Shown here: positions 1 through 64,000 of the stretch, in pieces
How positions within the stretch are numbered: the stretch's first letter is position 1
Layout of the letters: each line of letters opens with the position of its first letter
Assembly (NCBI GenBank): GCA_018667335.1
Contig: JABIVD010000058.1
Location: 1 to 64,000 of the forward strand
Origin: Rhodospirillaceae bacterium
Lineage (GTDB): Bacteria; Pseudomonadota; Alphaproteobacteria; UBA6615
DNA length: 64,000 bases
Direction of reading: 5' to 3'
The notes under the pieces: generated by a model
What the model was told of the DNA's origin: nothing
Seen by the model: the letters and a program-made list of their open reading frames with translations, nothing else
Database searches by the model: none
Program-made: the position numbers and the translations under genes

Positions 1-110
1 AACAGACGCTTCATCATGTTGGGCGCCACGGCGTAGATCAGGCCTTCGACCAACAGGACCAGCGCAAAGCCGATGAGCAGAAAGCTACCCCAAAGCAGGA
101 GTTGTCCCAT
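1..110 (-). CDS. DUF2065 small membrane protein (partial, 3' end outside window)
   Basis: Reading the minus strand from the ATG at 110 gives a protein that opens with one hydrophobic segment (about residues 3-30) followed by NMMKRL, the usual pattern of the DUF2065 (YjeT-like) family. The gene starts 5 bases after the hflC stop and lies on the same strand, the place where this family usually sits, so it is very likely co-transcribed with hflKC. Only the first 36 residues are in the window. The function of the family is not established; a single-helix inner-membrane protein associated with HflKC is an inference from position. Confidence 0.75.
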   Translation of the reverse strand, partial: MGQLLLWGSFLLIGFALVLLVEGLIYAVAPNMMKRL

Positions 111-115
111 TTTGC

Positions 116-1015
116 CTACCTATCTTCGCGACCCGACACCCGGTCGCGGCCGCCCTGCAGATCACCGAAATACTTGAAGAAGTCGCTGTTCGGGGACAGG
201 ACCATCGTGGTTCCTTCCGCGGCGAACGTCTCCTTGTAGGCTTCGAGCGAACGGAAAAACTCGAAGAACTCGGGGTCCTTGCCATAGGATTCGCCGAGGA
301 TTGCGTTACGGGTCGCATCCCCGCCACCGCGCAAGGTTTCAGCCTCGCGCTGCGCCTCGGCGACAATCTCCACCTGCTGACGATCCGCTTCGGCACGAAT
401 GCGACGTGCATTCTCTTCACCCTCGGCGCGCAGCTTGTTCGACTGTCGTTCACGTTCGGTCCGCATCCGCTCATACACGGTCTGCGAAACAGCCTCCGGC
501 AGTTCCGACCGACCGATACGGATGTCGACAACTTCGATCCCGAAACTCGAAGTTTCTATTGCGACGCCATCACGTATCGATTCCATAATGACGTTGCGTT
601 GGTCCGACAACAGGTCCGCGAGTTCACGCTGGGCAACGAATTCCTTAACCGTCGAGGTCAGGATGTTGCCGAACCGGTTTCCGAAGATCTGCTCGTCCCG
701 CACCGTCTGGAAGAATTTGAGCGGGTCGGTGATCCGGTATCGGGCGAACGCGTCAACCAGAATACGCTTCTGATCGCTCAGCAGCATTTCCTCAGCTGGC
801 GGGTCCACGCTCAAGACCCGCTTGTCATATGCGACCACATTCTGGATCAGCGGCACCTTGAAGTGCAGACCGGGTTCACGAACCGTACGCTTGTGCTCGC
901 CCAGCTGGAGGACAAGAACCTGCTGGGTCTCACTAACAGTGAACAGGCCCGAATTCAGCAACACGCCGATGACGATAATGACACCGCCGAAAATCGCGAG
1001 TTTTGCGCGGCTCAT
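116..1015 (-). CDS. hflC: HflC, SPFH-domain modulator of FtsH protease
   Basis: 299 residues. An N-terminal membrane anchor (about residues 5-25) is followed by an SPFH/band-7 domain and a charged, Arg/Glu-rich coiled coil (about 190-235) with ERERQSNKLRAEGEE, typical of HflC. HflC pairs with HflK to form a large cage in the inner membrane that surrounds FtsH and controls its access to membrane protein substrates. The start overlaps the hflK stop by 4 bases (ATGA), so translation is probably coupled. Family length is about 300, so the protein is complete. Confidence 0.95.
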   Translation of the reverse strand: MSRAKLAIFGGVIIVIGVLLNSGLFTVSETQQVLVLQLGEHKRTVREPGLHFKVPLIQNVVAYDKRVLSVDPPAEEMLLSDQKRILVDAFARYRITDPLKFFQTVRDEQIFGNRFGNILTSTVKEFVAQRELADLLSDQRNVIMESIRDGVAIETSSFGIEVVDIRIGRSELPEAVSQTVYERMRTERERQSNKLRAEGEENARRIRAEADRQQVEIVAEAQREAETLRGGGDATRNAILGESYGKDPEFFEFFRSLEAYKETFAAEGTTMVLSPNSDFFKYFGDLQGGRDRVSGREDR

Positions 1016-2166
1016 TGCTGGCCTCCCGTGTTCTCTGTTCGGTTGCGATTAAGCTCATTGAGCGGCAGGTAAGGCACGACACCCTGTCCGCCGGCGGCAC
1101 CCTCATCAATGATGACCTTGTTGGCCCCCTGGAGGACATCGCGCAACGTCTCGATATAGAGGCGCCGACGTGTCACATCGGGTGCCACCCGATACGTCTC
1201 GAAGATCTGGTCAAAGCGCGCGGCTTCACCCTGAGCTTCCTTGATCACTCGTTCGCGATACGCAGCGGCTTCTTCCAGAAGGCCGGCCGCCTCACCACGT
1301 GCGGTCGGCACGATCCGGTTGCGGTAGGCCTCGGCCTGGTTTTGCAGCCGCTCCTGATCCTGACGTGCGCGCTGCACATCATTAAAGGCGTCAATGACCG
1401 GCGGCGGCGCTTCGGTCTTCTGAAGCTGGACACGCTCGATGTTGATGCCCGCGCCATAGCCGTCGAGGATTGACTGCAGAAGGTCGCGGGTATCGTCCTG
1501 GACACCTTCACGGGCCGTGGTCAGCAAATCATCAAGCTTGGTCTGGCCGACGACTTCGCGCATGGCGCTTTCCGCCGCAGCCTTCACTGTCTCTTCCGGT
1601 GCGAGAATGTTGAACAGATAGTTTGCCGGATTCGAGATGCGCCATTGCACCGTGAAATCGACATCCGAGATGTTCTGATCACTCGTCAGCATCAGGGATT
1701 CGCCGAGAACATCGCGCGGCGAGGAAGACCGGCCGCCAATATTCTCACTGTCACGAAAGCCGATGTTCAACCGGTTGATCTGCGTCACCGCCGGGGTCAG
1801 CACCGCACCGATCGGTGTTGGCCAACGCCAGCGCAGACCCGGTGCTGTTATCTGCTCGTTCCACTTGCCAAACACCAGTTCGAGGCCGCGTTCATTCTCC
1901 TGTACCCGGTAGAAGCCGCTGAGGCCCCAGAGAACCGCCACGATGAGAATGACGATCGCTATTCCGCGACCGCTGCCAAACCCGCCCGGGATGAACCGGC
2001 GAACCTTGTCCTGGCTGCGACGTAGCATCTCTTCGATATTGGGCTGCTGTCCGCCGCCCATGCCGCCGCCGCCCGGTGGGCGTTGACCACCCCAAGGACC
2101 GCCGCCGCCGCCACTGCCGCCGCCGCCCCATGGGCCACCACCGCCTCCCTGACTGTTCCAAGGCAT
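1012..2166 (-). CDS. hflK: HflK, SPFH-domain modulator of FtsH protease
   Basis: 384 residues from the ATG at 2166, preceded by a GAGGGAA ribosome site; an upstream in-frame GTG at 2235 would add 23 residues unlike the family and is rejected. The N-terminus (MPWNSQGGGGGPWGGGG) is a Gly/Trp/Pro-rich cytoplasmic tail of about 60 residues, common in proteobacterial HflK, then a transmembrane helix (about 75-95) and an SPFH domain with a coiled coil. It partners HflC in the FtsH-HflKC complex. It is the first gene of the minus-strand operon and is divergent from mrp; the 184-bp gap between them carries a 14-bp palindrome at 2287-2300. Confidence 0.95.
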   Translation of the reverse strand: MPWNSQGGGGGPWGGGGSGGGGGPWGGQRPPGGGGMGGGQQPNIEEMLRRSQDKVRRFIPGGFGSGRGIAIVILIVAVLWGLSGFYRVQENERGLELVFGKWNEQITAPGLRWRWPTPIGAVLTPAVTQINRLNIGFRDSENIGGRSSSPRDVLGESLMLTSDQNISDVDFTVQWRISNPANYLFNILAPEETVKAAAESAMREVVGQTKLDDLLTTAREGVQDDTRDLLQSILDGYGAGINIERVQLQKTEAPPPVIDAFNDVQRARQDQERLQNQAEAYRNRIVPTARGEAAGLLEEAAAYRERVIKEAQGEAARFDQIFETYRVAPDVTRRRLYIETLRDVLQGANKVIIDEGAAGGQGVVPYLPLNELNRNRTENTGGQQ

Positions 2167-2286
2167 CGCAAATTCCCTCGTCTGTAAGCTGGCGCAAAAC
2201 CTGATGTCTGCCTTTCTGGGGCAAACGGTCACCACGCCGGGTTTATAAATCGATCACTCAGGCTTATATCACACAACATACCGTGA

Positions 2287-2300
2287 GGCGTGATCACGCC
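2287..2300. promoter_or_regulatory. 14-bp perfect palindrome between hflK and mrp
   Basis: GGCGTGATCACGCC is its own reverse complement. It lies 51 bases upstream of the mrp start and 121 bases upstream of the hflK start, in the gap between two divergent genes, where an operator would be expected. No known regulator motif is recognised. Confidence 0.3.
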
Positions 2301-2350
2301 ATGGCGACCAGTCCTAGACGATATTGTCTGTACACCCGGAGTTTTCAAGC

Positions 2351-3478
2351 ATGTCGGACCTTTCACAAGACGATATTCGCGCAGCTTTATGCACAATCGT
2401 TGATCCCGTTAGTGGCAAAGACATCATCGCCAATGACATGGTCTCGGGATTGGTGATCAAGGATCGCAACATCGGATTTGCCATCGAGATCGATCCGGCG
2501 GACGCAGACCGGATGGAACCGCTGCGCAAAGCCGCGGAACGAGCCGTCCTCGCGCTCGATGGCGTGTCGTCCGTTTCGGCAGTTCTCACCGCCCACAATG
2601 CGGCACCTGCAGCGCCCGCTGAAACCCCGGCTTCTGACGCAAACCCGGAAGCTCCCGCCAATCAGGCGCCCGCCACATCATTGCTGCCGGGCGTCGGCGC
2701 GATTGTTGCCGTGGCCAGCGGCAAGGGCGGAGTCGGTAAATCGACAACGGCCGTGAACCTCGCCGTCGCGCTGGCTTCGCTGGGGCAGCGCGTCGGCATC
2801 CTCGACGCCGATGTCTACGGACCGTCGCTGCCGCGCATGCTGGGGATATCGGAAAAACCCAAGCCCCTGGCCAATAAAAAAATCGAGCCGCTCGAGGCAC
2901 ATGGCGTGAAAGTCATGTCGATGGGTTTCATGGTTCCCGAAGACACGGCCATGGTCTGGCGTGGTCCCATGGTGATCGGGGCGCTGGAACAGATGATGCG
3001 CGAGGTCGAATGGGGCACGCTCGACGTGCTGATCGTCGACATGCCGCCGGGAACCGGCGATGCGCAGCTGACCATGGCGCAAAGGGTCCCGCTGGCCGGA
3101 GTCGTGATCGTCTCGACCCCGCAGGACATTGCACTGATCGATGCCCGCAAGGGCATGAACATGTTTGCCAAGGTCAACGTACCGGTGCTCGGGATCGTCG
3201 AGAATATGAGCATGTTCATCTGCCCGAAATGCGGTGAGCAAACAGACATCTTCGGGCATGGCGGCGCGCGGTCCGAGGCCGAACGGCTCGGTTGTGATTT
3301 CCTCGGAGAGATACCGCTCGATGTTGCAATCCGGGTTACCTCCGATTCCGGGCAACCGATCACGGCGAGCGAGCCCGACGGCCCGCACGCAGAGGCCTAC
3401 CGCGATCTCGCATCGGCCGTGCTGGCAAAAATATCGACGGCAACCACCCGACCGGCGCCGAGCATCTCGATCGACTAA
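2351..3478 (+). CDS. mrp: Mrp/ApbC/NBP35-family iron-sulfur carrier ATPase
   Basis: 375 residues from the ATG at 2351, with GGAG at 2338-2341; an upstream in-frame TTG at 2324 has no such site. Residues 1-85 form a DUF59 (MIP18-like) domain, then an Ala/Pro-rich linker, then a deviant Walker A P-loop GKGGVGKST near residue 124 and the Fe-S ligand pair CPKC near residue 290. Proteins of this family bind a 4Fe-4S cluster at the dimer interface and pass it to apo-proteins in an ATP-dependent cycle in the cytoplasm. It stands alone on the plus strand, divergent from hflK, and is followed by a long gap. Confidence 0.93.
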   Translation: MSDLSQDDIRAALCTIVDPVSGKDIIANDMVSGLVIKDRNIGFAIEIDPADADRMEPLRKAAERAVLALDGVSSVSAVLTAHNAAPAAPAETPASDANPEAPANQAPATSLLPGVGAIVAVASGKGGVGKSTTAVNLAVALASLGQRVGILDADVYGPSLPRMLGISEKPKPLANKKIEPLEAHGVKVMSMGFMVPEDTAMVWRGPMVIGALEQMMREVEWGTLDVLIVDMPPGTGDAQLTMAQRVPLAGVVIVSTPQDIALIDARKGMNMFAKVNVPVLGIVENMSMFICPKCGEQTDIFGHGGARSEAERLGCDFLGEIPLDVAIRVTSDSGQPITASEPDGPHAEAYRDLASAVLAKISTATTRPAPSISID

Positions 3479-3551
3479 CCGCGACACCCCAGCGACACCG
3501 CGTCACGCCACCGCCTCACGAAAGCGCGCACGCCCGTCGCGCTTAGTTGAT

Positions 3552-3574
3552 CGCACGACACATCTTCGTGCGTT
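3552..3574 (+). terminator. Possible terminator hairpin downstream of mrp
   Basis: CGCACGA (3552-3558) and TCGTGCG (3566-3572) make a perfect 7-bp stem with a 7-nt loop, 73 bases after the mrp stop. Only two T residues follow directly, so factor-independent termination is doubtful. Confidence 0.3.
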
Positions 3575-3644
3575 GTCGAAATGTCTATTCCGACCCAACT
3601 TCAGGCCAGAGGCGGGTCCCTGAGTTAACGCCCGCATCGCGAAA

Positions 3645-3733
3645 CCGTCGGGTCGGAGACAGGCCCTGCCCCGCAGGCCGCCGGCCACCTTGCCCCCCAA
3701 ACGGCCGGCACCAAATGGCCACCGACCCGACGG
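3645..3733. ncRNA. Candidate structured RNA or palindromic element (three-way junction)
   Basis: This lies in the 372-bp gap 3479-3850, which holds no convincing gene. Outer stem P1 is a perfect 12-bp inverted repeat, CCGTCGGGTCGG (3645-3656) with CCGACCCGACGG (3722-3733). Inside are two hairpins side by side: P2, GGCC-C-TGC / GCA-GGCC (3662-3679, one bulged C, CCC loop), and P3, GCCGGCC (3680-3686) / GGCCGGC (3703-3709), whose loop can form a further TTG/CAA pairing. The plan fits a three-way junction RNA. It ends 117 bases before the YHS gene, so it could be a 5' leader element, a free small RNA or a repeat-type palindrome. No known riboswitch consensus was recognised. The strand cannot be decided from symmetry alone. 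Confidence 0.35.
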
Positions 3734-3780
3734 ATTTCATTTCCCGCCCAGCCCCGCAGATCAGATGATTTTATTGTGCC

Positions 3781-3797
3781 GAAATCGGAATGATTTC
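3781..3797 (+). other. Small hairpin in the YHS gene leader
   Basis: GAAATC and GATTTC form a 6-bp stem with a 5-nt loop, 53 bases before the start codon at 3851. It may be part of the leader whose upstream portion is the larger inverted repeat at 3645-3733. Alone it is within chance expectation. Confidence 0.2.
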
Positions 3798-3850
3798 TGC
3801 GTGGAGGGTGTTCATGTAGCGTATCGCAACTCACATGCGGGAGAATCCAG

Positions 3851-4300
3851 ATGCGCAATGTCACCCGAGCGGCAACGTTCCTGATCATCGGCCTTTTGTT
3901 TAGCGCGCCGGCGCTGGCGGTCGAGCCCGTGTATAGCGCCGACGGGGCCGCCATCCACGGCTATGACCCGGTGGCCTACTTCACCGAGGAAAAGCCGGTC
4001 AAAGGCGACCCCGCGCACAGCGCCACTTATCAGGGGACAACCTGGCATTTCGCATCGGCGGCAAACCGCGACATGTTCACCGCCGAGCCCGAGAAATTCG
4101 CTCCGCAATATGGCGGCTACTGCGCCTGGGCCGTCGCCAACAACTACACCGCCACCACCGACCCCGACGCATGGTCGATCCGGGACGGCAAGCTCTATCT
4201 GAATTATTCGAAACTCGTGCGTGCGCGCTGGGCCATCGACAAGTCCGGCAACATCGTCTCCGCAGACCGCAACTGGCCGGGCCTGCGCGACGGCAGCTAA
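3851..4300 (+). CDS. Secreted YHS-domain protein
   Basis: 149 residues, start supported by GGGAGA 6 bases upstream. A signal peptide runs to about residue 23 (FSAPALA then VEP). The rest is a YHS-type domain of the class that begins HGYDPVAYF, with YGGYCAWA carrying the single conserved Cys (about residue 97) and DAWSIRDGKLYLNYS. The family is widespread in marine alphaproteobacteria; relatives are labelled YHS domain (seleno)protein, but here the codon is TGC, ordinary Cys. A periplasmic metal- or redox-related role is likely but unproven. It is convergent with folA, 18 bases away, and preceded by a long structured gap. Confidence 0.8.
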   Translation: MRNVTRAATFLIIGLLFSAPALAVEPVYSADGAAIHGYDPVAYFTEEKPVKGDPAHSATYQGTTWHFASAANRDMFTAEPEKFAPQYGGYCAWAVANNYTATTDPDAWSIRDGKLYLNYSKLVRARWAIDKSGNIVSADRNWPGLRDGS

Positions 4301-4318
4301 TGATCGTGAATTCGGGCC

Positions 4319-4798
4319 CTAGCGTTCGAGGGTGACAAAACTGAACGCGGGCGTGTCACCCTCGGCCGGGTGATCGACCCGCGCCGTCTCGCGCCAGATA
4401 TTACGATCGAGATCGGGAAAATGCGTATCGCCATCTGCCGCGACATGCACTTCCGTCAGGTAAATTCGTTCCGCGCGTGGCAGCGCCAGTTCATAAATTT
4501 GCGCGCCCCCGATCACCATCACCTCGGCCGCATCACCGGCGGCCAACAGCGCGGCATCAAAATCACCGACAACCGCAATATCAACACCGACAAAATCCGA
4601 ATCGCGCGTAATCACGATGTTCGTTCGCCCCGGCAATGCGCGGCCGATCGACTGGTGGGTCTTTCGCCCCATCACGATCGGATGGCCGGTTGTTGTTGCC
4701 TTGAAAAACTTCAGATCGGCGGGGATGCGCCAGGGTAGATCGCCGTCTCGACCAATCACGCCATTCTCGGCTACCGCGACAATCAGCGAAATCCGCAC
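4319..4798 (-). CDS. folA: Dihydrofolate reductase
   Basis: 159 residues from a GTG at 4798, four bases after the thyA stop; the frame extends further upstream but only as overlap with thyA, and the family begins at this point (RISLIVAVAENGVIG). Reduces dihydrofolate to tetrahydrofolate with NADPH. Visible signatures are the catalytic loop GRDGDLPW with Trp and the acidic position further on, the NADPH-binding GRKTHQSIGRALPGR and VIGGAQIYELAL. Directly downstream of thyA on the same strand: thymidylate synthase makes dihydrofolate and this enzyme recycles it, so the pair is a functional operon. Confidence 0.95.
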   Translation of the reverse strand: MRISLIVAVAENGVIGRDGDLPWRIPADLKFFKATTTGHPIVMGRKTHQSIGRALPGRTNIVITRDSDFVGVDIAVVGDFDAALLAAGDAAEVMVIGGAQIYELALPRAERIYLTEVHVAADGDTHFPDLDRNIWRETARVDHPAEGDTPAFSFVTLER

Positions 4799-4802
4799 GA
4801 AC

Positions 4803-5597
4803 TCAGACCGCGACTTTCGCCGGGATATGCGGGTGGAACCGGTACCCGTCGAGTGTGAAGTCGTCATAGTCGAACGCGAACAGGTCATCGACGTCCGGGT
4901 TCAGGGTTAACTGCGGCAACGCGTAAGGCGCGCGCTCCAACTGCGCATCAGCCTGTTCGAGGTGGTTCAGGTAAAGATGCGCATCGCCGAAGGTATGGAT
5001 GAATTCACCCACTTCCAGACCGGCGACCTGGGCCACCATCATTGTCAGCAGCGCATAGGATGCAATGTTGAACGGGACGCCGAGGAAGATGTCGGCGCTG
5101 CGCTGATACAGCTGACAAGAGAGCTTGCCGTCGGCGATGTAGAACTGAAACAGGCAATGACATGGCGGCAGGGCCATCGTGTCCACATCCGCGACATTCC
5201 AGGCTGACACGATCAGCCGACGTGAATCCGGTCGGTTTTGGATTTGATCCAGCAGATTGTGAATCTGGTCGATCCGGTTGCCGTCGGGTGCCGGCCATGA
5301 TCGCCATTGATGACCGTAGACCGGACCGAGATCACCATCGGAATCGGCCCACTCGTTCCAGATCGAAACGCCGTTGTCGTTCAGATATTTGACGTTCGTG
5401 TCGCCCTTGAGAAACCACAGCAACTCATAGATTACCGACTTCATATGGATTTTCTTGGTCGTGACGAGCGGGAAGCCGGCATTGAGATCGAAACGCATCT
5501 GGTGCCCAAATACAGACAAGGTTCCGGTCCCCGTGCGGTCGGTCCGCTCGGCACCATTGTCGCGAACATGTCGCATCAGATCGAGATATTGCTGCAT
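4803..5597 (-). CDS. thyA: Thymidylate synthase (ThyA type)
   Basis: 264 residues, the same length as the E. coli enzyme. Methylates dUMP to dTMP using methylene-tetrahydrofolate, releasing dihydrofolate. The catalytic Cys sits in [12 protein letters not shown] (about residue 146); other marks are [17 protein letters not shown] near the N-terminus, [17 protein letters not shown] and the C-terminal PAKVAV, where the last residues close the active site. First gene of the thyA-folA pair; divergent from the ssrA gene, with an 18-bp perfect palindrome in the gap between them. Confidence 0.97.
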
Positions 5598-5655
5598 CGG
5601 GTCTCAGGCCTCGGGTCGGGCTTACGTATTGCGTCAAACCTAGTCCGCAACACGA

Positions 5656-5673
5656 GTCGCGGATATCCGCGAC
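5656..5673. promoter_or_regulatory. 18-bp perfect palindrome between thyA and ssrA
   Basis: GTCGCGGATATCCGCGAC equals its own reverse complement over all 18 bases. It lies 59 bases upstream of the thyA start and 69 bases upstream of the ssrA -10 box, in the only spacer between two divergent units. A dimeric regulator operator is the simple reading; a transcript hairpin is ruled out as an ordinary stem-loop because there is no loop. The regulator is unknown. Confidence 0.35.
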
Positions 5674-5741
5674 ACCCTGTGAAAAGCCGGGCCAACGGGG
5701 ATAACCCTGCTTAGTCCTTCGTATTTGCCGTTCCGGCCCTA

Positions 5742-5747
5742 TATAAT
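5742..5747 (+). promoter_or_regulatory. Probable -10 box of the ssrA promoter
   Basis: A perfect TATAAT followed by a GC-rich discriminator (AGGGCG), the layout of stable RNA promoters. No good -35 hexamer is seen: TTCGTA at 5718-5723 gives an 18-bp spacer, while TTGCCG at 5725-5730 is too close. Transcription would start near 5754. Confidence 0.55.
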
Positions 5748-5754
5748 AGGGCGT

Positions 5755-6045
5755 CGGGTTTACTCGACTATGGCGATAAACGTTTTGCGCAATAAACGTT
5801 CGGACCCGGGGGCAGTACCCGGCGCCTCCACCATTTACCTCGGTATTTCATGGCTTACGCCATGACCGGAATGGGGGCGAAACAGGATCGACGGGCGCGT
5901 AAAGGCTGAACTTTCGTCCGGCATGGTACCACCGACATCGGGCCATATTCATAGGTGCCAACGACAATGTTGAAACCTTCGCTGTTGCCGCTTAATTAAG
6001 CGATAATAAGCGCGGTTCGGGGGGCACCGGGCAACAGAAGCCCCC
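5755..6045 (+). ncRNA. ssrA: tmRNA, circularly permuted two-piece form (alpha-tmRNA)
   Basis: The acceptor piece comes first and ends GGCGCCTCCACCA (5821-5833); the coding piece follows and begins GGGGGCGAAACAGGATCGAC at 5873. CGCCTCC (5823-5829) pairs with GGGGGCG (5873-5879) over 7 bp including the third-position G-U wobble that marks alanine charging. The spacer 5834-5872 folds into a hairpin (TCATGGC/GCCATGA) and is expected to be cut out. The tag frame starts GCC at 5957 and stops TAA at 5993: ANDNVETFAVAA, so the added tag with the charged alanine is AANDNVETFAVAA. The T-stem CCGGG/CCCGG carries a GGCAGTA loop rather than TTCRANN. The coding piece ends near the GGGGGGC/GCCCCCC stem (to about 6037). 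Both outer ends are approximate. It rescues stalled ribosomes; the next gene encodes the adaptor for tagged proteins. Confidence 0.93.
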
Positions 6046-6137
6046 CACTTCCAAGGCTCACCCGTCCCCCCGCCGGCATTGCATCCACATGTTCGCGAGA
6101 ATCTTGTGCGGCAAACCGTTGCTCTTCGCGGCCCGGT

Positions 6138-6183
6138 GGATGATATTCACAATTCATCCCTAGACCAGCGCCCCACGGGGCGC
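6138..6183 (+). other. Two hairpins in the gap between ssrA and sspB
   Basis: GGATGA/TCATCC (6138-6143 and 6154-6159) and GCGCCC/GGGCGC with a CACG loop (6168-6183) lie between the tmRNA end and the sspB start at 6201. The second ends 17 bases before the start codon and has no T-run after it. They may end ssrA transcription or shape the sspB leader; no clear Shine-Dalgarno precedes sspB. Confidence 0.3.
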
Positions 6184-6200
6184 GCTTCCAGTACGCGACC

Positions 6201-6767
6201 ATGACCGACGACCAGATGCGATACGATCAGATGGTGGAAAATGCCCTTCGGGGCGTTGTCCGCGAGGCGTTGACCAAGGTTCTCAATGAAGGGCTGCCGG
6301 GCGAACATCATTTTTATCTGACGTTCCGCACCCAGGCACCGGGCGTTTCCATTCCCGACTATCTTCACGATCAATATCCCGAAGAGATGACCATCGTCAT
6401 GCAGCATCAGTTCTGGGACCTGATCGTCGAAGACAGCTTTTTCTCGATCACCCTCAGTTTCAAGAATCGCCCCGCCGAGTTGCGCGTTCCCTATGCGGCC
6501 CTGTCGGCCTTCGTCGATCCATCGGTCAAATTCGGACTTCAGTTCAATGTCGAGACCGACGGCAATGTGATGGTTCCGGTTGTGCGCTCCGAGAGCGACC
6601 TGGTTCCCGTGCCTGACAATATGGCGACCGCGAGTGAGACCGAAGACTCCCAACTGGATGTTAATCGGGATGACGCAGGGTCTGACGCCGACGGACCAAA
6701 CGACGACGCCAAAGACGGCGGGGACAGCGCCGAGGTCGTCAATCTGGATCAATTTCGCAAGAAATAG
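6201..6767 (+). CDS. sspB: SspB-family ClpXP adaptor (alphaproteobacterial type)
   Basis: 188 residues. The folded domain (about 5-130) has the family marks MTIVMQHQFWDL and FVDPSVKFGLQF; a low-complexity acidic linker rich in Asp (about 135-175) leads to a basic C-terminal motif VVNLDQFRKK, the expected ClpX-docking tail. SspB binds the tmRNA-encoded tag on rescued proteins and delivers them to the ClpXP protease in the cytoplasm. It lies directly downstream of the tmRNA gene on the same strand, which links tag writing and tag reading at one locus. The start at 6201 fits the family N-terminus (RYDQMVENALRGVV). Confidence 0.9.
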   Translation: MTDDQMRYDQMVENALRGVVREALTKVLNEGLPGEHHFYLTFRTQAPGVSIPDYLHDQYPEEMTIVMQHQFWDLIVEDSFFSITLSFKNRPAELRVPYAALSAFVDPSVKFGLQFNVETDGNVMVPVVRSESDLVPVPDNMATASETEDSQLDVNRDDAGSDADGPNDDAKDGGDSAEVVNLDQFRKK

Positions 6768-6779
6768 AAACGCGCGCGC

Positions 6780-7148
6780 ATGCCATCAGGCCAGGAATTC
6801 GCCGAGCACGCATGTGATCTGCTTGCCAGCGTCGGCGCGCCATTCGATCTGGGCACAAAACTGCGCCGGATGTTCGGTGGTCATGGCATCTTCTGCGATG
6901 GCGTCATGTTCGCCCTGATTGCCGACGAAGTCCTCTACCTCAAGGTCGACGACGAGACCAAAGCGGCATTCCTCGACGCCGGCTGCGAGCCATTCACCTA
7001 TGAGAAGTCCGGAAAACCGGTTGCGCTGTCCTATCTGACCGTACCCGACGATGCGGCAGAAGATATCGATGCGCTGCGTCCCTGGGCACATATGGCGCTC
7101 GCCGCTGCGAACCGCGCACAGGCGAAAAAGAAACCACGCAAATCGTGA
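6780..7148 (+). CDS. TfoX N-terminal domain protein
   Basis: 122 residues made of one TfoX_N (Sxy-like) domain: RRMFGGHGIFCDGVMFALI followed by LYLKVDDET, then a Lys-rich tail ending KKKPRKS. The full competence regulator TfoX/Sxy has a second C-terminal domain that is absent here; such single-domain proteins are common in alphaproteobacteria and have no agreed role. It starts 12 bases after sspB, so the two are likely co-transcribed. No competence function should be assumed. Confidence 0.8.
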   Translation: MPSGQEFAEHACDLLASVGAPFDLGTKLRRMFGGHGIFCDGVMFALIADEVLYLKVDDETKAAFLDAGCEPFTYEKSGKPVALSYLTVPDDAAEDIDALRPWAHMALAAANRAQAKKKPRKS

Positions 7149-7218
7149 CGCCCATGCGCGTTAAGCCTTTACCTATGGAATGCGGCGACGATAATGCGCG
7201 CCGAACCCGGAGGAAGTG

Positions 7219-8613
7219 ATGACGAACAAGACCCGCACCGAAAGCGACACGATGGGCGAAGTGGCTGTCCCGGCCGACAAATACTGGGGCGCCCAGACTC
7301 AGCGCAGCATCGAGAATTTTCCGATCGGCGACGATCGCATGCCGACCGCGCTGGTACGCGCGCTCGGTATCCAGAAGCAAGCAGCTGCCAAGGCCAACCT
7401 GGCACTCGGGCAACTTGAGCCGGAGGTCGCAAACGCCGTGATCGAAGCCGCGCAGGAAGTCATCGATGGAAAATTCGATGACAACTTCCCGCTGGTGGTC
7501 TGGCAAACAGGCTCGGGCACCCAGTCGAACATGAACGCCAACGAGGTCATCGCGAACCGTGCCAACGAGATTCTCGGCGGCAAGCCAGGGGACAAGTCCC
7601 CGGTCCACCCAAACGATCATGTGAACCGCAGCCAGTCGTCAAACGACACCTTTCCCGCCGCCATGCACATCGCCGCGGCGCTGGAGTTCCAGGACCGGCT
7701 GATTCCGGGCCTCACGCATCTGAAGGATGCGCTCGAAGCCAAGTCGAAGGAATTCGAGGACATCATCAAGATCGGTCGCACCCACACCCAGGACGCGACG
7801 CCCCTGACCCTCGGCCAGGAATTCTCCGGCTACGCGGCGCAGATGGAGGGTGTGATCGCCGGCATCGAACGGGCGACACCCGATCTTCTGCAGCTGGCCC
7901 AGGGCGGCACGGCCGTCGGCACCGGGCTCAACACACCGATCGGTTTTGCCGAACGTTTTGCCGAGGAGGTCGCCGGCATCACCGGGAAACCGTTCGAGAC
8001 GATGGCGAACAAGTTTGCAGGCCTGGCGGCACATGACGCGATGGTTGCCGCATCCGGCGCGCTGAATGTCGGTGCAGTGGCCGCCATGAAGATCGCCAAC
8101 GACATTCGTTTCCTCGGCTCCGGGCCGCGCAGTGGCATCGGCGAATTGAGCCTGCCGGCAAACGAGCCGGGTTCATCGATCATGCCGGGCAAGATCAATC
8201 CGACTCAGTGCGAGGCGCTGACGATGGTATCGGCGGAGATCATGGGCAACCATGTCGCGGTCACGGTCGCGGGCAGCAACGGCCATTTCGAGCTGAACGT
8301 GTTCAAGCCGGTGATTATCTTTAACGTGCTCCGCTCGGCCCGGTTGCTCGGCGATGCCTGCCGCAGCTTTACCGATCGCTGCGTGACCGGCGTCGAGGCG
8401 AACCGCGATCGGATCGCTGAGTTGATGGCCCAGTCCCTGATGCTGGTGACCGCGCTCAATCCGCATATTGGGTACGATAATGCCGCAAAGGTCGCGAAAA
8501 AGGCGTTTACCGACGGTAGTACCCTAAAAGAGGCCGCAATTGACTTGGGCCTGCTCACGGCCGAGCAGTATGATGCGTGGGTCAAACCGGAGAACATGAT
8601 TAAACCATCATGA
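7219..8613 (+). CDS. fumC: Class II fumarate hydratase
   Basis: 464 residues from the ATG at 7219, with CGGAGGAA just upstream; a GTG codon directly before it (7216) is the only alternative. Catalyses reversible hydration of fumarate to malate in the TCA cycle. The fumarase/aspartase superfamily signature [13 protein letters not shown] lies near residue 317, and [13 protein letters not shown] and [16 protein letters not shown] are in their usual places. Length matches the oxygen-stable homotetrameric class. Its stop overlaps the start of the next small gene (ATGA). Confidence 0.97.
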
Positions 8614-8849
8614 TTAGCAATGTCGTCGATACTCTGCCGCGTCAGTCCGCGAACAAGAAGCGATCCGTCGTGGTCGCCGGGCACCGCACAAGCGTGTCCC
8701 TTGAGAATGTATTCTGGGATCACCTGCGCAAGGTCGCGAAGGCCCGGCGCATGTCGGTCAATGAACTGGTGACGGAAATTGACCGCGACCGCGACGGCAG
8801 TCTGTCGAGTGCCATCCGTGTTTTCGTCCTGCACGACCTGCGCGACTAG
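8610..8849 (+). CDS. Ribbon-helix-helix domain protein
   Basis: 79 residues, overlapping the fumC stop by 4 bases (ATGA), so probably translated by coupling from the fumC message. The core [20 protein letters not shown] plus [14 protein letters not shown] matches the RHH_4 class of ribbon-helix-helix proteins that is common in alphaproteobacteria: a short beta strand for DNA contact and two helices for dimerisation. The target is unknown; control of the fumC operon or of a distant gene is possible but not shown. Confidence 0.8.
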
Positions 8850-8900
8850 CGCGGCACCTGGCACACTGACCGGCCGTCACCGGCACCGCCTCTGAACCTA

Positions 8901-11900
8901 TCAACGACCGCGTATCAGGCCTTCCAGCAGGTTGCGGAACTGGTCTTCCGGCTTCTTGCTTTGCGGCTGCTGGGTCGTACTGCCGTCCGTTGCGGGCGGC
9001 GCCTGTTCCTGACTGCCACCCGGCAGCAGCTTGCGCAGGATCGAGCCCGCGGCCTTGCCGACGATGAACTGGTTGATCTCGTTGACGTTGACCAGACGCG
9101 TGTTGGGCGCGTCGAGCGGGCCTTTCTGCTCGACCACAACACCGGCGAATTCCGGGTGCGCCGGGAAACCCGCCCGGGCCTGAATATCCACCGTCCAGTT
9201 TGGCAGATTGGTCGTGCCGCTGAACGCCACGGCGGCACATTCCGCATTGATCTGTTGTTGCGGCAGAGTGGCAATGCCGTTGGCGAGAACAAAACGCCCA
9301 TCGAAGTTTGCGATCTTGGTCTGCCCACCGCGGCCCGATGAGGCGAGCCCGAGGAAGCCTTCGATCCCGTTCAGTCGATCGAGCTGTTCGCTGATCTGGC
9401 AGACATCGACTCCCTCGACCACCGCATCGGTGAAGCGCATCGCACCCTTGCCGGCGAGATTGGAAATCATCTCGAACTCACTGCGACCACGCGACGTCAC
9501 ATCCAGATCCGCGCCCAGCCGGCCCGACGCCAGCTTGACGTTCGAGACAGGAAACAGAAGATCGAGCACAGACATCACGCCGCGCTCGCCGCTCGCGCCG
9601 TCACCAAGAAACTTCGCGGCGTCGGCATTCTCGACACGCATTGCATAACGCATGGTCGGCACGTCACGCGCCGCGACCTGGCCGGTCATGTTGAACCCGC
9701 CGCCGAACGCCTTGCCCGACAATTCGGTAAGATCCAGCACGCCGTCATCCAACTTGATCGCGAGGCGCGGTTGATCGACGCGGATGTTGGTGTACGTGAT
9801 CGCGGGCGCAGAAAGCTTGATGTCCGCATCGGCCGCGCGCAGGCCCGACAATTCGATCGGCTCACGCGACCAGCGCTTGTTGCCTGCAGGTGTAGCCGAA
9901 CCGCGGCTGGCCGCCGCGCCGGCGGCGGCGCCGGACCGCGCATTCGATGCCGTGGACGCAGACCCCTGCTGTGCGGGCAGGAACCAATCAACCACGATTT
10001 CGCCCGTGTCGAGGGTCGCCACAACACTGGGTCGCGGCCCGCCTGTGTCTATCGTTGCATTGCCTTTGAATCCGACCGAACCGGCGGCACCTTCGAGGTT
10101 CGCCAAGGTCATCATATTTGCCGCAAGCGCGAGGTTCGTTTTCAACGCAAATGGTCCGAGGTCGGGCTTCGATGGGCTGTAGTCCGGCGCAAGCAAACGT
10201 GCGAACGCCACCATATCGGGATGAGACGCATTGATCTCGAGGTTGCCCAGCGGGCTACCGGTCGCGAGATTGGTCAGGCGCCCGCGTGCACCGATCTCAC
10301 CGGGGCCGATTTCGACCTTTGTGTCGATGTCACTCGCCGTGAGGTCACCGCGAACGCTGGCGCTTGCCGAGAGCGCACCGAGTTTCGGCCCTCCGGCTCC
10401 GTCTTCGCCGCGCAGCCGGGCGGCAAACTTCGCCGCGTCAGGATGTTTGATGTCCAACTGCATGTCGTAACGCGGCGGCACGGCCAGGACACCCAGACTT
10501 CCAGCCGTCCGCATGCTGGCCCCCATCGCATTGAGGGTCACGTCCACATCCAGATTCTGCAAATCCCCGCGCAGCGATCCGTTCAACTTCGTTGCACCGA
10601 GTTTTGCCGGCGCATCGACACCCGCCAGTGCCAGGAGGCGGTCACCGTCGCGCGCATCGAGGCTAATTGTAACATCTGCTTTTGGCGCGCTCGCCAGTCC
10701 ATCAACACGGCCTTTTACAGATGCTTTCGCACCGGCAAGGCTCACCACGGACAAATCCCGCAACTCAAGATTGCCGCCCTGCAGCGTGCTGTCCAGATTG
10801 ATGTCGCTCAGACGCTGGTCGCGGAATACGACATCACCAACCTTCAGCTGAAGAATGGCGTCGAACGTGTCGAGCGCGGCCAGCCCCGTCGATCCGGCAT
10901 CGCCAGCGGGCGCGTTCCCATCACCCGCCGTCGGGTTCGAGGACGGGTTCGAGGACGGGTTCGTGGACGGGTTCGTGGCTGCGCTGCCAGAAGCCGCGCC
11001 GGCCCCGGCCGATGCTTGGGTCGCTGGATCCGGCAGATACGCATCGACATTCACTTTATCGAACGAGAGCCCTATCCCGAACCCTAGGCGTTCGCGCACC
11101 GCGATCGCCACGCCGCCGCGTATCCGCGAGACATCGACGCTGACATCGATATCGGTCAGCGTCACATTCTCGGATGTCGCTTCGATGGAGAGTGAACCCG
11201 CCATCTTGCGCAGGCGATCCTGCGGTACGGTCGCGACATCGACCCCCGCCCATTGCAGAAGTGCCCGGAAATCATCGGCCGACAAGTCGGCCTGCCCCTC
11301 GAATTTAGGCACCGATTCCGTCGTTGATACGAAACCGACCACGGATGCATTCGCACCACCGGGAAACTGCGCCGCGGCCTGCGATATCGTCAGGCTGCCA
11401 TCCGCCAGCTCGGTGTTGAGCAAGACCTGACGCACCACACCGCCGCGATAAACGACCGCATCAATCTTTGTTTCGAGTGTCGCCGAAAATCCTGTCGGCA
11501 GCGCGAAACCGGCGCCGGTCGTGGCCTGGCCCGGCGCGGTTTTTGCAGAGGAATCGTTGCTCCGCTCTGACGGGCCGTCATTTGAATCACCGCCCCCGGC
11601 ACCCGATTTGGGCGCGGCCGCCAGAAGGCGGTCGAGGTCGAGCTGGTTCAGGTTGAGCACCAGGCCGGCCGAGGGAATATCACCCAGGATCACATCGACA
11701 GCGCCCGTGGCGGAATCATCGCCTAGCCGCAAGGTAAGATCGTCGATGGAGATCGACGCCTGGCTGGCCGCCAATGTCCCGTTGATCTCCAGCGGCTTGC
11801 CCATGAGAACGGCGGGCGCCGGCCCGTTGGAGAAAGCCGCAACCAACGCCGACAGATCCTCCGCGCGCACCTCGACCTGCCCGGACAAACGGGCTGCGTC

Positions 11901-12638
11901 CGGTGCACCGGCGAGCACGCCGGAGTATCCGATTTCGGCCCCGCCGGCCGATATCTTCAAATTGACGGGGGTTGCCCTGTCTTCGGCAAATTCGCCGATC
12001 GCCGCATCGACACCGATCGCAATTCCCCGCGCATTGACGTTGCCGTTGGCTCGGAACGGACCCGTCAGGCTCGCCGCGCCGAGCGAGGCGTTGATGTCTT
12101 CAATCCGCTCTGTGCTGTCGGGTGTCCGGAAAACGAGCGTGCCGCCTTCGATCACCACATTGTCGAACCGCACGGCGGGCGCCTGGGATTCCTTGGCGCC
12201 CGTGGCCACGTCATCGGCCCCACCCCGCTCACTCGATGTCGCTTCGGGCGCCGGCGTAAATGTCCAATTGTTCGTCCCGTCAGCATACTGCTCGAGAAGA
12301 ATGTCGGGTTCCGAGAGGACGATCCGGCTGACCTGAATATTGCCGGTGATCAGCGGAAACAGCGCGACCTCAACTGCCGCCGCCTTCAGGCGCAGCATAT
12401 CCGGCGCGCTGCCATCCTTGGCATTCGACAGCCGCACCCCGGTGGCCGAGACGCCCGGTGCGGGGAGGATCCGGAACTTGAGGTTCCCGTCGATTGCAAG
12501 GTTTCGACCGGTTGCCTTCGCAACTTCGCGCGCAATGTCGCCCTTTATCGAATCCGCCGGGATAAAGAGCGGGCCGACAAACGCCGCCGCAACAGTAACG
12601 ACGACCAGAACAGCAAGGCCGATGAGTAGTTTTCGCAC
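8901..12638 (-). CDS. AsmA-family envelope protein
   Basis: 1245 residues, starting at a GTG (12638). A signal anchor (about 4-25) is followed by the AsmA N-terminal pattern IAREVAKATGRNLAIDGNL and long stretches of beta-rich repeats, ending with the AsmA C-terminal domain (about 1000-1190, ADLDVTSRGRSEFEM). AsmA-like proteins are large periplasm-spanning proteins anchored in the inner membrane and are linked to phospholipid transport and outer membrane assembly. A low-complexity insert of NPSS repeats and a C-terminal Gln/Lys-rich tail are visible. It is a single gene, divergent from ggt; the mRNA leader may hide its ribosome site in a short hairpin. Confidence 0.9.
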   Translation of the reverse strand: MRKLLIGLAVLVVVTVAAAFVGPLFIPADSIKGDIAREVAKATGRNLAIDGNLKFRILPAPGVSATGVRLSNAKDGSAPDMLRLKAAAVEVALFPLITGNIQVSRIVLSEPDILLEQYADGTNNWTFTPAPEATSSERGGADDVATGAKESQAPAVRFDNVVIEGGTLVFRTPDSTERIEDINASLGAASLTGPFRANGNVNARGIAIGVDAAIGEFAEDRATPVNLKISAGGAEIGYSGVLAGAPDAARLSGQVEVRAEDLSALVAAFSNGPAPAVLMGKPLEINGTLAASQASISIDDLTLRLGDDSATGAVDVILGDIPSAGLVLNLNQLDLDRLLAAAPKSGAGGGDSNDGPSERSNDSSAKTAPGQATTGAGFALPTGFSATLETKIDAVVYRGGVVRQVLLNTELADGSLTISQAAAQFPGGANASVVGFVSTTESVPKFEGQADLSADDFRALLQWAGVDVATVPQDRLRKMAGSLSIEATSENVTLTDIDVSVDVSRIRGGVAIAVRERLGFGIGLSFDKVNVDAYLPDPATQASAGAGAASGSAATNPSTNPSSNPSSNPTAGDGNAPAGDAGSTGLAALDTFDAILQLKVGDVVFRDQRLSDINLDSTLQGGNLELRDLSVVSLAGAKASVKGRVDGLASAPKADVTISLDARDGDRLLALAGVDAPAKLGATKLNGSLRGDLQNLDVDVTLNAMGASMRTAGSLGVLAVPPRYDMQLDIKHPDAAKFAARLRGEDGAGGPKLGALSASASVRGDLTASDIDTKVEIGPGEIGARGRLTNLATGSPLGNLEINASHPDMVAFARLLAPDYSPSKPDLGPFALKTNLALAANMMTLANLEGAAGSVGFKGNATIDTGGPRPSVVATLDTGEIVVDWFLPAQQGSASTASNARSGAAAGAAASRGSATPAGNKRWSREPIELSGLRAADADIKLSAPAITYTNIRVDQPRLAIKLDDGVLDLTELSGKAFGGGFNMTGQVAARDVPTMRYAMRVENADAAKFLGDGASGERGVMSVLDLLFPVSNVKLASGRLGADLDVTSRGRSEFEMISNLAGKGAMRFTDAVVEGVDVCQISEQLDRLNGIEGFLGLASSGRGGQTKIANFDGRFVLANGIATLPQQQINAECAAVAFSGTTNLPNWTVDIQARAGFPAHPEFAGVVVEQKGPLDAPNTRLVNVNEINQFIVGKAAGSILRKLLPGGSQEQAPPATDGSTTQQPQSKKPEDQFRNLLEGLIRGR
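10933..10980. repeat. 12-bp tandem repeat inside the AsmA gene (4 copies)
   Basis: Four head-to-tail copies of GGGTTCGAGGAC and its close variants (GGGTTCGTGGAC, GGGTTCGTGGCT). On the coding strand they encode the NPSS/NPST low-complexity linker. Twelve-base units keep the frame, so copy number can vary without breaking the gene. Confidence 0.9.
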
Positions 12639-12652
12639 GAGACGGCGTCTCC
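12639..12652 (-). promoter_or_regulatory. Hairpin covering the AsmA ribosome site
   Basis: On the minus strand the leader reads GGAGACGCCGTCTC and then the GTG start. GAGAC and GTCTC pair as a 5-bp stem with a 3-nt loop, which includes the only visible Shine-Dalgarno (GGAG) and abuts the start codon. Confidence 0.35.
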
Positions 12653-12846
12653 AAAATTGTATGACCGGCCTACGCTCAAAGCGCGCCCGTTCCCTGTCAT
12701 GCCCGGATTGCGCAGCGTTCGAAAGCTAAAATATCAGCCCTTGGGACGCAAACCGAACCCCGTGACATAAGAACGCAATTTGGCTGGCGAAGATGTGACG
12801 ACCCGCACAGTTGGGTTCGCCGTCGATTCCGTGGCAGCTTGTCGAG

Positions 12847-14601
12847 ATGATGCGTTTCCGCTGCACGTTCCTGTTTGGGCTGATCTCCGCTTGGGTGATT
12901 GCCGCGACACCCGTACTCGGGCAGGAAAACCAACCCGAAGATTCGACCGGCCGGACCGACAATCGGCTGACGACCGCAAGCCGCCACATGGTCGCGGCCG
13001 CCCACCCCGACGCCGTCGCGGCAGGCCTCGAGATGCTGCGGCGCGGCGGAAGTGCGGCGGATGCGGCAATTGCCGTGCAACTCGTCCTCAACCTCGTGGA
13101 GCCCCAGAGCTCGGGTATTGGCGGCGGCGCCTTCCTGCTTTTCCATGACGCCACGCAGAACCGGACCGTCGCATTCGACGGACGGGAAACGGCGCCGATC
13201 GCGGCGACTCCGGACATGTTTCTGACGTCCGACGGCACGCCGGTGACGTTTGGCGCGGCAATCGTCGGCGGTCGTTCGGTCGGCACCCCCGGGACAATCG
13301 CGCTGCTGGCCCGCCTGTTTCAGCAACACGGGAAATTGACCTGGCCGGAGCTTTTTGCACCCGCGATCCGCCTCGCGCAGCAGGGATTCATCGTCGGGCC
13401 ACGGCTTGCGAAGATGCTGGCCAGCGATCGCGGCCAGCGACTTCGAACCTTTACTGCCGCGCGGGACTATTTCTTCCCCGCCGGCGAACCGCTGCGCGTC
13501 GGGACCCGCAAGACCAACCCGGAATTTGCCGAGACTCTGATCGCGATCGCGGAACGCGGGCCTGCGGCCTTCTATACCGGCCCGATCGCGCAGGACATCG
13601 TCGACACGGTACGCGACGCGCCGGGAAATCCGGGACGGCTCTCGCTGGCAGACCTCGCATCCTACGACATCGTCCGCCGAGACCCTGTTTGCCACGGCTA
13701 TCGCAGCTATCGTGTCTGCGGCATGGGCCCGCCCAGTTCCGGTGGGCTGACGGTCGGGCTAACCCTCGGCATGCTGACCGGGTTCGACCTGCCGGGCATG
13801 GGACCGGACGATCCGCAGAGTTGGCATCTGCTGGCCGAAGCCTCGAAGCTCGCATTCGCCGATCGCAACCAGTACGTCGCCGACGGCGACTTCGTGCCGG
13901 TCCCGGAAGCGGGACTGCTCCATCCGGACTATCTCGCCAAACGCGCCGCCTTCATCCGCCGGGAGACCTCCATCCTGCCGCCGGTCGTGCATGGGCTCCC
14001 GCCCGGCGTGCCGGCGCGCAAGCGCGCGCCCGACACTCAGACCGGGCGACCGGGCACCAGCCACATCTCGATCGTCGATGGGGCAGGCAACGCCGTCTCC
14101 ATGACAACAACGATCGAGGGCGCGTTCGGCTCTCAGTTGATGGTGCGCGGGTTCCTGCTCAACAACGAGCTCACGGATTTCTCCTTCCTGCCCAGCAAAG
14201 ACGGACAGTTGGTGGCCAACCGGGTGGAGCCCCGCAAGCGCCCGCGCAGTTCGATGGCGCCGACGCTTGTGTTCAATGCCGACGGCTCCCTGCGACTGGT
14301 CGTCGGCTCGCCCGGCGGCAGCCGCATCATCGGCTATGTCGCCAAGACCCTGGTGGCGGTGCTGGACTGGGACCTCGACATCCAGGCGGCCATCGACCTG
14401 GGTCATGTCGTGAACCGCAACGGCGCGACCGACTTCGAAGCCGGTACCGAGGCTGAGGCACTCGTGCCCGCCTTCAAGGCGTTGGGTCATACGACGCGGG
14501 TGCGCGACCTCAACAGCGGGCTGCACGGCATCGAGATCGTCGACGGCAAGCTGCGCGGTGGCGCAGATCCGCGGCGCGAAGGCGTCGCGCGGGGCGACTG
14601 A
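12847..14601 (+). CDS. ggt: Gamma-glutamyltransferase
   Basis: 584 residues from the first of two adjacent ATG codons (12847, 12850); a further in-frame start at 12811 would spoil the signal peptide. Signal peptide about 1-26 (ending TPVLG before QEN), so periplasmic. The precursor is expected to cut itself before the nucleophile Thr in GTSHISIVD (about residue 402); SMTTTIEGAFG, RPRSSMAPTL and SPGGSRII match the small-subunit motifs, and GPPSSGG the large subunit. It removes the gamma-glutamyl group of glutathione. A 5-oxoprolinase is encoded 4 kb away, so both ends of a gamma-glutamyl salvage route are present, though on opposite strands. Confidence 0.93.
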   Translation: MMRFRCTFLFGLISAWVIAATPVLGQENQPEDSTGRTDNRLTTASRHMVAAAHPDAVAAGLEMLRRGGSAADAAIAVQLVLNLVEPQSSGIGGGAFLLFHDATQNRTVAFDGRETAPIAATPDMFLTSDGTPVTFGAAIVGGRSVGTPGTIALLARLFQQHGKLTWPELFAPAIRLAQQGFIVGPRLAKMLASDRGQRLRTFTAARDYFFPAGEPLRVGTRKTNPEFAETLIAIAERGPAAFYTGPIAQDIVDTVRDAPGNPGRLSLADLASYDIVRRDPVCHGYRSYRVCGMGPPSSGGLTVGLTLGMLTGFDLPGMGPDDPQSWHLLAEASKLAFADRNQYVADGDFVPVPEAGLLHPDYLAKRAAFIRRETSILPPVVHGLPPGVPARKRAPDTQTGRPGTSHISIVDGAGNAVSMTTTIEGAFGSQLMVRGFLLNNELTDFSFLPSKDGQLVANRVEPRKRPRSSMAPTLVFNADGSLRLVVGSPGGSRIIGYVAKTLVAVLDWDLDIQAAIDLGHVVNRNGATDFEAGTEAEALVPAFKALGHTTRVRDLNSGLHGIEIVDGKLRGGADPRREGVARGD

Positions 14602-14705
14602 TTCCACGCAACCCAAAACTGTGCGGTTCCAGCAAGAAACGGAATGACGTGAGCTTCACCATGACCTACTGACACTTTATCGCGCCAAAATTACGGATCG
14701 TCAGG

Positions 14706-15638
14706 ATGGCCACCACATCTATCAAAGCGAGCATGGGCCTGCGTGAGTGGATCATGCTTTTGGTCTTGTCCGTACTTTGGGGCGGGTCCTTTTTCTTCGT
14801 CGAGATTGTCCTCACGGAACTCCGTCCGTTTACGACCGTGACGTTGCGGGTCGGGCTCGCGGCACTGGCACTCTGGATATTCGTGGGACTAACGGGCAGA
14901 GCTATCCCTGGTGGACGCAGCGTCTGGCTCGCGTTTCTGGGTATGGGCATCCTCAACAATGCCATCCCGTTTTCCCTGATCACCTGGGGACAGACAGAGA
15001 TTGCCTCGGGCCTGGCATCCATCCTCAACGCGACCACCCCGCTATTCACCGTGATCATTGCCGGCCTGCTCCTGTCCGACGAACGCGCAAATCCATCGAA
15101 ATTGTTCGGTGTCCTGTTCGGCTTCGCCGGCTGCATTCTGATTATCGGGCCAACGGCCCTCCATGAATTGGGTGTCGGGGCGCTTGCGCAGCTCGCGGTT
15201 CTCGCCGCAGCGCTCTCCTATGCGTTCGCGGGCGTCTACGGTCGCAGATTTCAAAGCATGGGTATCGACCCGGTGGTCACGGCGGCGGGACAGACAACCG
15301 CTTCGACCTTGATACTTGTGCCGATCACATTCCTGTTCGAAGACCCGCTGGCACAGGCATGGCCCAGTGTTGAGACTTGGGCCGCCATTGCAGCTCTAGC
15401 GGTATTATCAACGGCCATCGCCTATGTCCTGTACTTCCGAATCTTGGCGTCCGCCGGTGCCACGAATTTGCTTTTGGTCACATTCCTGATCCCTGTGTCC
15501 GCAATTTTTCTTGGTTCTGTGTTCCTGGGAGAGAAACTCTCGTTCCTCCACTTCGCGGGACTAGCGCTCATCGGGATCGGCCTGGGCGTTATCGACGGGC
15601 GGGTTTTTCGCCGCCGCCCGTTAAACGAAAGAAGCTAA
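14706..15638 (+). CDS. EamA/DMT-superfamily transporter
   Basis: 310 residues with about ten hydrophobic segments arranged as two EamA repeats (about 15-145 and 160-295), LWGGSFFFVEIVL at the start and LGSVFLGEKLSFLHFAG near the end. Members export or import small metabolites such as amino acids or cofactors; the substrate cannot be read from sequence. Its stop codon overlaps the stop of the convergent exporter gene (TAA and TAG share bases 15636-15637), so the two transcripts must meet here. Confidence 0.88.
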   Translation: MATTSIKASMGLREWIMLLVLSVLWGGSFFFVEIVLTELRPFTTVTLRVGLAALALWIFVGLTGRAIPGGRSVWLAFLGMGILNNAIPFSLITWGQTEIASGLASILNATTPLFTVIIAGLLLSDERANPSKLFGVLFGFAGCILIIGPTALHELGVGALAQLAVLAAALSYAFAGVYGRRFQSMGIDPVVTAAGQTTASTLILVPITFLFEDPLAQAWPSVETWAAIAALAVLSTAIAYVLYFRILASAGATNLLLVTFLIPVSAIFLGSVFLGEKLSFLHFAGLALIGIGLGVIDGRVFRRRPLNERS

Positions 15639-16843
15639 TTGCTCTGCTTTCCAACCCGGGTCAGGAAGACCGCGCTCAGGAATGCCAGCGTCGAAGCCGT
15701 CAGCATGATCACAGCCATCGGCAACGGCGTGTCGTCCTGGAGCATCCCTGCGAGCTGGGCGAAACCGGCACCCATAAGCATCTGCAGGAACGCCAGCAGG
15801 CCCGACGCCGTGCCGGCGAAGCGCGGGCTGATGCTGATCGCACCCGCCTGGGCATTGGGCATGGACAGGCCGTTCGCAAACGCCATGCCCATGCCCGGCA
15901 GGAAGATCGTCCAGGGCGACCAAACACCGGCCAGGACGAAGGCGAGCATCACAACCCCGAACACGACCGCGAGACCGCTGCCGACGCGCATCATCCGGTC
16001 GAGCCCGATCCGCTGACCGAGCCGCGCGGTCATGAATGTTCCGGCCATGAACCCGGCCGAGATCAACACAAAGAACAAACCGAATTCGGTTGGCGGCCGC
16101 TCCAGAACATTGATTGTCACGAACGGTGCGGCACCGAGGAAAGCCATGAACATGCCCATGCCGAACCCGGCCTGCCCGGCATAACCGAGAAAGGCCGGCA
16201 CCCGCAGCAGCACCCCGAAGCCCGACAACATGCCGCGGAATGTCTGGGCGGATGTGCCCGGCTGCAGGCTTTCCGGCACCCGCGGCAACGCCAACGCCAG
16301 CACGACGATGCCCACGACCCCGGAGAATATGAAAATGGCCCGCCAGCCGAAGGCATCGTTGAGCAGGCCGCCGATAAGGGGCGCGACCATCGGCGCGACC
16401 ACCAGCGCGGTGATCATGTAGGCCATCAAACGCGCCGCCGTGTCCCGGTCATAGAGATCGCGGATGATGGCACGGCTGACCACCATGCCGGCGGCACCGC
16501 CCACGGCCTGTGTGACCCGCCCCGCAATCAACAGCTCGATCGACGGCGCAAGTGCACTCACCACGGAGCCGAGCAGGAAGATCACCAGCCCGACCAGGAG
16601 CACAGGCCTTCGGCCATAGCGATCCGACGCCGGGCCATACACCAGGGTCGCGAATGCAATGGTGAACAAGGCGAGCGACAGCACATATTGCACCGTGCCC
16701 GCGCTGACCATGAACGCGTCCTGCATGACCGGCAGGACCGGCAGGATGATCTGCATCGCCAGCGGCCCCAGCGCGGTGATCACCGCGAGGACGCCGATCA
16801 GCATCTTGGTATTGGCGGGCGCCGTCACGCGATCACCGGACAT
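15635..16843 (-). CDS. Bcr/CflA-family MFS drug exporter
   Basis: 402 residues from the ATG at 16843, which has AAGGA 7 bases upstream; a start 17 codons earlier would add a Cys-rich, non-membrane leader. About 12 transmembrane segments, with the MFS motif A as GPASDRYGRRPVLL between helices 2 and 3 and the Bcr/CflA-like LPVLPVMQDAF at the N-terminus. The family pumps out small drugs such as bicyclomycin or chloramphenicol, or amino acids and sugars; the true substrate is unknown. It lies downstream of the TTC38-like gene on the same strand. Confidence 0.88.
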   Translation of the reverse strand: MSGDRVTAPANTKMLIGVLAVITALGPLAMQIILPVLPVMQDAFMVSAGTVQYVLSLALFTIAFATLVYGPASDRYGRRPVLLVGLVIFLLGSVVSALAPSIELLIAGRVTQAVGGAAGMVVSRAIIRDLYDRDTAARLMAYMITALVVAPMVAPLIGGLLNDAFGWRAIFIFSGVVGIVVLALALPRVPESLQPGTSAQTFRGMLSGFGVLLRVPAFLGYAGQAGFGMGMFMAFLGAAPFVTINVLERPPTEFGLFFVLISAGFMAGTFMTARLGQRIGLDRMMRVGSGLAVVFGVVMLAFVLAGVWSPWTIFLPGMGMAFANGLSMPNAQAGAISISPRFAGTASGLLAFLQMLMGAGFAQLAGMLQDDTPLPMAVIMLTASTLAFLSAVFLTRVGKQSN

Positions 16844-16943
16844 GGGAATTCCTTCGCATGGCTCCGCGATAGAGCATGCCGGACAGCCCGGCAAACGATC
16901 CGACGAAAATTATTCGCCGGCCAATACAACGCCAGGGCCATTC

Positions 16944-18272
16944 TCAGTCCGAGAGCGCCTCGGCCCGCTTGAGACGCAGACGGTTGAAGAGGCCCTCGGG
17001 CTTCGCATCCACGCGGACCGCCATAAGATCCCTCGCCAGCGCGCCGCGACCGCCGCGAATGGCGGATTCGACCAATGTCCGTTGCAGGACGTCGCGCTGG
17101 GCGTTCGAACCGCCAAACCGGTTGGCGATTGGCGCGACGGGTGCCAGCAGATCGGCCGCCTGGCCGTATTCCTGTCGGCCGAATGCCCGGATCGCCTGCG
17201 CGAACGGCAGCCCGACGTCCCGGGTCATCATGGCGTTGGTCCCGGCCTCGCCCGCCGCGCGCGTCATCGTTGCCAGCAGGGCATCCGCCGACGCGTCACG
17301 CCCGGCACCGACGAACGCCATCATCGCGTGCGCGTCGTTGAAGGCATAGTAGCCGTCCTCGACCGTGCCCTCCCACGTGTCGGCCAGCCCTACCCAACGG
17401 TCGCCGACATCGACTCCGTCGAGATGCAGCCGCCAGAGCAGCGCCGACGCGTCGAGCATCTCGAGCACCACGTCGGAGGATTGGGGACGCACGCCCGTGT
17501 CATAGATTTCGAGCACGCGGTCGGTCTCGCCTCGGTCCAGATGATAGAGCGACAGGTGCCACCAATTGTGAAAAGAGAACATATTCTCCTCAGCCCAGTC
17601 GGTGCGACGGTCGTTGTACCAGCAGATCCCATCGTCGAGCCGGCCCTGCATCTCCAGCACATGGGCGACGGCATGGATCGCCCACGGATCGCGGGGTTCA
17701 TGCGTGACCGCTTCGCGACCGGTGTCCTCGGCCTGCGCAAATGCATTCATCTCCTCAAGGCCAAACGCGTGCATCCCAAGCACATAGCCGTAGCCCGGCA
17801 CATCTGAACCCCAGGCGGGGAGAACCGCCGCAATGCGGTCGCGCAGCATGTCCGAGCGGCCGAGATAGAAGTCCCCGAGATGGGCGAGTTGCAACGCCAG
17901 CAGGTCGCGCGGGTGATCGGTCAGAATTGTGCCCCAGCGGTCGGTCGCACCCGCGAAATCCCGGTCGAGCCAGGCGCGCAGGGCAGCGATGTGCCCGCGC
18001 TCCCGATCGTTTGCACCCGCCGCCAATACCTCGGCGGCCTCCACGCTTTCGCGCAGGAAGGGCTCGGCCGCCTTCTCCGCCGCCACCGCCATCATGCCAC
18101 CGCGCAGGCAGTGGCCCATGACGAAATCGGGATCGTCGGCCAGCGCCGCCTCGACCTCTTCCAGCGGGTCGAGGAAGTATCCATTCAAGAGTGTGAGCGC
18201 GGTCTCGTAGCGCGCGAGAGAGGCCAGGTTGCCGGTCGAGACCGGCACATCACGACAATCCATCAACGACAT
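16944..18272 (-). CDS. TTC38-like tetratricopeptide protein
   Basis: 442 residues. The N-terminus DCRDVPVSTGN and internal WWHLSLYHLDRGE plus AIHAVAHVLEMQGR match the TTC38 family, an all-helical TPR-type protein present in many proteobacteria and in animals. No catalytic motif is known and no role is established. The gene begins 24 bases after the 5-oxoprolinase stop on the same strand, so they are probably co-transcribed; a link with the oxoprolinase reaction is an inference from position only. Confidence 0.82.
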   Translation of the reverse strand: MSLMDCRDVPVSTGNLASLARYETALTLLNGYFLDPLEEVEAALADDPDFVMGHCLRGGMMAVAAEKAAEPFLRESVEAAEVLAAGANDRERGHIAALRAWLDRDFAGATDRWGTILTDHPRDLLALQLAHLGDFYLGRSDMLRDRIAAVLPAWGSDVPGYGYVLGMHAFGLEEMNAFAQAEDTGREAVTHEPRDPWAIHAVAHVLEMQGRLDDGICWYNDRRTDWAEENMFSFHNWWHLSLYHLDRGETDRVLEIYDTGVRPQSSDVVLEMLDASALLWRLHLDGVDVGDRWVGLADTWEGTVEDGYYAFNDAHAMMAFVGAGRDASADALLATMTRAAGEAGTNAMMTRDVGLPFAQAIRAFGRQEYGQAADLLAPVAPIANRFGGSNAQRDVLQRTLVESAIRGGRGALARDLMAVRVDAKPEGLFNRLRLKRAEALSD

Positions 18273-18296
18273 GGTTCCCTCCTTTGATCGGTGACC

Positions 18297-21200
18297 CTAC
18301 TCCGCCGCGGCGGTTTTACCATTCACGGGTCCGTAGCCGCCGCCGCCGGGCGTCTCGATGACGAACACATCGCCGGGGCGGGCCTCGGTCCGGTCGGTGC
18401 CCGACATCTCCACGCGCGACCCATCGGCCCGCTCTAGCCAGTTCCGCCCCACCGCGCCGTCCCCGCCACCCGCCAGGCCATAGGGTGCGATCTCGCGGTG
18501 ATTGGCCAGGATCATGACATCCATGTCCTCGAGGAACCGAACCCGGCGCCGTGCACCATCTCCGCCGTGATGTTTTCCGGCGCCACCTGATCCTTCGCGA
18601 ATCTCGAAGCTCTCCAGCAACACCGGGAAACGCCATTCGAGGATCTCGGGATCGGTCAGCCGCGAGTTGGTCATATGGGTGTGCACGGCCGAGGTGCCGT
18701 CGAAGTCGGGACCCGCGCCAGAGCCGCCGCAGATCGTCTCGTAATACTGATACTGCGCGTTGCCGAAGGTGAAATTATTCATCGTCCCCTGGGCCGCGGC
18801 CATCACACCCAGTGCACCGTAGAGACTATCGGTCAGGGCCTGGCTGGTCTCCACGTTACCGGCGACCACCGCGGCGGGATATTCCGGTGCGAGCATGGAT
18901 CGTTTCGGGATGATGATCTCGATCGGCTTGAGGCAGCCTTCGTTCATCGGGATCTCGTCGTCGACCAGGGTCCGGAAGACATACAGGACCGCCGCGCGGG
19001 CGATCGCCGTCGGCGCGTTGAAGTTGCTGTCGAGCTGGGCGCTGGTGCCGGTGAAGTCCACCCGCGCGCTGCGGGTCGCGCGATCGATCGAGATCGCGAC
19101 GTGAATCTCGGCACCATTGTCGAGCGGGTAGACAAACGACCCGTCGCGCAACACGTCGAGGACGCGGCGTACGGATTCCTCCGCATTGTCCTGGACATGG
19201 CCCATATAGGCGTGGACGGTCTCGAGCCCGAACTGGTCGACCATCCGACGCAGTTCCGACACCCCTTTTTCATTCGCGGCGATCTGGGCCTTGAGGTCGG
19301 CGACGTTCTGGTCCGGATTGCGGACCGGATGCGCGCCCGACCCGAGCAGATCGCGGATCGCGTCCTCGCGGAAAACACCCGCGTCGACCGCCTTGAAATT
19401 GTCGATCAGCACGCCCTCATCATCGATGGTGCGCGAGTCCGGTGGCATGGAGCCCGGCGATATTCCGCCGATGTCGGCATGGTGGCCGCGGCTTCCCACG
19501 TAGAAAAGTATATCCGCGCCCGCATCGTCGAACACGGGCGTGATCACCGTCACGTCGGGCAGATGGGTGCCGCCATTGTAGGGCGCATTGAGCATGTACA
19601 CGTCACCGGGCGTCATCCGCGATGCGTTTTCACGGATCACCACGCGGATGCTCTCCGACATGGAGCCCAGATGCACGGGCATATGGGGCGCGTTCGCGAC
19701 CAGGTTTCCGTCGGGTGCGAAGATCGCGCAGGAGAAGTCCAGCCGCTCCTTGATGTTGACCGAGTAGGCCGTGTTCTGGAGCGTCACGCCCATCTGCTCG
19801 GCGATGGACATGTAGAGATTGTTGAAGACCTCGAGCATCACCGGGTCCACGTCCGTCCCGATCGCGGCGATACGCTGCGCCGCCACCACGCGCTCAATCA
19901 CCAGATCTCCGCGCGCGGTCATGGTCGCGCGCCAGCCCGGCTCGATGATCGTCGTCGCCACGGCCTCGCTGATGATCGCGGGGCCATCAATCAAGGCGCC
20001 CGACGCCAGCGCGTCGCGTTCATAGACAGGCGTCGTGTGTGCCGCCCCGTCCATATGGGCGGTCACCTGATCGACCGCAGCAGCATCACCGGATGCCTCG
20101 GGTGCCAGGTCGGCATCCGTGCTCTGGTCCGACGCACCGATCGCCTCGACGGCCGCCGTCTCCACGATCAGCGCCTTGTCGGGCATGGTGAAACCATAAC
20201 GCTGGCGATGCATCTCCGCGAAGGCACCCGCCATCTCCTGCGCGCCGGCGAAGTCCACCTCCAGCGATGTGTCGGTCCCCTCGTAGCGCAGATGCAGGCG
20301 TCGGCGGACGGTGATCCGTCCATCGTCCACGCCCTGGCCCGACACTTCATCCCGCGCCGCGCCGGCCAATTGATCGAGAATACCTGCGACCCTGTCGTCC
20401 ACGGTGTCGCCAAGCAGCGCCTCGACGGACTGCTCGCGCAGCGCACGGATGTCGGCCAGCCCCATGCCGTAGGCCGACAGGACGCCGGCGAAGGGATGCA
20501 GCAACACCCGGGTCATCCCCAACGCGTCGGCGACCAGGCAGGCATGCTGGCCCGCCGCACCGCCGAAGGCACACAGCGTGTAGCGGGTCACGTCGTAACC
20601 ACGCTGCACGGAAATCTTCTTGATCGCGTTGGCCATGTTCTCGACCGCAATCTTCAGGAAACCCTCGGCGACCTCCACCGGGCTTCGCGTATCACCCGTG
20701 GCGGCGCGGATGTCCTCGGTCAGGGCCGCGAACTTCGCGCGCACGGCGTCGGCATCCAGCGGTGCGTCCTGACGGGGCCCGAACACCGACGGGAAATGCG
20801 CGGGCTGTAGCTTCCCCAGCATCACGTTGCAGTCGGTGACGGTCAGCGGCCCGCCCTTGCCGTAGCTCGCGGGCCCCGGGTCGGCGCCGGCGCTCTCCGG
20901 ACCGACGCGATAGCGCGCACCGTCGAACGAACAGATCGACCCGCCGCCCGCCGCGACCGTGTGAATTTGCATCATCGGCGCGCGCATCCGCACGCCGGCG
21001 ACCAGGGTCTCGAAGGCGCGCTCCAGCTCTCCGTAATAATGGGTCACGTCGGTCGATGTGCCGCCCATGTCGAAGCCGATCATCTGCTCGAACCCGGCCG
21101 CCTCGCTGACCTGGACCGCGCCGACCACACCGCCCGCGGGCCCGGACAGGATCGCGTCCTTGCCCTGGAACATGTGCGCGTCCGTCAGGCCGCCATTCGA

Positions 21201-21941
21201 CTGCATGAACATCAGGTTCACGTCGCCCAGCTCGTCGGCGACCCGGTCCACATAGCGGCGCAGGATCGGTGAGAGATAGGCGTCGACCACGGTGGTGTCG
21301 CCCCGGCCCACCAGCTTGATCAGCGGGCTCGTCTCGTGGCTGACGGAAATCTGGGTGAAGCCGATTTCGCGGGCGATCTCGGCGCAGGCCTTCTCATGGT
21401 CGGGCACCCGATAGCCATGCATGAACGCGATCGCGACGGCGCGGATGCCGTCGTCATAGGCCGCCTGCAGCCCGGCCCGCGCGCCCGCGGCATCGAACGG
21501 CACGAGGATTTCGTCCTTCGCGTCCACCCGCTCGTCGATCTCGACCACATGTTCGTACAGCTGCTCGGGCAGAATGATATGCCGGTCGAACAGGCGCGGG
21601 CGGGCCTGGTAGCCGATCCGCAGCGCATCGCGAAACCCGCGCGTGATCGCCAACGCGGTCCGGTCGCCCTTGCGCTCGAGAAGCGCGTTGGTCGCGACCG
21701 TGGTGCCCATCTTCACGGCACCGATCTGGCCCGACGGAATCGCGTCCCCGGCAGCCAGCCCGAGCAGGTCCCTGATGCCCTGCACCGCAGCGTCGGCGTA
21801 GTGCTCCGGGTTGTCCGACAGCAGCTTGTGGGTGCGCAAAGACCCGTCCGGCGCCCGCCCGACGATGTCGGTAAACGTGCCGCCCCGGTCGATCCAGAAA
21901 TGCCAGCGATCTGCTGTGAGATTGGGTTCGTCGCCCGCCAT
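18297..21941 (-). CDS. ATP-dependent 5-oxoprolinase / hydantoinase (fused HyuA-HyuB)
   Basis: 1214 residues, a natural fusion of the two hydantoinase subunits. HyuA part (about 1-690) opens with [18 protein letters not shown], the nucleotide-binding motif, and has [11 protein letters not shown]; HyuB part (about 697-1205) opens [18 protein letters not shown] and ends with ETPGGGGYG. Full-length fusions of this kind usually hydrolyse 5-oxo-L-proline to glutamate with ATP; related N-methylhydantoinases act on hydantoins, so the substrate needs testing. First gene of a minus-strand unit with the TTC38-like protein and perhaps the exporter; divergent from the TerB/DnaJ gene. Confidence 0.9.
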
Positions 21942-22070
21942 GAACTATCCCCGAGTTTCGGCGGCAGACTGATTTGTCGCACGGCGAAAGTCAAAGGCCC
22001 GCAACCGGTAAAACGGTCGCCCTTCGCAAGCGACGTTTCTTCGGCGCGCAGTTTCGGTTAAACGTTCCCC

Positions 22071-22808
22071 ATGAGTATCTGGGGCAAGGTATTGGGTGGC
22101 GCGGCCGGGTTCGCGTTGGGTGGCCCGCTGGGCGCACTGCTTGGCGGGGTCGCCGGGCATATCTACGATTCCCATCGCAGCGGCAGCGCAGCCGAAGTGA
22201 CCGGCGGCGACCCGACCAAGCAGGTCGGCTTCACCATCGCCGTGATCGCGCTGGGCGCGAAGCTCGCCAAGGCCGACGGCGTCGTCACGCCCGACGAGAT
22301 CAAGGCGTTCCGCCGCGTCTTCAAGGTGGCGCCCGAAGAAACCCAGAACGTCGCCAAGGTCTTCAACCTGGCCCGCAAGTCGACCGATGGCTACGAGCTC
22401 TATGCCAAACAGGTCGCCGGCATGTTCCGGGAAAACCCGGCTGTGCTCGAGGAATTGCTGAATTGCCTGTTCCTGATCGCCAAGGCCGACGGCTCCGTCC
22501 ATGACGAGGAACTGAATTATCTGCGCAACGTGTCGGCGATCTTCGGGTTTACCGATACGGATTTCGCGCGGATCCGCGAAGAGAATATGGGCCCGGATGC
22601 GGCCGACCCCTACACCGTGCTCGGCGTGGAACACGACACCGAAGACACCGTGATAAAAGCCGCCTACCGCAAGCTCGTGCGCGAGAACCATCCCGACACG
22701 CTGATCGCCCAGGGCATGCCGGAGGAATTCGTCGAGGTTGCCAACGAAAAACTGGCGACGATCAACGCCGCCTACGACAAGGTTTGCGCCGCGCGCGGGA
22801 TCAAATAG
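22071..22808 (+). CDS. DjlA-like TerB/J-domain protein
   Basis: 245 residues. A Gly/Ala-rich hydrophobic N-terminus (about 5-30, GGAAGFALGGPLGALLGG) may insert in the membrane; a TerB-like helical domain follows (about 45-165, KLAKADGVVTPDEIKAFR), then a C-terminal J domain (about 175-240) with the HPD motif in ENHPDTL. The same order occurs in the DnaK co-chaperone DjlA. The J domain should stimulate an Hsp70 ATPase. It runs into the ABC-F gene after 15 bases. Confidence 0.88.
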   Translation: MSIWGKVLGGAAGFALGGPLGALLGGVAGHIYDSHRSGSAAEVTGGDPTKQVGFTIAVIALGAKLAKADGVVTPDEIKAFRRVFKVAPEETQNVAKVFNLARKSTDGYELYAKQVAGMFRENPAVLEELLNCLFLIAKADGSVHDEELNYLRNVSAIFGFTDTDFARIREENMGPDAADPYTVLGVEHDTEDTVIKAAYRKLVRENHPDTLIAQGMPEEFVEVANEKLATINAAYDKVCAARGIK

Positions 22809-22823
22809 TCCCAACCATCTGCC

Positions 22824-24682
<1,859 letters not shown>

Positions 24683-24686
<4 letters not shown>

Positions 24687-25402
24687 TCACGGATTACCGA
24701 TCTCCCAACTGTGGCGCGCGCAAACCCGAGAACGGCTATGCGCCCGAGATCGATGTTCTGGTGATCCACTACACCGGCATGATGCCCACGACGCGCGCGC
24801 GCGACTGGCTGTGCGATCCCGCCTCGAAGGTCAGCGCGCATTACCTGCTCGACGAGGACGGCACCACCTGGCGCATGGTCGAAGAAGAAGATCGCGCCTG
24901 GCACGCCGGGGTCGGCTGCTGGCGCGGCTGGCGCGATATCAACTCCCGCTCGATCGGCATCGAGCTTTCGAACCCGGGCCATGATTACGGCTACCGGGAA
25001 TTTCCCGACGTCCAGATCGCGGCACTGATCGAGCTGGCCGGTGGCATTCTCGCCCGCCATCCGATCCCGATACATAACGTCGTCGCCCATTCCGACATCG
25101 CGCCCGGCCGCAAGATCGATCCCGGTGAGCTGTTTCCCTGGGCGCGTCTCGCCGCCGCAGGTATCGGTCTTTGGCCCGACATGGATACCGCCGTCGAGGT
25201 CACCGTGCCCGTTTACGGTGCGCCACTCGTGGCGTTGTCGGAGATTGGCTACGACACGGATACGCAGCCGGCTGACGCGGTGATATCCGCGTTCCAGCGG
25301 CGGTTTCGCCCGTCATGCTTCGACGGCGTGCTCGACGATGAGACAAAGCAGAGGATCGCGCAGGTACATAGTCTGGTTGCGGCCTCGTCCAGTTCGGCCT
25401 AA
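24683..25402 (+). CDS. N-acetylmuramoyl-L-alanine amidase (AmpD/AmiD type)
   Basis: 239 residues. The amidase_2 domain (about 15-160) has zinc ligands and catalytic residues in the expected order: His in VLVIHYTG, Glu in SIGIELSNP, and His, Lys and Asp in AHSDIAPGRKIDPGE. A short peptidoglycan-binding domain follows (about 175-235). No signal peptide or lipobox is visible, so it would act in the cytoplasm like AmpD on recycled anhydro-muropeptides, even though the extra binding domain is more like AmiD. Overlaps the ABC-F gene by 4 bases and lies just upstream of rnpB. Confidence 0.88.
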
Positions 25403-25412
25403 GGAAAGCATT

Positions 25413-25784
<372 letters not shown>

Positions 25785-25954
25785 ATATTTCCCCAAGAAA
25801 AGAACATTACAAGAACAAAGTTCTGCCGCTTTATGCGCCGATCCTCCTTTTGCGGGTTGGTCACGTCCACTGATGTCCGATCGTTAATTACTTGAGGGTG
25901 CAAATCGGAAGCATGCAGCACTCTGATTTTTCGTAACTTTTACTGGTTTTGGCG
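25785..25954 (+). other. Gap between rnpB and the mraZ promoter
   Basis: No convincing gene. The stretch is richer in A and T than its surroundings, as expected near a promoter. It contains a GAAC-N7-GAAC direct repeat at 25802-25816 overlapping a small inverted repeat (AGAAC-AAA-GTTCT, 25812-25824) that could fold after rnpB, and a possible 20-codon frame starting at 25833 with no supporting features. Confidence 0.5.
25802..25816 (+). promoter_or_regulatory. LexA-like direct repeat GAAC-N7-GAAC
   Basis: Alphaproteobacterial LexA binds GTTC-N7-GTTC direct repeats, and the reverse complement here is GTTC-TTGTAAT-GTTC. It is 153 bases upstream of the mraZ -35 box. One or two such matches are expected by chance in 64 kb, so support is weak. 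Confidence 0.2.
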
Positions 25955-25982
25955 TTGACGACCCAATTTATCCCATGATATC
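25955..25982 (+). promoter_or_regulatory. Probable mraZ (dcw cluster) promoter
   Basis: TTGACG (25955-25960) is a near-perfect -35 box; GATATC (25977-25982, 16-bp spacer) or TGATAT (25976-25981, 15-bp spacer) is the likely -10. The MraZ boxes cover the spacer, the -10 region and the start of transcription. The leader to the mraZ ATG would be about 75-80 bases. Confidence 0.55.
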
Positions 25983-25995
25983 CCAAACAATCCCA
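25961..25995 (-). promoter_or_regulatory. MraZ operator: four TGGGN boxes at 10-bp spacing
   Basis: On the minus strand the sequence reads TGGGA-N5-TGGGA-N5-TGGGA-N5-TGGGT; on the plus strand these are NCCCA at 25961, 25971, 25981 and 25991. MraZ is known in other bacteria to bind TGGGN direct repeats separated by 5 bases upstream of its own gene. The boxes overlap the promoter, which suggests that MraZ represses the dcw cluster here too. Confidence 0.8.
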
Positions 25996-26033
25996 TTTTG
26001 GCGCATGTGCCAGGGCAACGGGGAGACCATGAG

Positions 26034-26054
26034 CTGCCGGACTGTTTCCGGCAG
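26034..26054 (+). promoter_or_regulatory. Leader hairpin just before the mraZ ribosome site
   Basis: CTGCCGG (26034-26040) and CCGGCAG (26048-26054) make a perfect 7-bp stem with a 7-nt loop. The GGGCGGA ribosome site starts right after it and the start codon is at 26067. Confidence 0.35.
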
Positions 26055-26066
26055 TGGGCGGAATCG

Positions 26067-26567
26067 ATGGCGATGTTTTTGTCGACCACAACCAACAAGG
26101 TCGACCGCAAGGGACGGGTGTCCGTTCCTGCGGCGTTTCGTGCTGTCCTTTCAGGGCAGGCGTTCCACGGCATTGTTGCGTTCCCGTCGTTCAAGCATCC
26201 GGCAGTCCAGTGCGGCGGCATGGACTGGATGGAGAAGCTTGGTGCCGGCGTGGACGCCTACGACATGTTCTCCGACGAGCACGACACATTGACAGCCGCG
26301 CTCTTTGCCAATGCCCAGCAATTGTCATTCGACGGCGAAGGGCGGGTCATGTTGCCTGAAGCCCTGATCGCGCATGCCGGCCTGTCCGAACAGGCGGCCT
26401 TCGTCGGCCGCGGCCCCTTGTTCGAAATCTGGAACCCGGACGCGTTCGCCACCTATCAGTCCGACGCGGTCCGACAGGCCGCCGAAAAAGGCCTGACCCT
26501 ACGACCAGGCAGCCCACCAGGCTCCCCACCCGGATCCCCATCCGGATCCGATGGGGGACAACCGTGA
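26067..26567 (+). CDS. mraZ: MraZ, dcw cluster transcriptional regulator
   Basis: 166 residues from the ATG at 26067 (family start [20 protein letters not shown]); earlier in-frame codons would run through the operator. Two AbrB-like swapped-hairpin domains (about 5-50 and 80-130) carry the [13 protein letters not shown] and [14 protein letters not shown] copies. MraZ assembles into rings that bind its TGGGN boxes and represses the cluster. The C-terminus has an added Pro/Gly/Ser tail (three GSPP-type repeats) not part of the fold. Its stop overlaps the GTG start of rsmH. Confidence 0.95.
26508..26549 (+). repeat. 12-bp tandem repeat at the 3' end of mraZ
   Basis: Three and a half degenerate units of GGNTCCCCANCC encode [14 protein letters not shown]. 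The frame is kept in each unit, and the run ends just before the rsmH ribosome site. Confidence 0.75.
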
Positions 26568-27589
26568 CGGCGGCGCGCTCAACGCGTCAGATAAACACAT
26601 CCGGAGTCCCCGTGACTCCCGGGCACAGCCCCGTACTCCTCGAAGAAATCCTCACCGCGCTCGCACCCCGTGACGGCGGCATCTATGTCGACGGAACCCT
26701 GGGCGGCGGCGGTTACACGCGAAAAATTCTGGAAGCCGCGGATTGCACGGTCTGGGGGATCGACCGGGACCCCGATGCGATCGCACGCAATGCCGACCTG
26801 GCCGCCCAATTCACGGGCCGCCTGCATCTTTTGGCCGGGCGCTTCGGCGACATGGACACGTTGCTGCGCAACAACGGCGTCGCGGCCGTCGATGGTATCG
26901 CGCTCGATCTCGGCGTCTCCTCCCCCCAGATCGATACGCCAGAACGCGGCTTCTCCTTCGCCAGCGATGGCCCGCTCGACATGCGTATGGAACGCACGGG
27001 CGAGTCTGCCGCCGACGTGGTCAACACGGCCGACGAGGCAGACCTCGCACGGATCGTGCGCGAATTGGGTGAAGAGCGGCATGCCCGGCGTGTCGCACGC
27101 GCCATCGTGAAGGCACGCGGCGAGGCCCCGATCGAGACCACGGCCCAACTCGCGAATATCGTTCGCGCGGTCGTCCCCAAATCACACAAGTCCCACATCG
27201 ATCCCGCGACGCGCACCTTCCAGGCGCTGCGCATCCATGTGAATGACGAACTCGGAGAGCTCGATCGCGGCCTGATCGCGGCAGAGCATCTTCTGGCCCC
27301 CGGCGGTCGGCTGGCGGTCGTTTCCTTCCACTCGCTGGAAGACAGGCCCGTCAAATTATTCTTGCGGGCACGCAGCGGCAGCGAGGGACGCGGTTCGCGC
27401 CACCTGCCCGAGCAGCCCGACCGACGCGCGCCGGCCTGGCGTCTCATTTCACGCCGCGCGATCCGTCCCGGCGACGCAGAAACCTCTCGCAACCCCCGCG
27501 CGCGTTCAGCGCGGATGCGGGTCGCAGAACGCACCGCAGACCCCGCCTGGGATTCTGCGGACTCGGCCGCGGAAGGGGGTGCCGGATGA
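26564..27589 (+). CDS. rsmH: 16S rRNA (cytosine1402-N4)-methyltransferase
   Basis: 341 residues from the GTG at 26564, which overlaps the mraZ stop (GTGA) and has GGGGGA upstream. Class I SAM-dependent methyltransferase: [10 protein letters not shown], the SAM loop [12 protein letters not shown] (about 43-54), DLGVSSPQ and SFHSLEDR in order. It methylates C1402 of 16S rRNA in the decoding centre. The C-terminal 30 residues are low-complexity. Overlaps ftsL by 4 bases. Confidence 0.95.
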
Positions 27590-28098
27590 TCCGCCCAACA
27601 TCCCTCATCCTTATGGTGCTCGCCGCCGCGGCCGGCGGAGCGTTGTTCCAGATCGCGTTCGAGGTTTCCGAGCTGGATGACGAGCTCGCCCAGCTGAACA
27701 CGGACATTCGCACCGACCGCGATGCCATCCACGTTTTGCGCGCCGAGTGGAGTTTCCTCAATCAGCCCGCACGGCTCGAAGAACTGACCCGTCGTCACCT
27801 CGACCTGCTTCCCGTCTCCGGAGCGCAGATCGCCGGCACTGGCGCCGTACCGGTGCTTCCGCAAGACGAACTCCCGACCACCGGATCAAACATCGCCGGC
27901 GTCGTCACGCCAGCGGCCATCCCGGCCGCAGCACGGGCCGCAGCGCCCAGGGCCAAGCCGGCCGCACCCGCCCCGCGCCCGTCGGTGACGCGCGTCGCCG
28001 AAAAGGTCAATCGCGCGGACCTGGTCCGCTCGCTCGACGACGTGTTGCGTGAAGTTCTCACAACGCCGACCGCAACATCCGGAGGTGTTCAGCGATGA
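27586..28098 (+). CDS. ftsL: Cell division protein FtsL
   Basis: 170 residues. A single transmembrane helix (about 5-25) is followed by a heptad-type coiled coil (about 28-70) with [17 protein letters not shown], the family mark, and a long Ala/Pro-rich periplasmic tail (about 85-140) that is unconserved. FtsL joins FtsQ and FtsB in the divisome and helps activate FtsWI. The assignment rests on topology plus its place between rsmH and ftsI with 4-base overlaps on both sides. Confidence 0.88.
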
Positions 28099-29789
28099 GC
28101 GACCGGATCGCATTCGAAAGCACCAAGAAACAAGCGATCGAGACCGCCCGCACGCGCCTCTTGGTTGGCGGCTCCCTGATGGCGGCGGCATTCTTTGTCG
28201 TCGGCGTGCGTCTGTTCGACCTCGCCGTGTTTAACGAAAACGAGGACCTGCGCCGCGCCGCGTCGCGCGAGATCGCCCGGCCGACGCCGATGGCCCGCGC
28301 CGACATCGTCGACCGCAACGGTGTTCTGCTGGCCACCAGCCTGAAAACCGCGTCGCTCTTCGCCGATCCACGAAAGATCGCTGACCCAGCTGACACGGCG
28401 CACCGGCTGATCGAGATCCTCCCCGACCTGAGCGAAGAAGTCGTCGCGGCCCGGCTTGGTTCGGGAAAGAGCTTCGTCTGGTTGCGCCGCAATCTCACAC
28501 CGCGCCAGCAATTCGAAGTGAACCGGCTTGGCATTCCGGGCCTCGAATTCGAAAAGGAAGAACGCCGCGTCTACCCCCATGGCCGTCTCGCCGGGCACAT
28601 CGTCGGCTTCACGAATGTCGACAATGTCGGGCTCTCCGGCATTGAGAAAAGCATGGACGCCGCGATCGCCGGCGCCAAGACCCCGCTGCGTCTGTCGATT
28701 GATATCCGGGTCCAGCAAATCCTCCGCCAGGAGCTGGCCGGCCAGATCGAGAAGTTCAAGGCCATCGGCGGCGGCGGCATCGTCCTCGACGTCGAGAGCG
28801 GCGAAGTCGTGGCGATGGTGTCCCTGCCGGACTTCGATCCCAACGCGGCCGGACAGGCCGGCGCCGACACACGCTTCAACCGCATGACCCTGGGCGTCTA
28901 CGAGCTCGGCTCTGTCTTCAAGATTTTCAATCATGCGATCGCGCTCGAAACGGGCGTCGCAACCTTTGCCAGCCGCTACGACGCGACGAAGCCGATCCGC
29001 GTCGCCCGGTTCACGATTTCGGACTACCATCCCAAGAAGAGTTGGCTGACGGTGCCGGAGATCTTCCAGCACTCGTCGAACATCGGGTCCGCCAAGATCG
29101 CGCTGGATATCGGATCCGACGATCAGCGCAAGTATCTCGGTCATCTCGGCCTGCTGCGTCGGACAAGCATCGAACTGCCCGAACAGGGATTACCGATGTA
29201 TCCGGCGCGCTGGCGCGAAATCAACACAATGACGATCTCCTTCGGCCATGGGATCGCGGTCAGCCCTCTGCATCTGACAAGCGCTGTGGCGGCGGTCGTG
29301 AACGGCGGTATTCTCCGCCCCGCGACACTCGTGGAGCATGACGCGAAAACAACTGACGGCGTCCAGGTCTTCTCTGCCCAGACATCGGACCGGATGCGCC
29401 GGCTGCTCCGCCTCGTCGTCGAGACCGGAACCGGTCGCAACGCCGACGCCAAGGGTTATCTGGTGGGCGGCAAGACCGGGACCGCCGAGAAACAGGTCAA
29501 CGGCAGCTACAAGCGCAACGCTCTGATTTCATCCTTCGTGGGTGTCTATCCGATCACCGCGCCGCGCTTCGTCGTCTTCGCCATGCTGGATGAACCAAAG
29601 GGCATCAAGGAAAGCTACGGCTATGCGACCGGTGGCTGGACGGCCGCACCTGTCGTGCAAGGCGTCGTGGCCCGCATGGCACCGCTGTTCGGAATTGCCC
29701 CTCTCGACGAAACCGCGCCGGATATCCGGCACGCCATCAACATCAACGCACAGCCGGCAATCGGGAACCGGTCTGATGCGGTTAATTGA
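28095..29789 (+). CDS. ftsI: Septal peptidoglycan transpeptidase FtsI (PBP3)
   Basis: 564 residues. A transmembrane anchor (about 23-43), a PBP dimerisation domain and a transpeptidase domain with the catalytic SxxK (SVFK, about 272), SxN (SSN, about 327) and KTG (GGKTGTAEK, about 457) motifs. It crosslinks septal wall with its partner FtsW, encoded 5.4 kb downstream. It overlaps ftsL by 4 bases and murE by 14. A C-terminal tail after the domain is short and there is no PASTA repeat. Confidence 0.95.
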   Translation: MSDRIAFESTKKQAIETARTRLLVGGSLMAAAFFVVGVRLFDLAVFNENEDLRRAASREIARPTPMARADIVDRNGVLLATSLKTASLFADPRKIADPADTAHRLIEILPDLSEEVVAARLGSGKSFVWLRRNLTPRQQFEVNRLGIPGLEFEKEERRVYPHGRLAGHIVGFTNVDNVGLSGIEKSMDAAIAGAKTPLRLSIDIRVQQILRQELAGQIEKFKAIGGGGIVLDVESGEVVAMVSLPDFDPNAAGQAGADTRFNRMTLGVYELGSVFKIFNHAIALETGVATFASRYDATKPIRVARFTISDYHPKKSWLTVPEIFQHSSNIGSAKIALDIGSDDQRKYLGHLGLLRRTSIELPEQGLPMYPARWREINTMTISFGHGIAVSPLHLTSAVAAVVNGGILRPATLVEHDAKTTDGVQVFSAQTSDRMRRLLRLVVETGTGRNADAKGYLVGGKTGTAEKQVNGSYKRNALISSFVGVYPITAPRFVVFAMLDEPKGIKESYGYATGGWTAAPVVQGVVARMAPLFGIAPLDETAPDIRHAININAQPAIGNRSDAVN

Positions 29790-31275
29790 GCTGGCGGTCG
29801 ATATGGTGATGGTTGATCCGCGGATGCACGACACCGAGATTTCCGGCCTCACGGCGGACAGCCGCCAGGTGCAGCCGGGATATCTGTTCGCAGCGCTGCC
29901 CAGCGCATCCGAAAACTCCGGCACCGACGGGCGCGACTTCATCAAGGATGCGGTTGCGCGCGGCGCCGTCGCGATCCTGGCGCCCGACGGCACCCAGATC
30001 GACGGCATGCCCACCGACACGCCAGACGACACCCCTTATCTGATCACCGACGAGAACCCGCGCTGGCGACTGTCTCAGTTTGCTGCACGCTTCTATGAGC
30101 ACCAGCCACGCCATATCGTCGGCGTCACCGGCACCAACGGCAAATCCTCCGTCGCGGGCTTCACCCGGCAGATATGGGCGCGCCTGGGCCTTCCGTCCGG
30201 CGCCATCGGAACACTGGGCGTCGATGCCGACGGCTTCGACGCAGGGCCCAGCCTCACCACGCCCGATCCGGTCAACCTTCACGCGACGCTTGCCAAGATG
30301 GCGACGTCGGGGATCGATCATCTGGCTCTGGAGGCCTCCTCCCATGGCCTCGATCAGTTCCGTCTGGACGGAGTGCAGTTCTCCGCCGCCGCCTTTACCA
30401 ATCTCAGCCGTGACCATCTGGACTATCACGGCACTGAAGCGGCGTACCTGGCCGCGAAAATGCGCCTTTTCCGGCATTTGCTGCCAGTCGACGGCGCGGC
30501 GGTTCTGAATGCGGACTCGCCGCACTTCGACACCGTTGCCGAGATTTGCCGAACAACCGGTCATCGGGTGCGCAGCTACGGCGTCCAGACCAGCGATATC
30601 CATATCGCCGACGTTTCCGCCCTGCCCGATGGGTTGCGCCTCTGTATCACCGTGAAGGACCAGAGCCTCGAGACCCGCCTGAACCTCGTGGGCGGCTTCC
30701 AGGCCTATAACGTTCTGGCCGCACTGGGTCTCGTGGCCGAGACCGACGGCGATCTGATGGAGGCCTTCGCCACCCTGGCCCACCTGACCGGCGTACGCGG
30801 CCGCATGCAGCGTGTTGGCGCGCTGGAGAACGGCGCTCAGGTCTATGTCGACTACGCGCACACGCCCGATGCCCTGCAGACTGCACTCGGCGCGATCAGG
30901 CCTCATGTCGGTGGCAAACTGCATCTGATTTTCGGCGCCGGCGGCGACCGCGATCCGGGTAAACGCCCGATGATGGGCGACATTGCCGCCCAGCACGCAG
31001 ACCGCGTGATCGTGACCGACGACAATCCGCGCGGCGAGGACCCGCGATCCATCCGCCGACATATCCTGGCCCGCTGTACAGGCGCAGAGGAAATCGGCGA
31101 CCGGGCGGCGGCCATCAAGGCCGGCATTTCGGGCCTGCGAGACGGCGACATCCTGATGATCGCCGGCAAGGGCCACGAACAGGGCCAGGTTATCGGAACG
31201 GAGACCCTGCCCTTCGACGACGCAGCCGTTGCTGCCGATATTCTGGCCCGGATGGGTGGGGAGGTCATCACATGA
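29776..31275 (+). CDS. murE: UDP-MurNAc-L-Ala-D-Glu:meso-diaminopimelate ligase
   Basis: 499 residues from the ATG at 29776; the frame is open far upstream but only inside ftsI. Adds the third residue of the stem peptide in the cytoplasm. Mur ligase marks: GVTGTNGKSSVAG (P-loop, about 114), LEASSHGLDQ, and DDNPRGEDP, where DNPR selects meso-diaminopimelate over lysine. So the wall is of the usual Gram-negative chemotype. It overlaps ftsI by 14 bases and murF by 4. Confidence 0.96.
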   Translation: MRLIELAVDMVMVDPRMHDTEISGLTADSRQVQPGYLFAALPSASENSGTDGRDFIKDAVARGAVAILAPDGTQIDGMPTDTPDDTPYLITDENPRWRLSQFAARFYEHQPRHIVGVTGTNGKSSVAGFTRQIWARLGLPSGAIGTLGVDADGFDAGPSLTTPDPVNLHATLAKMATSGIDHLALEASSHGLDQFRLDGVQFSAAAFTNLSRDHLDYHGTEAAYLAAKMRLFRHLLPVDGAAVLNADSPHFDTVAEICRTTGHRVRSYGVQTSDIHIADVSALPDGLRLCITVKDQSLETRLNLVGGFQAYNVLAALGLVAETDGDLMEAFATLAHLTGVRGRMQRVGALENGAQVYVDYAHTPDALQTALGAIRPHVGGKLHLIFGAGGDRDPGKRPMMGDIAAQHADRVIVTDDNPRGEDPRSIRRHILARCTGAEEIGDRAAAIKAGISGLRDGDILMIAGKGHEQGQVIGTETLPFDDAAVAADILARMGGEVIT

Positions 31276-32717
31276 TGTCCGCCGAACCGATCTGGACCCG
31301 CGACGAAGTTCTGGCTGCCACCAAGGGGCAAGCCGGCGCGTCCGATGACGCGTGGGCCGCGACGGGAGTGTCCATCGACAGCCGCACCTGCAGGCAGGGT
31401 GATCTGTTCGTCGCCATCACCGGCGAAAATTTTGACGGCCATGATTTCCTCGCCGATGCGTTCAAGGCAGGGGCCGCAGCCGCAATCACCAGCCGGGATA
31501 GCGACCAGATCGATGCCTGCGGCTCGCCGCTCATACGCGTCGATGACGGATTGCACGCACTTGGTAATCTCGGCCGCGCTGCGCGCGATCGCACAGACGC
31601 ACCGGTGGTCGCGATCACCGGTTCAGTGGGCAAGACCGGCACCAAGGAGGCCATGGCAATAGCCCTCCGCTCGCTCGGACCGACCCATGCCACAACGGGC
31701 AATCTGAACAATCATATCGGCGTGCCGCTGACCCTGGCGCGCATGCCGCGCGACGTGCAGTTCGCGGTGATCGAGTTGGGCATGAACCATGCCGGAGAGA
31801 TTTCTGATCTCTCCAAGCTCGCGCGTCCCAATGTCGGCGTGATCACGACCATCGCGGCCGTGCATCTCGAATTCTTCGATCATGTCGCAGGGATTGCTGA
31901 TGCCAAGGCAGAAATCTTCGACGGCATGAGCCAGGGCGGCGTCGCCGTCCTCAATCGCGACAATGTCTACTTCGCCATCCTGGCCGCCCGCGCCTGGGCG
32001 CGTGGTCTCGAGAATGTGGTCGGCTTCGGCGCGCATCCCGAGGCCGACGTGCATCTCTCGGCCTGCAAACTGGGTGACGACGGTAGCGACGTGACCGCAC
32101 GCCTGGATGACCGGATCATCCGCTACCGGCTCAACGTCCCCGGGCGGCACTGGGTACAAAACTCCCTGGCCGTCCTGGGTACGGTATCCGCGCTGGGCGG
32201 AGACCTGGATCTCGCGGCCACCGCGCTGGCCGACCTAACACCATCCAAGGGCCGCGGCGCACGGATCAATGTTCAGATGCCCGACGGCCTGATGACCGTC
32301 ATCGACGACAGCTACAACGCCAGCCCGGCCTCAATGCGCGCGGCGTTCGCCGTGCTGGGCAACGCCAAGCCGAAATCGGGCGGGCGCCGTATCGCCGTGC
32401 TCGGCGACATGCTCGAACTCGGTGACGCGAGCGCGAAACTGCACATCGCGCTGGCCGGCGACCTTGAGGCCAACAAAATCGATCAGGTGTTCTGCGCGGG
32501 CCCGGACATGGCCGCGCTCAATGGCGTGTTGCCGGAAGCCATGCGCGGCGCGGTAGCCGCGGATTCGAAGGCTCTCGTGCCGCAGGTTTGTAGTGCCGTC
32601 AACGCCGGCGACGTGGTTCTCGTGAAGGGCTCTCTCGGCAGCCGGATGGCGCTAATCGTGGACGCGCTGTGTGCTCTTGAAATGAATGACGGGCTGGAGG
32701 CCAATCATGCTGTTTAA
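31272..32717 (+). CDS. murF: UDP-MurNAc-tripeptide:D-Ala-D-Ala ligase
   Basis: 481 residues. Adds the D-Ala-D-Ala dipeptide made by Ddl. The P-loop reads [13 protein letters not shown] (about 115), with Gly in place of the more common second Thr; the Lys is kept. Other marks are [12 protein letters not shown] and [11 protein letters not shown]. The start is ATGATG, either codon of which may be used. It overlaps murE by 4 bases and mraY by 11. Confidence 0.95.
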
Positions 32718-33792
32718 CCTCCTCGGCCCTCTCGCCGACCAGTTCATCCTGTTCAACCTGTTCAACTCACTGACCTTCCGGGCCGGCGGCGCCGTTGTGA
32801 CGGCCCTGGTCGTTGCATTCCTGTTCGGGCCGTTGATCATCGGCTGGCTGCGTCAGCAGCAACCGGAGGGCCAGCCCATCCGCGAGGACGGGCCGCAAAC
32901 CCATTTCAAGAAAGCCGGTACCCCGACAATGGGCGGGTTCCTCATCCTGCTCGCGATCATCGTCAGCACGCTTCTCTGGGCGGACCTCACGAACGGGTAT
33001 GTCTGGGCCCTGTTGCTGATCACGGTCGGGTTCGGCGCCATCGGTTTCGCCGACGACTATCAAAAACTCACACGGTCCAAGTCCAAGGGCATTCCCGCCC
33101 GCGTCCGCTTGCTGGCCGAAATCCTGGTCGCCGGCATCGCGACGCTCTGGATCATGCATCTGACAGCGGACCCGCTTGCGACCACGCTGGCGCTTCCCTT
33201 TGTGAAGAACTTCCTGATTGAGCTGAGCTGGTTCTTCGTTCCGTTCGCGATCTTCGTGATCGTCGGTGCGTCGAACTCCGTGAACCTCACCGACGGGCTC
33301 GACGGCCTCGCCATCGTGCCGGTGATGATCGCCGCCGGCTGCTTCGGCCTGATCTCCTACGTGACCGGCAATGTGGTGTTCTCCGACTATCTCCTGATCT
33401 TCGCCGTTCCGGGCGCCGGCGAACTTGCCGTCTTCTGCGGCGCGCTGGTTGGTGCCGGGCTGGGTTTCCTCTGGTTCAACGCGCCGCCGGCCATGGTGTT
33501 CATGGGCGATACGGGGTCGCTATCGATGGGTGGCGCGCTGGGTGGCATCGCGGTCGTGACCAAACACGAGCTGGTGCTCGCCATCATCGGCGGCCTGTTC
33601 GTGCTCGAGACCGTCTCGGTCATCGTACAGGTGGGATCATTCAAGCTGACCGGCAAGCGCGTGTTCCGCATGGCGCCGCTGCACCATCACTTCGAGCAGA
33701 AGGGCTGGGCCGAGCCGACCATCGTGATCCGCTTCTGGATCATCGCAACCGTGCTGGCCCTGATCGGCCTCGCAACCCTGAAGCTGCGGTGA
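32707..33792 (+). CDS. mraY: Phospho-MurNAc-pentapeptide translocase MraY
   Basis: 361 residues from the ATG at 32707, with GGAGG 6 bases upstream; this start lies inside the end of murF. About ten transmembrane helices. Conserved [17 protein letters not shown] (Asp-rich, near residue 117), [10 protein letters not shown] and [13 protein letters not shown], and [11 protein letters not shown] near the C-terminus. It moves phospho-MurNAc-pentapeptide onto undecaprenyl phosphate to make lipid I at the inner membrane. Confidence 0.96.
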
Positions 33793-33796
33793 GACG

Positions 33797-35230
33797 ATGA
33801 CGGCGACCCCAAACATGCTCGACCTCAGCGCCTACGACGATCACGCAATCGCCGTGCTGGGGCTCGGCGTGTCCGGACTGAGCGCGGCCAGCGAACTGCG
33901 CCGGGCCGGCGCGCGTGTGCTGCCCTGGGACGACAATGAAAACCGCCGCAACGGTGCGGCCGCACGCGGACTGACGCCATGCAATCTCGAGACAGCCGAA
34001 TTCGGCGATATCGATATGCTGGTCCTGAGTCCGGGCATTCCGCAGGGCCACCCGCACACCCACCCGGTCGTCGCCCGTGCCCGCGACGCCAAATGCGAAA
34101 TCCTCTGCGATATCGAGCTCCTCACCCGGGCCGCGCCCGATGCGCGCTATATCGGGATCACGGGCACGAACGGCAAATCGACCACCACGGCGCTGATCGG
34201 CCACATCCTGTCCGAACTGGGCGTCGCGAGCGCCATTGGCGGCAATATCGGTGCCCCGGCGCTGTCATTGGATGCACTCGGGACCGACGGCGTCTATGTC
34301 CTCGAACTTTCGTCCTACCAGCTCGACCTTTTGCCTGCGGCGGTGTTCGACGTGGCCGTGTTGCTCAACATCACACCCGATCATCTCGATCGCCATGGCG
34401 GCATGGACGGCTATGTCGCCGCCAAGCGCCGGGTTTTCGACGGGCAAAGCGCCACGCAGTCGGCGATCGTCGGGATCGACGATACCTACGCAAAGTCAAT
34501 TTTCAGCGAGGTACAGGCACGCGACCTCGCCGCGATGACGCCGATTTCAACCCGCGGTGTCTGCGCCGGCGGAATCTACCTCGATGCAGGCTGGATCATC
34601 GATGACCGGGCGGACAACGCCGAACAGATCATCGAGATGCGCACCCTTCCCGCGCTTCCCGGTGACCACAACGCCCAGAATGTCGCGACGGCCTATGGCG
34701 CCGTCACCGCGATCCTGAAATCCATAACAACGGAGATTCGTGCCGGGATCATCGCATCCATTGCCCGCTTCCCCGGGCTCGCGCATCGCCAGGAACTGCT
34801 GGGCACGAAGGGCCCGGTGCGCTTCGTCAACGACTCCAAGGCAACAAACGCAGAAGCCGCGGCACACGCCCTGGCCGCCTACGAGAACATCTACTGGATC
34901 GCCGGCGGTATCGCGAAGGATGGCGGCATCGCCGCACTCGGGCCGTTCTTCGACCGCATCCGCCATGCATTCCTGATTGGCGACGCGGCCGAAGACTTCG
35001 AGGCGACCCTGAAAGATCGTGTTTCGACGACGCGCTCGGGCGATCTCGCCACAGCCACCCAGCAGGCAACCGATATGGCAGCCGGCGACGACAACGCCGT
35101 GGTCCTGCTTTCACCGGCCTGCGCATCCTTCGACCAGTTCCCCAGCTTCGAGGCGCGTGGCGATGCCTTCCGCACCGCCGTCGCCGCCATTCCGGGTTTC
35201 GTCACCCACGCGACAGGAGGTGCCGCATGA
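33797..35230 (+). CDS. murD: UDP-MurNAc-L-alanine:D-glutamate ligase
   Basis: 477 residues, four bases after the mraY stop. Adds D-Glu to UDP-MurNAc-L-Ala. The N-terminal Rossmann-like domain has VLGLGVSGLSAA; the central domain has the P-loop GITGTNGKSTTTA (about 118) and ELSSYQLD; NDSKATNAEA starts the C-terminal domain. Length is typical. It overlaps ftsW by 4 bases. Confidence 0.96.
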   Translation: MTATPNMLDLSAYDDHAIAVLGLGVSGLSAASELRRAGARVLPWDDNENRRNGAAARGLTPCNLETAEFGDIDMLVLSPGIPQGHPHTHPVVARARDAKCEILCDIELLTRAAPDARYIGITGTNGKSTTTALIGHILSELGVASAIGGNIGAPALSLDALGTDGVYVLELSSYQLDLLPAAVFDVAVLLNITPDHLDRHGGMDGYVAAKRRVFDGQSATQSAIVGIDDTYAKSIFSEVQARDLAAMTPISTRGVCAGGIYLDAGWIIDDRADNAEQIIEMRTLPALPGDHNAQNVATAYGAVTAILKSITTEIRAGIIASIARFPGLAHRQELLGTKGPVRFVNDSKATNAEAAAHALAAYENIYWIAGGIAKDGGIAALGPFFDRIRHAFLIGDAAEDFEATLKDRVSTTRSGDLATATQQATDMAAGDDNAVVLLSPACASFDQFPSFEARGDAFRTAVAAIPGFVTHATGGAA

Positions 35231-36351
35231 TGCCCTTCACGCGCGCCGACACCTCAATTCTCGGGCAGTGGTGGTGGACCGTCGACCGTTGGAGTCTCGC
35301 GGCGATCGCCGCCCTGATGGCATTCGGCGCCTTGCTCGCGGCCGCCTCAAGCCCCGCCGTGGCAGAGCGGATTGGCCTCGACGAATTCTACTTCATCAAG
35401 CGCCACTTCATGCTGTTGCCCGTCGCCATCGCGATGATCCTCGCCGTTTCGGCGATGACGCCCACCCAGGTGCGGCGTATGGCGGTGATCGCCTTCCTCG
35501 GCTGTATCGTCCTGCTCACGGCCACCTTGCTGTTCGGCATCGAGATCAAGGGCGCTCGCCGCTGGCTTTCGATTGCAGGCTTCTCGCTCCAGGCAACCGA
35601 ATTCGTCAAGCCAATGTTCGCCGTCGTCGCCGCCTGGCTGTTCAGCGAAGCGGCGCACGACCCCCGGTTCCCGGGACGCCTGATCTGCACCGCCCTGTTC
35701 GCAACGGTCATCGCCCTGGTTATCGCCCAACCGGATCTGGGACAGGCTGTGGTGATCACCGGCGTGTGGATGGCGCAGTTCTTCCTGGCCGGCTTGCCCA
35801 TGTGGCTGGTCGCAGGACTGGTTGTTCTCGGCGTGTCGGGGTTGGTCGGCTCCTACTTCACGCTCTCTCACGTCGCCAGTCGCATCGACCGCTTCATCGA
35901 TCCGAAGTCGGGCGACACCTATCAGATTGAGCGCAGCATCGAGGCATTCTCAAGCGGCGGGTTGTTTGGCCGCGGACCGGGCGAAGGTCAGGTCAAGCAG
36001 GTTCTCCCCGACGCACATGCCGATTTCGTGTTTGCGGTGGCCGGGGAAGAGCTGGGTCTGTTCGTCGCGCTGTTCATCGTCACACTGTTCGCCTTCATCG
36101 TGCTGCGCGGCATGAGCCGCGCCATGTCCGAGCAGAATCTCTTCATCATGCTCGCCGTCTCCGGCCTGCTGGTCCAGTTCGGCATGCAAGCGCTGATCAA
36201 TATGGGGTCGAGCCTGCAGCTCATCCCGACCAAGGGCATGACCCTGCCCTTCATCAGCTACGGCGGCTCCTCGCTGCTCGGCGTCGCACTCGGCCTGGGC
36301 ATGACCCTCGCTCTGACGCGACGGCGACTGGGATCGGGGGCGTCGACATGA
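35227..36351 (+). CDS. ftsW: Septal peptidoglycan glycosyltransferase FtsW
   Basis: 374 residues, SEDS family, with about ten transmembrane helices. GARRWLSIAGFSLQATEFVK carries the conserved loop, AQPDLGQAVVI and GEELGLFVALFIV follow, and PFISYGGSSLL is the C-terminal signature. FtsW polymerises lipid II for the septum together with FtsI. Overlaps murD and murG by 4 bases each. Confidence 0.95.
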   Translation: MMPFTRADTSILGQWWWTVDRWSLAAIAALMAFGALLAAASSPAVAERIGLDEFYFIKRHFMLLPVAIAMILAVSAMTPTQVRRMAVIAFLGCIVLLTATLLFGIEIKGARRWLSIAGFSLQATEFVKPMFAVVAAWLFSEAAHDPRFPGRLICTALFATVIALVIAQPDLGQAVVITGVWMAQFFLAGLPMWLVAGLVVLGVSGLVGSYFTLSHVASRIDRFIDPKSGDTYQIERSIEAFSSGGLFGRGPGEGQVKQVLPDAHADFVFAVAGEELGLFVALFIVTLFAFIVLRGMSRAMSEQNLFIMLAVSGLLVQFGMQALINMGSSLQLIPTKGMTLPFISYGGSSLLGVALGLGMTLALTRRRLGSGAST

Positions 36352-37505
36352 ACACACGCCAGCAACCCGTTCTGATCGCCGCCGGTGGCACCGGCGGCCA
36401 CATGTTCCCGGCGGTCTCCCTCGCCAGCGCGCTGAGTGCGCGCGGACATTCGATCCTGTTCGTGACCGACCCGCGCGGCGGACTGGTGACATCCGACGTG
36501 CTGGGTCTGCCAAAGACAGTCATGCGCCACACGATCTCGGCCCGCAGCCTCGGCGGCGGCCCGAAAGGCATGGCAGCCGGCGTCAAGGCGCTGGCGAAAG
36601 GGTTCTTCGAATCCCGTCGCCTTATCCGTGAATACAAGCCCTCCATCGCGGTCGGGTTCGGCGGCTATCCGAGCGTTCCCCCCATTCTCGCAGCCGGTTT
36701 CGCAGGCTTGCCGACGGTGATTCATGAGCAGAACGCGGTGCTCGGCCGCGCCAACCGTCGGCTCGCCCGCGGCGCCAAGGCCTTCGCACTGAGCTTCGCC
36801 CAGACCCAGCGTCTGAAATCCGCCGGCCATGCGCGGGCCACGGTGGTCGGCAACCCGGTGCGCCAGGATATCGCTGCCCTCGCCGCCCGGCCATATACGC
36901 CCCCCAGCGGCGTGATCGACCTGCTCATCGTGGGCGGCAGTCAGGGCGCGCAGGTTTTCTCCAAAATCGCGCCCGCAGCTTTCAAATCCCTGACCGCGCC
37001 CCAACGGGCCCGCTTCCGCCTCGCGCAGCAATGCCGGGCCGAAGATATCGACGAGGTCCGCGCCGTCTACGCGGCTCTGAACATGCCGGTCGAGCTGGAG
37101 ACCTTCTTCGACGACATGCCGTCACGCCTGGCCGCCGCCCATCTCGTGGTCGGCCGCGCCGGCGCGTCCACTGTGTCCGAACTCACTGCCGCCGGGCGCC
37201 CGGCGCTCTATGTGCCCTACCCCCATGCAATCGATGATCATCAGATGGCCAATGCACGCGCCGTCGAGGCCGCGGGCGCAGGCTGGGTCATGGCGCAAAG
37301 CGAATTTACCCCCGCCGCGATGGCGGGATGGCTGGAGGCCGCACTCGAATCCGCCGAAGCACTGGCACGTGTGGCGTCCGCGGCACGCGCACTGGGCCAT
37401 CCGGACGCCGCCGGTCGATTGGCGGATCTGGTGGAGCATCTGATCCCTGCCAACGGCAGTGGCGTTGATCTCGACCCGACAGGACTGCGGGAGGCGGCGG
37501 AATGA
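36348..37505 (+). CDS. murG: UDP-GlcNAc:lipid I GlcNAc transferase MurG
   Basis: 385 residues, GT-B fold. The N-terminal glycine loop [11 protein letters not shown] (about 9-19) and a second [11 protein letters not shown] mark lipid binding; [21 protein letters not shown] and [13 protein letters not shown] mark the donor half. It adds GlcNAc to lipid I to form lipid II on the cytoplasmic face. It overlaps its neighbours by 4 bases on both sides. Confidence 0.96.
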
Positions 37506-38932
37506 GAGCGCTCCCCATCGATATCGGCCTGATCCATTTCGTCGGCATTGGCGGCATCGGCATGAGTGGGATCGCCGAGACGCTGCACGCGCTCGGCTAC
37601 CAGGTACAGGGCAGCGACCTTTCAGAAAATGCGAACGTTCTGCGCCTGCGCGGTCTCGGCATCCATGTCGACATCGGCCAGCGCGCCGAAAACATCGAGC
37701 GCGCCTCGGTTCTCGTCGTCTCGACGGCCGTGAAAAGCGACAACCCGGAAGTCGTCGCCGCGCGCGCACGGCTTGTCCCGGTCGTGCGCCGCGCCGAAAT
37801 GCTGGCCGAGCTGATGCGCCTCAAATGGTCGATCGCCGTCGGCGGCACACACGGCAAAACGACAACGACATCGCTCATCGCCGCCATGCTTGATTCCGCT
37901 GATCGCGACCCGACCGTGATTAACGGCGGCATCATTAACGCCTACGGCACCAATGCGCGGCTGGGCGAAGGCGAGTGGATGGTCGTGGAGGCCGACGAGT
38001 CCGACGGCACCTTCATCAAACTCCCGGCGGCCATCGCTGTGGTCACGAATATCGACCCCGAGCATCTGGACTTCTATGGCACCTTCGACGCCGTGCGCGA
38101 AGCCTTCGCGACGTTCGTCTCGAACATCCCCTTCTATGGCTTCGCCGCAATGTGCGTCGACCACCCCGAGGTCCAGGCGCTGATCCCGCAACTGAAGGAT
38201 CGGCGCATCGTGACGTACGGCTTTTCGCCTCAGGCGGATGTGCGCGGCGTGAATCTCGAGACTGATTCATCCGGCATGCGCTTTGACGTAAACGTTGCCC
38301 AGCGGACCAGCAGCGCGGCGCGTACCATTGAAGGCATTCAGTTGCCGATGTTTGGTGCCCACAACGCCCAGAATGCGCTCGCCGCAGTCACGGTCGCGCT
38401 CGAGATGGACATTCCCGATTCGGTGATTCAAACCGCCTTCACCGGCTTCGAGGGCGTGAAACGGCGTTTCACCAAGACCGGCGAGGCCGGCGGCATCACG
38501 GTGATCGACGATTACGGCCACCATCCGGTTGAGATCACAGCCGTCCTGGACGCTGCGCGCAGTGCGACACAGGGCCGGGTGATGGCGATCTTCCAGCCGC
38601 ACCGTTTCTCACGCGTCGAAAGCCTTTTCGACGAATTCTGCACCTGCTTCAACGACGCGGACATCGTCTTCGTGTCGGACATATACCCGGCCGGCGAGGC
38701 CCCGATCGAGGGAGTGGACCGCAACGCACTGGTGGACGGGCTTCGTGCCCGCGGCCACCGGGACGTGCGCCCACTCCCCGATCCGGATCGGCTCGCCGAG
38801 CTCATCGCAGCCAGCGGCACCGACGGCGACATGGTCGTATTCCTCGGCGCCGGCACGGTCACCAATTGGGCCCAGGCGCTGCCCGACGAGTTGAACCAGC
38901 TGATGTCACGCGACACGGGAACGGAGGGATGA
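37502..38932 (+). CDS. murC: UDP-MurNAc:L-alanine ligase
   Basis: 476 residues. Adds L-Ala, the first stem residue. [14 protein letters not shown] at the N-terminus and the P-loop [13 protein letters not shown] (about 116-128), EADESDGTF and [10 protein letters not shown] are the family marks. Overlaps murG by 4 bases. Its last codons contain the strong ribosome site (GGAGGG) of murB. Confidence 0.96.
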
Positions 38933-38934
38933 CC

Positions 38935-39864
38935 ATGGCGGCCATTTCACGCACCCCCTCGCTGCTCGACCGGCTCCCCGCCGTGCGCGGGCGATACGAA
39001 CCCGCCGGCGCGATCGCGCGCTACACATGGTTCCGTGTCGGCGGCCCGGCGGAAATTCTGTTCCGGCCAGCGGATGTCACCGACTTGGCAAACTTCCTGG
39101 CTGGAAAGCCCGACGATGTCCCTGTGACGATTCTGGGTGCCGGTTCGAACCTGCTGATCCGCGACGGCGGCGTGCCCGGTGTCGTGATCCGGCTCGGACG
39201 CCCCTTCTCGACAATCCGCACCGACGGCGTTTCGGTTCAGGCCGGAGCGATGGCCCTCGACTACAACGTCGCCAAAGCCACACGCGACGCCGGCGTTGCC
39301 GGCTTTGAGTTCATGGCCGGCATCCCCGGCACCGTCGGCGGCGGGCTGCGGATGAATGCCGGCGCCTATGGCCGCGAATTCAAGGACGTGGTTCGAGAGG
39401 CCACGGCACTCACGCCGCGTGGCGAGATCCGCGTTCTGCGCCCCGAGGACTGGGGGCCGCGTTATCGCGGTTCCGCCGTGCCCTGCGACTGGGTCTTCGT
39501 CGGCTGCGTCATGGAAGGTGATTGGGGCAACAAGGACGAGATCGAACGGGCGATGACCCTGGTGCAGGAATCGCGCGAGGAAACCCAGCCGATCCGAACC
39601 CGCACGGGCGGCAGCACGTTCAAGAACCCGAACGGACACAAGGCCTGGGAACTCATCGACCGTGCCGGATGTCGCGGGCTCCAGCTCGGCGGCGCCCAGG
39701 TGTCGGAGAAGCATTGCAACTTCCTGGTCAACACCGGCGGCGCGACAGCTGCCGACATCGAGGGGCTCGGCGAGGAAGTACGCCGCCGGGTGCGCGAGAC
39801 GACCGGGGTCGAACTGACCTGGGAACTGGAACGGATCGGCGATCCGGCGGGGGGAGAGCAATGA
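38935..39864 (+). CDS. murB: UDP-N-acetylenolpyruvylglucosamine reductase
   Basis: 309 residues from the ATG at 38935, six bases after GGAGGG (38923-38928); an ATG at 38929 touches that site directly and is less likely. FAD enzyme that reduces UDP-GlcNAc-enolpyruvate to UDP-MurNAc with NADPH. TWFRVGGPAEI, GAGSNLLIRDGG and GIPGTVGGGLRMNAGAYG are the FAD motifs; GSTFKNP holds the catalytic Ser. This is the short type I-like alphaproteobacterial form. Overlaps ddl by 4 bases. Confidence 0.95.
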   Translation: MAAISRTPSLLDRLPAVRGRYEPAGAIARYTWFRVGGPAEILFRPADVTDLANFLAGKPDDVPVTILGAGSNLLIRDGGVPGVVIRLGRPFSTIRTDGVSVQAGAMALDYNVAKATRDAGVAGFEFMAGIPGTVGGGLRMNAGAYGREFKDVVREATALTPRGEIRVLRPEDWGPRYRGSAVPCDWVFVGCVMEGDWGNKDEIERAMTLVQESREETQPIRTRTGGSTFKNPNGHKAWELIDRAGCRGLQLGGAQVSEKHCNFLVNTGGATAADIEGLGEEVRRRVRETTGVELTWELERIGDPAGGEQ

Positions 39865-40787
39865 GCGCCCTCACACGCAAACGCGTTGCCGTCCTGATGG
39901 GTGGCACGTCCGCCGAACGCGACGTCTCGCTGGAATCCGGCCGCCAATGCGCCGAGGCCCTGCGCGAAGCCGGATACGAGACCCTCGAGATCGACGTGAC
40001 CGCTGACATCAGCGCGTTGCTCGATGCCCTCGACCCGCGCCCCGACGTGGTTTTCAACGCCCTGCACGGCAACTTCGGCGAGGATGGCAACATCCAGGGT
40101 CTGCTGAACCTTCTCGGACTGCCCTACACCCATTCGGGCGTGCTCGCCTCCGCGCTGGCCATGGACAAGGCCGCCGCACGCACGATTTTCGAGAACGAAG
40201 GCCTCGGCATCGCCCGGGGCAAGCTGGCAAGTCGCGATGAGGTGTTGGCGGGCGACGTGATGCCACGCCCGTATGTGATTAAGCCGAACAGCGAGGGTTC
40301 ATCGGTCGGCGTCCAGATTATCGAGGACGGGGCCAACGGGCCCGATCCCGACGCCATCGAGGCCGACACGCTTCTGGTTGAGGAATTCATCCCGGGGCGC
40401 GAATTGACCGTTGCCGTCATGGGCGCCGCGGGCGAAGACCCGCGCCCCCTGGCCGTGACCGAGTTGCGCCCGACCAAGGGGTTCTACGACTATGAAGCCA
40501 AGTATACCGACGGCGTAACCGAGCATCTGGTGCCGGCCCCCGTCAGCGAAGGCGTTTACGATCAGGCGATGACCTGGGCCGCAAAGGCGCACAAGGCGCT
40601 TTATTGCCGCGGCGTCACCCGCGCCGATTTCCGATACGACGACGACCGCGATGCGCTGGTGATCCTTGAGGTCAACACCCAACCAGGCATGACACGCCTG
40701 TCCCTCGTGCCGGAACAGGCAACCCATTGCGGCATCGCATTCCCTGAACTTGTGAGTTGGATGGTGGAGACCGCGCAATGCGATTGA
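39861..40787 (+). CDS. ddl: D-alanine-D-alanine ligase
   Basis: 308 residues, ATP-grasp fold, start overlapping the murB stop (ATGA) with GGGGGGAG upstream. Makes the D-Ala-D-Ala used by MurF. VLMGGTSAERDVSLESG at the N-terminus, ALHGNFGEDG, KPNSEGSSVGV and the C-terminal EVNTQPGMT with metal ligands are as in the DdlB group. It overlaps ftsQ by 10 bases. Confidence 0.95.
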   Translation: MSALTRKRVAVLMGGTSAERDVSLESGRQCAEALREAGYETLEIDVTADISALLDALDPRPDVVFNALHGNFGEDGNIQGLLNLLGLPYTHSGVLASALAMDKAAARTIFENEGLGIARGKLASRDEVLAGDVMPRPYVIKPNSEGSSVGVQIIEDGANGPDPDAIEADTLLVEEFIPGRELTVAVMGAAGEDPRPLAVTELRPTKGFYDYEAKYTDGVTEHLVPAPVSEGVYDQAMTWAAKAHKALYCRGVTRADFRYDDDRDALVILEVNTQPGMTRLSLVPEQATHCGIAFPELVSWMVETAQCD

Positions 40788-41626
40788 TCCCGAAGATCGG
40801 CGCTTCGAAAAGCAAAAGCACCCGGCGGGCCCCCGCCAATCGTCGGCGCCGTCGGCTGATCGTAGCCGGCGCATGTGTCGTCGGCGTTGCCGCCGTGACC
40901 GCCGGTGCATGGCAATTGTCAGCGAATGGCTGGATCGACGCCCGGATGAACGCGTTGGGCGCCTCCGTTCTCGACGTTTCGGCGGATGCGGGTCTTCGCG
41001 TGGACGATGTTGTCCTTAGTGGCAGACACAACGCAGACGCAGCTGAAATTCTGGCAGCCCTGGATATCGAGCGCGGATCACCGATCTTCGCCATCGACAT
41101 GAAAGCCGCGCGGAATCGAATCGAATCGCTGGGTTGGGTCCGGTCGGCGGAAATCGCGCGTCGGCTGCCCGATGTCGTGTTTGTCCGGGTTGTCGAACGC
41201 CAACCCTTGGCCATCTGGCAGCACGACGGGCAGGCCGCCTTGGTGGATCGTTTCGGCAAAACAATTCAGCAATCTGGCCTGGACGCCTTTGCGCACCTGC
41301 CGCTGATCGTGGGTGACGGTGCGCCCGAACATGCCGCGCAATTGATCGATTTGCTGCAAACATATCCGGCCGTCGCCAAGGCCATTGAAGCGGCTGTCCG
41401 CGTCTCCGAGCGCCGTTGGAACCTTCGCCTGCGCAACGGGATCGACGTACGCCTCCCGGAAGAGAACATCTCCGCCGCCCTGACCCGGCTCGATGACTTC
41501 CAGCGCGAACATGCGCTGCTCGACCGCGATGTCGTCGCCGTCGACTTGCGGGTCCCTGATCGTTTGATTGTCCGTGTCGGCCGCGACAGCGCGCCCCGGC
41601 CGAAAGCCGAGGGAAAAGACACATGA
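40778..41626 (+). CDS. ftsQ: Cell division protein FtsQ
   Basis: 282 residues from the ATG at 40778, inside the end of ddl. A basic cytoplasmic tail, one transmembrane helix (about 28-48), a POTRA domain (about 70-140) with VDDVVLSGRHNADAAEIL and SLGWVRSAEIARRLPD, then the FtsQ beta domain (VRVVERQPLAIWQ). It scaffolds FtsL/FtsB at the septum. Overlaps ftsA by 4 bases. Confidence 0.93.
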   Translation: MRLIPKIGASKSKSTRRAPANRRRRRLIVAGACVVGVAAVTAGAWQLSANGWIDARMNALGASVLDVSADAGLRVDDVVLSGRHNADAAEILAALDIERGSPIFAIDMKAARNRIESLGWVRSAEIARRLPDVVFVRVVERQPLAIWQHDGQAALVDRFGKTIQQSGLDAFAHLPLIVGDGAPEHAAQLIDLLQTYPAVAKAIEAAVRVSERRWNLRLRNGIDVRLPEENISAALTRLDDFQREHALLDRDVVAVDLRVPDRLIVRVGRDSAPRPKAEGKDT

Positions 41627-42963
41627 GCATGGATTGGGGGACCGGCGGATTGCCGAAGAAGCTGACCAAGCCGCGGACCGGAACGTTCGCGGTGCTCGAC
41701 ATCGGCACCAGTAAAGTTTGCTGCCTGATCGCGCGGGCCGGTCGCCACTCCGCCGAAGGCAGCGCCGCGCCGGGCGCCCAGCCACGGGTGATTGGCGCCG
41801 GTCACCAGCTCAGCCGCGGCCTGAAAAACGGCACAATTATCGATATCGACGCCGCAGAGGATTCGATCCGCAAGGCCGTACATATGGCCGAGCAGATCGC
41901 CCAGGAGACCATCAGTTCGGTCACGGTCAACCTCAGCACCGGCGCACCGCAATCCGAAATTCTGGGCGTTGATGTGGATATCGGCGGCCAACAGATCGAC
42001 GAAATGGATCTGCACCGCGTCTTCCAGCACACCCATACAGTCCGGCAGGCAAATAGCGGCACAAACGGAAGCGGGAACGGCAAGGAACGCGAGCTGATCC
42101 ATTCGATTCCGGTCGGCTTCGCGATCGACGGTCAAAAGGGCATCGACGACCCGCGCGGCATGTTCGGTCAGAAATTATCCGTAAACATGCACCTCGTTTC
42201 GGCGTCTGCGAACACTGTCCGCACGATCCGCGCAGCAGTTGAGCGTTGTCACCTCAGCGTCGAGGACTTCGTTCTTTCACCGTATGCTGCGGGCCTGGCT
42301 ACTCTCGTCGAAGATGAAGCCGACCTCGGGGTCACCGTTGTCGATATGGGCGGCGGCACCACGAGCCTCGCGATCTTCTATGACGGACAGATGATGTTCG
42401 CAGACACAATCCCGGTTGGCGGCAATCACGTCACCTCGGACGTCGCGCGCGGTCTCTCCACCACACTCGCCAATGCCGAACGTCTCAAGACGTTCTACGG
42501 CAACGCGCTGGCCACCGAATCCGATGAGCATGACTTGCTCGACGTGCCCCAGGTTGGCGAGGAAGAACACAACGCCGCGGTGCAACTCCCGCGCTCGCTG
42601 CTGAACGGAATTATTCAACCGCGCATCGAAGAAACCTTCGAACTGGTTCGCGCGCGGCTCGACGACAGCGGATTCGGCCCGCTCGCGGGCCGACGTGTCG
42701 TTCTGACCGGCGGCGCAAGCCAGCTACAGGGCGTCCGCGATCTCGCGGGACGCATTCTCGACAAACAGGTTCGTATGGGTCGGCCCCTGCGCGTCCGCGG
42801 TCTCGCGGAAGCAATCGCCGGCCCCGCATTCGCCACCGGCGCGGGTCTCATCGCCCATGCGGTCGACAATTCGTCGTCGCTGACGATGCCGTCGCCGGTC
42901 CGACAGGGGGAACCAGGCCGCTTCACAGGGCGGTTTGGTCAGTGGTTCCGTGAACATTTCTAG
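41623..42963 (+). CDS. ftsA: Cell division protein FtsA
   Basis: 446 residues, actin-like. Phosphate-binding loops FAVLDIGTSKVCCLIA (about 24-39) and VVDMGGGTTSLAIF, plus GRRVVLTGGASQLQG near the C-terminus, and a final basic amphipathic stretch (GRFGQWFREHF) that should tether it to the membrane. It links FtsZ to the membrane. A Gly/Ser-rich insert (about residues 141-150) is present. It is the last of the overlapping chain; ftsZ follows after 120 bases. Confidence 0.95.
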   Translation: MSMDWGTGGLPKKLTKPRTGTFAVLDIGTSKVCCLIARAGRHSAEGSAAPGAQPRVIGAGHQLSRGLKNGTIIDIDAAEDSIRKAVHMAEQIAQETISSVTVNLSTGAPQSEILGVDVDIGGQQIDEMDLHRVFQHTHTVRQANSGTNGSGNGKERELIHSIPVGFAIDGQKGIDDPRGMFGQKLSVNMHLVSASANTVRTIRAAVERCHLSVEDFVLSPYAAGLATLVEDEADLGVTVVDMGGGTTSLAIFYDGQMMFADTIPVGGNHVTSDVARGLSTTLANAERLKTFYGNALATESDEHDLLDVPQVGEEEHNAAVQLPRSLLNGIIQPRIEETFELVRARLDDSGFGPLAGRRVVLTGGASQLQGVRDLAGRILDKQVRMGRPLRVRGLAEAIAGPAFATGAGLIAHAVDNSSSLTMPSPVRQGEPGRFTGRFGQWFREHF

Positions 42964-43005
42964 GACTCTCTCCCCCACTCCCCCGACCCAAAGTTTCGGC
43001 ATGCG

Positions 43006-43030
43006 CCGGGACGGTGGGTCACCGTTCCGG
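43006..43030 (+). other. Strong hairpin between ftsA and ftsZ
   Basis: CCGGGACGGTG (43006-43016) and CACCGTTCCGG (43020-43030) pair over 11 bases with one G-U and a 3-nt GGT loop. No T-run follows, so it is more likely an attenuator, RNA-processing site or stabilising structure than a simple terminator. It ends 53 bases before ftsZ. Confidence 0.55.
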
Positions 43031-43083
43031 CCATGTCTGGTCGTTCTTCCCATGAGCTCACTGCTGTAAAACTGGAGGCAAAT

Positions 43084-44961
43084 ATGACGCTCAATCTCAG
43101 TGCTCCCCCCCCCGATTCCCAACTCAAGCCACGGATCGTCGTAATCGGCGTAGGTGGCGCCGGGTCGAACGCGGTCAACAACATGATCGCGTCCAACCTG
43201 GAAGGCGTCGAATTCGTTGTCGCCAACACCGATGCCCAGTCATTAGCGATGAACGCATCCGAGCGGCGTATCCAGCTCGGCGCGAACATCACCAACGGTC
43301 TCGGTGCAGGTGCGCGCCCCGACATCGGCCGTGCGGCCGCCGAAGAGGCGCTCGATGAAATCATCGACCATCTGCAAGGCAGCCACATGGCGTTTATCGC
43401 TGCTGGTATGGGCGGCGGTACGGGCACCGGTGCCGCGCCGGTCATCGCACGCGCCGCACGCGAACAGGGCATCCTGACGGTCGGCGTCGTGACCAAGCCG
43501 TTCCAGTTCGAAGGCCGCCATCGCGCCACGTTGGCCGATGAAGGGATCGAAGAGCTGCAGCATTTCGTCGACACCCTGATCGTGATCCCGAACCAGAATT
43601 TGTTCCGGATTTGTAACGAGAACACCACGTTCGCCGATGCGTTCTGCATGGCCGACAACGTGCTCCACTCGGGTGTGCGTGGCGTGACTGACCTGATGAT
43701 CATGCCGGGCCTTATCAACCTCGACTTTGCCGACATCCGTACGGTGATGAGCGAGATGGGCAAGGCGATGATGGGTACGGGCGAGGCGACGGGCGACAGT
43801 CGCGCGATCGAATCTGCCGAATCCGCAATCGCCAACCCGCTTCTCGACGATGTGTCGATGCGCGGCGCGCGCGGCGTTTTGATCAACATCACGGGCGGTC
43901 CGGACATGACGTTGTTCGAAGTCGATGAGGCAGCAAACCGCATCCGTGAGGAAGTGGATTCCGATGCCAACATCATCTTCGGCTCGACCTTCGACGAAAA
44001 ACTCGAAGGCATGATGCGGGTCTCCATTGTCGCCACGGGGATCGACGCCAACGCAGACGCATTGCCGCGTTCGCCGATGATCTCGCTGGTCCACGATTCA
44101 GACCCGTCAAAGACCAAGCAGGTCGAAGCGGCCCCCGAGGCCGCGCCGGTGATGGATGCAACTCCACCGGCTGCTCAGGTCGCTACGCCCGCATCTGCAC
44201 CGCAACCACAGCCAGCGGCCACCGTCGCCGAGGCACCGTCCGCGGCATCCCCGTTCATCCCGCCAAAACCGGTTGTCGAGGAACGCCGCCCGGCACCGCG
44301 CGCCGAGGCCAAGCGCCCCGACGCGTTTGCCGAAGCAGCGATCACCAACGCCGGTGTCCAGGCCGAACGCCGTCGCGGTCGCAGCCTGTTCCAAAAGGTG
44401 ACGGGTGCCGTGAACCGGGCAATGACCGAGGATCAGGCTGAAGCCTCCCCCAAGGTCGCAGAACGCCGTGAACCGGTCGCAGCCAAACCAGCGGTGACGG
44501 TCGAACCGGCCAAACCGGTTGAAGTTACCCCTGTCGAAGCCACACCGGCGCCTGAGGTTGCAGCAGCACCCGCTGCCACCCCTGAGCCCGTCGCTACCAG
44601 GCCGGTGGCAGAGCCGGTCGTAGAAACGGTGGCAGAGACCACCGTTGAACCGACACCCGCACCGGTCACCCAGACTGTTGCGGAACCTGTCGTGGAGACA
44701 GTGATCGCACCAGTCGTCGAAACGGTGGCTGAAGTCACCACCGAAGCGGTCGCTGAAACGGTCGCGGAACCTGCTCCCACCCCCGTGGCGGCACCCGTGG
44801 CACCCACCGTCGCAACCCCGGCTCCGACCCCGGAGCCGGTGGCCGAAGTACCGGCCCAACCAACCCTGGCCAACATCGAGCCTGCAGCACCCCGCGAGAC
44901 TGCTCGCGAGGATGAAGAAATGCTCGAAATTCCGGCGTTTTTGCGTCGCCAGGCCAACTGA
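43084..44961 (+). CDS. ftsZ: Cell division GTPase FtsZ with long C-terminal linker
   Basis: 625 residues from the ATG at 43084, preceded by GGAGG. Tubulin-like core (about 15-330) with [14 protein letters not shown] and the signature [13 protein letters not shown] (about 107). The unstructured linker runs from about 335 to 605 and contains a basic patch ([18 protein letters not shown]) and a run of VAEPVVETV-type repeats. The C-terminal peptide [12 protein letters not shown], which binds FtsA and other partners, is intact. FtsZ polymerises at midcell to form the Z-ring. Its own leader, with a hairpin, suggests separate control from the upstream chain. Confidence 0.97.
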
Positions 44962-44971
44962 TCACCTAGAT

Positions 44972-45014
44972 GGACGAAGCCGCGGATTTCTCCAGTAATC
45001 CGCGGCTTCCGTCC
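44972..45014 (+). terminator. Possible terminator hairpin after ftsZ
   Basis: GAAGCCGCGGATT (44976-44988) and AATCCGCGGCTTC (44997-45009) form a perfect 13-bp stem with an 8-nt loop, extended by GGAC/GTCC across one bulged C. It starts 10 bases after the ftsZ stop. No T-run follows, so it may instead protect the mRNA 3' end. Confidence 0.5.
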
Positions 45015-45111
45015 GCAACATTCTGTAACAAAGAGTGATTTGTGACAGCCCCGTCCGAGTTGTTACACCCGGTATCAGAAATTGGTTACTCGCGGACACA
45101 ACGCGACCGAA

Positions 45112-46056
45112 ATGAAAGATAAAGATCAGATGACTTCTACCCCGGACATCGACTTGGGCCTGCAGCACACGCTGAAGAGCGAAATCGGCTGCAGCGGCAC
45201 GGGCCTGCACACGGGTGAAACGGTCTCGATCCTGCTCAAACCAGCCCCAACGAACACCGGTGTCGTGTTCTGCCGGACTGACGAGATCGGCAACGGAGCA
45301 GAAATACCGGCCCTGGTCGAAAATGTCGTCGAGGCGACGCTCTGCACAACCCTGGGCAATAAAGACGGCGTGACCGTTGCGACGGTCGAGCATCTGCTCG
45401 CGGCACTCGCCGGATGCGCAATCGACAATGTCTATGTCGAGGTCAGCGGCTCCGAACTCCCAATCATGGACGGCAGTGCTGCACCCTTCGTGTTCCTGAT
45501 CGAATGCGCAGGTGTGGTCACACAAGACGCACCACGGCGGTTCATCGAAGTTCTCAAGCGGGTCGATGTCGAAATCGACGGCCGCGAAGTGTCCCTCTCT
45601 CCTGGTTCCGGTTTCTCGGTTGGCTTCAGCATCGAGTTCGATTCCGACGCAATCGGCAAACAGGACATGAACGTGCGGCTGGTGAATGGCACCTTCAAGG
45701 GTGAAATCTCGCGCGCCCGCACGTTTGGCTTTGCCGAGGAAGTTGATCAACTCCGTCGCATGGGCCTCGCCCTCGGCGGAAGCCTCGACAATGCTGTGGT
45801 GGTTAGCGGTGATGAAATCCTCAACGACGAGGGCCTGCGCTACAAAGACGAATTCGTGCGTCACAAGATTCTTGACTGTGTCGGCGATCTTTATCTCGCC
45901 GGAGCCCAGATTTCAGGCCATTTCCAGGGATATCGTTCGGGTCACGCCATGAACCATGAGATCGTGCGGGCCCTGTTCGCAGACCCCAGTGCTTGGCGTT
46001 ATGCCGAATTGCCCGAAGCTGTACTCGAACCAGAACCCCTCGCCGCGACGGCATAA
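45112..46056 (+). CDS. lpxC: UDP-3-O-acyl-N-acetylglucosamine deacetylase
   Basis: 314 residues from the ATG at 45112; an ATG at 45130 is equally possible, as neither has a clear ribosome site. Zinc enzyme that commits UDP-acyl-GlcNAc to lipid A. Zinc ligands appear as His in TVEHLLAALAG, and His and Asp in VRHKILDCVGDL; the catalytic His is in SGHFQGYRSGHAMNH. It follows ftsZ, the usual end of the dcw cluster, but after a 150-bp gap with a strong hairpin, so probably has its own promoter. Confidence 0.96.
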   Translation: MKDKDQMTSTPDIDLGLQHTLKSEIGCSGTGLHTGETVSILLKPAPTNTGVVFCRTDEIGNGAEIPALVENVVEATLCTTLGNKDGVTVATVEHLLAALAGCAIDNVYVEVSGSELPIMDGSAAPFVFLIECAGVVTQDAPRRFIEVLKRVDVEIDGREVSLSPGSGFSVGFSIEFDSDAIGKQDMNVRLVNGTFKGEISRARTFGFAEEVDQLRRMGLALGGSLDNAVVVSGDEILNDEGLRYKDEFVRHKILDCVGDLYLAGAQISGHFQGYRSGHAMNHEIVRALFADPSAWRYAELPEAVLEPEPLAATA

Positions 46057-46082
46057 AACTCTCAGCTGTGAACTTGGGTTTG

Positions 46083-46110
46083 AACGGGTCGGCTTTGTCG
46101 GCCCGTTTTG
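46083..46110 (+). terminator. Factor-independent terminator after lpxC
   Basis: AACGGGTCG and CGGCCCGTT pair as a 9-bp stem (one G-U) around a 7-nt loop, followed by further T residues (the 3' arm runs into TTTT). It lies 26 bases after the lpxC stop and marks the end of the dcw transcript. Confidence 0.65.
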
Positions 46111-46133
46111 CTGTGAATCCGCGAAGGGCATGA

Positions 46134-46139
46134 TATAAA
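46134..46139 (+). promoter_or_regulatory. Possible -10 box of bamD
   Basis: TATAAA in an A/T-rich patch just after the lpxC terminator and 78 bases before the bamD start. A weak TTGCTG lies 20 bases upstream; the spacing is longer than ideal. Confidence 0.35.
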
Positions 46140-46216
46140 TAGACAGCGATGATCACGCTTGAATCCGCTGCCAAACGCCTGTGTATGGCGGCCCAGACTC
46201 GCGAGATTTGAATATT

Positions 46217-47062
46217 ATGCCGAACAGACAGTCTTGGATGAAAAACCGCAGCATTGGGATAGCCTTGCTTGCCGTCTCGATTCTGGCCGGCTGCTCGTCC
46301 GACGATACGCCCGAATATGTCGAGCGCCCGGTCGAGGAGCTCTACAACGAGGCGGCCGATCAGGCCGAAGGCAAGGATTTCGCCGAAGCGGCGGATACGT
46401 TCCTGGAAGTCGAGCGCCAGCATCCCTATTCGATCTGGGCCACCAAGGCGCAGCTCATGTCGTCCTTCAGCTACTACTCCGACGGCCAGTATGACGACGC
46501 GATCCTTTCGGCGGACCGGTTCATCCAACTCCACCCCGGCAATCGCGATGTCTCCTACGCCTATTATCTGAAGGCGCTGAGCTATTATGAGCAGATCACC
46601 GACGTCGGACGAGATCAGCGCACCACCGAACTGGCTCTGCAGTCTCTGGATGATGTGGTCCGCCGGTTCCCGGATTCACGGTATGCGAAAGATTCGGTGT
46701 TGAAGATCGACCTGACCCGCGACCATCTGGCGGGTAAGGAAATGGAGATCGGGCGCTATTATCTTGAGCGCGACAATTACCTCGCGGCGATCAATCGTTT
46801 TCGGACGGTGATCGAGAACTACCAGACGACAACCCATGTTCCGGAAGCCCTGCACCGGCTCTCCGAAGCCTATGCCGCTTTGGGTATCGAACCCGAAGCG
46901 CGGTCCAACGCGGCTGTCCTCGGCCATAACTTCCCAGGCAGCGAATGGTACATCGACAGTTACGAACTCGTCGAAGGCGAGGAGTTCCGCGATTTAGATG
47001 GTGACGGCGTGCCCGATCCGGTCGAAGAAGACGGGTTCTTCAGCCGCATCTGGCCGTTCTAG
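46217..47062 (+). CDS. bamD: Outer membrane assembly lipoprotein BamD
   Basis: 281 residues from 46217 (alternative ATG 46238). A lipoprotein signal ends at ILAGC, Cys about residue 26, then five TPR-like repeats (about 40-240) with YDDAILSADRFIQLHPGN and YYLERDNYLAAINRF. BamD is the essential partner of BamA in inserting outer membrane proteins. After the family fold there is an acidic tail with DLDGDGVPDPVEE, which matches a calcium-binding loop of EF-hand or thrombospondin type 3 style. Followed after 6 bases by recN. Confidence 0.93.
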   Translation: MPNRQSWMKNRSIGIALLAVSILAGCSSDDTPEYVERPVEELYNEAADQAEGKDFAEAADTFLEVERQHPYSIWATKAQLMSSFSYYSDGQYDDAILSADRFIQLHPGNRDVSYAYYLKALSYYEQITDVGRDQRTTELALQSLDDVVRRFPDSRYAKDSVLKIDLTRDHLAGKEMEIGRYYLERDNYLAAINRFRTVIENYQTTTHVPEALHRLSEAYAALGIEPEARSNAAVLGHNFPGSEWYIDSYELVEGEEFRDLDGDGVPDPVEEDGFFSRIWPF

Positions 47063-47068
47063 CTCCCC

Positions 47069-48784
47069 ATGCTGCGCCATCTGTCGATCCGGGACGTTGT
47101 CCTGATCGATCGGGCTGAACTGTCATTCGGCCCGGGTCTGAGCGCCCTGACCGGCGAGACAGGTGCCGGAAAATCGATCCTGCTGGATGCATTCGGACTG
47201 ACCCTCGGCGCACGATCCGACGCAGGCCTCGTGCGGCAGGGTGCCGAACAGGCCTCTGTCACCGCGATATTCGACGAAAACAGCGCCGCAGGCCTCGAAG
47301 ACCTGTTCGACACACACGGCATCGAGATCGATCCCGGAGAAGAGCTCATTCTCCGCCGGACGGTCGGCGCCGAAGGCCGTAGCCGCGCATTTTTAAATGA
47401 TCAACCAATCAGCATCGGCCTGCTGCGCCAGATCGGCGATTCCCTGGTTGAGATTCATGGTCAGTTCGAACGATTCTCGCTCGCAGAACCCGCCAATCAG
47501 CGCCGCGCACTCGATGCATTCGCCGACAGCAGCACAGCCCGCAAACGCGTCGCCGAGCGGTTTCACGCATGGCGCGACGCTGTCGCCAGGCACAATGAGG
47601 CGCATCAGGCGCTCTCCGCGTCCGCAGACAAGGCCGATGAACTGCGCGCCGCGCTCGAGGAACTCGACCAGTTGGAAGCACAAGTCGGCGAAGAGACCGA
47701 GTTGTCCTCCCGGCGGCAACTGCTCCAGAACGCCGGACGACTGATTGAGACGCTCAACGAAGCGTCTGATGCCCTGACCGGAGAGAACGGTGCCGAGACG
47801 ATGCTCCAACGGGCCGCGGGCCGCCTGGAGCGTGATGACGATATTTCCGGCGGTCGCCTGGCACCGGTCATCGCCGCGATCGACAAAAGCAGTGCCGAAC
47901 TCGCCGAGGCGATACAGGAACTCAACTCTGTCGCCCACGCACTCGACACAGACACCGGAGAGGTTGAGGCCGTCGAGGAACGCCTGTTCGCCATTCTGGC
48001 TGCTGCGCGCCGGCACCAGGTGCCCGCCGACGAACTACCGGTGTTGCGTGAGAGCCTCGCGTCACAGCTCGCGGCAATCGATGGGCGTGACGACCATCTC
48101 GACACGCTGGCAAAGAATGTCGAGGCGGCACGGCGCGGCTACTGCGAGGTCGCCGAAAGCCTGTCCCAGACGCGCCAGAAAGCGGCCCGCAAGCTCGACA
48201 CGCGGATCGCCAAGGAATTCCCGCCCCTGAAACTCGACAATGCGACCCTGGCCACCAGCGTAACGCCGCTGGACGAGGCCGACTGGGTCGAACATGGCAT
48301 CGATGCCGTCGCATTCAATGTCTCGACCAACCCTGGCGCCACGCCCGGACCATTGGGCCGGATCGCATCAGGCGGCGAATTGAGCCGGTTCATGCTGGCC
48401 CTCAAGGTCGTGCTCGCGGGCACCTCGGGCGCGGGCACCATCGTGTTCGATGAGGTCGACACAGGTATCGGCGGCGCCACGGCGGCGGCGGTGGGTGAGC
48501 GGCTGGCGGAACTCGCCGGGTCGGGCCTGGAGCAGCAGATCCTGGTGGTCACGCACAGCCCACAGGTGGCGGCGGCGGCCGGTGAGCATCTACGGGTCGA
48601 GAAACGTACCAGCGGCAAGGCATCCGCCAGGACCGTGACGACGGATGTCGCAAGGCTGGACGCCGAGGAGCGGCGCGAGGAAATCGCCCGCATGCTGTCA
48701 GGCGCCGACATCACGGACGAAGCGCGCGCCGCAGCCGACAAACTCATGGACCGCGAAAGCACGCTCTCCGAAGTGCCCGCCTGA
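47069..48784 (+). CDS. recN: DNA repair protein RecN
   Basis: 571 residues, SMC-like. N-terminal Walker A GETGAGKSILLDAFGL (about 30-45), a central coiled coil (about 150-380), and a C-terminal ABC signature ASGGELSRFMLALK with FDEVDTGIGG as Walker B. It acts in double-strand break repair and holds chromosome ends together. It begins 6 bases after bamD. No LexA-type repeat was seen directly upstream, though recN is often SOS-induced. Confidence 0.95.
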   Translation: MLRHLSIRDVVLIDRAELSFGPGLSALTGETGAGKSILLDAFGLTLGARSDAGLVRQGAEQASVTAIFDENSAAGLEDLFDTHGIEIDPGEELILRRTVGAEGRSRAFLNDQPISIGLLRQIGDSLVEIHGQFERFSLAEPANQRRALDAFADSSTARKRVAERFHAWRDAVARHNEAHQALSASADKADELRAALEELDQLEAQVGEETELSSRRQLLQNAGRLIETLNEASDALTGENGAETMLQRAAGRLERDDDISGGRLAPVIAAIDKSSAELAEAIQELNSVAHALDTDTGEVEAVEERLFAILAAARRHQVPADELPVLRESLASQLAAIDGRDDHLDTLAKNVEAARRGYCEVAESLSQTRQKAARKLDTRIAKEFPPLKLDNATLATSVTPLDEADWVEHGIDAVAFNVSTNPGATPGPLGRIASGGELSRFMLALKVVLAGTSGAGTIVFDEVDTGIGGATAAAVGERLAELAGSGLEQQILVVTHSPQVAAAAGEHLRVEKRTSGKASARTVTTDVARLDAEERREEIARMLSGADITDEARAAADKLMDRESTLSEVPA

Positions 48785-48797
48785 GCAACACTGCCGA

Positions 48798-51850
<3,053 letters not shown>

Positions 51851-51876
51851 AAGGAAACAGCTGGGACGAGCGACAG

Positions 51877-53004
51877 CTAAGCCTTCGCCGCCTCATAGTC
51901 TGCCATGAAGTTCGGCGCCAGCTGCCGCAGGCGATCATCGTCCACACGACCCGAGCGGGTCATGTAGCTGTAGCCGAATTCCTGCGGTGTCAGCTGCATG
52001 TGCGCGGCGAAATCCTCATACCAACGCGCGCTCTTGGTCGCGGCGGCGACGATCTTCTCGACGATGGGCCGCCGTTCGGCCTCGTAACGCGTCAGTGCGG
52101 CGCGGATATCGCCGGGTTCGGCCTCGAGCGCCCCAACGAGCGCAATCACATCCTCCATCGCCAGGCGGGTACCCGACCCGATGGAGAAATGCGCCGTATG
52201 AAGCGCATCGCCGACCAGCACCATGTTCAGATGGGACCAGCGGTCGCTCCACAATTGCGGGAAGTTGCGCCAGCTTGAATTGTTTGAGATCAGCGGCTTG
52301 CCCCGCAGGGTGTCCGCGAACAGTTCCGAGCACAACACACGCGAAGCTTCGTCGCTCATCGTGGCGAAACCCGCCCGTTCCCAGGTCTCGCGTTCACACT
52401 CCACCAGGAATGTGCTCATCTCCGGCGTATAGCGGTAGTGGTGGGCGTTGACGGGGCCGTACTCGGTCTCGATGAAGGTCTGGGTCAGCGAGTTAAAAGG
52501 CGTCTCCACCCCGTACCAGGCGAATTTGTTGGGCAGATAGGACAGGGACGTCTGGAAGTCGCCCTCGTAGCTCCGGCGCACGATCGAGTTGATCCCGTCG
52601 GCGGCGATGATGAGATCCGCCTCGGGCAGATCATCAACGCTCCGTAGCACAGTCTCGAAGTGCAGTTCGGCACCCACCGCGAGCGCGCGTTCCTGCATCA
52701 ACTGCAGGAGTTTCAGGCGGCCGATCGAGGAAAACCCGACCCCGTCGATCGTGACGGTCTCGCCGCGATGGATGAGCGTCATGTCCTGCCACGTCTCCAT
52801 GGCGGGCGTGATCAGATCGTGGGTTTCGGGATCGTCCCCACGCAAAAACTCCAGCGCCCGGTCCGAGAACACCACGCCGAAACCGAACGTGGCATCCGCC
52901 GGATTTTGCTCGTAGACGTGCACCTGCGCGTCGGGATGGCGCTTCTTCCAAAGGGTCGCAAAGTAGAGCCCGGCAGGCCCCCCGCCAATAATGGCAATCC
53001 GCAT
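51877..53004 (-). CDS. FAD-dependent monooxygenase of the aryl-CoA hydroxylase type
   Basis: 375 residues. N-terminal FAD loop AIIGGGPAGLYFA, then FGFGVVFSD, and GDALHTAHFSIGSGTRLAMED near residue 270; the last part contains SARWYEDF. These match the monooxygenase half of anthraniloyl-CoA monooxygenase and salicylyl-CoA 5-hydroxylase rather than the phenol or ubiquinone hydroxylases. The old-yellow-enzyme half that anthraniloyl-CoA monooxygenase carries is absent. The gene follows the BKACE-like gene by 28 bases on the same strand, so both probably act on one CoA-linked or keto-acid substrate. The exact substrate is unknown. Confidence 0.75.
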   Translation of the reverse strand: MRIAIIGGGPAGLYFATLWKKRHPDAQVHVYEQNPADATFGFGVVFSDRALEFLRGDDPETHDLITPAMETWQDMTLIHRGETVTIDGVGFSSIGRLKLLQLMQERALAVGAELHFETVLRSVDDLPEADLIIAADGINSIVRRSYEGDFQTSLSYLPNKFAWYGVETPFNSLTQTFIETEYGPVNAHHYRYTPEMSTFLVECERETWERAGFATMSDEASRVLCSELFADTLRGKPLISNNSSWRNFPQLWSDRWSHLNMVLVGDALHTAHFSIGSGTRLAMEDVIALVGALEAEPGDIRAALTRYEAERRPIVEKIVAAATKSARWYEDFAAHMQLTPQEFGYSYMTRSGRVDDDRLRQLAPNFMADYEAAKA

Positions 53005-53032
53005 ATCAAATAATCCCCGCGGTGCCCCGCGA

Positions 53033-53926
53033 CTACGCTGCCAGCGGCTTCAGCCCCATAATCTCGCGGGCTTCCTCAGGTGTCGCCGGCTCCATGCCCA
53101 ATTCGCGGATGATGCGAACGATCCGCTCGACCAGCTGCACGTTGTTCGCCAGCACGCCGCGCTCGTAATACAGGTTGTCTTCGAGGCCGACGCGGACGTG
53201 GCCGCCGAGCAGGAGCGACAGCAGCGCGGCATTGAGCTGCGACGGGCCGATGGCACTGACGTTGAAGTTCGCGCCCTCGGGGATCAGATCGACCATCGCC
53301 TGAAGGATCTTGGGCGAATATGGCATCGCGCCCTGGAAGCCGCGATCCGCGCCGAGCACGAAATTGATGAAATAGGGAGGCTCATCGAGGCCCGCCTTGA
53401 GCAGGCTCATCACGTCCTGCAGCAGATGGGTCGGGCTGAACACCTCCCATTCGGGCTTGATGCCCTTGTCTTGCATCTTCGTGGCAAGCTCGCGGCAACG
53501 CTCGGGCGACGTGTTCATGATGATCTCGCGGCCTTCGAATGTCGCGACGATCGTCGTCGGATCGAGGGTGCACATCTCAGCCCCGCCCTCCATGCCCTTG
53601 AGGCGCTCTTCCCAGGACAGTTCGAGGAACCCGTCCGTCGATTCCTTGATCATGTCGCCGTTGATACCACCGCCCGTGGAGTTGTTCAGGATGATGTCGC
53701 ACTTGTCGCGAATGCGTTCGTTGATGTCCCGGTAGATCGCGGGATTGCAGGTCGCCTGGTCATCGGGCCGGCGGGCATGCACCGCAACAACGGACGCGCC
53801 GGCTTCGTAGCAACGATAGACGTCATCCGCGATCTCCTGCGGCTGAGTCGGGATATTGGGATTCTGTTCCTTGCTCGCCATTCCGCCCGTCGGCGCAATG
53901 GTCACAATCACTTTTCTTTCGGCCAT
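53033..53926 (-). CDS. BKACE-family beta-keto acid cleavage protein, atypical zinc site
   Basis: 297 residues, TIM-barrel fold of the 3-keto-5-aminohexanoate cleavage (DUF849) family. Family enzymes condense a beta-keto acid with acetyl-CoA and split it into a CoA ester and acetoacetate. [14 protein letters not shown]-type FVLGADRG and [15 protein letters not shown] (Arg, zinc Glu, Asp) are kept. The usual HxH zinc pair is AVH here (in [12 protein letters not shown]), so the first His is Ala, and the N-terminal catalytic-region Glu of TGAE is Met (TGGM). The function is thus uncertain. It is the first gene of a pair with the flavin monooxygenase. Confidence 0.8.
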
Positions 53927-54000
53927 GGTCTCCCCCTCTATGCAGTCGCTCTAACGGCGCAATTCACGCAGCCGACAGCTTAACGCGATTTCGGACACGC

Positions 54001-55797
54001 TCAATTCGAATCTAGCGGCCGCGTTACCTCCGCAAGCCAAGCCAGCGCATCGCCATCGAGCATCGGACCGATCTCTGCGGCGACCCGCGCATGATAGGCG
54101 TTCATCCAGGCGCGCTCGTCAGCGGTCAACAAACTCGAGGTGATCAGGCTGCGATCTATGGGTGCCAGTGTCAGCGTTTCGAAACCGAGCATCGGGCGCT
54201 CGCCGCCGGAAATGTCGCCCGGCTGGGTCACGGCCAGCAGATTCTCAATGCGAATCCCGAAGGCTCCCTCTTTGTAGTAACCGGGCTCGTTCGAAACGAT
54301 CATTCCCGGCTGCAGGGGTATCGACGACCCGGTCTTCGCGATGCGCTGCGGCCCTTCATGAACGCCGAGATAACTCCCCACCCCATGGCCCGTACCATGA
54401 TCGAAGTCGAGCCCCACCTGCCACAGCGCCTGCCGGGCATAACTGTCGAGCTGCGCACCGCTGGTCCCGGCCGGGAAACGCGCAGTCGCGATGGCGATGT
54501 GCCCCTTGAGAACCCGGGTAAACCGGTCACGCATCTCATCGGACGGCGTGCCGACAGCAACCGTCCGCGTCACGTCGGTCGTCCCGTCGAGATACTGAGC
54601 GCCTGAATCCACCAGATAGAGATCTCCCGGCGCCAAAGCCCGGTTGGTCTCTGGCGTGACGCGATAATGCACAATCGCCCCATTCGGCCCGGCGCCCGAG
54701 ATCGTGCCGAAGCTCAGATCGCGGAAATGTTCGCCGGTTTCCCGGAATTCCAGCAATCTTGCCGCGGCGGACAACTCATCGACGTCGCCCGACGGGGCCA
54801 CTTCGGACAGCCAATGCAAGAACCGCGAGAGCGCGGCCCCGTCGCGCAAATGCGCCGCACGTGTCCCGGCGAGCTCCGTCTCGTTCTTGATGGCCTTGGA
54901 AAGGGTCACCGGGTCGTTGCCGCGCAGGACCACGGCACCGGCCCGTGTCAGACGGTCAAATATCCACGCCGCGGCGCTGTCCGGGGCCACCAGAACCCGC
55001 CGGTCCTTGAGCCCATCCAACGCCCCGGCAAAGGCCTCGGGATCACGCATCTCGACTTCGCTGCCGAGATGCGCGATCAGCGCATCGGATCGTTTCTCGG
55101 GTGCGACAAACCAATCAACCGTTCCATCGGCATCCAGGATCGCAAAACTAAGGGCCAGCGGCGTGTGAGCTACATCGCCGCCACGCACATTGAGCAGCCA
55201 GGCAATGGAATCCGGCTGTGTCAGCACCGCAGCGTCCAGCTCCTCCTGCGCCAGCGCCTCACCAAGCGACCTGCGCTTGTGGGCGCTGCTGCGACCGGCA
55301 AACTGCTCATCATGCGGCACAGCGGGTGCAGACGGCGGCGGCGGCTGGTCGTCCCACACTGCATCCACCGGGTTTGTCTCGACCAAGATGAGAGCCACAC
55401 CGGCGGCCTCGGCTGAATTGCGCAAACGTTGCACGCCGGCCTGCGTGTGCAGCCACGGGTCGACACCGAGACGCATGCCCTGACGAAGAACCCCACCAAG
55501 CCAGTCGGCCACCGGCGCTTCGATCAGATGATGGAACTCGTACAACGCCCCGTCGACCTGGTCGCGCACCTGAAGCGTGTAGCGACCATCAACAAACATC
55601 GCCGCCCGGTCCGCCAACACCACCGCCGTACCCGCGGAGCCCGTAAACCCGGTCAGCCAGGACAGACGCTCGGCATCCGGCGGCAGAAACTCGTTCTGGT
55701 GGGCGTCGGAATGGGGCACCACGAACCCGTCGAGGCCCTGTTCCGCAATTTTGTCGCGGAGGGCCGACAGGCGTTGGCTCGGAGATTTGGCGTTCAT
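54001..55797 (-). CDS. Aminopeptidase P family protein (Xaa-Pro aminopeptidase)
   Basis: 598 residues from the ATG at 55797; an upstream TTG-type start would add 12 unusual residues. This is the long, eukaryote-like three-domain form: two creatinase N-domains (about 10-300) and an M24 pita-bread domain with metal ligands in YLVDSGAQYLDGTTDVTRT, GTGHGVGSYLGVHEGP and ENLL. It removes N-terminal residues before proline. It is 74 bases upstream of the BKACE-like gene on the same strand, but a shared role is not evident; divergent from the cupin gene. Confidence 0.92.
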   Translation of the reverse strand: MNAKSPSQRLSALRDKIAEQGLDGFVVPHSDAHQNEFLPPDAERLSWLTGFTGSAGTAVVLADRAAMFVDGRYTLQVRDQVDGALYEFHHLIEAPVADWLGGVLRQGMRLGVDPWLHTQAGVQRLRNSAEAAGVALILVETNPVDAVWDDQPPPPSAPAVPHDEQFAGRSSAHKRRSLGEALAQEELDAAVLTQPDSIAWLLNVRGGDVAHTPLALSFAILDADGTVDWFVAPEKRSDALIAHLGSEVEMRDPEAFAGALDGLKDRRVLVAPDSAAAWIFDRLTRAGAVVLRGNDPVTLSKAIKNETELAGTRAAHLRDGAALSRFLHWLSEVAPSGDVDELSAAARLLEFRETGEHFRDLSFGTISGAGPNGAIVHYRVTPETNRALAPGDLYLVDSGAQYLDGTTDVTRTVAVGTPSDEMRDRFTRVLKGHIAIATARFPAGTSGAQLDSYARQALWQVGLDFDHGTGHGVGSYLGVHEGPQRIAKTGSSIPLQPGMIVSNEPGYYKEGAFGIRIENLLAVTQPGDISGGERPMLGFETLTLAPIDRSLITSSLLTADERAWMNAYHARVAAEIGPMLDGDALAWLAEVTRPLDSN

Positions 55798-55901
55798 GGC
55801 CGCGAAGCTACGCGAGGCCCCACCGGAAGACAATTCCGTGCTGCCGCGCTATCCTCGCATCGGAAAACACGACCGGAAAACAAACAGAGGGACGAGACAT
55901 C

Positions 55902-56456
55902 ATGACACGCGTTGATCCGCCGCCAGGACCCAGCATCAGCATCGCCGACATGGAGGCATGCACCGCCCGCTTCAACGAGATCAAGGGCAGCGGCCTTTGC
56001 TTCATGGACCAGCGTATTCCCGGCCATGAACGCGAGATGATCAACCTGTGCGGCCTCGGCGTGACCGAGAATGAGGCTGACCCGGATCTGGCACCGAAAC
56101 TCGGCAACGCCCATGGCTTTGCCCACGGCTTTGCCAAATGCGATCCCGGCTGTGGCGCGGCGCTGCACTGGCACGAGACCGAAGAGGTCTTCATGCCGCT
56201 CGACGGGAAATGGTCGATATACTGGCGCGATGGCGAGGAAGAGCGCGAGGTTTTCCTTGAGGCCGGCGATACCGTCTCCGTCCCAATCGGCATCTACCGC
56301 GGCTTCAAGAACGTGTCCGACAAGCCGGCCACACTGCAATTCATCGTCGGCGGGCCGGACACCGGCAAGGTGCACTGGCATCCGTCGGTGATCGATGCCG
56401 CCCGCAAGACCGGCCTGGAGGTCGATGACAACGGCCTTCTGGTCGAGATCGAATAG
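55902..56456 (+). CDS. Cupin-domain protein
   Basis: 184 residues with one cupin fold (about 60-150): ALHWHETEEVFMPLDGKWSI supplies two His and a Glu as metal ligands, and the second motif is GDTVSVPIGIYRGFKNV, where a His is replaced by Tyr. No enzyme class can be assigned; such proteins bind or isomerise small acids, or act as oxygenases. It is 13 bases upstream of the GMC oxidoreductase and surely co-transcribed with it. Confidence 0.82.
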   Translation: MTRVDPPPGPSISIADMEACTARFNEIKGSGLCFMDQRIPGHEREMINLCGLGVTENEADPDLAPKLGNAHGFAHGFAKCDPGCGAALHWHETEEVFMPLDGKWSIYWRDGEEEREVFLEAGDTVSVPIGIYRGFKNVSDKPATLQFIVGGPDTGKVHWHPSVIDAARKTGLEVDDNGLLVEIE

Positions 56457-56469
56457 CCTGGAAGGCCCC

Positions 56470-58101
56470 ATGCAAGATCTAGGTTCCTTCGACTATGTGA
56501 TTGTTGGCGCGGGTTCGGCCGGCTGCGTCCTTGCCAACCGCCTGTCCGCCGACCCGGATGTATCCGTCCTGCTCCTCGAGGCGGGCGGCAAGGACAATTA
56601 CTTCTGGATCCACATACCCGTCGGCTACCTGTACTGCATGAACAATCCGCGCACGGACTGGATGTTCAGCACCGAGGCAGAGGAAGGCCTGAACGGACGC
56701 GCGCTGGCCTATCCGCGCGGTCGCGTGCTGGGCGGCTGTTCGTCGATCAACGGCATGATCTACATGCGCGGCCAGTCCCGCGACTATGACCAGTGGCGTC
56801 AGCTCGGCAACACCGGCTGGGGCTGGGATGATGTGCTGCCCTACTTCATGAAGTCGGAAGACCAGGCGGCGGTGCCAACCGACGAAGTGCATGAGAGCGG
56901 CGGCGAGTGGCGGGTCGAGAACCAGCGCCTGTCCTGGGAGGTGCTCGACGCGTTCCAGGAGGCTGCCGCGCAGGTGGGCATTCCCAAGACCAATGACTTC
57001 AACCGGGGCGACAATCACGGCTGCGGCTACTTCCATGTCAACCAGCGCACGGGCATGCGCTGGAGCACGTCGCGCGCCTTCCTCAAGCCCGCGCGCAACC
57101 GCAGCAATCTGACTGTCCTGACCCATGCCGAGGTAGACAAGATTCAGCTCGAAGGGCGCAAGGTCATGGGCCTGGCGCTGCGCCTCAAGGGTGCACCCGC
57201 ATCGGTACAGATCGACGGTGAATTGATCCTGTCGGCCGGCTCCATCGGCAGCCCGCAGATCCTCGAACTATCCGGCATCGGCAATCCCGATGTTCTGGGT
57301 GCCCACGGAATCGAGACGGTGCATGCGCTGCCTGGGGTCGGCGAGAATTTGCAGGACCATCTGCAGGTCCGCTGCGCCTACAAGGTTACGGGCGTCAAAA
57401 CCCTGAACGAGCGGGCGAACAAACTCCTCGGAAAGGCGGGTATCGCGCTGGAGTATCTGTTCAAGCGCTCGGGTCCCATGTCGATGGCACCGTCCCAGCT
57501 CGGCGCGTTCGCCAAATCGGACCCGTCGCTCGAATTCCCGAACCTGCAATATCATGTGCAGCCGCTCACCCTTGAGAAGTTCGGCGAGCCGCTGCACCCC
57601 TTCCCGGCCTTCACCGCGAGCGTCTGCAACCTGCGGCCCGAGAGCCGCGGTTCGGTCCACATCAAGAGCGGCAAGGCCGGCGACAAGCCGTCGATCCGGC
57701 CCAACTATCTCTCGACGGAAGCCGACCGGCGGGTCGCGGTCGAGGCAATCCGGCTCACCCGCAACATCGTGGCCCAGTCACCCATGGCAAAGTACGCCCC
57801 CGAAGAGTTCAAACCCGGCCCCGAGATCGCAAGCGACGCCGAACTGGCCAAAGCGGCCGGCGACATCGCGACCACCATCTTCCACCCGGTCGGGACCGCC
57901 AAGATGGGTCAAGATCCCGGGTCGGTCGTCGATGACCGGCTTCGTGTGCACGGCATTGAAGGACTTCGGGTCGTCGATGCCTCGGTCATGCCGACCATCA
58001 CCAGCGGCAACACGAATTCGCCCGTGATCATGATCGCGGAAAAGGCGGCGGATATGATCCGTGAAGATCGGCGCAGCGCGGCCGGCGCGCGTGCGGCCTA
58101 G
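56470..58101 (+). CDS. GMC-family FAD oxidoreductase (choline dehydrogenase-like)
   Basis: 543 residues from the ATG at 56470, four bases after GGAAGG. FAD motif [17 protein letters not shown] (about 11-27), GMC signature 1 in [15 protein letters not shown], signature 2 in [15 protein letters not shown], and the C-terminal catalytic His in [10 protein letters not shown] plus Asn in [12 protein letters not shown]. The group oxidises primary alcohols such as choline, glycol ethers or aromatic alcohols; substrate not predictable. Cytoplasmic (no signal peptide). Paired with the cupin gene. Confidence 0.92.
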
Positions 58102-58122
58102 CCTCTTTCTGAACCTGCTCCG

Positions 58123-58998
58123 CTAACCACAAATAAGCGTCGACCATTCATCGTGATGTATGCGCGCGCGCAGGTGCAACCCCGCGCGCCTGTACGCCGC
58201 GATGACCTGTGGCTCCTGGGTGCGGAGCAGACCCGAGAGGATTACCGGTGCGCCCGATGCACGATGCGCAGCAATCAACGGTGCGAGCCGCTCCAGCGGC
58301 CGCGCGAGGATATTGGCCAGCACCAGGCCGAACGGCCCGTGTCGGCGCACCATCACCGCATCGAGCCCCCGGCTCTCATAGGTCCGCATAAAGGCCGACA
58401 CGCCGTTCACACGGACATTCTCGCGCGCCTTGGCGACGGCGATCGGATCAATGTCCGATCCGATCACGCGCGCCCGCATGGCCTTGGCGGCGGCGATTCC
58501 CAGGATGCCGGTGCCGCAGCCGAGATCGAGGACAGGCGCCGCGGCGACCCCGGACCGGATCACCCGGTCGAGCGCTTCCAGGCAGCCACGCGTGGTGCCG
58601 TGATGGCCCGTGCCGAAGGCCGTCGCCGCATCCACACGAATAGGCACAGTGCCGGCCGGCGGCGGATCCATATGGTCGGAATCATGAATGTAGAAACGTC
58701 CGGCCCTCACCGGGGCGAAGCTCGCCTGGTTCTCGGCGACCCAGTCCACGTCCGGTAGCAAGACGACATCACCCGTAGGAACGTCGGTCCCCAGGCGTCG
58801 CGCGGTGTCCGCCAGCGCTGCGGTCAGGGCGGTCTCGTCCGGCGCCTCGCTGCCATAGCCGGAGATCCGCGTCTCGCCTGTTCCCTCGATCGGGAACAGG
58901 CTGATCACGTCTGCGAAGAGTTCCAGCGTGTCGGAAAATTCATCATGTGCCGCGGACGGCACGAAGAGTTCGATCTTCCAGGCGGTGTTGCCTGCCAC
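58123..58998 (-). CDS. prmA: Ribosomal protein L11 methyltransferase
   Basis: 291 residues. N-terminal substrate domain (about 1-90), then a class I SAM domain with VLDLGCGTGILGIAAA (about 156) and DAATAFGTGHHGTTRGCLE, the PrmA-specific run, and ANILARPLERLAP. It trimethylates L11. It sits 9 bases after the helicase gene on the same strand; the two face away from the cupin-GMC pair. Confidence 0.95.
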   Translation of the reverse strand: MAGNTAWKIELFVPSAAHDEFSDTLELFADVISLFPIEGTGETRISGYGSEAPDETALTAALADTARRLGTDVPTGDVVLLPDVDWVAENQASFAPVRAGRFYIHDSDHMDPPPAGTVPIRVDAATAFGTGHHGTTRGCLEALDRVIRSGVAAAPVLDLGCGTGILGIAAAKAMRARVIGSDIDPIAVAKARENVRVNGVSAFMRTYESRGLDAVMVRRHGPFGLVLANILARPLERLAPLIAAHRASGAPVILSGLLRTQEPQVIAAYRRAGLHLRARIHHDEWSTLICG

Positions 58999-59007
58999 GT
59001 GCGCGTC

Positions 59008-61302
59008 CTAGGCCGCGTCGGCGGGTACAACGAAGCTGTCGAGCACCTTCTTGTCGCCGGCCTTCTCGAACGCAATGGCGAGCTTGTTGGCATCGATCGC
59101 GGTGATCCGCCCGTAGCCGAACTTCTGGTGAAACACCCGCTCTCCGATGCCGAAACCCTGCGGGTCGGCGTGAATTAGGCTCGCTTCCATGTCGCGTTTC
59201 GGGGCGCGGGATTGCCCACCGCCATAGCCGAGCGCGCGCCCGCGGCCAAATCCGCCCATATCCTGATTGCCTGCATACACGCCGGGTTCGCTGTCGACAT
59301 CGACATGTTCCGGGGGCAATTCATCGACGAAACGCGACGGGATCGCCGACTGCCACTGACCGTGCACGCGCCGGTTCGCGGCAAACAGGATCGTCGCCTC
59401 GCGTTTGGCGCGGGTCAGGCCCACATAGGCGAGGCGACGTTCCTCTTCCAAACCGGCGAGGCCGTTCTCGTCCATATTGCGCTGATGGGGGAACAGGCCC
59501 TCCTCCCAGCCCGGCAGAAACACCGTGTCGAATTCCAGCCCCTTGGCCGAATGCAGGGTCATGATATTGACGAGGTCACTGCCGGCCGCTTCGGTGTTCT
59601 CCATCACCAGAGAGACATGTTCGAGGAACCCGGTGAGATTTTCGAATTCCTCCATCGCGACGACGAGTTCCTTGAGGTTTTCCAGCCGACCGGGCGCCTC
59701 GGGCGACTTGTCGTTCATCAGCATCTCGGTATAGCCGCTCTCGTCGAGCACCATTTCGGCCAGCTCCGAATGGGCGAGCCCCTCGCGGCCGTCTCCCGAC
59801 AGCGCGCGCCAGCGCTCGAAATCGGCAATCAGGTTCCCGAGCGAACTGCGGGTATTCGGGCGCAACTCATCGGTCGTCACCAGTTCTGCTGCCGCCCGAT
59901 AGAGACTTGTTCCCGTCGCCCGCGCCGCCACATGCAGCGTCTGAACCGTGGTATTCCCGATACCGCGCTTGGGCCTGTTGACGATGCGCTCGAAGGCCAG
60001 ATCGTCGTCCGGCTGCTGGATCACCCGCAAATAGGCGAGCGCGTCGCGCAATTCCTGGCGCTCGTAGAAACGCGGGCCGCCGACCACCCGGTAGGGCAGC
60101 CCCAGGGTGAGGAACCGTTCCTCGAACTCGCGGGTCTGAAATCCGGCGCGCACAAGGATGGCGATCTCGTTGAGGGCGACGGGTTTCCCGTCGCGGCCAT
60201 TGCGCTGAATACTCTCGATCCGGTCCGAGACCGTGCGCGCCTCTTCCTCGCCGTCCCACACGCCGCGGATGCGGACCTTCTCGCCGCCGTCGGCCTCGGT
60301 CCACAATGTCTTTCCGAGCCGGCCCTCGTTGCGCGTGATCAGCCCCGACGCCGCGCCCAAAATAGGGCCGGTCGAGCGGTAGTTTTGCTCCAGGCGGACG
60401 ACTTTGGCACCGGGGAAATCTTCCTCGAAACGCAGGATGTTCCCGACCTCAGCGCCGCGCCAGGCATAAATCGACTGGTCGTCGTCGCCAACACAGGCGA
60501 TGTTCTGATGCTTCTGGGCCAGCAACCGGAGCCACAGATACTGGGCCACGTTGGTGTCCTGATATTCGTCCACCAGGATGTATTGGAATCGCTCCTGATA
60601 CTCGGCGAGCACTTCAGGATTTTCGCCGAAGATCGTCAGATTGTGCAGTAACAGGTCACCGAAATCGGCGGCGTTGAGGGTCTTCAGGCGATCCTGATAA
60701 TCGCGATAGAGATCGATCAGGCGCCCGCCTGCCAGATCACCGGCGTCAGCGGCAGAGACCTTGTCCGGGGTCAGGGCGCGGTCCTTCCAGCGCTGGATCA
60801 CTCCCATAAGCACGCGCGCGGGCCAGCGCTTGTCGTCGATATTCTCGGCCGCCAGGAGTTGCTTGAGCAGGCGCACCTGGTCGTCGGCGTCGAGGATCGT
60901 GAAATTGCTCTGCAGGCCGACGAGTTCCGCGTGGCGGCGCACGATCCGGGCCCCGAGCGCATGGAACGTCCCGAGCCAGATCGCCTCTGCGGGACCGCCG
61001 ACCAGTCCGCCGACACGCTCACGCATTTCGCGGGCGGCCCTGTTGGTAAAGGTAACCGCAAGCACCTGATAGGGCCGCGCATGGCCGCGGCGCAGCAGAT
61101 GGGCGAGACGCGTCGTCAAAACGCGCGTCTTGCCGGTTCCGGCACCCGCCAGCACCAGCACCGGCCCGTCGAGCGCCTCGACGGCCTCGCGCTGCGGGCT
61201 GTTGAGCTGCGTCAAATATGGGGCGGGTGCTGCTTCTGCGACCGCGGACGCACCAGAAACCCCTAAATTCTGCGGTTCTTCGATGTGGAATGGATCAGAC
61301 AT
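59008..61302 (-). CDS. uvrD: UvrD/PcrA-family DNA helicase
   Basis: 764 residues, superfamily 1A. Walker A GAGTGKTRVLTTRLAHLLR (about 53), DDDQSIYAWRGA, ILVDEYQDTN (Walker B), VRLEQNYRST, LMTLHSAKGLEFD-like IMTLHSAKGLEFD and VGLTRAKRE. The last 60 residues form a small Tudor-like RNA-polymerase-binding domain (FGYGRITAIDANK). It unwinds DNA in excision and mismatch repair. Whether it is UvrD or PcrA by name is a matter of convention. It is followed by prmA. Confidence 0.94.
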   Translation of the reverse strand: MSDPFHIEEPQNLGVSGASAVAEAAPAPYLTQLNSPQREAVEALDGPVLVLAGAGTGKTRVLTTRLAHLLRRGHARPYQVLAVTFTNRAAREMRERVGGLVGGPAEAIWLGTFHALGARIVRRHAELVGLQSNFTILDADDQVRLLKQLLAAENIDDKRWPARVLMGVIQRWKDRALTPDKVSAADAGDLAGGRLIDLYRDYQDRLKTLNAADFGDLLLHNLTIFGENPEVLAEYQERFQYILVDEYQDTNVAQYLWLRLLAQKHQNIACVGDDDQSIYAWRGAEVGNILRFEEDFPGAKVVRLEQNYRSTGPILGAASGLITRNEGRLGKTLWTEADGGEKVRIRGVWDGEEEARTVSDRIESIQRNGRDGKPVALNEIAILVRAGFQTREFEERFLTLGLPYRVVGGPRFYERQELRDALAYLRVIQQPDDDLAFERIVNRPKRGIGNTTVQTLHVAARATGTSLYRAAAELVTTDELRPNTRSSLGNLIADFERWRALSGDGREGLAHSELAEMVLDESGYTEMLMNDKSPEAPGRLENLKELVVAMEEFENLTGFLEHVSLVMENTEAAGSDLVNIMTLHSAKGLEFDTVFLPGWEEGLFPHQRNMDENGLAGLEEERRLAYVGLTRAKREATILFAANRRVHGQWQSAIPSRFVDELPPEHVDVDSEPGVYAGNQDMGGFGRGRALGYGGGQSRAPKRDMEASLIHADPQGFGIGERVFHQKFGYGRITAIDANKLAIAFEKAGDKKVLDSFVVPADAA

Positions 61303-61445
61303 TTGAGCCGTTGATTATATCACGGCAAAACGATGAGTCGTGGGGGCCGACCGCCGGTTGAATTTCGCGTGATCCGGCGCGCAGCGACTCAATCAGGTGA
61401 TAACATTCGCACCCGGACAAGCTCCTGGCACGATTGGAATGCAAC

Positions 61446-62501
61446 ATGACCATCCTCGCCAAGCACCGTTTCCAAACTGCAACGTCACACATCGGCCGCA
61501 TCGCAATGTTTGCCACGATCGCCACGCTTGCAGCGTTGTTGCTTCTAGCCGTCCCCGGCGCAAATGCACAATCCGGGACATCATCGGGCCCCCAGGAGGT
61601 TCTCGAGGCCGTGGTCGGGATCGACACCCGAATCCCGGGCACGGCGCGCACCGCTGGCACACTCGGCACACAGCGCGAGGGCAGTGGTGTGGTGATCTCC
61701 GATGATGGCCTGGTGCTAACGATCGGCTATCTGATCCTCGAGGCGATCGAAATCGATATCACGCTCGTGGATGGCCGGCGCATTCCCGCCTCCTTCGTGG
61801 CCTATGACCATGAGAGCGGATTCGGTCTGGTCCGCGCTGCCAGCGACCTCGGTCTCCAACCGGTTGGCCTTGGCACATCGGGAGATATGGGGGTCAGCAC
61901 CCAGGTCCTGATCGCCAACCGGCTTGGCCCGGGATCCGCGCAGGGCGTCTTCGTCGTCGACCGGCGTGAGTTCGTCGGTGCGTGGGAGTATCTGCTCGAC
62001 AGCGCGATCTTCACCTCGCCTCCCAACCCGAATTTCAGCGGCGCGGGCCTGTTCGATGCAGACGGCAAGCTGATCGGTATCGGTTCGCTGTTTGTCGGGA
62101 ACGCCGCCGTCTTCCAACGGCCGGTCGCCGGCAACATGTTTGTCCCCATCGACGAGCTCAAACCGATCCTCGACGAGATGGTCGATCAGGGGCGCCGGGC
62201 CGCAGCACCGCGCCCCTGGCTCGGGATCCGGACATCCGAGTTGCGTGACCGCCTGTTCGTCGACGGGGTCTCCGACGATAGTCCTGCCGCACGTGCCGGG
62301 GTCCGCGCGGGTGATCTGATCGTCGCCGTGGATGCCGCACCCGTGGGAACCATGGCCGGATATTTCCGGGCTGTCTGGCGCGATCGGGACGCCGGCGACA
62401 GCGTAACGGTCCGCGTCCTGACCCCGGAGGGTGCACTCAAGGATATCGAGGTTGAATCGATGGATCGCAACAACTGGCTACATCTCGACCCCAGTCTCTA
62501 G
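61446..62501 (+). CDS. HtrA-like PDZ protein, catalytic triad lost
   Basis: 351 residues from the ATG at 61446. A signal peptide ends near residue 42 (PGANA before QSG). A trypsin-like domain (about 50-230) aligns with HtrA: REGSGVVISDDGLVLT is followed by IGYLI where HtrA has NNHV, so His is Tyr; YDHESGFGLV stands for YDPETDLAL, so Asp is Gly; the Ser of GNSGGP is kept in NFSGAGL. A PDZ domain follows (about 245-335, PWLGIRT and SPAARAGVRAGD). It is therefore probably a periplasmic pseudoprotease or binding protein. Monocistronic, divergent from the helicase gene. Confidence 0.85.
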   Translation: MTILAKHRFQTATSHIGRIAMFATIATLAALLLLAVPGANAQSGTSSGPQEVLEAVVGIDTRIPGTARTAGTLGTQREGSGVVISDDGLVLTIGYLILEAIEIDITLVDGRRIPASFVAYDHESGFGLVRAASDLGLQPVGLGTSGDMGVSTQVLIANRLGPGSAQGVFVVDRREFVGAWEYLLDSAIFTSPPNPNFSGAGLFDADGKLIGIGSLFVGNAAVFQRPVAGNMFVPIDELKPILDEMVDQGRRAAAPRPWLGIRTSELRDRLFVDGVSDDSPAARAGVRAGDLIVAVDAAPVGTMAGYFRAVWRDRDAGDSVTVRVLTPEGALKDIEVESMDRNNWLHLDPSL

Positions 62502-62536
62502 CCCGAATGAATTGAATCGAGAGAAACGCTTTGTCG

Positions 62537-64000
62537 TCAGGCATGTTCTTCGGCCCGGACATTTAAAAGCGCATCATTGTGCGCGCGCGCGACATCGAGG
62601 GTCGTCAGTGTACCGCGCAAGATCATGTCGTCACGGTTCGATACGACCGCGACATTCTCATGATCGGAGCCCGAGAGTAGTCGCTGAGCTTCTTCCAGGC
62701 TGTCGGATACCGTCAACACCTTGCCCATTTCATGTGCGATATCACCTGCCCGCTCGGGTGCATCCTCGTTGCTCGGTGCGAGGATAGCGTTGTTCAGATC
62801 CGCATAGTTGATGATGCCAAGCAGCGCACCGCGTTCATCGACCACATACACCTCGCCATTCGGCGATTCCCGCAACTTGCCGTGCAGCGCATCCAGCGAA
62901 ATGTCGGTGTCGGCGGTCACCATATTGGTATGCATCACCCGGCCGACCAACACCCCCTGGAGCAGCGCCTGGTCATGGCCGCTCGACACATTCAGGCCGC
63001 GGCGCTTCAGCTGCACATGGAAGAACGAGCGCCCATAGAATTGATGGGTCAGGACCGATGCCACTGCGGTCGCGATCATCACAGCGATGGTCATCTCGGA
63101 CGAGCCCGTGAGCTCAAATATAATGAAGATCGTCGAGAGTGGCGCACCCATGACCGCGCCGGCCAGAGCGCCAGTGCCGATCAACGCGTAGGCGGGCACG
63201 CCCGAAAACTGGTCGGGAAACACACTTCCCGCGACCACCCCGAATGCCGCCCCCACCAGGGCGCCGAGGATCAGCGACGGAGAGAACACACCGCCGCCGA
63301 AGCGGAACCCCATGCTGATCGCGACAGCCGCCATCTTGGCGATGATCAACACCAGCAGAAGCTCGAGTGCGATCGTACCGTGCAATGCGGCGTCCGCTGT
63401 CAGGAAACCAACGCCGAGAACCTCGGGCACCTGCAGGGCAATAAGGCCGAGAACAATCCCGCCAATCGCCGGCTGCAGCCATTTCGGAATGGGCGTGCGC
63501 GCCACCACCCCATCCATGAGAAAAATCCCGCGCATGAATCCAATCGCGACGACCGCGCAAGCAACACCGAGCAGAATGAAGGCCGGAAACTCCCAGAGCG
63601 AGATCAACTCATGATCCGGGACCGTGAACGAGGGCTCCGATCCGAAGTAGAACCGTCCAATCGCTGTGCCGGTAACAGCCGCGATGAAAATCGGCGCACC
63701 CGCCTTGAGTGACAGATTTCCGACCACCAGCTCGATCGCGAATACGGCACCCGCGACAGGCGCGTTGAACAGCGAGCCGATCGCCGCGGCAACGCCACAC
63801 CCCAGCAGGGTGCGCGACTGAGACCGGTCGAGACGCAACCGATCGGACATCCATGCAGCCAGGGTTGCGCCAAGATGCACCAAAGGCCCCTCACGACCCG
63901 TCGATGCGCCGGCGCCGAGCGAGGCCGCGTTGCCGACTGCCGAAACGAGACCATCGCGCAGCGACATCTTGCCGCCACGCAGCGCGGAGGCCTCAATCAC
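62537..64000 (-). CDS. ClC-family chloride channel with CBS domains (partial, 5' end outside window)
   Basis: 487 residues are visible and the start is beyond the right edge; the first codon in view is a GTG but the N-terminal helices of the fold are missing. ASTGREGPLVHLGA contains the gating Glu of the selectivity filter; GFRFGGGVFSPSLILGA and GAPLSTIFIIFELTG are other ClC marks, with about ten membrane segments in the visible part. Two CBS domains (about residues 360-480 of the visible part) follow, which often bind nucleotides. Channel or proton antiporter cannot be told without the full protein. Convergent with the pseudoprotease, 35 bases apart. Confidence 0.9.
   Translation of the reverse strand: MIEASALRGGKMSLRDGLVSAVGNAASLGAGASTGREGPLVHLGATLAAWMSDRLRLDRSQSRTLLGCGVAAAIGSLFNAPVAGAVFAIELVVGNLSLKAGAPIFIAAVTGTAIGRFYFGSEPSFTVPDHELISLWEFPAFILLGVACAVVAIGFMRGIFLMDGVVARTPIPKWLQPAIGGIVLGLIALQVPEVLGVGFLTADAALHGTIALELLLVLIIAKMAAVAISMGFRFGGGVFSPSLILGALVGAAFGVVAGSVFPDQFSGVPAYALIGTGALAGAVMGAPLSTIFIIFELTGSSEMTIAVMIATAVASVLTHQFYGRSFFHVQLKRRGLNVSSGHDQALLQGVLVGRVMHTNMVTADTDISLDALHGKLRESPNGEVYVVDERGALLGIINYADLNNAILAPSNEDAPERAGDIAHEMGKVLTVSDSLEEAQRLLSGSDHENVAVVSNRDDMILRGTLTTLDVARAHNDALLNVRAEEHA

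Follow-up and report, generated by a model that had tools for sequence, protein, structure and literature searches.

A conserved structured RNA downstream of mrp in one alphaproteobacterial family, a candidate new small RNA with C-rich loops

The stretch of DNA analysed here (the window) comprises 64,000 nucleotides from a Rhodospirillaceae bacterium (assembly GCA_018667335.1, contig JABIVD010000058.1, positions 1 to 64,000). Near its start, mrp and a gene for a secreted YHS-domain protein lie on the forward strand, separated by a gap that holds an inverted repeat and several promoter-like signals. The naming of both neighbours in the preliminary description of this locus agrees with Pfam and NCBIfam models. 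The features are as follows, P1 to P3 being the stems and paired cells those of an alignment of relatives.

2324-3478, + strand: mrp, encoding an ApbC/NUBPL-type P-loop NTPase (Pfam PF10609, PF01883); the exact start codon is uncertain
3547-3552, + strand: TTGATC block, 20 nt before the TTG box; putative upstream promoter or activator element
3573-3600, + strand: candidate RpoH-like promoter, TTG (3573-3575)-N19-CCA (3595-3597), then N-Y-T
3604-3740, + strand: predicted small RNA transcript with approximate ends, the start taken from the promoter-like block and the end from P1 and its T-rich flank
3612-3635, + strand: 5' hairpin GCGGGU/GCCCGC, predicted in the fold of 3604-3745
3645-3656, + strand: P1 5' arm; 95.8% of cells paired, 5 of 12 pairs changed on both sides
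3662-3679, + strand: P2 hairpin GGCC/GGCC, its loop containing CCCCGCA (3669-3675); 76.6% of cells paired
3680-3709, + strand: P3 hairpin GCCGGCC/GGCCGGC, its apical loop containing TGCCCCCC (3691-3698); 95.6% of cells paired
3722-3733, + strand: P1 3' arm with a T-rich stretch behind it; possible intrinsic terminator
3787-3812, + strand: ECF-like promoter pattern of the YHS gene, GGAAT-N16-GTGTT
3851-4300, + strand: gene for the secreted YHS-domain protein (PF04945; NF041384, YHS_seleno_dom)

The arms of P1 form an exact 12-bp inverted repeat in the mrp-YHS gap, which lengthens to 15 nt if one mismatch is allowed (3642-3656/3722-3736) and which encloses P3 (3680-3686/3703-3709) and a weaker P2 (3662-3665/3676-3679). 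These coordinates bear out the perfect outer stem with two ordered inner stems that had been described. The claim that such a stem is better than chance for a gap of 372 bp also holds, given that a perfect stem of at least 12 bp with arms within 120 nt arose in only one of 300 dinucleotide shuffles of the gap. On the + strand, positions 3640-3738 have a fold energy of -53.3 kcal/mol, the mean of the shuffles being -34.9 (z -5.2), and none of 200 shuffles folded as well; the minus strand gives z -4.5, as is expected of any inverted repeat. The longer segment 3604-3745 folds at -66.2 kcal/mol (z -3.9). By eye, a 5' hairpin of the GCGGG...CCCGC kind is found in several relatives, and it differs in the group of genomes G012, G014 and G018. 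The 12-base P1 arm recurs by chance in the genome (eight exact places among the matches listed, both arms of this element included), and the case therefore rests on conservation tests and not on the stem alone.

Two covariance models, R1 built from 11 sequences and R2 from 16, were used to follow the element through related genomes. R2 found strong matches in 16 of the 24 genomes of the window's family, in 17 copies, two of which lie in the window's own assembly; sequences used in building a model match it by construction, and R1 alone had already found G020, G022 and G016. R2 gave no match in the remaining family genomes (G004, G007, G009, G010, G015, G017, G019 and G021) and a weak extra one in G002, with neither mrp nor YHS alongside. 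By blastn, 11 of 60 genomes matched, the window's own among them, and all belong to the same family. R1 was also run at E values up to 10 against 80 named loci encoding related YHS proteins and 10 mrp loci of the family. The strong matches among named records were Rhodospirillaceae bacterium SI074_bin10 (L053) and the uncultured alphaproteobacterium K_MB42 (L054); the mrp loci of G016, G008 and G013 ranked next, and what lay beyond them was noise.

Outside the family, the covariance models found no credible match among 385 genomes of the class, in searches that both used stricter filters and so lose weak matches. Four weak R2 matches appeared there, with E values of 0.018-0.038 per genome, fewer than chance would give, and without mrp or YHS alongside; the one in L140, alone of the four in having its reading frames listed, falls within a long frame. 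On these grounds all four were judged to be chance matches. The element was not found in a plasmid collection, and in Rfam release 15 no family passed its gathering threshold at the element, where only sub-threshold microRNA matches occurred. A search of an open-access literature collection in which many journals are missing returned no paper on this RNA. The element is thus presented as a candidate new small RNA family.

The pairing was examined in a MAFFT alignment of 16 sequences (A6) that had not been adjusted to the structure. G005 does not differ from the window over the query and was omitted from A2, from A6 and from all counts of 16. P1, P2 and P3 together are paired in 92.2% of cells, compared with 86.7% in shuffles and at most 46.4% when the partners are slid. 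Nine of the 23 pairs changed on both sides (equalled by 7 of 500 shuffles), five of them in P1, three of seven in P3 and one of four in P2, where the signal is weak. Double-changed cells numbered 20 against 6.8 in shuffles, none of 500 reaching as many, in a set of relatives so few and so closely akin that cells are not independent events. A measure of further pair types was unremarkable in A6 (77 of 500 shuffles). P1 and P3 together hold 18 G-U wobble cells and 3 A-C mismatches (7 and 4 in P2). Since transcription of the other strand would swap the two kinds, this excess indicates that the + strand is the RNA under selection; an RNA from the minus strand would also fold well, but the wobble bias favours the plus strand.

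In the loops, the P2 segment carries CCCC in all 16 sequences, CCCCG in 15 and CCCCGCA in 13, and the P3 segment carries TGCCCCC in 14 of 16. The C runs are conserved in loops as they are in small RNAs with C-rich loops, their single-strandedness here being predicted from the fold. The core was more alike than its flanks in all five comparisons, as in G003 (95% against 49-80%), G002 (83% against 46-62%) and G011 (65% against 45-54%). The element is a conserved structured RNA, and the stems claimed in the preliminary description are conserved and covary in relatives. The three-way junction fared less evenly. P1 and P3 hold firmly. The 5' strand of P2, by contrast, is able to lengthen P1 in many relatives: G002, G008, G013 and G016 form a P2 hairpin of 6-7 bp, whereas in many copies of the YHS type the 5' nucleotides of P2 pair instead, or additionally, as a P1 extension of 5-7 bp, and in the window itself the P2 5' arm has an alternative partner at 3717-3720. 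As relatives favour either P2 or the P1 extension, the junction is partly variable.

All 17 copies lie directly downstream of mrp on the same strand, the match starting about 130-180 nt past the mrp match. The gene that follows is YHS in 13 copies (12 by tblastn, and G005 separately) and a convergent thyX in three (G008, G013 and G016), while in G018 the contig ends inside the next gene, which was counted as a contig cut and whose start reads like YHS. The convergent protein of G008 scores 200.8 bits against TIGR02170 (cut-off 87.9), and those of G013 and G016 were judged to be thyX by likeness. Seven genomes keep mrp without the RNA (G004, G007, G009, G010, G015, G017 and G019), and in two of these, G004 and G017, neither the RNA nor YHS follows mrp. 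The mrp-YHS pair also occurs without the RNA in other groups (Pelagibius marinus and Rhodospirillales bacterium BBD 1991-14). The constant place after mrp, the two different next genes and the mrp-YHS pairs that lack the RNA show that mrp is its constant partner and YHS is not. The fixed neighbour makes the RNA easy to find, and mrp, not YHS, is the useful search anchor.

Upstream of the element, TTG-N19-CCA is present in 14 of 16 copies, and TTGAWC-N20-TTG-N19-CCA, with fixed spacing, in 13; the block is absent from G008 and G013. A T stands three bases past CCA in all 14 copies, by eye. RpoH1 promoters are described as CTTGAA-N15-16-CCTATAT (PMC4843759), and the upstream block resembles RpoH promoters in its -35 part, its spacing and part of its -10, so that its assignment to that class is putative; the match is partial, with CCCAnYT in the place of CCTATAT. 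A pattern scan for sigma-70 promoters and terminators called neither at the RNA in the window. Before YHS, a second pattern, GGAAT-N15/16-GTGTT (TTGTT in G020), was found in 12 of the 13 aligned copies without thyX (G018 counted, G005 not) and was absent from G001 and from the three thyX copies, in a scan that covered the sequence from P1 onwards. EcfG promoters have been reported as GGAAC-N16-CGTT, in which AAC hardly ever varies and TGTT is known as a variant of the -10 (PMC7083833); owing to that near-invariance, the GGAAT site is regarded as ECF-like and not as a clean EcfG promoter. The YHS mRNA would start from it near 3820, past the RNA, and membership of the YHS protein in a regulon for envelope or general stress is possible. 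The longer motif TCGCG...[AT]GTTGA[TA]C, which takes in the TTGATC block, lies 20 nt before the TTG box (window 3535-3552) and is conserved in relatives across genera; it is a possible regulator site. G017, which has lost the RNA, appears to keep GTTGACC, and by eye a promoter-like block and a short hairpin.

Within the window's assembly, the 121-nt query matched in two places, the second on contig C48. Positions 1-6032 of C48 are collinear with window positions 7-6022 (contig C8) and 86% identical along the entire overlap, and the segment shares thyA, DHFR, YHS, the RNA and mrp with the start of the window. C48 probably comes from a sister species and was placed in this bin by mistake, a duplication being less likely; in either event, its place in the same gene neighbourhood makes it the same locus. 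The contamination reported for the assembly is 0.26%, despite the likely sister-species contig.

The preliminary description had left a leader RNA, a small RNA and a palindromic repeat as options for the element, and among these a small RNA fits best. A mobile or palindromic DNA repeat would account for the long perfect inverted repeat and for the two copies in the assembly, but the second copy sits in that collinear 6-kb homologue and each relative has a single strong copy in the same place, so we reject a repeat as extremely improbable. The proposal of a cis-acting YHS leader, either a riboswitch or a protein-binding site, draws on the 13 of 17 copies in which YHS comes next and on the absence of both RNA and YHS from G004 and G017. 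This proposal did not stand, and we now consider it highly unlikely: the RNA always follows mrp, three copies face a convergent thyX with no YHS, mrp and YHS adjoin without the RNA in Pelagibius marinus and another Rhodospirillales genome, and the ECF-like promoter comes between RNA and YHS at nearly every YHS locus. In the terms of the check proposed for such a link, the element does not always precede YHS, nor is it scattered through intergenic places.

A more serious competitor is that the element forms the 3' end of the mrp transcript, as a strong and perhaps bidirectional terminator from which an RNA may be processed, selection acting on the stopping of transcription between mrp and its neighbour. 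The invariable position after mrp agrees with this, as do the T-rich run past P1 in several copies (TTTTTT in G008 and TTTTT in G022) and the thyX genes that converge on the RNA in three genomes. A terminator requires neither conserved C-rich loops, nor a covarying P3, nor a rigid promoter-like block, and seven genomes keep mrp without the element; we therefore think this account unlikely, while taking it seriously. The conserved loops and the junction would be equally compatible with a structural or protein-sequestering RNA whose loops are bound by protein and do not pair with mRNA. That is very unlikely in our judgement, since no known family was matched and C-rich loops are typical of small RNAs that pair with mRNAs (PMC3771888, PMC5869019).

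We favour the reading that the element is an independent + strand small RNA of about 135 nt whose C-rich loops pair with G-rich mRNAs, and hold it to be rather probable, because of the covariation, the + strand wobbles, the conserved core and loops, the rigid promoter-like block, the constant position after mrp and the separate ECF-like promoter before YHS. A stress-type promoter, RpoH-like or of another class, would start transcription near 3604, and the transcript would end at P1 and the T-rich sequence behind it. The resulting RNA of 130-140 nt is predicted to fold into the 5' hairpin and a domain closed by P1, under which the P2 hairpin or bulge and P3 would present CCCCGCA and UUGCCCCCC as C-rich single strands. 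These could pair with G-rich stretches of several mRNAs, ribosome-binding sites for example, and thereby alter translation or stability. By analogy, the RNA would act in trans in the mode of GsrN and sX13, a likeness of working mode. In a crude count, TGCGGGG-N4-11-ATG is more frequent than the reversed pattern in all seven congeners, the RNA-less G004 included; the reversed pattern, as a control, leaves codon and ribosome-binding-site bias in place, and the excess is not taken as evidence of targets. A bolder version, which we think quite unlikely, is that the new post-mrp family is a stress-induced global regulator, in which the two C-rich loops would bind two sets of G-rich mRNAs and a switch between P2 and the P1 extension would hide or expose the CCCCGCA seed.

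The genes beside the RNA are mrp and YHS or thyX, and it does not lie near ecfG, nepR or phyR, a position that does not by itself exclude GsrN. The 6C RNA of Actinobacteria has two C-rich loops, like the element, and comes from a different phylum. We take it to be among the Rfam models searched, which gave no match here. In GsrN, a small RNA of the general stress response in Caulobacter, an exposed C-rich loop pairs with G-rich sites in mRNAs, the leader of katG among them (PMC5869019); small RNAs of this kind in alphaproteobacteria control stress survival. GsrN homologues lie mostly by ecfG/phyR with an EcfG promoter, the location in C. crescentus being an exception, and in the available text blastn homologues are reported only in Caulobacteraceae (PMC5869019). 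As described there, GsrN shares with the element an alphaproteobacterial host and a conserved C-rich loop, and it has a stress context; by the same descriptions, the element differs in lying after mrp, in its upstream block and in having two C-rich loops under a long closing stem. If the RNA works like GsrN, this would suggest that a regulator of this type has been retained at other genomic sites in other lineages.

In Xanthomonas, sX13 has several stem-loops with 4C/5C loops and acts on mRNAs with GGGG near the start codon (PMC3771888). Compared by description, it differs from the element in being gammaproteobacterial and in having three separate hairpins, with no closing stem mentioned in the available text. 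Rhodobacter small RNAs belong to RpoHI/RpoHII networks (PMC10673084), and the likeness, again one of descriptions, lies in an alphaproteobacterial setting and stress sigma factors, the promoter class of the element being putative. The present RNA adds a candidate family supported by covariation to a lineage known mainly from metagenomes.

Some observations concern the neighbouring genes themselves. Odd in-frame TAG flags in mrp (G007, G013, G015 and G019) proved ordinary, lying before the start or at the gene end in the loci checked. YHS is frameshifted in G001 (L009, 1740-2008) and has an in-frame stop in G002 (L006, 1712-2158), and neither locus was included in the YHS alignment A3; the gene may be decaying in these two congeners while the RNA is retained. 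In the three genomes with thyX after the RNA, beyond thyX lies a tmRNA gene of the alphaproteobacterial type (Rfam RF01849), seen at L026 1-236, L048 3810-4086 and L050 1-223.

Follow-up and report, generated by a model that had tools for sequence, protein, structure and literature searches.

The beta-keto-acid-cleaving enzymes (BKACEs) react a beta-keto acid with acetyl-CoA to yield an acyl-CoA and acetoacetate (PMC6365646; PMC11961710). Structures are available for Kce, the 3-keto-5-aminohexanoate cleavage enzyme (PDB 2y7d-2y7g), and for BKACE15 of Paracoccus denitrificans (PDB 8rio, 8rip, 9hnf), which binds zinc 1:1 and is active only after zinc is added back (PMC11961710). In Sphingobium SYK-6, VceA and its partner VceB carry vanilloylacetate via vanilloyl-CoA to vanillate (PMC11837543; PMC9618137), and hydroxyphenylethanones are carried on to hydroxyphenyl beta-ketopropionates by carboxylase, phosphatase and kinase genes, as in the Acv system of the same strain and the Hpe system of Rhodococcus rhodochrous GD02 (PMC13101465; PMC9618137). 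Beyond the CoA thioester, two kinds of ring oxidation are relevant here: the type enzyme SdgC hydroxylates salicylyl-CoA to gentisyl-CoA (PMC13215587), and the Box pathway (BoxB/BoxC) proceeds by benzoyl-CoA epoxidation.

The window analyzed here, a 64,000-nucleotide stretch of an alphaproteobacterial contig (JABIVD010000058.1), encodes a BKACE-family protein, P0001, whose gene is followed 28 bp downstream by that of a flavin monooxygenase, P0002 (Table 1), the open reading frames being just as the initial annotation had given them. P0001 scores 283 bits against the BKACE model PF05853 (former DUF849; curated cut-off 24.8) and thus falls within the superfamily, whereas its 256 bits against the Kce equivalog NF052387 lie below the cut-off of 382 and leave it outside Kce proper. 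Its predicted structure (pLDDT 90) is a standard BKACE TIM barrel that matches BKACE15 and Kce with Z scores of ~39 over 268-282 residues. With these two enzymes, to which it is 30-35% identical, it has in common the fold, a set of Ser, Thr, Glu, Arg, Glu and Asp residues and the second zinc His: in the alignment with Kce (PDB 2y7d), for which we presume the residue numbering and roles familiar for the family, Ser83, Thr120, Glu161, Arg245 and Asp250 correspond to Kce Ser82, Thr106, Glu143, Arg226 and Asp231. The difference lies in the metal strand, VVAVHARRP, where Ala48 stands at the position of Kce His46 and His50 at that of His48. The change from HxH to AxH, within a ten-residue motif that is as reported, and the retention of the zinc Glu (Glu249) with its neighboring Arg245 and Asp250 therefore stand as first described. 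That description had also made a point of a Met in place of the Glu of the N-terminal TGAE; the difference is real (P0001 has TGGM), but it was rejected as a meaningful sign and is not diagnostic, the position being variable across the whole family, with I, G, R, V, A, Y and more in other BKACEs.

Table 1. Coordinates in the window of the gene pair and of the zinc-site codons
Feature	Position	Strand	Detail
Single-domain flavin monooxygenase, salicylyl-CoA 5-hydroxylase type, P0002	51877..53004	-	375 aa; FAD_binding_3
Intergenic gap BKACE/monooxygenase, genes in the same direction	53005..53032	.	28 bp
AxH BKACE-family protein P0001	53033..53926	-	297 aa; PF05853 match, clade alignment and tree, model with BKACE fold
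Glu249 codon, kept zinc-ligand Glu (Kce Glu230)	53180..53182	-	clade alignment
Cys60 codon, clade-specific; candidate replacement ligand	53747..53749	-	31/31 clade members
Arg53 codon, clade-specific; mostly Asp in other BKACEs	53768..53770	-	31/31 clade members
His50 codon, kept zinc-ligand His (Kce His48)	53777..53779	-	sequence; invariant in clade alignment
Ala48 codon GCG, replaces first zinc-ligand His (Kce His46)	53783..53785	-	sequence and clade alignment

As judged from the alignment, Ala48 is neither chance nor a sequencing error, since Ala occupies this position in all 31 clade sequences, which come from independent genomes and plasmids, and in 11 more sphingomonad loci, while His occupies it in all 32 other BKACEs. 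The suggestion that AVHARRP might be the signature of a clade is thus borne out. Arg53, Cys60, Asn69, Gln28, Trp160, Asp171, Asn188 and Ser224 are likewise shared by all 31 members, and Asn82 by 30 of them; Arg53, Cys60, Asn82 and Trp160, along with aromatic rather than lysine-fermentation contexts, set the clade apart from Kce and BKACE15. In the tree, computed from an alignment that retained the motif column, a single branch separates the AxH proteins from all others (SH-aLRT 99; stem of 0.96 changes per column). On these sequence grounds, they constitute a genuine BKACE branch with wide conservation, ranging across Alpha-, Beta- and Gammaproteobacteria and one actinobacterium. Relatives at least 60% identical to P0001 are found in marine Alphaproteobacteria (85-98%), Rhizobiales, Pseudomonas, Thauera, Xenophilus, Comamonas and the actinobacterium Georgenia; plasmid-borne ones occur in Rhizorhabdus, Massilia, Paraburkholderia, Caballeronia, Variovorax, Sphingobium, Sphingomonas, Novosphingobium and Agrobacterium, and within the plasmid set identity drops from 60% straight to 41% with nothing between. 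The AxH form is rare: 3 of 385 genomes of the class carry one, as do 11 of 397 genomes of one family reached with a sphingomonad-type probe, and the four further BKACEs of the source genome are all HxH. Plasmid annotations name the AxH proteins 3-keto-5-aminohexanoate cleavage enzyme, i.e., a lysine-fermentation enzyme, a function that they very probably do not have.

Two of the three protein zinc ligands, His50 and Glu249, remain in the clade; the canonical triad of HxH plus Glu is broken in every member by the Ala at the first His. Substrate or water probably compensates for the missing ligand, or else one of the residues peculiar to the clade (Cys60, Arg53 or Asn82, for example), and a different metal geometry is possible. 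The clade can also be seen as having given up acetyl-CoA-dependent cleavage for another, zinc-free reaction of such beta-keto acids (e.g., hydrolysis or decarboxylation), as the substitution of the first zinc-ligand His in all members, the several clade-specific residues of the active-site strand and the long stem branch might suggest. This is improbable, given that Glu161, the proposed catalytic base, Arg245, Asp250, Ser83 and Thr120 are all kept and that the thioesterase and aroyl-CoA-oxygenase genes described below point to a CoA-ester product. The wholly new reaction that had initially been envisaged is less likely too, because the thioesterase, BoxB and salicylyl-CoA-hydroxylase-type neighbors all imply a CoA thioester as product.

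The monooxygenase P0002 is, from its similarities, salicylyl-CoA 5-hydroxylase-like. It resembles SdgC in its match to the bifunctional salicylyl-CoA 5-hydroxylase/oxidoreductase model NF006101, over the N-terminal half only and with 416 bits (cut-off 1078), VioD being the next-best model; it differs from SdgC in being single-domain and in adjoining a BKACE rather than a CoA ligase. It belongs to a group of single-domain proteins at 49-64% identity, from which the two-domain enzymes stand apart at about 37-47%. Gentisate-type breakdown genes do accompany its relatives: the loci of the closest plasmid ones, in Agrobacterium, Phaeobacter and Nitratireductor, hold an IclR regulator, a thioesterase, a benzoate-CoA ligase family gene, FAHD, a maleylacetoacetate isomerase gene and a cupin of the gentisate-dioxygenase kind (at one locus, L061, with 263 bits against the gentisate dioxygenase model, under the cut-off of 442), while of these neighbors the ligase alone remains beside the Rhizobium relative. 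At a further locus (L090:7679-8590, genome G388), the monooxygenase orthologue aligns only from residue 80, as a truncated gene or a faulty assembly would, and is adjoined by a 4HBT thioesterase gene.

The gene pair is not a peculiarity of the source genome, as it is conserved in its marine alphaproteobacterial lineage, where a 4HBT thioesterase gene comes next at three loci (L014, L015, L016). A universal pairing of the clade with the monooxygenase was, however, rejected: the pair is confined to this lineage, the one exception being a less tight cluster in Variovorax, and most clade members lie in other aromatic-catabolism contexts. In two close relatives (loci L012, L013), the order is boxC-boxB-BKACE, with boxC-boxB directly upstream of a BKACE (8001-8891) 93% identical to P0001; BoxC scores 903-913 bits (cut-off 712) and BoxB 870-879 bits (cut-off 499). 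The monooxygenase gene of these genomes has kept its old place next to the ligase and M24 peptidase genes and has no BKACE gene there; the same BKACE has moved between the two loci inside one marine lineage. On a Sphingobium yanoikuyae plasmid and in genome G778, the BKACE gene lies together with those for a biotin carboxylase, a biotin carrier, a HAD phosphatase and a 4HBT thioesterase. These are carboxylase and phosphatase genes of the Hpe and Acv kind; no kinase was identified at the two loci, and whereas the GD02 system ends with the ligase and hydrolase HpeEF, they have the BKACE and a thioesterase. The Variovorax cluster combines a gentisate dioxygenase (by annotation), FAHD, a thioesterase, the BKACE, a carnitine-dehydrogenase-like gene, an acyl-CoA dehydrogenase, an enoyl-CoA hydratase, a monooxygenase 53% identical to P0002 and an AMP ligase, and in Massilia the BKACE accompanies FAHD, a dehydrogenase of the carnitine-dehydrogenase-like type and a gentisate-dioxygenase-like cupin (269 bits, below cut-off). 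In Agrobacterium, a BKACE-thioesterase pair is close to aromatic ring-cleavage genes. On plasmid pSWIT02 of Rhizorhabdus wittichii RW1 (L033), the AxH BKACE gene comes after one that encodes part of a pyruvate-phosphate-dikinase-type domain, and it lies near oxalocrotonate decarboxylase, acetaldehyde dehydrogenase and several transposase genes.

Carnitine-dehydrogenase-like enzymes also stand beside or near the BKACE in Pseudomonas, Paraburkholderia and Comamonadaceae, sometimes with a thioesterase. A set of BKACE, dehydrogenase and thioesterase is known for carnitine, and such contexts would equally fit non-aromatic beta-keto acids. Accordingly, one may ask if the clade substrate is, for instance, a dehydrocarnitine-like or hydroxyacyl compound, with the dehydrogenase acting ahead of the BKACE and the thioesterase following it, and with the monooxygenase of the window lineage an incidental neighbor. 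Dehydrogenases of this family at eight loci (L022, L026-L029, L034, L036, L037) and the 4HBT thioesterases at several agree with this; yet it is unlikely overall, as these dehydrogenases score under the L-carnitine dehydrogenase cut-offs, and as boxC-boxB, aromatic carboxylase, gentisate-dioxygenase and salicylyl-CoA-hydroxylase-type neighbors recur in independent lineages.

The contexts taken together suggest that the clade makes CoA-activated aromatic acids, which would then be processed by an oxygenase, a benzoyl-CoA epoxidase or a thioesterase. An aroyl-CoA product would explain five of them—the window lineage, boxC-boxB, S. yanoikuyae/G778, Variovorax and Massilia—because it is the substrate of BoxB, of the salicylyl-CoA-hydroxylase-type enzyme and of thioesterases, and aroylacetate suggests itself as the precursor because it is the product of carboxylase-type operons. 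The reading that we favor, and hold to be reasonably probable, is thus that P0001 belongs to an aromatic-specialized BKACE branch that turns aroylacetate into aroyl-CoA, with hydroxylation by the monooxygenase following in this lineage; the substrate class, the reaction and the order of steps are all inferred from the genes. The BKACE would convert aroylacetate (3-aryl-3-oxopropanoate) and acetyl-CoA to aroyl-CoA and acetoacetate, activating the aromatic acid without a separate ligase; the monooxygenase would then hydroxylate the aroyl-CoA, and a 4HBT thioesterase would release an acid of gentisate type, whose ring could then be cleaved. VceA/VceB provide the same kind of reaction and thioesterase partner as proposed here; the window BKACE differs in being paired with a monooxygenase. 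In its most specific version, offered only tentatively, 2-hydroxybenzoylacetate would give salicylyl-CoA and then gentisyl-CoA. The retention of all catalytic residues of P0001 except the one His counts for an aroylacetate-cleaving function; the missing ligand, set beside the zinc dependence of BKACE15, counts against it, as does the lack, within the window, of any adjacent gene for ring cleavage, a ligase or a thioesterase.

The rest of the source genome, searched family by family, offers two possible fates for the ring. It encodes a gentisate 1,2-dioxygenase (552 bits; cut-off 442), accompanied at a distance of no more than about 7 kb by 4HBT thioesterase and FAHD genes, and a boxB (799 bits) with an adjoining boxC-like gene, which, in contrast to the boxC-boxB-BKACE loci, is on a different contig from the BKACE. 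Hydroxylation and box epoxidation would therefore both be available, and adjacency favors hydroxylation. The initial annotation had the steps the other way round, with the monooxygenase acting first and the BKACE-fold protein working on its product in an undescribed pathway. Gene proximity is what speaks for that order, which we regard as very unlikely: the family of P0002 is typed by a salicylyl-CoA 5-hydroxylase, and its closest plasmid relatives sit with CoA ligases; the substrates of BKACEs are free beta-keto acids and their products CoA esters (PMC6365646); and the BKACE-monooxygenase-thioesterase gene order of the marine loci fits the reverse. The BKACE probably comes first, because the relatives of the oxygenase act on aroyl-CoA thioesters, the very type of product that a BKACE makes.

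A more far-reaching proposition, plausible but on the doubtful side of even, is that a widespread BKACE branch cleaves aroylacetate with a rebuilt or metal-free active site (Ala for His, with the clade-specific Arg53 and Cys60) and feeds a ligase-free route of marine Alphaproteobacteria from aroylacetate via aroyl-CoA to CoA-dependent ring hydroxylation. If true, a single motif (AxHARRP plus Cys60) would mark BKACEs that connect the catabolism of arylpropanoids and aromatic ketones, including those derived from lignin, with aroyl-CoA ring oxidation without a CoA ligase. The clade may also serve as a natural experiment on the extent to which BKACE chemistry depends on the full zinc site.

Genome G541, which we take to be that of Sphingobium SYK-6, has four BKACEs, one AxH (63% identical to P0001) and three HxH. 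Should the AxH copy be VceA, the clade's reaction would already be known, leaving as new only the change in the metal site and the coupling to a monooxygenase; should VceA be an HxH copy, the AxH clade is uncharacterized. Whichever copy is VceA, the clade is a variant of the BKACE kind. The AxH gene of this genome (L132:8941-9903; G541:C1, about 2,674,533) lies beside a GST-like gene, with an HxH BKACE gene about 15 kb further on.

Around the pair in the window, an M24-family aminopeptidase-like gene (54001-55833) precedes the BKACE gene on the same strand, 74 bp upstream, and is retained here even in relatives whose BKACE is missing from this position. Upstream of it, genes for a cupin and a choline-dehydrogenase-like GMC oxidoreductase (55902-58101), divergent from the BKACE genes, are also kept in relatives. 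HpvY and HpvZ of lignin degraders are choline-dehydrogenase-like, and a link of the oxidoreductase to aromatic alcohol oxidation is therefore possible. All three genes were considered as pathway parts and not adopted, being conserved synteny that remains when the BKACE is absent. On the other side of the pair, an 865-aa open reading frame (49253-51850) overlaps the preceding transporter frame, with a DNA ligase start inside it that was placed by eye at a stretch of 12 residues.
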